Assembly (NCBI GenBank): GCA_009602725.1
Contig: WELB01000058.1
Location: 622,365-644,506, forward strand
Reading direction: 5' to 3'
Length of the DNA: 22,142 bases
From: Spirogloea muscicola
Lineage: Eukaryota; Streptophyta; Zygnematophyceae; Spirogloeales; Spirogloeaceae
How positions within the stretch are numbered: position 1 is the first letter of the stretch; the number at the start of each line of letters is the position of its first letter. The translations under genes and the position numbers were made by a program. Below are positions 1-22,142 of the stretch, one piece after another. The notes under the pieces were generated by a model. It saw only the letters and a list, made by a program, of their open reading frames with translations, searched no databases and was not told the DNA's origin.

Positions 1-50
1 CTCCCCCCCCGGCCTCCCTCCCCCTCCCTCCGTGTGGGCCACTGGTGCAG

Positions 51-2607
51 CCGGTGCACGGCCGTTGCGTGGGTACCGGGAAGTGACGGCCTCTTTGTCG
101 TTGCCTACTTGGATGGCAACTTGTACGTGTATGACAAGGTACCTTTTAACAAGAGAAAAGAACCCCCGTCCCACCTCTCCCTGCCCCCTCTCCAGATGCT
201 ACATTGATCATGCAACTATTGTTATGCACATACCAGCTAAGGGCGGCAAGAGCAGCGCTTGCTGAGCGATGATTACTCTGTCTGCAGAGCAAGGACACCA
301 GCGGCGACGTGGCATTCCCGCCGCCGCGGGAGGCCCACACCTTCAGTGTTGCACATGCCCGGTCGAGCAAGGTAAGCTGCGACGCCACCAAGTGTCACTC
401 GCCGTCGCTGCCGCCACTGCTGCCAGTGATGCCATCGGCCTGGTCGTGTGGTCGGGCGCGGCAGAACTGATGGTTGTGGTGCTTGCAGAGCAACCCGGTC
501 GCTCGGTGGCATGTCTGTGCGGGACCGTTGAATGCGCTCGCCTTCTCCTCTGATGGCGCCTTGCTCGCTTGTGCCGGTCGTGACGGTGAGCCCTGTCGAC
601 GCCTCCACCATCCCTTCTCTTAGAGCCCCCTCACAACCACCGGCGTTGACGTTGCTGCTCCTCGCCACCTGAGCACCTCGCTGTCATCGCCTTCATCTCT
701 GCAGGCTTCCTGCGCATCTTTGACTTCGCTCAGGAGGTGCTGACGTGTGGCTGCAAGAGCTACTTCGGCGCTCTCCTTTGCTGTGCTTGGAGGTGATGCC
801 CTCTTCCAATAGCCGTCCTTATGGCCGCCATGGAGGTCTTGACTTTGCTGAGGCACCAGGCTTGGCGATTGCCTAGATCAGCATTGCCCAGGTTAACAAT
901 CTGGACGAAGCATGTGTGATCAAGGCTTGACAAGGGCACTTTCTGGGAACAAGATGTGTATAGCTCCCTGAGCTTGTGATAGTCGCGCTCTTAAGTAGAG
1001 TAAGGGTCTAATAACTGAGACTCTACATGTATGATTTCATATGCATGAGCTATGCGTGCTACAACTCAGCATCAGATACGCAGCTAGATGCTCTATTCGC
1101 TGCCTGGGCGCTCTGCCGTCTGTCTGCCTGCGGGCTTGCGTGACTGGTCTGCTGATGCAGATCCTTCTCCTCTGACGCCTCCGCGGTTTGGACGTGGCAG
1201 CGGCGATGGCAAGTACGTGCTGGTGGGCGGCGAGGACGATCTGGTGCAGGTTTGGAGCATGGAGGACCAGGTCGTTGTCGCCTGGGCCGAGGGCCACTCC
1301 TCCTGGGTGCGCCTAAGGATCAAATCCTGATGCTAATTGTAAATACAAATGGCTAGATGCACAGTCCTGCCACAGTGCTGCTCATCATTTGCGCCATCAT
1401 AGCTATGTTTGGGGCTGACTGGTCACAAGCGCCGCACTGCCAAGTCTCTGCTTGCAGGTCAGCGGCGTGGCTTTCGACCCCTTCTGGGCGGCGCCGCCGT
1501 CATCCTCCAGCTCCTCCGCCAGCAGCTCCGCCGTGTACCGGTTCGGGTCTGTTGGGCAGGTGCACCGCGCTGCTCCGCCGCTCCACTGCAGCTTTGCAGC
1601 TAGCGGCTGCCCAGGCCCATCTCAGTCAGGGGCGCAAGGCAGTGCAAAGGTGACGGGGGACCTTATCCCCTGAGCAATAAAGTCTGGTACCTCCGGAAGC
1701 ATTTTCTGTGGCGCGAGTTTGTGGAGGACCAAGCAGTCTAACTCTACCTGAGTTACGCGTTTTGTGGGCTCGGTGTGCACAGGACGCGCAGCTGTTCCTC
1801 TGGGACCTGGCGCTGGACGAGGTGGCAGTGCCGCTGCGCCGGCTGGCCAGCCACTCGAGCTCCTCCTTCCCCGGTGGTGTTGCGGCTGCAACCTCCACCT
1901 TGCCTGCCGCTCTCGCCAGGGCCACGGCAGTGACATCGTCACTGTCGCCGCCGCCGTCAAAGCTGGCAGGTTTCCCAATCCAGGGCCTGCAGGTCCCTTC
2001 CATCAGCACCGCACCCCCACCGCCGCCAGCTCCGCAGATGCCGCTCCTGCAGCCGAGCTTCTCCCACCCGCCTGCAGCAGGCGTTGGCCATGGGGCAGCA
2101 GCGATGGCCGCTGGCTCTGTCAGGACGCTGCCAGCACTTGGTGCTGCAATGCCTGCTGCGGGTGCTTTCGGCGGCACTCCTAGAGCAGGAGCTGGGCCGT
2201 CGGCAGGGCTCCTGAAGCCTGCTCCTGCTCGCAAGGACGTGCCGAAGCTCTCGGCGGTGATGGCCCACAAGGTATGGCCTGCATATTGCTGCTTAATTTT
2301 GTTGACTTCCTGCCAAGTAATCTTCTGGAGCTTTGGGATTTGAGGGGATTTGCGTTTGCACCGATTGCAGCTACACGTGGAGCCGCTGTCAGACATTGCT
2401 TTTGTGAAAGCACATGTTGTGACGGCATGTCATGAAGGCCAGCTGAAGATCTGGTCGCGACCGCCGCCACCGCTGCCGCCGCAACCACCACCCCCCTTGC
2501 TGGCTGCCAAGGAAGCTGCGGCTAATAATGTGCCGCACGAGGGGTGGAAGCCACGGTCAGGGTCGCAGCAGCCGCCACCGTTGCATCTTGCTGTGCCACG
2601 GGCATGA
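51..2607 (+). CDS. WDR20/creC-family WD40 repeat protein (5' partial)
   Basis: Exons by phase-consistent GT-AG sites: 51-138, 288-371, 489-585, 705-792, 1201-1306, 1458-1559, 1783-2271, 2371-2607 (TGA 2605-2607); about 429 residues are visible. The gene enters from beyond the left edge: an acceptor AG precedes 51 and no start is seen. Diagnostic strings in order are AWVPGSDGLFVVAYLDGNLY, SNPVARWHVCAGPLNALAF, KSYFGALLCCAW, GGEDDLVQVWSMEDQVVVAW, YRFGSVGQ plus DAQLFLWDL across a splice, and VTACHEGQLKIWSRP. They match plant homologues of human WDR20 and fungal creC closely. Exon 7 carries a roughly 130-residue Ala/Pro/Ser-rich insertion before the last WD repeat, as expected in this family. The tail after KIWSRP is short and Pro/Gln-rich. 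In animals and fungi, family members bind and stimulate USP12/USP46 or CreB deubiquitinases; that role here is inferred from the family. Family assignment is secure; exact function is not. Confidence 0.9.
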
Positions 2608-3005
2608 TCGATCTCAATTCAATGCCCGCCTGCCGTTACAAGCATTATGTGCAGTCGCCTAGCCTGCACTCGCTGCGCATGGCAGCAGCCTCTGCCTACA
2701 GCAAATGCAGCAGTGCGCAACTTGTGCAAAATGATATTGATTAGTGGGCGGACATTAACAAGTCTGTCGGGTGTTGTCCTTGGGCCTTGCACAAGCCCTC
2801 ACATTGAGGAGCAGCCAAACCCTGGTCTCTGTAACGAAAACTTGCAAGCTGTAGCCATACTTGCGCCTGTCTCTCGGATCATGTTACAACAAGGTAGCGT
2901 GGTCTGGATTGAGGAGAGGCTGGCATTAGCCTCCAGCCTGTGACTCGAGCACAGCTGTGCAATATCGGCTAGCAGTCATAGGTATGCAATTTGACTTGTG
3001 GAGAC
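2608..3005 (+). other. 3' flank of the WD40 gene
   Basis: The likely 3' UTR runs to just beyond the TGTAA near 2830. I see no conserved coding segment; the open frames here lack splice context and recognisable motifs. Confidence 0.5.
2830..2834 (+). promoter_or_regulatory. Putative poly(A) signal TGTAA of the WD40 gene
   Basis: TGTAA, the usual chlorophyte polyadenylation signal, lies about 220 bases after the WD40 stop codon. A five-base motif is common by chance, so this rests on position and strand only. Confidence 0.4.
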
Positions 3006-3009
3006 CTTG

Positions 3010-3420
3010 TGACCGGGCTGTACATGCCTGGCTTGTGGTCTATGTCTGCATCATATGCCCGCAAGCTGTCCTCTCACAAAGTGCCCTTTTTTCGTTGGAG
3101 TGTGAATCTCGCTCAACTTGCAGCGCTTCCAGGCTTTGGCCATCCATCATTAAGCTGGGTTTGCACTAAGCCAGGCCAGGCCAAATTGGTGCACAGGCTT
3201 CCCAACTTACCCTGTCGGATCTATATGTGCTCACTCTTGGGTACAAACGTCCCCCTTTAGTTGTACATTCGCCATATCACCTTAGCCCCTCAGCCAAGAA
3301 CTTTGCTTACTGTAGAACCATTATCTGCTCTGTACTTCTACCTGATCAGTGTTTGTGCTCGGCTTGGCCTCCCTTTCATATCATTTTCTCTCCCTTTTCT
3401 TGGCCGGTGCAAATGGTAGA
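3010..3420 (+). mobile_element. Decayed copy 1 of the LTRGY repeat family
   Basis: This aligns with the better copies at 12.1 kb and 17.7 kb. Shared strings include TGCAGCGCTTCCAGGC (cf. TGCAGCGCTCCCAGGC) and CTATATGTGCTCACTC around 3221-3236, which encodes the remnant LSDLYVLTLGY in the family frame. It is followed by CGTCCCCCTTTA and, at about 3363, by GGCCTCCCTTTCAT of the terminal module. The frame is broken by indels, so this is an old non-coding relic. Confidence 0.6.
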
Positions 3421-3586
3421 TGCTCCAACCGCACAATCAGAGGCGGCCCTCAGCGGCTCAGTGGAGTGCTTGGCGGGACTCTGTTATAGATAATGACCTT
3501 GTTTAAATGGAGCTGGGCGCTTGTCGCATCTTCTAGGTGCCCTGCTCCGCACTTGGTCTTCTTGCACGTTCCAAAACTTAGCATCA

Positions 3587-3826
3587 GCTCCAGCCCCTGA
3601 CAAGCCCAGGAGTGTTGTCCCAACCACCTCCTCAAGGGATTGCAGAGACCGATGCAAGTGCAATGGTTGTCTCAGGACCCAGTCACTTAGATCCACTGCT
3701 CGATGCACTGGGCTTCTGGACCCCGAACACAACTGTTTGGCCTTTCGAGAATGGCCTTGTGCTCTCATCTGCCCCAGTTGACCGACAGTTGAATCCCAAT
3801 TGTGGTCTTGTGGTCTGTCATTGGTG
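3587..3826 (+). other. Unassigned open frame, possible element relic
   Basis: The frame that includes 3612-3827 reads through a Pro/Ser-rich stretch and then DPLLDALGFWTPNTTVWPFE to a TGA at 3825-3827. It has no start context, splice partners or recognised domain. It lies directly before a decayed repeat copy, so it could be a remnant of the same element, but no second copy is present to test this. I do not call it a gene. Confidence 0.2.
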
Positions 3827-3919
3827 AATGATCATGATCACCGGCGGTTATTGGACCATTGGGGTACCCTGCCTCGCCCTGGACCTCTTGACAAAACAAG
3901 GACCATCCCCAAGGGAACC

Positions 3920-4230
3920 ACTTGTATAATTGCGATATGGATATCTACAACGGCTACGGCAATCAATGGCTCTTCTCCCTCCAGCATCTGGCTCAGCTGG
4001 CTGACGCACGTTGTCGTAGCCGTGGGGGGGGACAGCTTGGGGCCAGAAAAGCATTCAGCAGGCATCAGTTGCAAACTACAGGATGCGGCTTTTGCCAAAA
4101 ATGCAGCGCTTGCAAGCTATGGCTTGCCTTCAGCGTGCTGGGCGCGGACTAAGCAAGGCCACTGGCTTCCGTGGAGATTCACATCCTTCCAAAGTAGCCT
4201 GTCGAACCTATATGTGCTCATCGTGGTACT
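3920..4230 (+). mobile_element. Decayed copy 2 of the LTRGY repeat family
   Basis: The segment starting ATGGATATCTACAACGGCTA at about 3935 encodes MDIYNGYGNQW, then LQHLAQLADARCRSR. The copy at 12.0 kb encodes MDIYGGYGTKW, then LHRLALHVDARRRSR, so spacing and residue classes are kept. Downstream, TGCAGCGCTTGCAAG, GGCTTCCGTGGAG and CTATATGTGCTCA match later parts of the family. The frame is disrupted near 4090 onward and the LTRGY end is lost. Confidence 0.65.
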
Positions 4231-4384
4231 AAAAGTCGACCTTCAGCAGGCTTTGTATTCTTTACTCAGCTGCAGCCTCTGGCTGTAGACAGGGGACCCG
4301 CTACCTGGAGACTAGTTTCTCTGACCTGCAGCTGCTCAACAGGGAACATTGAGCACCCAGTGGCCACTTGAGTCGCTGTACGCT

Positions 4385-4519
4385 TTAGGGCCAACTCACA
4401 CCGGGTCGGTTGGACGCGGCCGAAGGTAACGTTTCGCGCGTTGTGTGGACGTCCGTTGCCAATTCAAGGCCAATATGAGGCCAAATTGCGACCGACCGAC
4501 CCGGTGTGATTGGCCCTTA
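4385..4519. mobile_element. PIF/Harbinger (Tourist-type) MITE with TTA target duplication
   Basis: The element spans 4388-4516 (129 bp). The left terminus reads GGGCCAACTCACACCGGGTC. The reverse complement of the right terminus reads GGGCCAATCACACCGGGTCG, the same sequence with one missing base, so the terminal inverted repeats are about 23 bp or more. TTA at 4385-4387 is repeated at 4517-4519, the three-base target site typical of PIF/Harbinger. There is no coding capacity, so any mobility would need a transposase in trans. Good terminal match and intact duplication suggest fairly recent insertion. Confidence 0.85.
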
Positions 4520-4565
4520 GTGCTTTTTCTGGCCTTCGAAGGTTTTCGTTCAATCTTCTTTCTCC

Positions 4566-4587
4566 TGGGCTGGCCAATCACAGCCAT
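4566..4587 (+). repeat. GGGCTGGC...CACAGCC box
   Basis: One of several scattered copies of a roughly 22-base box resembling TGGGCTGGCCTTTCACAGCC; the GGCTG and CAGCC halves can pair as a small hairpin. Others lie at 10724-10748 (+), 16572-16600 (-), 16651-16670 (-) and 17865-17890 (-), always next to repeat-family debris. It is probably a module of the same elements. Confidence 0.5.
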
Positions 4588-4681
4588 CGCCCATGACTGG
4601 AAGAGTCTTTCTTTCTTAATCAGCCCTTCTTAGCATTCTTTCGTAGCATTGGGCTTTGCTTTGTGTAGCCCCATGCTCCGC

Positions 4682-4711
4682 AATCCAGTCCAATCCAATC
4701 CAATCCAATCC
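4682..4711. repeat. AATCC pentanucleotide microsatellite
   Basis: Six consecutive AATCC units, the second altered to AGTCC. It sits in repeat-rich intergenic DNA. Confidence 0.9.
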
Positions 4712-4734
4712 TGTCACAGCCATCTTGGAAGAAA

Positions 4735-4776
4735 GAAGAAGTGCTCGCCTATAGAGAAAGAAAGAAGAGTGGCTGA
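4735..4776 (-). repeat. Dispersed GCGAGCACTTCTTC module, inverted relative to 10741
   Basis: Read on the minus strand this is AGCCACTCTTC, a short TTCTTTCT insertion, then TCTATAGGCGAGCACTTCTTC. The same string without the insertion, and with one substitution, is on the plus strand at 10741-10772. Both copies lie beside CACAGCC/GGCTGGC boxes, so they look like pieces of one dispersed element. Confidence 0.6.
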
Positions 4777-5128
4777 ACGATACCCATTCATTATTACTGA
4801 AACCACTTGAGGACTGGAAGCCGCCCGAACGCGAGAAATTGACAGCGTCGGTCCACCAGTATCAACGCCACTCTGGTCGCCGTCTACCAGGAGCAGCTTT
4901 TGGTCAGCCCAACGAGCAGCCACGCGGCCGGAGCCACGGCTGCGGGCGGCCCACGTGCAGCTCGTTGATCCGGGCCACGGCGGACGGCATCTCGCCACGG
5001 GGACGGGGCTTCAGCTCCGCTGGGCGCAGGCCCCCAACAAAGTCGAACGTGGGTCTTAGAAGACAAAGTCTTAACTTCCCACTGTAAGAACGACCACTCT
5101 TCCGATACCCCCTCCCAGCTCGGCAGCC
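4777..5128 (+). promoter_or_regulatory. Upstream region of PRXQ
   Basis: A GC-rich stretch leads to the PrxQ start. I see no TATA box or recognisable operator. A long minus-strand open frame crosses it, but it also runs antisense through PrxQ exons, so I treat it as a composition effect. A divergent upstream gene cannot be excluded. Confidence 0.35.
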
Positions 5129-6051
5129 ATGGCCGCCGTCGCCGCCGCGCCCGTCGCCGCCGCCGCCGTCCGCCGCCGGCCCCGCCGCCCGCCGCTCCGC
5201 CGCGCCCCTCCGCATCATCTCTAAGGTCCCGCCCCGCCGCCAGGCTCCGTGGCCCGCATTCCTTGTTGCCCGCCGCCGCTGAAGCTTGCGGCGATCCCGC
5301 CGTCGCCGCCGCCGCCGCCTGCGCAGGTGTCGCAGGGCGACAAAGTGCCGGATCTGTCGCTGACGGACCAGAACGGCAAGCAGTTCAGCCTGTCCAAGCT
5401 CAAGGGCAAGCCCTACGTGCTCTACTTCTACCCCGCCGACAACACGCCCGGCTGCACCAAGGAGGTGGGTGTGCCAGCACTTGCCGAGGCGCTTGGCGGC
5501 AGAACCTTGGTCTGAGCAACTGTCATGGTTTTGATGCATTGTATCTGTAGTGGGTTCTTGAGGACCCTGCATTCTGGCCTTCAGAAGCTGGCATCATCAT
5601 CTGGCATCATGATCAAACTGCCATTGTCATCTGGGAGCAATGCTGCTCGCGGCGTCATCTGGGTGGCAGCCCCTAATTCTCACTGCTGGCGAGCTGGCTG
5701 CAGGCCTGCGCTTTCCGTGATGCATACAGCGTCTTCCAGAAGAAGGGCTGCGAGGTGATCGGCGTCAGCGGCGACAGCCCCGAGTCGCATCGCGAGTTCG
5801 CCAAGAGCCAGCGGCTGCCCTTCACGCTCCTCACGGATGAGGGCAACAAAGCCCGCAAGGCCTGGGGCATCCCCAGCGACTTCTTTGGTGCGCTCGCCGG
5901 ACGGCAGACCTATGTGGTCGATCGCGACGGCAAAGTGCAGCTCATTTTCAACAGCCAGTTCGACTCGGAGCGGCACGTCAAGGAGGCGCTCGGTGTGCTT
6001 GACAAAATTGGCGGCGGGCCCAAGCCGCTCCTTGGCTTCCTCAGATTCTGA
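5129..6051 (+). CDS. PRXQ: Peroxiredoxin Q, chloroplast type (frame disturbed in transit peptide)
   Basis: A thiol peroxidase reducing H2O2 and organic peroxides with thioredoxin as donor. Exons: 5129-5225, 5327-5464, 5704-6051 (TGA 6049-6051). Mature sequence begins [18 protein letters not shown]. The peroxidatic Cys is in NTPGCTKE and the resolving Cys follows five residues later in [10 protein letters not shown], the CxxxxC spacing of Prx[18 protein letters not shown] and [14 protein letters not shown] match plant PrxQ. The C-terminus carries about 14 extra residues ([13 protein letters not shown]). The Ala/Arg-rich leader from the only sensible ATG (5129) looks like a transit peptide, but its frame hits TAA at 5222-5224. 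The splice into exon 2 needs the other frame, ending RIISK before VSQGD, and that frame has no ATG. A one-base error in the GCC-rich tract is the simplest explanation; a missed mini-intron or real frameshift is possible. Product identity is near certain. Confidence 0.93.
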
Positions 6052-6535
6052 GGTTTGCTGCAAATGCACCTCATGATGTTGTTTGGATAATAGCTGGGCC
6101 AGGAGCCCCAGACTTCATAACTATAAATTGTTTACATCGAGCACCGCAGAGCAAAGGATTGCAGGTGCGCAATTTTGTTGGGAGCCGCTGGCTGCCTTTC
6201 ATCTAAAGCAGAACCGAACACTGCGTTAAGCCAGCACTAAGGACTGGTCTGAAGGGGTTTGCAAATGGTACTGCAATCTGCAGTCTCCTTCAAGGACACT
6301 GGCTTAGACTTGGTGTCCACCGATGGTTTTCAGAGATATTAACAGGTAGCGCAGAAATTAGCGGCATGACGAATGCAATCCAGCCTACCAAAGAAAGCAA
6401 GTTTTTGTACAAGGTCTGGCCAGTTCTCGCCATGCTGGAGGCAGTCTGACAGGTCTAGTGGCTAAAGTATGTTCAAATATACAGCAGTCTTGTATGGTAC
6501 TGCAAGCTACCTCGGGCAGAGGAGTGTGCCCTGCG

Positions 6536-6540
6536 TGTAA
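6536..6540 (+). promoter_or_regulatory. Possible poly(A) signal TGTAA for PRXQ
   Basis: TGTAA on the plus strand, about 485 bases after the PrxQ stop. A chance match is possible. Confidence 0.25.
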
Positions 6541-6730
6541 CGAGACGGTCTTGAGCCAGCTACAACTACCTCCAGAAGTCCAGAAGTCTCATCACTTTCT
6601 GCGTGACCTACATACTTCATATATACAAAGTGCACTTGTCGGCAAATCAGCTCCGGTATGGAAAGGTAGGGTTGTGCAAGAAGACAATTCAGTCTAAGTC
6701 GTTGTGGCCCTCAGCCACTTGCAGTGTTGT

Positions 6731-6749
6731 TTACAGCAATTGTGTTACA
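6731..6749 (-). promoter_or_regulatory. Possible poly(A) signals of the first BBD gene
   Basis: Two minus-strand TGTAA motifs (TTACA on plus at 6731-6735 and 6745-6749), 163 to 181 bases after the TGA at 6912. Confidence 0.4.
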
Positions 6750-6911
6750 GAACGCGGTCCACCATATTCACTGCCAACAATGCAGAGTCACGCGTCAGAC
6801 AGAAATACCACGACAGCCCCTGGTACAGAGGCCAAGAAAGGCCACAAATCAGGGCTACATGTTTTGCAAGCGTCCAAGTTTGATGGAAGCTGCCAACAGC
6901 TGATAATCCAC

Positions 6912-9738
6912 TCAACACCATTGAGTCACGAGGGTGTGTTGGTGCCAGACCTTCTTGGTATGTCCCACCTTTTTGGACCTCAGCTTGGCAATCTCATCAC
7001 GCATACGTGCTGCAACAAGCGGCCGCATAGTAGTTCTTAGTCCATAGTGGGTGTATGACTCCTTCATATGCAGTCACTTGTGGGACTCTATGTAGCTTAG
7101 ACATCAAAGACGTTGCTCACCTGCATCTCCATACCGTTCCTCATTGGCAGCACGAATCATGCTGCGAATCAGAGAAATCTCTTCTGCCAGTGGGTCTGCT
7201 TCATTGGCCCCAACACTGCACCACCTCAAAGCAAGTCTTGCATAAGGTATACATGTCACATCCCAGCAGCAGTGCTCCTACCAGCATGTGCAGATCTTAG
7301 AGTCAAAGGCTTAACGGATATCAGTAATAGCAGTTCTATCAGCCACACCACAAAGCTAAGCCCTCACGAGGCTCACTTTAGGTCACAGCACATCTTGACC
7401 AGCTGCTGCAAGGGTCAAAGCAAGCTGCAAGTACAGCCGTGCTCCATGCAAGCCGTGTCGTGAAGTGTAACAACATGCATTGTCTTTGCATTCTTGCTTT
7501 GACCCCCTTAACGACAATAAGCATACGGCAGCCAGAAACATCACGTGCTACACAGCCGACCATGAACGCCTATGGTCAACCTGTCAAGGTGCGAGTTGAT
7601 GATGGGGCCGGTGGTCCTCAAAATGGAGGCCCCCTTCAGCACAGGCTTATGGACAATCCGGACTGCATCATTCTGGATGATGGACTTGCTCACATAGATG
7701 GGCACCTGCTCTCAGCCAAGCAAGTACCATCACTACTTTGAACAGCCCCAGAATCTCCAACACTACTACACTTCAAACGACAGCCGAATCAACTAGCAGT
7801 GCTGGGGAGAATTCTGTGCTAGACAAAGGGAGATAACAAAATCGAATTTTGCAACAGTAACCCTAGCCGCAGCCATCATAAGGGCCCGAAGTAGTACCTG
7901 ACATCTCACAGCCAGGTTGATAGCATCTGAAGGCCTTGCGTCCACGGATATCATCTCCTTCTCACCAGGCTGACACAAAAATCGCAATATGAGCTGCCCT
8001 CATTGTGCTGCCCACCAGCTGTAAGACATGTTTACTGTGAACAGCCTGCATTCAGTCATGGTTCCAGGAGCGAAGGTTGGGCTTTACCTTTGCAAGTAAT
8101 ACCCTGGCATAATATGTATCTAGGACCCGCTGTGTCACTCTTACCATCCGAACCTGCATCAACAGTCTGTCTGTGTCAGAGAAATCTGACAACCTATGTT
8201 ACACGTTCAATCTCATAAACAAGTGTTCATGAATGCCATAATAGACAGAATCATATATGCCTATTCCATGTTTCAAAAACCTCTTGCGCAACCCTCATTG
8301 AAGTCATGCTATGCAGCTAAGTGGTCACGAGTCTGATGTAGCTGATTTCCTTTAGCTACTCGCTCGTCTCATGCTAAAGTACGACATACCTCGTACTTGA
8401 GGACATCAACCAGGTCCTTCATGAGCTCGTAGTAGTTTGGCCGAAGCTGCACCCACCAATGCAGCGTGGACATTAGTATAGCTGCTACCTGTTGTTCTGA
8501 AACCCATGACACAGACTTGTAAATTCAGCAAAAGACTGCGTCAACAGTGGGGTTTGGAAATCTTCTTGACTATGAGCATTTGCGAAAGCCAGAACAACAT
8601 CAATAGCATCTCTTACCCCTGCCTCGTGCCGTAGGCCCTTCAGCAACATCCCAATTGCCAGCTCACCTGAGGCCACAGAGAGCTTCAACATGGGTACTGG
8701 AAGTAACCCACATGCAGTCAATGCACATCGAGCTGACACGATGCGTTGTCAAATTTTGTCTCATTTTTGTCTCATTCTGCATCTCCTTCTCTCAGCTATG
8801 ACTATTCCAGGGCCCCCGCTAGTGGTGCAAAAGCCAGCTACTCTGTGCCTGAGCAGTTGCCCAGTGCCCTTTGGAAGAGAGGTGGTTCTCCCTGGTGCTT
8901 ACCGACCACAATCGGAAGCATTAGGTCTGACTGCCCCACCATCCTCAGGAAGATGGTTGGGGTGCTGGACTGGTACAGCAAGCGACCCGCAGTGGGATTG
9001 ACATGAACCACCTCCACTTCTGCTCCATTTGCCATGGTCATAAAGAGCTGGCTCCGGGAGGGGATCATCCGGACTGCACTACGCATGAGGTCATCAGTCT
9101 CTCAAAAATATCACCCAGCGTTGAGGCGGGACTACTATTTCAGTTCTGCCTATGAGCATCTACATGGCTGTTTTGTCGTGCTGCCAACTGCTATCCAGAG
9201 TGCAGCGAGCCTACCGAATCCTAAAAGCAGAGGGCAAGGCAACGTAAATGTGCTGGTCGGCGAATTTGTGGAATGTACTGCCCTGCTGCATGCGCCTGCA
9301 CTTACCAGCGTCGATCAGCTGAGCTTCCATGTACTCCTCATCATCGTCAATGCTGCAATTCTCCGACTCGCTGTCCGGGCTGACGCTCATATGCGTCCGG
9401 TCGCTCTGGCGTCCTACCGTCCGGAGCTTCACGCCGGTCGCAAACGAACAGGACCGTAGGGATGGCTGCAGCTTGAGAGTGGAGGTCAAAGGAGTCCTGC
9501 AAGACGGTAGACCACTCGTCAGCTGTGACCCATAGGCCCAGAGCCTGCATGCTCGCCGAATTGAGTAGATGCAACATCGTAACCTCAAGCAACAGCAAGC
9601 AAGTCGCACACCGTGTCAATTTGCCTCCTGTGTTGCTACTAATCCAGCGCCGACAGTGACGTAGCGAGCTATACCATACACGATAGCCAACGGCCGACGC
9701 CGATACCACTTCCACCGCATGATGGCGGAAGCGGACAT
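6912..9738 (-). CDS. BBD-like bifunctional nuclease (BFN/DUF151 + UVR), divergent paralogue, intron-rich
   Basis: Exons in transcript order: 9738-9680 (tentative), about 9496-9306, 9073-8903, 8666-8617, 8446-8390, 8153-8088, 7969-7898, 7705-7581, 7215-7121, 7009-6912 (TGA 6914-6912); about 327 residues. The phases agree at every junction. The acidic linker DDDEEYMEAQLIDA precedes the BFN domain. Its hallmark is ISVDARPSDAINLAVRCQ, followed by VPIYVSKSI. The C-terminal UVR motif spans a splice: IRAANEERYGDA then ARMRDEIAKLRSKK. The architecture equals Arabidopsis BBD1/BBD2, described as RNase/DNase proteins of basal defence. The domain's first part is divergent: VEVVHVNPTAGRLL replaces the usual VRCVHNNPxGGxLPDY. 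The start is uncertain: ATG at 9738 opens a basic leader (MSASAIMRWKWYRRRPLAIV) that could be a plastid transit peptide, and the next acceptor could be at 9496 or 9544. An in-frame TGA at 9618-9616 shows that an intron must lie there. Confidence 0.85.
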
Positions 9739-9815
9739 GTATTTGCAACACAGCGGCAAGTACACCTGCTCGGGCGGACAGCAATGCACCTGGAAGCTAG
9801 TGTGGCGCATGCCTT

Positions 9816-10370
9816 GGCCCCGGGGCCTCGAGGGCTTCCTGGCGACGCCAGAACCCATTCGCGCGCCGGCTTGGCCGGCGCCTCCGCCAGGCCGCCACAC
9901 GGCGAGAGCCGCAGGACGGCGGCGGCAGCGGCGGCGGTGNACGGCGCAGGGAGCGCCGCCGCGCGCGCCGCGCCCGGCGGCGGCGGCGGCGGTCGTCGCG
10001 GGCGTGGCAGGTAATGGCGGGGGGGCAATGGTGCGGCTATCTCCGAGGGAGGGGAGCCCGGCCCCGCGGCGGCCCGCCGTTAAATCTCCCATGTCACGCG
10101 CCGTCAGGGGCCCCCAGTCACATGCGCGCCCCTCGTCGGCCGCGCCGGCGGGGCGCCGCGCCCCCATTGGCGCCCGCTGACCTGGCCGCGCTCCGCTAGA
10201 TAAACCCCCGCGCCGGATTCTTGCCCCCGGGCAGCGCCCGGCGGCCCATGCCCCACCGCCTCTGGAGCGACGAAGAGCGTCTCCCTCCGTCGCGCGGCGG
10301 GGGGCCGCAGCGTCGGCCGGGGGCGCCGCACGGCCCGCGCTGCGCACCGGGGCGCTTCCCCCTCATTCCG
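9816..10370 (-). promoter_or_regulatory. GC-rich island upstream of the first BBD gene, with an unresolved base
   Basis: Strongly GC-rich DNA with GGC/GCC triplet runs and an ambiguous base at 9940. It sits just upstream of the inferred 5' end of the BBD gene, like the GC-rich stretch upstream of the second BBD gene. Long open frames here on both strands are expected from composition. I see no TATA box. Confidence 0.45.
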
Positions 10371-10723
10371 CCGGTCACGTGGGCTTGAGCAGCGACGGAA
10401 CGGGCGGCGCAGCGCCACTTCCCCGTCAGCGTGCCGTCGAGATCTCTGCCGCCACTTTCAATATAACTCGAGCTCCCATCTATCAGCGTCTCAGCGTCGG
10501 TCCCCGCTGCTTCGCCAAAACGCCGTCTCTGATCAGGGTCGATCGTGCCGCACGGAGACGCCTGGCTTTGAGGCTGCAATACGCCAATGACAAATGCGGT
10601 GGAGTGGGCCGCTGGGCCCTGAGCGTCCTCTGGCTGATGTCTTAGTCCTAGTCCCCAGGCATGGACTGTAGTGTAGTTCTTTATCGGCACCTCTTTCTTT
10701 GGCTTGGGATATTGTCCATTCTT
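10371..10723. other. Intergenic, no gene recognised
   Basis: GC content falls off from the island. Open frames on both strands show no known motif. Confidence 0.4.
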
Positions 10724-10772
10724 TTTGGGCTGGCTTTGCTAGCCACTCTTCTCTATGGGCGAGCACTTCTTC
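10724..10772 (+). repeat. Solitary repeat module (GGGCTGGC box plus GCGAGCACTTCTTC)
   Basis: Carries a TTTGGGCTGGC...AGCCACT box followed by TCTATGGGCGAGCACTTCTTC, the module found inverted at 4735-4776. Confidence 0.55.
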
Positions 10773-11662
10773 ACTGACCTGCAGGCGCGGTAGCTCTGGC
10801 CTGCCTTCGCTTGGAACACCTCAATTTGGAAGCGCTGTTTCTGCTTCAAATTGGACAAAGACTTGCGATGGCTGACGACCGTGGCGGCATTCACCGGAGC
10901 TACATACATCCCTGGCGTGGGACATCAGCGGCAGCACCAAGCAGAATGCGCAGCAACCCAGCAACGTGGCCGAGTGCGATAACACTTGCAGCCTACAGGG
11001 GCTGACGCTGCTGCATTGACCTCATATAGGGGTCAAAAAGTCAGTCGTCATCATGCTCGAGGCCTGGTTTTGACCTGCCGCAGTATTAGAGATGAGCAGC
11101 CCTGGAAATTATGCTGGTCTTTCAAGGCCACGGCTCCATCAATCAGCTCCTACTGCTAGACTAAGCATTCTAGTCCAAGCATGAGAATGAAGCTTAGTCC
11201 TACGGATTCTCAGATGTCATCTGTTGATCATGAGGTTTCGGAAGACCTGGACTGCAGATAAGACCTAAGCATGTGACAGAAAATCTGACAGCCCATGTGC
11301 TCAAGCCGGTCCTATGCTTCAATACCTGTAAACTTCTAGTGTGGCAGCTTGTGGAAGATGTTACCAGCTTCAAGTTGTGTGGATGAGCAGGTCCTTCGTC
11401 TTTGAGAGACACTGCTGGCACTTTGGGTGCACCAGGCCAGGCAGCTTGAGCAGCGGTATGGGACATCCACCAGCTACGAAGATAGCAACCCAACAATTGT
11501 CTTACATGCATTAGATATGCTTTGCTTCCTATTAGCAACTTGCTGTGAGATGTCATCTTGGTGAAGTTGCACAGTGGTTGTGGCCCTTGAGTGACTATGA
11601 CAGTGTGCCTTGAGTTGCTTCGAAGGAGTCTTGCCTTCCAATCAGTATGCAACAAGTCTACT
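10773..11662. other. Intergenic, nothing recognised
   Basis: The minus-strand open frame at 11200-11655 and the plus frame at 10811-11005 show no domain, repeat match or splice continuation that I can identify. Confidence 0.4.
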
Positions 11663-11820
11663 CAAGCGTTCAAAGTAATACTTCTCAACGAAAGAGACTT
11701 TCAAGAAACAACGCCAAGGAGATGGAGCTGGTATGAGGTTGTCATTGACAACCCGAACACACCGTTTGAATGGTAAAAAGATGCTGTCGAAAGCAACGCC
11801 TGGTGGCTCAGCAAGGAGCA
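11663..11820 (+). pseudogene. Protein-like open frame with stops, in frame with the 12-kb repeat copy
   Basis: The frame reads AFKVILLNERDFQETTPRRW and continues SWYEVVIDNPNTPFEW to a TAA at 11774-11776. It then goes on in the same frame as KDAVESNAWWLSKEH to a TAG, after which the reading runs uninterrupted into the repeat copy at 11824. The residue composition looks protein-like and I do not recognise the family. It may be an upstream part of the same element's polyprotein carrying two stops, or an unrelated exon with a donor at GGTAAAAAG. Confidence 0.3.
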
Positions 11821-11823
11821 TTA

Positions 11824-12396
11824 GACAGAGGAAAATCTAAGTCAGCAGTCCTGTATTGATACTAAGGCGGGCAAGAGATACTGCTGTACACACAAACGTT
11901 GGACCTACATTGTTGTCGCTTGGACCTGCATCACGTCGCTGCAAAAACAATTTCACCTTTGTCAAAGGCCCTACCTGCTTCCAACGTTCTTCTTCCCGTG
12001 CGCCATGGACATATACGGCGGCTACGGAACGAAGTGGTCTTCCCTCCTCCATCGCTTGGCACTGCATGTTGATGCCCGCCGACGTAGTCGGGCGGGTAGC
12101 TTAGGGCATTCTAGCGTTCCGCAAGCCATTGTAGCATGCTATAGGATGAGGCTATCATTAAGTCTGCAGCGCTCCCAGGCACTCGCGATTTACCAACGTG
12201 CTGGTCGTGCATTAGCCCAGGCTAGTGGCTTCCGTGGTGGTGGTTTGGCGCCTCAGTATAGCTTGTCAGATATGCATGTGCTCACTCGGGGATATTTAGT
12301 GTCCCCCTTAGCCAGCTCATTGCCCAGTTAACAGGACATTTGTAAGGCTAGAATTGGCCTCCCTTTCAATTCCATGCGCACCGCGCGCCTTCTCTC
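11824..12396 (+). mobile_element. Copy 3 of the LTRGY repeat family, best preserved, with open frame
   Basis: One frame is open from 11824 to TAA 12329-12331 (about 168 codons). Conserved landmarks: CAMDIYGGYGTKWSSLLHRL at 12002-12061, DARRRSRAGSLG, then YRMRLSLSLQRSQALA, RAGRALAQASGFRGGG and LSDMHVLTRGY ending at 12298. Other copies terminate just after LTRGY; this one runs on 11 codons. The tail holds TGTAAG (12341-12346) and the terminal module 12352-12396 (GGCCTCCCTTTCAATTCCAT, then GCGCACCGCGCGCC). A pattern of yG..g..w..lL..la...R.R....R..LS..LQR..A resembles, from memory, C-terminal ends of reverse transcriptase polyproteins of LINE-like elements. That class call is inference. No RT core (YADD-type motif) lies in the window. 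Confidence 0.65.
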
Positions 12397-13922
12397 TGAT
12401 CTGCAAAACTGTACAGGGGCTGCCAACCAGATGACACTTTCATGCCAAGCCGCGATTTGCACGACCATCAGCAGACAGAGGTAGCTATGGCCCAATTCTG
12501 ACTTGTTGCCCTCGGCTACACCTGTGTACAATGGACCAACTTGGAGGAAGAACCTCATACCATGCAATCATCACAAGAGTGGCTCTTCAGCAAAGTACTT
12601 GCTCTTTGATGAAGTGTAATAATGTGTATAATCATTAAGTCCATATGAAACAGTAGACTGAGTCTAGCAACTTCTGCAGCACGTCATTCTTTCGGGTTCA
12701 CGTAGTACATCAGTCCTCAAGGCAGGCTCTTCTTAAATCAATGACTCCATCTGATATGTATGCTTGCTATGTTAAAGTATAAGTCACATTCTGCACCATT
12801 GAAGGGTAGTGAAAAGCTAACCTCATGCAAGTCCTTCTCATGCACGACATGCATTCAGGCCACAGATGGTCAGCATCCACTCAAGCTGTACTCAGGATGA
12901 AGCCTTCAAATGTGCAGACACACAATTGCCTACCAAGGAAATGCATAGCCTGTATGCTCTCTCTGTTGTCTTATTCTGAGCGCCGGTGAGCGTCAACATT
13001 TGTAATTCTTCACTCGGTGCCTTAGGCTAACAGCCCCATCACGATATTGGTAATGTATGCCGCTTGCTGACCATCCATGTTAAGAATATCTGACAAAAAA
13101 GGATAGCATCTGCTACTGGTTCATATTTGCTGAAGGTTATTATAGAGCTACTAAAAGCCAACCATAAGTGCTTGAAAATAATAACCACTTGCTACAAGAA
13201 CTGGTACTGAAGTCTCTAAGCCATCAGCCAGCCTGGAGGTGAAAGATGCGCATAAGCGCAGTACCATCGTCAAGGAGCAATCCTGCTTCTAAGAATGGAA
13301 GCAATGCTGCTTCTGACAAGTGCCTGAGGAGCTAAGGAGAAGAGGAAGCAAGCTTTGGAGTAGGGCCTCCACATCCATCAAGGACTTGCTCCAACTGAAG
13401 CAATGTGGACAAGGCAGCTCCAAGCACGTGCCCCTTTGCCAACAATCTGCACAAATCACCTACTGTTCTGGTATGTACGCTACTGGGTAGACAGTATTTA
13501 CAATGTATGTACACGGAGGTATCTAAGTAACGTCAAAGCCAGCAGGAGCTGGAGGCCGGAAGCAAGAGCTGAAACTCTTTGCTATGGAGTTACCAATTTA
13601 CGACTGCAAGGTCAGTAAATGATGTGCACTGTGGGCCCTAAAGGTAATGTCTGGTGTTGTGAAAGGATGAACGTGGTATGAAGTTTTGCCAGCCTCGGTG
13701 CAGTCCTTTGCAGCAAGGCAAGCATTGGACATCGCCTATGCCTGTGGGATGAGGCCAGGATAGGGAGCAGGCTGCATAATGAGCACATACAATCCTAGAA
13801 CATGGTGCCCACTGGCAAGGATTGACATGTACATACTTATTTACACATGAAGCTGCAGAGACTCACATTGCAATTACTGATAATTAGGTTGTTACAAGCA
13901 TCTCCTCTTATCATCATGCAGA
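12397..13922. other. Intergenic and 3' flank of the second BBD gene
   Basis: About 1.5 kb of lower-GC DNA without a recognisable gene, repeat copy or RNA. The right end probably includes the 3' UTR of the minus-strand BBD gene. Short open frames near 13403-13618 lack support. Confidence 0.45.
13892..13896 (-). promoter_or_regulatory. Possible poly(A) signal of the second BBD gene
   Basis: Minus-strand TGTAA 27 bases past the stop. Another at 13841-13845 gives a longer and perhaps likelier 3' UTR. Confidence 0.3.
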
Positions 13923-15934
13923 TTAGCTGACCTGTTTTGCTTGGTCCTCCTTGAGCATGCGCATCTTGTTTAGCTCATCCCGCAGTCGCGCTGAGTACCG
14001 CACAGGCAACCACATGGACTGATAAGCCAACCTGCCTCGCTTGTCCTCGTAAGTGACGACCCTAACCAGAGCTGCTACTTCAATATAAACTTGTTCTGAC
14101 TTGCAAGTGACGACTACCAATCAATAGCAATTTAAAACTGTGGTCATTGACAGCATACAGAAGTGCTCTCTGAGGGCCTTTCCCTTTCCTGCACGTTGCA
14201 TTATGTTTTCCTGCATATCCTATCTCACGCATATGTGAGCGTTGTGGCCAGACCTGCATCACTGTAACGCTCTTCAACAGCAGCCATCATCATGGAGCGC
14301 ACCAGCACAAGCTCTGCTGCAGCTGGGCAAGTCTCATCGGCGCTCACTCTGCTCAACACAAGATGCAACAAGACCCCTCAGTCATGCCATTCCAGTAAAT
14401 GCAGTCTTCAAAGTCCGTGTTAAGTGATTTGCCTGATCCTCAAGGCAGGCCCAAGCGACAGCATTTCTGAGCTCTCTCATGGCATGTAGGCATCTATGAT
14501 TAGTGGCATGTATGAAGAGGGAGGCTATTGAACCTTCACACAAAGGAGGAGTATATGAAAGGAAGGTCGCATCAGATATGAGGCGCATGACGCACTTGTC
14601 TAGGTCGGTGAGGGAGTGACCGAAGGTGGGGTCGCGAAGCAGGCGCGGCGCCGAGACTGCGGGATCCGGGATAACCTTGACGCCGTCGCCAACTGCAAGC
14701 AGCTTGTTGACCTGAATCGGCACCTTGCTGCGCACTGCAATATTGATGGCGTCCGACGGGCGCAAGTCCAGGCTGATGGCTGCGCTTGCTGCCCCGTCGC
14801 CGTTGCCACCTCCGCCGGCACGGCCGAGGTACAGGCGGGCATAGTATGCCTCGCACACGCGGTGCGTGACACGCGCCAGCCGCACCTCGTATCCCATCAT
14901 CTCCACCATGTCGCGGATGACCTGGTACACAGTCGGCCGTGCTATGGGCACGTTACGGATGGCCTCCATGAGCATTGTCGACGGGAGCTCAGTGACGATG
15001 ATGGGTAGCAGGATCTGGCTCTCATCCTCCATCTTGAGCACGATTGCAGGCTGCGCAGCGTAGTCCGGCAGCCTCCCGCCATCCGGCTTGTTATGCACGC
15101 ACCGGACGTTGCGCCCATCTGTCATCTTGATGACAAAGCCGTCCGCTCCGCTCTTGACCTCCACTGCAAACGGGAGCGCCCAGTCAGGACAAACATCAGA
15201 TGCCATTGGTCTTGCTTCATTAGATGGACCCCGCATTGTCTACCGCAGTGCGTGGCCACCATGGCCAGGTTGGTCCATGACATGCCACGCCAGTCAGCCC
15301 CTCCCTGGCGATCAAGAGCAGGTGGACAGCTCCTGCGACTGATGTGGCACAGGTATGAGGCACTCAACCATCCTACCCATCCTGTCACCGGCGACTGCCC
15401 AGGTCACCTCTCGCTTTTATAGTGACTGAGATCACAATGCTAGTCATCGAGAACTTCTCAGATGACATATCCATTATACATCCGCGCAGAAGCGTCCCAA
15501 GCAAGGCCACGATAGCAAAGTGTACGATGTGGTGAAGGCTGTAAAGAGGCCTCCAGCAAAGGGTAGCAAAGGTGGGGCATGGGTGCTCTACCAGCGTCAA
15601 AGACGGTGGCATTGACGTAGTTGTCGTCCTGCTCGCTGATGACCTCCTCCATGTTACTCTCGTTGGACGCACGGCGGAGGACGCTGCGCCTGTGCGCTGC
15701 CTGCTGGCCCCCTTGTCCCGGGCAGGCCTGGCAAGTGGATCTGGACGCACACTTCCCGCCGGCGAAGGGCGTCCGCGGAGGGCCTGCCTGGCGGGCGGAC
15801 CAGCAGATGCGAGCGCATGGCGGCGCGGGGCTCCGTCGCGAACTCCCGGCCTTGCCAGTGCCGTCGCCCAGAGCCGGCACAGCCGCCGGCGCAGAGCCTA
15901 GCAGGGCTGACATTGTGGTGGCGGCCATCACCAT
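13923..15934 (-). CDS. BBD-like bifunctional nuclease (BFN/DUF151 + UVR), conserved paralogue
   Basis: Exons in transcript order: 15934-15592, 15163-14596, 14348-14254, 13990-13923 (TAA 13925-13923); 357 residues. The start is ATG at 15934 (MVMAATTMSALLGS) or two codons later at 15928; the frame stays open upstream only through GC-rich DNA. About 100 residues of Ala/Arg/Ser-rich leader, a likely plastid transit region, precede QDDNYVNATVFDA. The BFN domain occupies the 568-base exon: GFVIKMTDGRNVRCVHNKP, PAIVLKMEDESQILLPIIV, RPTVYQVIRDMVEMMGYEVR, LDLRPSDAINIAVRSKVPIQ. A GGGGNGDGAAS insertion follows the YARLYL segment. UVR: MMMAAVEERYSDA spliced to ARLRDELNKMRMLK. Plant BBD proteins are nucleases linked to basal defence and ABA responses; the role here is inferred. 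Three intron positions and the 95-base UVR exon are shared with the tandem paralogue at 6912-9738. Confidence 0.92.
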
Positions 15935-16540
15935 CTTCCCGCCGCCTGAGATGATCCTCGAGGCCGCTGCGCCGCCGCACTGCCAAGGCGATGGGGGCAC
16001 CCGCGAGCGGAAGCAGCCGCTAGTGCCGGCGAAGGGCAGCGCAGGGCCGGGCTGCCTAGGCCCTCGAGCTCGATGCCGGCAGACGCGGCCAACGCCCTCA
16101 GAAGCGGCAGCGACAGGCCACAGCGGGAGAGCCTGCGTAGCGGCGGCGGCGGCAGCGGCGGCGGCGGCGACGGNGGAGGGCGGGGATCCGGCCGGGCCCG
16201 CCCCTATCCGCCCCCCAGCCACCGGCGCCGGCGGCCCATGTGCCCACGTCGAGCTCGCTGCCTTCCGAACGGCGGCCGAGCGGCCGCGCGGCGCCCGCCC
16301 CACCCGCCGGCCGCCGTCGCGGGCATCCTCACATGGGCCGCCGCGCCTGCCGTGAGAGCACCCTCCGCTCCTCCCCGGCCCCCCCCTCCCCGCCCGACTG
16401 CGGTGACGTTCGGCGGGGTCCTCCCCCGGTCGGCGGCCGATGGGTCTCGCCGTCGGCAGTGGGCGGCTCCCTCGTGTCGTTCTCGTTCCGTGAGCAACAT
16501 GTCCCGTCTCGTGGAAGGTCCATGCTGACAGGCTGACGAG
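15935..16540 (-). promoter_or_regulatory. GC-rich region upstream of the second BBD gene, with an unresolved base
   Basis: GGC-triplet-rich DNA with an ambiguous base at 16174. It presumably contains the promoter and 5' UTR. Long open frames on both strands, including the upstream extension of the BBD frame to 16678, are best explained by GC richness. Confidence 0.4.
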
Positions 16541-16571
16541 GAAAGGAACAAAACAGCCCTTTCTGTAGTAT

Positions 16572-16670
16572 GGTGGTGGCTGTGACAGGCCAGCCCAAAG
16601 ACGAAAGTGGCTCCCCCCTAAAGCAAAGCGGCTGCTGACATTTAAAAGAGCGGCTGTGAAAGCCAGCCAG
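16572..16670 (-). repeat. Two GGGCTGGC...CACAGCC boxes
   Basis: On the minus strand, CTTTGGGCTGGCCTGTCACA (16600 downward) and CTGGCTGGCTTTCACAGCCG (16670 to 16651). They are the same box as at 4566 and 10724 and border the repeat cluster that follows. Confidence 0.5.
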
Positions 16671-16703
16671 ATGCACACAGGTGTTCATGACGGATTCATG
16701 TCC

Positions 16704-16927
16704 TCCCAAGCACTCGCGATTCACCAGCGTGCTGGTCGTGCATTAGCCCAGGCTAATGGCTTCCGTGGTGGTGGTTTGGCTCCTCAGTATAGCTTGTCAG
16801 ATATGCATGTGCTTACTCGGGGATATTTAGTGTCCCCCTTAGCCAGCTCATTACCCAGTTACCAGGACATTTGTAAGGCTAGAATTGGCCTCCCTTTCAA
16901 TTTCATGCGCACCGCGCGCCTTCTCTC
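16704..16927 (+). mobile_element. Copy 4 of the LTRGY repeat family (5' truncated)
   Basis: Aligned base for base with 12173-12396 over 224 positions without gaps, with 9 differences by my count (about 96% identity). It starts inside the coding part (SQALAIHQRAGRALAQANGF), continues through LSDMHVLTRGY and the TGTAAG tail to the terminal module at 16882-16927. The TAA that ends copy 3 is TAC here, so the frame reads further. Truncation at the 5' side with an intact 3' side fits target-primed retrotransposition. Confidence 0.75.
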
Positions 16928-16960
16928 GACGGAGCCACAGGCTAGGCAGTCAGGGCGCTC

Positions 16961-17201
16961 TTAGTACCCCCGTGTCAGCAGTAGGAAGTCAGATGAGCTG
17001 AGGGGAGGAAGAGCAACCCCGCTGCGCAAGCCAGAGGCTGCTGCAAGGGCGCGACCAGCGCGGCGGTGCAAAGCAAGCGCTTGGGACCGCTGTAGGGACA
17101 TAGACAAACGCATTCGATAGCAGGACACAAGACCCAAAGGCACCGAGCCACCGGGGAGGGCCGCCAGGTGGTCCTTGTACTTGAGCAAAGCCCAGAAAAG
17201 A
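16961..17201 (-). mobile_element. Copy 5 of the LTRGY repeat family (inverted, divergent)
   Basis: On the minus strand the frame reads YRMRLSMSLQRSQALA, then RRAGRALAAASG, and ends SSSDFLLLTRGY with TAA at 16963-16961. Compared with copy 3 the protein is largely the same, but most codons differ at silent sites (AGG/CGA, CTA/TTG, AGT/TCC, TTA/CTT). It is placed tail to tail with copy 4. Confidence 0.75.
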
Positions 17202-17330
17202 GAGAGAAGGCGCGCGGGGCGCATGAATTGAAAGGGAGGCCAATTCAAGCCAATACATTGTTCAGGCAGAGTCGAGTGCAGACAAAGCCCAGAAAAGAAG
17301 AAAGAGTTCCCCCAAGAGCGTGCAATAGGC
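17202..17330 (-). mobile_element. Tail-only fragment of the repeat family
   Basis: Minus strand: TTTTCTGGGCTTTG, then TGCACTCGACTCTGCCTGAA, then the terminal module (17246-17202) GAATTGGCCTCCCTTTCAAT, CATGCGC. The same order occurs in the tail of copy 7 at 17690-17603. Its module forms an inverted pair with that of copy 4 (16882-16927), bracketing copy 5. Confidence 0.6.
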
Positions 17331-17510
17331 CAGGCTAATGGCTTCCGTGTTGGTGGTCTGGCTCCTCAGCTTAGCTTGTCAGATGAGTATGTGCTCACTC
17401 GAGGATATCAACGTCCCCCGTAGCGAGCTCATTACCCCGTTACCAGGACCTTTGTAAGGCTCGATTTGCCCTCCCTTCTATTATCATGCGCATAGTGCGC
17501 CTTCTCCCAA
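17325..17510 (+). mobile_element. Copy 6 of the LTRGY repeat family (3' part)
   Basis: Begins at GGCCAGGCTAATGGCTTCCG and encodes LSLSDEYVLTRGYQRPP ending in TAG near 17420, which is probably close to the ancestral C-terminus. The tail has TGTAAG at about 17451 and a degenerate terminal module at 17463-17507. Confidence 0.65.
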
Positions 17511-17602
17511 GAAGAACGAACTAGGTCCAAAAGCGCCGTAAGTTGCAATGTGAAGCTTGTCACCGCTGGGCCTCAGCGGCGGGGAAAGCGGCTGCTAGCA
17601 CA

Positions 17603-17950
17603 GGGAGAAGGTGCTCGGTGCGCATGGATTCAAAGGGAGCCCAATCATGCCATTCCACTGTTTCAGGCAATAGCCAGTGCAAAGAATGGGTTATCACAAG
17701 ACGAAGGGGGATGAGGGTTTTTGTGCGAAAGCAGGCTGAAGGCGCACTTCTAATAACCACGAGTGAGCACATACAGATCCGACAGGCCAAACTTGGTGAG
17801 CCAGAGCACCGGCACGGAAGCCAGTGGCCAGTAGTAAGCACAGAGAAGGAAGGCACTTTTAGAGGCAATGGCTGTGAAAGGGCAACCTGACAAGAATGGA
17901 CAAGGTCGCAGTGGAAGCCCCAACATGAAAATGCAAACCAACTCAGTCAA
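17603..17950 (-). mobile_element. Copy 7 of the LTRGY repeat family (inverted)
   Basis: Minus strand: a CCCTTTCACAGCCATTGCC box (about 17885), GGCTTCCGTGCCGGTGCT, then FGLSDLYVLTRGY with a stop at 17752-17750. A longer tail follows, ending in the terminal module at 17646-17603. A small frameshift lies between the GFRAGALA and LSDLYVLTRGY parts. It is tail to tail with copy 6. Confidence 0.65.
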
Positions 17951-17960
17951 ACAAGCGGCT

Positions 17961-18649
17961 TTAGACGCCTACTGAGAAACTTCTAGTCAAGGGCCGCAAG
18001 TCAGGTTGACTAGCATTTGGAATGCTCCAGTCATAATGCCAGCCAGAGTCCGTTGTGAAGAGATGATGAGCAGCGGTGCTCTGAGGTGCTCTTATGAGCG
18101 ATACCACAAGCCCAAGCGCACTGCGACAGTCTCATCAGGTGCCCTCAGACAGACCGTACACGTGTCTTGGGAGACTGGATAAGGGCTGTAAGTTGCTGCT
18201 CGCAGCAATGAGGCTAGAAAAAGTGTCAGAGTATATAGTGGTGCATGTTGTCATAGCTGACAACCGAATATTGACCAGGACGATGCAACTATTTCAGGAA
18301 ATGCAAACGCAGAAAGCACACTCTTTAGGTACTGATTGTGACATCCGTGCACGGAAGCTGGGATGCATGAAGCATTGAGGACTGGAGCATCCAGATGGAC
18401 TGTTTCGGGGGGGTTAAAATGCAACATATTCTATGGACCAAGTCAAGCTTTTCCCAGTTTGCGACAGCAAATGCAACTCACGACTGTATGTACTGTAGGC
18501 AGTCAACTTGTCCCAGCTACACATATATTTTCATAATCGCCATTGCAAGAGTGGCACTGCTTTTCATTTCGGCAATGTTGATAAATTAAATAATGAATGA
18601 AAGAATGAGGGGGAAGCACGCTCCTAAGGAAGTTGCACATAACAGGACC
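17961..18649. other. Intergenic and 3' flank of the GAUT gene
   Basis: No gene, RNA or repeat copy recognised. The last 100 bases are AT-rich (AATTAAATAATGAATG near 18585) and abut the GAUT stop. No TGTAA was seen on the minus strand close to the stop. Confidence 0.45.
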
Positions 18650-21600
18650 TTAATACATGTTGCACTCCCCTATGAACGGGTCAGACAAATTCAAATATCT
18701 CAACCACAGCGGACGATACTGAGGCATGGCAAGCTTCAGCCAAGGCTTCATGTTGCCATTCCAGTGTAACACGGCTGCTCGAGAAATGACCTGCAAGTCC
18801 ACGTTGGGATCATAGCCCAAGCCAAGGACGTGCCACCATCGCTCCAGCGGTTGTGTGAGCCCGTAAAAGGTCAGAAGGCCCGGTGGCAGAGTTCCAAGCT
18901 TCCAGAGCAATCGATCAGCATTTCGCTCTTGCCAGTAATGATAAATGCTGCACAAGCGTTCAGCTTGATTCTCTGAGTGCATGCTGCACAGCCCTCCTAA
19001 GAGTACAACAAGTAAATTTGCAGACAAGATCAGCTTCTTTCATCCTGATTTGCACCAGCAGCAAGCCTTCTGGTAACAGCTACATGTGACAACGTCAGGG
19101 AGTAGACCACTGACCCAGTAACGTTGGCCTTCTTCCAAGCGTCAAGATCGAAGACATTCATGCCAAAGGCCCAACCGCAAGCATCAGGGTCAAAATTGTC
19201 CTTAATTTCGGGGTGCGAGAAATTGAGGTACTTGTGGAAGCGGTGGAAATTCTCTAGACAGGTCTCAACTGCACCATTGACGTTCCTGCAGCAGACCACT
19301 TGCCAAGCTGGTAAAGAGCTGTGCATCTTGTGATTAACTTTATTCTGCAACCCAACTTAATATCTGTAACGTGCAGGGTAACAAAGTGAAGCCTTGTGAA
19401 TGAGTACCCCTGCAGGTCGAGTTGGAAGAGAGCAGTAAGGTCCCGCTGAATAACCACATCATCATCAAGGAAGATCACTTTCTTCAAATGGGGGTATACT
19501 TCTGGAATGTAGAAGCGGAGGTGGTTAAGAATAGCAAGGTACTTTGGATTCCTGAACTTGATAGTGCCCTTAGGGTCCTGAGGCACGCTTGGGAAAATAC
19601 ACCAACACGGGCATCTCCTTGTAAGAATTGTGCTCAAGGGCTCAGCTGCCATCAATTCAGTAGCATTGACTGTAATTTCTTCTCTCAACATAAACACTTG
19701 CAGAAAGAGGGTTTTCTTACTTAAGCACAACCCTACCTGCAAGGAGGCCTTAAAATAGTAGCTCCTTGTCTCTACACTTTGAAGCTGCCGCAGTACCGGC
19801 ACGTAAGAAGCATTTAGCCAAGCAAAGTCATCCACATTTCGGATATCCACAGTTGCCCCGTCTGGCAGGTTGACAGCAAACCAGGTCTGCATTGCTCCAT
19901 AGTTCATGTTGTCCGTAACAATGTGGAAGACAAACATCTCGGGTTGGTGAGCATGCGACATGGTCGAGTTGACAACCACTGAGGTCGCAAGAACGTTGTC
20001 AGAGAAAATGCAGAAATGATAAAGGCTGCACCACAGTGGCGTAGAGAGAGCGGGTGTCAGCTTCTTGAGACCAGCTTTGCAGATACGTGGCAGGCTGGAC
20101 AAAGGCAACTTGCCAGCTCCTGAGCAAGGTCTTCGAATACCCTGGACTGGCTAATGTCCAAGCAGACTGCTCTGCTTGTACATACATTCCAAGCACCACA
20201 GATGATGAATGCAACAGTCTGATCCACTCTGTGGTGCAGGATAGTCAGGCATGCCTTCGTACTTGTTGTCAGTCAACTTTGGTGACTCCCTGTTTCTCAG
20301 CATCCGTTGTCTCAGATCGAGGTTGTGGGCCCACTCTGTTGTCAGTCTCATGCCCAAGCAGTGCAGCCCTTTGGGAATGGCTTCAGCAGCGAGCTGGCCA
20401 AAGAACGTGCTTTGTATGCTTGCTGCTGTAGCCTTCTCCTCGAGCATTTGACTGTGGGCCTTGAGGTGCATGACATAACCTGCACAGTCGTACCGCAGTT
20501 CTTTGGCCTGCGAGCAGCTTGCAAGTCAAGGCAGGCACAATCAATTGACTACTCATCGAAGACAAAAAGGACTGACAATACCGGCGCACCACCATGCCCA
20601 AGTGTGTCACCAATGCAGGTGTCACCATCAGCGCATCTACCGGCAACCAAGGACACCAGCTCGAGGCACTAAGTACATGCTGTTTGAAGGTCAAGGTGGA
20701 GCACAGGCAGACCTCATAAATAAGAGATGCAAACTTCTTGATATGTTGTGCAGCTTCAGAAGAGGTGAGGGACTTCGCCTGCGTTGCAGCTTGAGAAAAC
20801 AGCAGCTGCCACAAGCCAGCATCTCAAAATTAGTCAACTGCAAACCAGCAGGTTGTGCACAGTACCTGGTACCAAATTTCCCAGATGGACTCAGCACACT
20901 CGTGGTCTTGCCATTCCTACAGCTTTTGCATGCTATGAAGCCGAGTTCCATTGAGCCATTGAGCCATTGAGTAATTGAGACTGTTCCCGGAAAAAAGTGC
21001 CGCAGTTATGCTACTTGCAAAGTTCCTGGCAATTGTGGCTAAAGGCCACCCTCATTCAGAATTTTGTCTAATAGCTACACAATAATGCAGTGACTCTCTC
21101 AAGCTTACCTGGGGTGTCGCAAGAAAAGCACTTATGACGCTGTTGACAGTACTAGCATCTCACCTGGCCAGCGCGGACCTGATTGCTAAGCTCCCAAGCC
21201 ATCTGGAAGTTGCTGTTCTCCTTGGCGAGGACGATGTAGCACTTGGCCAGCGTCATCTGGTCGCGGAGCTGGCGGGCCACAGAGAGCGGGTCCAACATCT
21301 CTGCCGTGACATTGAAGTCAGTATCTGCGGCGTGCCGCCAGGCACCCTCCAAGACGTCTGCAGCCTGCCGCAGCAGCAAGTTCTGGACACTCAGCTGCAG
21401 GCGGACAGCAGCCGCTCCAAGTGCCAGCTGCAATATGTGAATTTGATTAACAGCTCAACCTTGGACTAACTCTCTCATATGCCGCCGCGTCTTTTATGGC
21501 CGGGAGGACGCCTTCGAGCATAGCGGGCCGAAAGCAAGACACGGGGCTCACCAGCCCGCTGGCAGCAGCGCCGACAGCAGCGCCACCTTCAGCAGCCGCC

Positions 21601-22053
21601 TGGTCTGCAAGCCTCAACCCTCGCTTCGTTGCAGGATCCTGCAATCGCAGTCGGCGTGGTGAAATGCATCAGTCCTTGCCCGAGGACGACGGCGAAGTTC
21701 AGACAACCAAAGAGAAGGTACACGGTGCGCATGAGATGTAAGAGTGGCCCATACAAGCCGAAACAATGTCAGGCGAATATGAGTGCATAATATGGGGCTA
21801 CATGAAATGAAATCCTGTGCTAAGGTGGCTAAGGTAACAGTATGACGCAATTGGAGGAATGGCCCTCACCTTCCCCACGCCCGGGCCGCTGCTGCCACCG
21901 AGCCGCCATGCGAGTGTCGCAGAGCAGTAGAGGAAGACGGCCGCAGATAGCGCTGCGCAGGTCGCAGGAGGAGAGCAGCGCCGGCGCAGGCGGCCGCGGC
22001 GGAGGGACCGCGCGCGCGCGTACGTGGCCGACCGCAGCGGCCCGCCGCCGCGG
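18650..22053 (-). CDS. Galacturonosyltransferase, GAUT family, GT8 (start not resolved)
   Basis: Exons in transcript order: about 22053-21870, 21638-21552, 21427-21164, 20805-20713, 20507-20263, 20025-19737, 19577-19408, 19285-19115, 18947-18650 (TAA 18652-18650). All phases agree; about 538 residues plus a leader of some 60. The first exon encodes an Arg-rich stretch, then a hydrophobic segment (AALSAAVFLYCSATLAW), a type II Golgi signal anchor. SVARQLRDQMTLAKCYIVLA and ELSNQVRAGQ form the usual stem. Catalytic GT8 part: CIFSDNVLATSVVVNST, FRNPKYLAILNHLRFYIPEV, the metal-binding KKVIFLDDDVVIQRDL, NVNGAVETCLENFHRF, CGWAFGMNVFDLDAW, LWKLGTLPPGLLTFYGL, and the HxxGxxKPW motif as HWNGNMKPWLKL. 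In plants, GAUTs add galacturonic acid from UDP-GalA to pectic homogalacturonan in the Golgi. No in-frame ATG lies between the anchor and the poly-T run at the edge, so the start is upstream or lost. Family secure; acceptor substrate inferred. Confidence 0.93.
20948..20979. repeat. CCATTGAG short tandem repeat in a GAUT intron
   Basis: Three exact 8-base units and a degenerate fourth (TAATTGAG), in the intron between 21163 and 20806. Confidence 0.8.
21711..21773 (-). mobile_element. Repeat-family tail fragment inside a GAUT intron
   Basis: Minus strand: CCTGACATTGTTTCGGCTTG, a GGGCCACTC stretch, then CATGCGCACCGTGTACCTTC. It parallels the tail plus terminal module at 17275-17202 in order and spacing. 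It lies in the first visible intron (21869-21639). Confidence 0.5.

Positions 22054-22055
<2 letters not shown>

Positions 22056-22142
<87 letters not shown>
22056..22142. repeat. Poly-T run of 87 bases at the window edge
   Basis: Unbroken T from 22056 to the end. As poly-A on the minus strand it sits directly upstream of the GAUT leader. It could be the tail of an inserted retroelement extending beyond the window, or an assembly or vector artefact; the sequence alone cannot decide. Confidence 0.85.

What the first reader, a model, noticed from the sequence alone, without database searches (positions are those of the whole stretch)
11824..17950. Undescribed repeat family that once encoded a selected protein ending in LTRGY
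At least seven copies or pieces share one C-terminal coding segment. The copies at 12140-12298 (+) and 17121-16961 (-) both read YRMRLS-x-SLQRSQALA...RAGRALA-x-ASG. Their codons differ mostly silently (AGG/CGA Arg, CTA/TTG Leu, AGT/TCC Ser, GCA/GCC Ala). Repeats decaying neutrally would not keep the protein while losing the codons, so the sources of these copies evolved under purifying selection as active elements. 5' truncation with shared 3' ends suggests a LINE-like retrotransposon; the pattern LS..LQR..A after a YG..G segment resembles RT-polyprotein tails from memory.
Basis: partly seen in the sequence, partly recalled or inferred. Interest (0 to 1): 0.75.

Follow-up and report, generated by a model that had tools for sequence, protein, structure and literature searches.

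The report
R2-like LINE families, photosynthetic eukaryote
The repeated protein tail is the end of a copy-and-paste jumping gene built like the R2 element of animals, and several related families of it, some with many nearly identical intact copies, are spread through this photosynthetic organism's genome.

Summary
The segment at 11989-12396 is the 3' end of a 5'-truncated copy of a LINE family (A). The 'second copy' at 17119-16964 (-) belongs to another family (B), itself interrupted by an A insertion with a 6-bp target duplication. Elsewhere in this 153-Mb photosynthetic eukaryote genome, family B is a ~4.1-kb element with one long open frame: zinc finger, reverse transcriptase, Cys/His knuckle, endonuclease, then the tail ending LTRGY. 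The model of the C-terminal part matches R2 retrotransposon proteins best (Z 11.7-13.7; next 8.1), and the main residues of a restriction-like endonuclease (RLE) are conserved, with variant spacing. At least five families share this plan. B and relatives of D have many near-identical intact frames, so activity is probably recent; no intact A copy was seen. Among 21 A copies, private changes look neutral (ratio 1.07) and shared changes do not (0.23): dead copies decay while source elements are selected. Insertions are dispersed, with short target duplications and a pyrimidine-rich preference. Verdict: RLE-type LINEs, a new variant of a known kind; clade placement is open.

The parts
11989..12396 (+). 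Family A LINE, 5'-truncated copy: last 102 codons (11990-12295, end of the endonuclease plus the tail ending LTRGY) and 3'UTR ending CTTCTCTC
   Evidence: no clear target duplication at this copy
16626..17164 (-). Family B LINE, 3' part (last codon at 16964, then 3'UTR), 94-95% identical to intact B1 elements, split by a family A insertion
   Evidence: B1 matches 17164-16928 and 16694-16626
17161..17188 (-). Further piece of the same B copy, separated in element coordinates by a missing stretch of about 113 nt
   Evidence: B1 3673-3700 against 3814
16695..16927 (+). Family A fragment inserted into the B 3'UTR (96% identical to 12172-12396; the first 8 nt are not family A)
16689..16694 (+). Left copy of the target-site duplication GACGGA
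   Evidence: intact B elements give the empty site
16928..16933 (+). Right copy of the target-site duplication GACGGA
17202..17251 (-). Family A 3'-end piece (90-94%), 3'UTR only
17319..17506 (+). A-like 3' piece (83%) still reading ...SLSDEYVLTRGY
17605..17645 (-). 3'-end piece (88% to A over 42 nt), 3'UTR only
17730..17841 (-). A/C-like tail piece (74-78%), reads ...LSDLYVLTRGY
3107..3251 (+). C-like tail piece (69%), reads ...LSDLYVLTLGY
3896..4232 (+). C-like C-terminal piece (70%), frame broken
10619..10653 (+). 35-nt piece of a family D 3'UTR (94%)
21711..21770 (-). Weak match to the A 3' end (74% over 61 nt, E 5e-4)

Best explanation
The shared segment is the C-terminus of the single protein of a lineage of non-LTR retrotransposons (LINEs) of the restriction-like-endonuclease (RLE) type. 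Order of parts: low-complexity N-terminus with one or two C2HC zinc fingers, reverse transcriptase, Cys/His knuckle, PD-(D/E)xK-like endonuclease, helical tail ending (L/V)(T/S)RGY. Inferred mechanism: the protein binds the 3' end of its own RNA, its RLE nicks pyrimidine-rich genomic DNA, the RT primes cDNA from the nick (target-primed reverse transcription), and early stops leave 5'-truncated copies with a common 3' end and short variable target duplications. Shown here: gene order, the predicted endonuclease fold and its match, shared 3' ends, truncation staircase, target duplications, purifying selection on source lineages, neutral decay of copies, and near-identical intact copies. Inferred: the enzymatic steps and present activity.
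For: Intact B element in L021: 1379-codon open frame ending LTRGY, RVT_1 E 4.4e-17. Six near-full-length B copies of 4.05-4.14 kb in two subgroups, 99.8-99.9% identical within and about 95% between. C-terminal model (mean pLDDT 73-88 over residues 111-170 and 181-240): the six lowest Foldseek E-values are R2 proteins, best 2.6e-6; seven R2 entries at Z 11.7-13.7 (rmsd 3.6-4.6, 190-212 residues) against 8.1 for the next row. RLE landmarks in 9 of 9 rows of A3: H-(N/D)-LLR, D-x14-D, K-x2-(K/H)-Y, then G..(W/F). RT profile: R2 1.6e-8, LINE-1 ORF2 0.04-0.11. C2HC zinc finger in the 8 of 10 rows of A1 that reach it, and in both E proteins. Staircase 5' ends and common 3' end. Target duplications: mean longest common word 5.71 over 24 rows against 4.76 (sd 0.21, highest of 200 shuffles 5.55); an A insertion in B has GACGGA on both sides, with intact B as empty site. 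Selection: B1-B2 dN/dS 0.18, C-C 0.20, D-D 0.17. In 21 of 22 A copies, singletons 63 N / 24 S (61.8 N expected), shared changes 12 N / 23 S (24.3 N expected).
Against: No Pfam family names the endonuclease, and a sequence profile of the C-terminal part finds no related PDB chain, so the RLE rests on a predicted fold from only 9 sequences (mean pLDDT 59; residues 1-79 and 273-305 below 50) plus motif spacing. The model of the whole protein failed (pLDDT 45). The knuckle is C-x1-C-x11/12-(H/N)-x3-C, not the published CX2-3CX7-8HX4C; the R of RH and the P of PD are absent. Family E's RT matches group II intron RTs slightly better than R2. The 3'UTRs do not fold better than shuffles. The window's main copy shows no clear target duplication. 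No transcript or activity data.
Confidence: 0.92

Rival explanations
1. APE-type LINE (L1-like or Dualen/RandI): the segment would be the tail of an ORF2 with an apurinic endonuclease in front of the RT, with or without an additional RLE.
For: L1 and Dualen LINEs are reported from Chlamydomonas and its relatives (PMC8226300, passages seen); RVT_1 alone does not separate the types.
Against: No APE or RNase H domain by Pfam in the frames tested of families A to E. B is about 4.1 kb and its first in-frame ATG is 109 nt from the 5' end; the frame in front of the RT holds only low-complexity sequence, a zinc finger and a linker. Genome-wide, PF14529 gave 0 matches and PF03372 10, none examined further (the tool can miss weak matches). 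The RT profile prefers R2 over LINE-1.
Confidence: 0.05
2. A degenerate host gene family or exon, duplicated through the genome and under selection for a host function.
For: Protein conserved while codons drift; intact frames.
Against: Common 3' end, 5' truncation staircase, target duplications and nesting, RT plus endonuclease in the frame, thousands of candidate places (2751 for A, 19471 for the tail of B; rough first-look counts), neutral private changes in copies.
Confidence: 0.01
3. The segment at 11989-12396 marks a non-autonomous short element (SINE-like) rather than truncated LINE copies, because many copies are about 400-470 nt long.
For: The 39 other long matches are about 400 nt, and the median upstream extension shared with other copies is only 4-61 nt.
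Against: The query is itself truncated at 11989, which caps every match. The longest shared upstream extension runs from 8 to 800 nt over 21 copies, copies start anywhere from position 493 to 1365 of the 1771-nt reference, and the frame is homologous to the LINE protein throughout. No tRNA or Rfam RNA is found in the window.
Confidence: 0.02

Closest known systems
R2 non-LTR retrotransposon (PDB 8gh6, 8ibw, 8iby, 8ibz, 9dou, 9nl2, 9nl3)
   Same: Single protein with N-terminal Cys/His zinc finger, RT, Cys/His knuckle and RLE; best structural match and best RT profile match; 5'-truncated copies.
   Different: No rRNA, tRNA or other Rfam RNA in 20 loci that hold or flank insertions; no Myb domain found by Pfam; different knuckle spacing; RxxD in place of PD; 14-17% identity in the aligned fold.
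Non-site-specific R2-like elements BLAG of the cockroach Blattella germanica (PMC7650587, passages seen)
   Same: R2-like RLE elements scattered through a genome, with a varying number of N-terminal zinc fingers (one in the A, B, C and E proteins, two in the D protein L036).
HERO / NeSL / Utopia / R4 / CRE clades of RLE LINEs (PMC4640811, abstract and sections 3, 9, 10 read)
   Same: RLE with zinc fingers and RT; HERO contains many non-specific families.
   Different: No Ulp1 protease or RNase H found; no reference sequences on hand, so RT phylogeny was not tested.
Dualen/RandI (green algae)
   Same: RLE-bearing LINE known from green algae (Dualen in PMC8226300, passages; APE plus RLE as stated in PMC4640811).
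   Different: No APE and no RNase H in the elements here.

Membership tests
RLE-type non-LTR retrotransposons (broad class) | Single ORF with central RT | tested here: met
   One open frame through six B copies of 4.05-4.14 kb; RVT_1 E 4.4e-17; RVT_1 in 10 of 10 members of A1
RLE-type non-LTR retrotransposons (broad class) | Restriction-endonuclease-like fold behind the RT | tested here: met
   Predicted fold only; seven R2 entries at Z 11.7-13.7, next row 8.1; helix-strand order. The C-terminal sequence profile alone had no relative in PDB
RLE-type non-LTR retrotransposons (broad class) | RLE active-site pattern: (R)H, PD...D, KX2KY, GXW (PMC5678591, passages) | tested here: met
   H, D-x14-D and K-x2-(K/H)-Y in 9 of 9 rows of A3; in A1 8 of 10 rows (two stop before it). 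R of RH, P of PD and exact GXW spacing differ
RLE-type non-LTR retrotransposons (broad class) | CCHC knuckle with spacing CX2-3CX7-8HX4C (PMC5678591, passages) | tested here: inconclusive
   A Cys/His cluster is at the expected place but spaced C-x1-C-x11/12-(H/N)-x3-C; the published spacing is not met
RLE-type non-LTR retrotransposons (broad class) | N-terminal Cys/His zinc finger | tested here: met
   C-x2-C-x11/12-H-x3-C in the 8 of 10 A1 rows that reach it and in both E proteins (a pattern with H-x4-C matched none). Pfam zf-met only E 0.08-0.12, below cut-off
Non-LTR retrotransposons (target-primed reverse transcription) | Common 3' ends, variable 5' truncation, target duplications of variable length | tested here: met
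R2 clade in the strict sense | Insertion at a fixed site in 28S rRNA genes | tested here: not met
   0 Rfam matches at gathering score in 20 loci (72,985 bases) around insertions
R2 clade in the strict sense | Myb domain behind the N-terminal zinc finger | tested here: inconclusive
   No Myb hit by Pfam, but Pfam also fails on the zinc finger
NeSL clade | Ulp1-like protease, or spliced-leader/U2 target | tested here: inconclusive
   No protease domain by Pfam and no snRNA in 20 loci, but Utopia members without protease exist (PMC4640811)
Dualen/RandI | APE endonuclease in addition to RLE | tested here: not met
   No APE by Pfam in the frames tested
Any RLE clade | RT phylogeny with reference elements | not testable with these tools
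   No Repbase, Dfam or eukaryotic protein collection on hand

The most novel reading that the evidence does not exclude
A previously undescribed, non-site-specific clade of RLE-only LINEs in the green lineage (or an alga with a green plastid), marked by an altered knuckle, an R-x-x-D active site and the (L/V)(T/S)RGY tail, has radiated into at least five families in one genome, several still active, while APE-type LINEs appear to be absent.
Probability: 0.4. Interest if true: 0.6.

Novelty: new variant of a known kind. Interest (0 to 1): 0.47.

Why it matters
RLE-type LINEs branch early and are mostly site-specific, and the paper read here names Amoebozoa, SAR and Opisthokonta for their widest lineage (Utopia, PMC4640811). 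A dispersed, many-family, apparently recent RLE lineage in a genome with chlorophyll a/b antenna genes bears on how site specificity is lost, and it offers near-identical intact copies for biochemical work. The split between private (neutral) and shared (selected) changes is also a clean way to show that dead repeats record a selected source.

Tried and rejected
Full-length AlphaFold model of the B protein: too poor to use (mean pLDDT 45). Profile of the C-terminal part against PDB sequences: one chance hit, E 2.6. RNA structure of four 3'UTRs: z-scores -1.16, 0.13, 0.34, -0.38, so no support for a special 3' stem-loop. Relatives in viral contigs: 20 pattern matches, none confirmed. Rfam and tRNA searches of the window and of 20 loci: nothing. 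RVT_1 top hits fetched as possible LINE outgroups: the long frames read in L047-L050 and L052 look Gypsy-type by eye (no family search), of no use as LINE reference; L051 gave no frame of 700 aa without N. Ribosomal target, tRNA target and exon-of-host-gene readings were dropped for the reasons given. Family A: no intact full-length copy was seen; the longest frames fetched are 952 and 675 codons. Papers: 10 searches ran. Nothing in the titles and abstract starts they list describes RLE-only LINEs in green algae, but most of the listed papers were not opened and the library lacks most subscription journals, so this is weak. For PMC4640811 I read the abstract and sections 3, 9, 10; for PMC5678591, PMC7650587 and PMC8226300 only passages; all others only as listings.
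Full report
What was checked. The window is C58:622365-644506 of a 153-Mb assembly in 471 contigs. The genome holds a light-harvesting protein family (68 matches), and the exon tested matches chlorophyll a/b-binding proteins in PDB, so the host is a photosynthetic eukaryote, probably of the green lineage. A genome search with 11824-12396 gave 43 matches from 40 scored of 2751 rough candidates. One is the window itself, three are short, and all 39 others begin at query position 166-171, so the repeat starts at 11989. Seven window pieces carry the coding tail and three more only the 3'UTR.

Longer copies. Twenty-one family A copies share the 3' end; the longest upstream extension each shares with another copy runs from 8 to 800 nt, two of them limited by the locus fetched, and against a longer reference the copies start anywhere from position 493 to 1365 of 1771. 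This is the staircase of 5' truncation. Six B copies share 4.05-4.14 kb (L025 lacks about 60 nt at the 5' end) and fall into two subgroups, 99.8-99.9% identical within and about 95% between. The C-terminal 305 aa of B are found over their whole length, without stops, at 97-100% identity in 34 of 141 listed matches (129 of 19471 rough candidates scored), and 11 of these 34 lie in open frames of 1341-1488 codons, stop to stop. Families C (67-69% to A over 300 aa) and D (46-48%) came, family E (40-41% to B over 305 aa). No intact family A copy was seen (longest frames 952 and 675 codons). Every C-terminus read to its stop in families A to E ends (L/V)(T/S)RGY.

What the protein is. Pfam finds only the reverse transcriptase above cut-off. 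By sequence the RT of B and of the family profile is nearest to R2 in PDB (2e-7 and 1.6e-8), ahead of LINE-1 ORF2 (1.4e-4 and 0.04); family E alone ranks group II intron RTs first (1.6e-5) and R2 third (2.4e-4). A C2HC zinc finger, C-x2-C-x11/12-H-x3-C, lies in front of the RT in every protein that reaches it: 8 of 10 rows of A1 and both E proteins, twice in the D protein L036. An AlphaFold model of the C-terminal 305 aa has mean pLDDT 59, with 73-88 over residues 111-170 and 181-240 and below 50 in 1-79 and 273-305. It matches R2 proteins: Foldseek E 2.6e-6 to 6.8e-3 for the top six rows, and Z 11.7-13.7 (rmsd 3.6-4.6) for the top seven, next row 8.1. The RLE landmarks published for R2-type LINEs (PMC5678591, passages) are present in 9 of 9 rows of A3: a His at the start of the first helix, D-x14-D, K-x2-(K/H)-Y, then a G..W/F. 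But the knuckle is spaced C-x1-C-x11/12-(H/N)-x3-C, and R before H and P before the first D are missing.

Selection. The window pair is saturated at silent sites (pS 0.786, pN 0.271). Between subfamilies with measurable dS, dN/dS is 0.18 (B1-B2), 0.20 (C-C) and 0.17 (D-D). Between families it is 0.10-0.31 where dS is finite, but dS there is above 1, so those values are rough; some pairs are saturated; two decayed A copies give 0.50. In 21 of 22 aligned A copies (one duplicate dropped), changes private to one copy are 63 replacement and 24 silent, against 61.8 replacement expected from their own substitution types, ratio 1.07. Changes shared by two or more copies are 12 and 23, against 24.3 replacement expected, ratio 0.23. 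Measures that mix both classes over 22 copies give 0.28-0.32.

Integration. Target duplications are short and variable. Over 24 A rows (one without a 5' flank in hand, one probable duplicate) the mean longest word shared by the two flanks is 5.71, against 4.76 (sd 0.21, highest of 200 shuffles 5.55) for mismatched flanks; the window's main copy at 11989 shows none that is clear. By eye, three of six B copies have a repeated word near both ends (L021 6 nt, L028 8 nt, L027 14 nt) and the other three none that is clear. The best single case is in the window: an A fragment at 16695-16927 sits in the B 3'UTR between two copies of GACGGA (16689-16694 and 16928-16933), and intact B elements show the uninterrupted site. 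The 15 nt before A insertions are 65% pyrimidine against 49% background, and before B insertions 67% against 43% (0 of 5000 draws as high in each case; 22 A and 6 B copies). The 8 nt behind are enriched for B (0 of 5000; the exact B 3' end is uncertain by a few letters) but not for A (686 of 5000). No Rfam RNA or tRNA lies in 20 loci around insertions, so the elements are dispersed with a base-composition preference rather than tied to a known RNA gene.

Mechanism. From the anatomy the most likely mechanism is target-primed reverse transcription with an RLE nick, as for R2. Shown: domain order, predicted fold and its match, shared 3' ends, truncation, target duplications, selection, near-identical intact copies. 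Inferred: nicking, RNA recognition (3'UTR folding gives no support) and present activity.

Membership. The element meets the main features of the broad RLE class, with a variant knuckle. It is not a strict R2 (no 28S target), not Dualen (no APE or RNase H found) and shows no NeSL protease. Clade placement needs reference RT sequences that were not on hand. No APE-type LINE endonuclease was detected in the genome (PF14529 0 matches; PF03372 10 matches, none examined further), with the caveat that genome searches here can miss weak matches. Ten paper searches listed nothing that describes RLE-only LINEs in green algae, which says little because most listed papers were not opened and most subscription journals are not held.

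Verdict. The finding is sound and its interpretation right in kind. It is a new variant of a known kind of element; the interest lies in the host group, the number of intact families and the lack of site specificity.

Noticed in passing
window 14700-15206 (-): Bifunctional-nuclease domain gene (PF02577, E 9.5e-18). The region 7580-9060 (-) looks by eye like an exon-split relative; not tested.
   Followed up: partly
window 5339-6048 (+): Peroxiredoxin-type gene in at least two exons (AhpC-TSA, E 1.1e-13 and 1.1e-20).
   Followed up: partly
window 4540-4640 (-) and L002, L012, L013, L018, L024, L025, L037: A dispersed motif around GCGATGGCTGTG, often with TTGGCCAGCC behind it, recurs near several LINE insertions; it may be the 3' end of another repeat family and a frequent landing place.
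   Followed up: no
window 4386-4519: Inverted repeat of 32 nt (81%) with 70 nt between the arms, carrying GACCGACCGACCC, a string also present at the 5' end of the B2 elements.
   Followed up: no
G000 contigs C401:14990-15386 and C102:143169-143565: Two contigs carry a family A copy with the same 3' flank, and many light-harvesting exons appear on two or more contigs with similar scores; the assembly may hold both haplotypes.
   Followed up: no
G000, families: Relatives of family D appear in 23 listed open frames of over 1300 codons with near-equal scores, and family E in at least 150 listed copies, so the whole lineage seems larger and partly younger than family A in the window suggests.
   Followed up: partly
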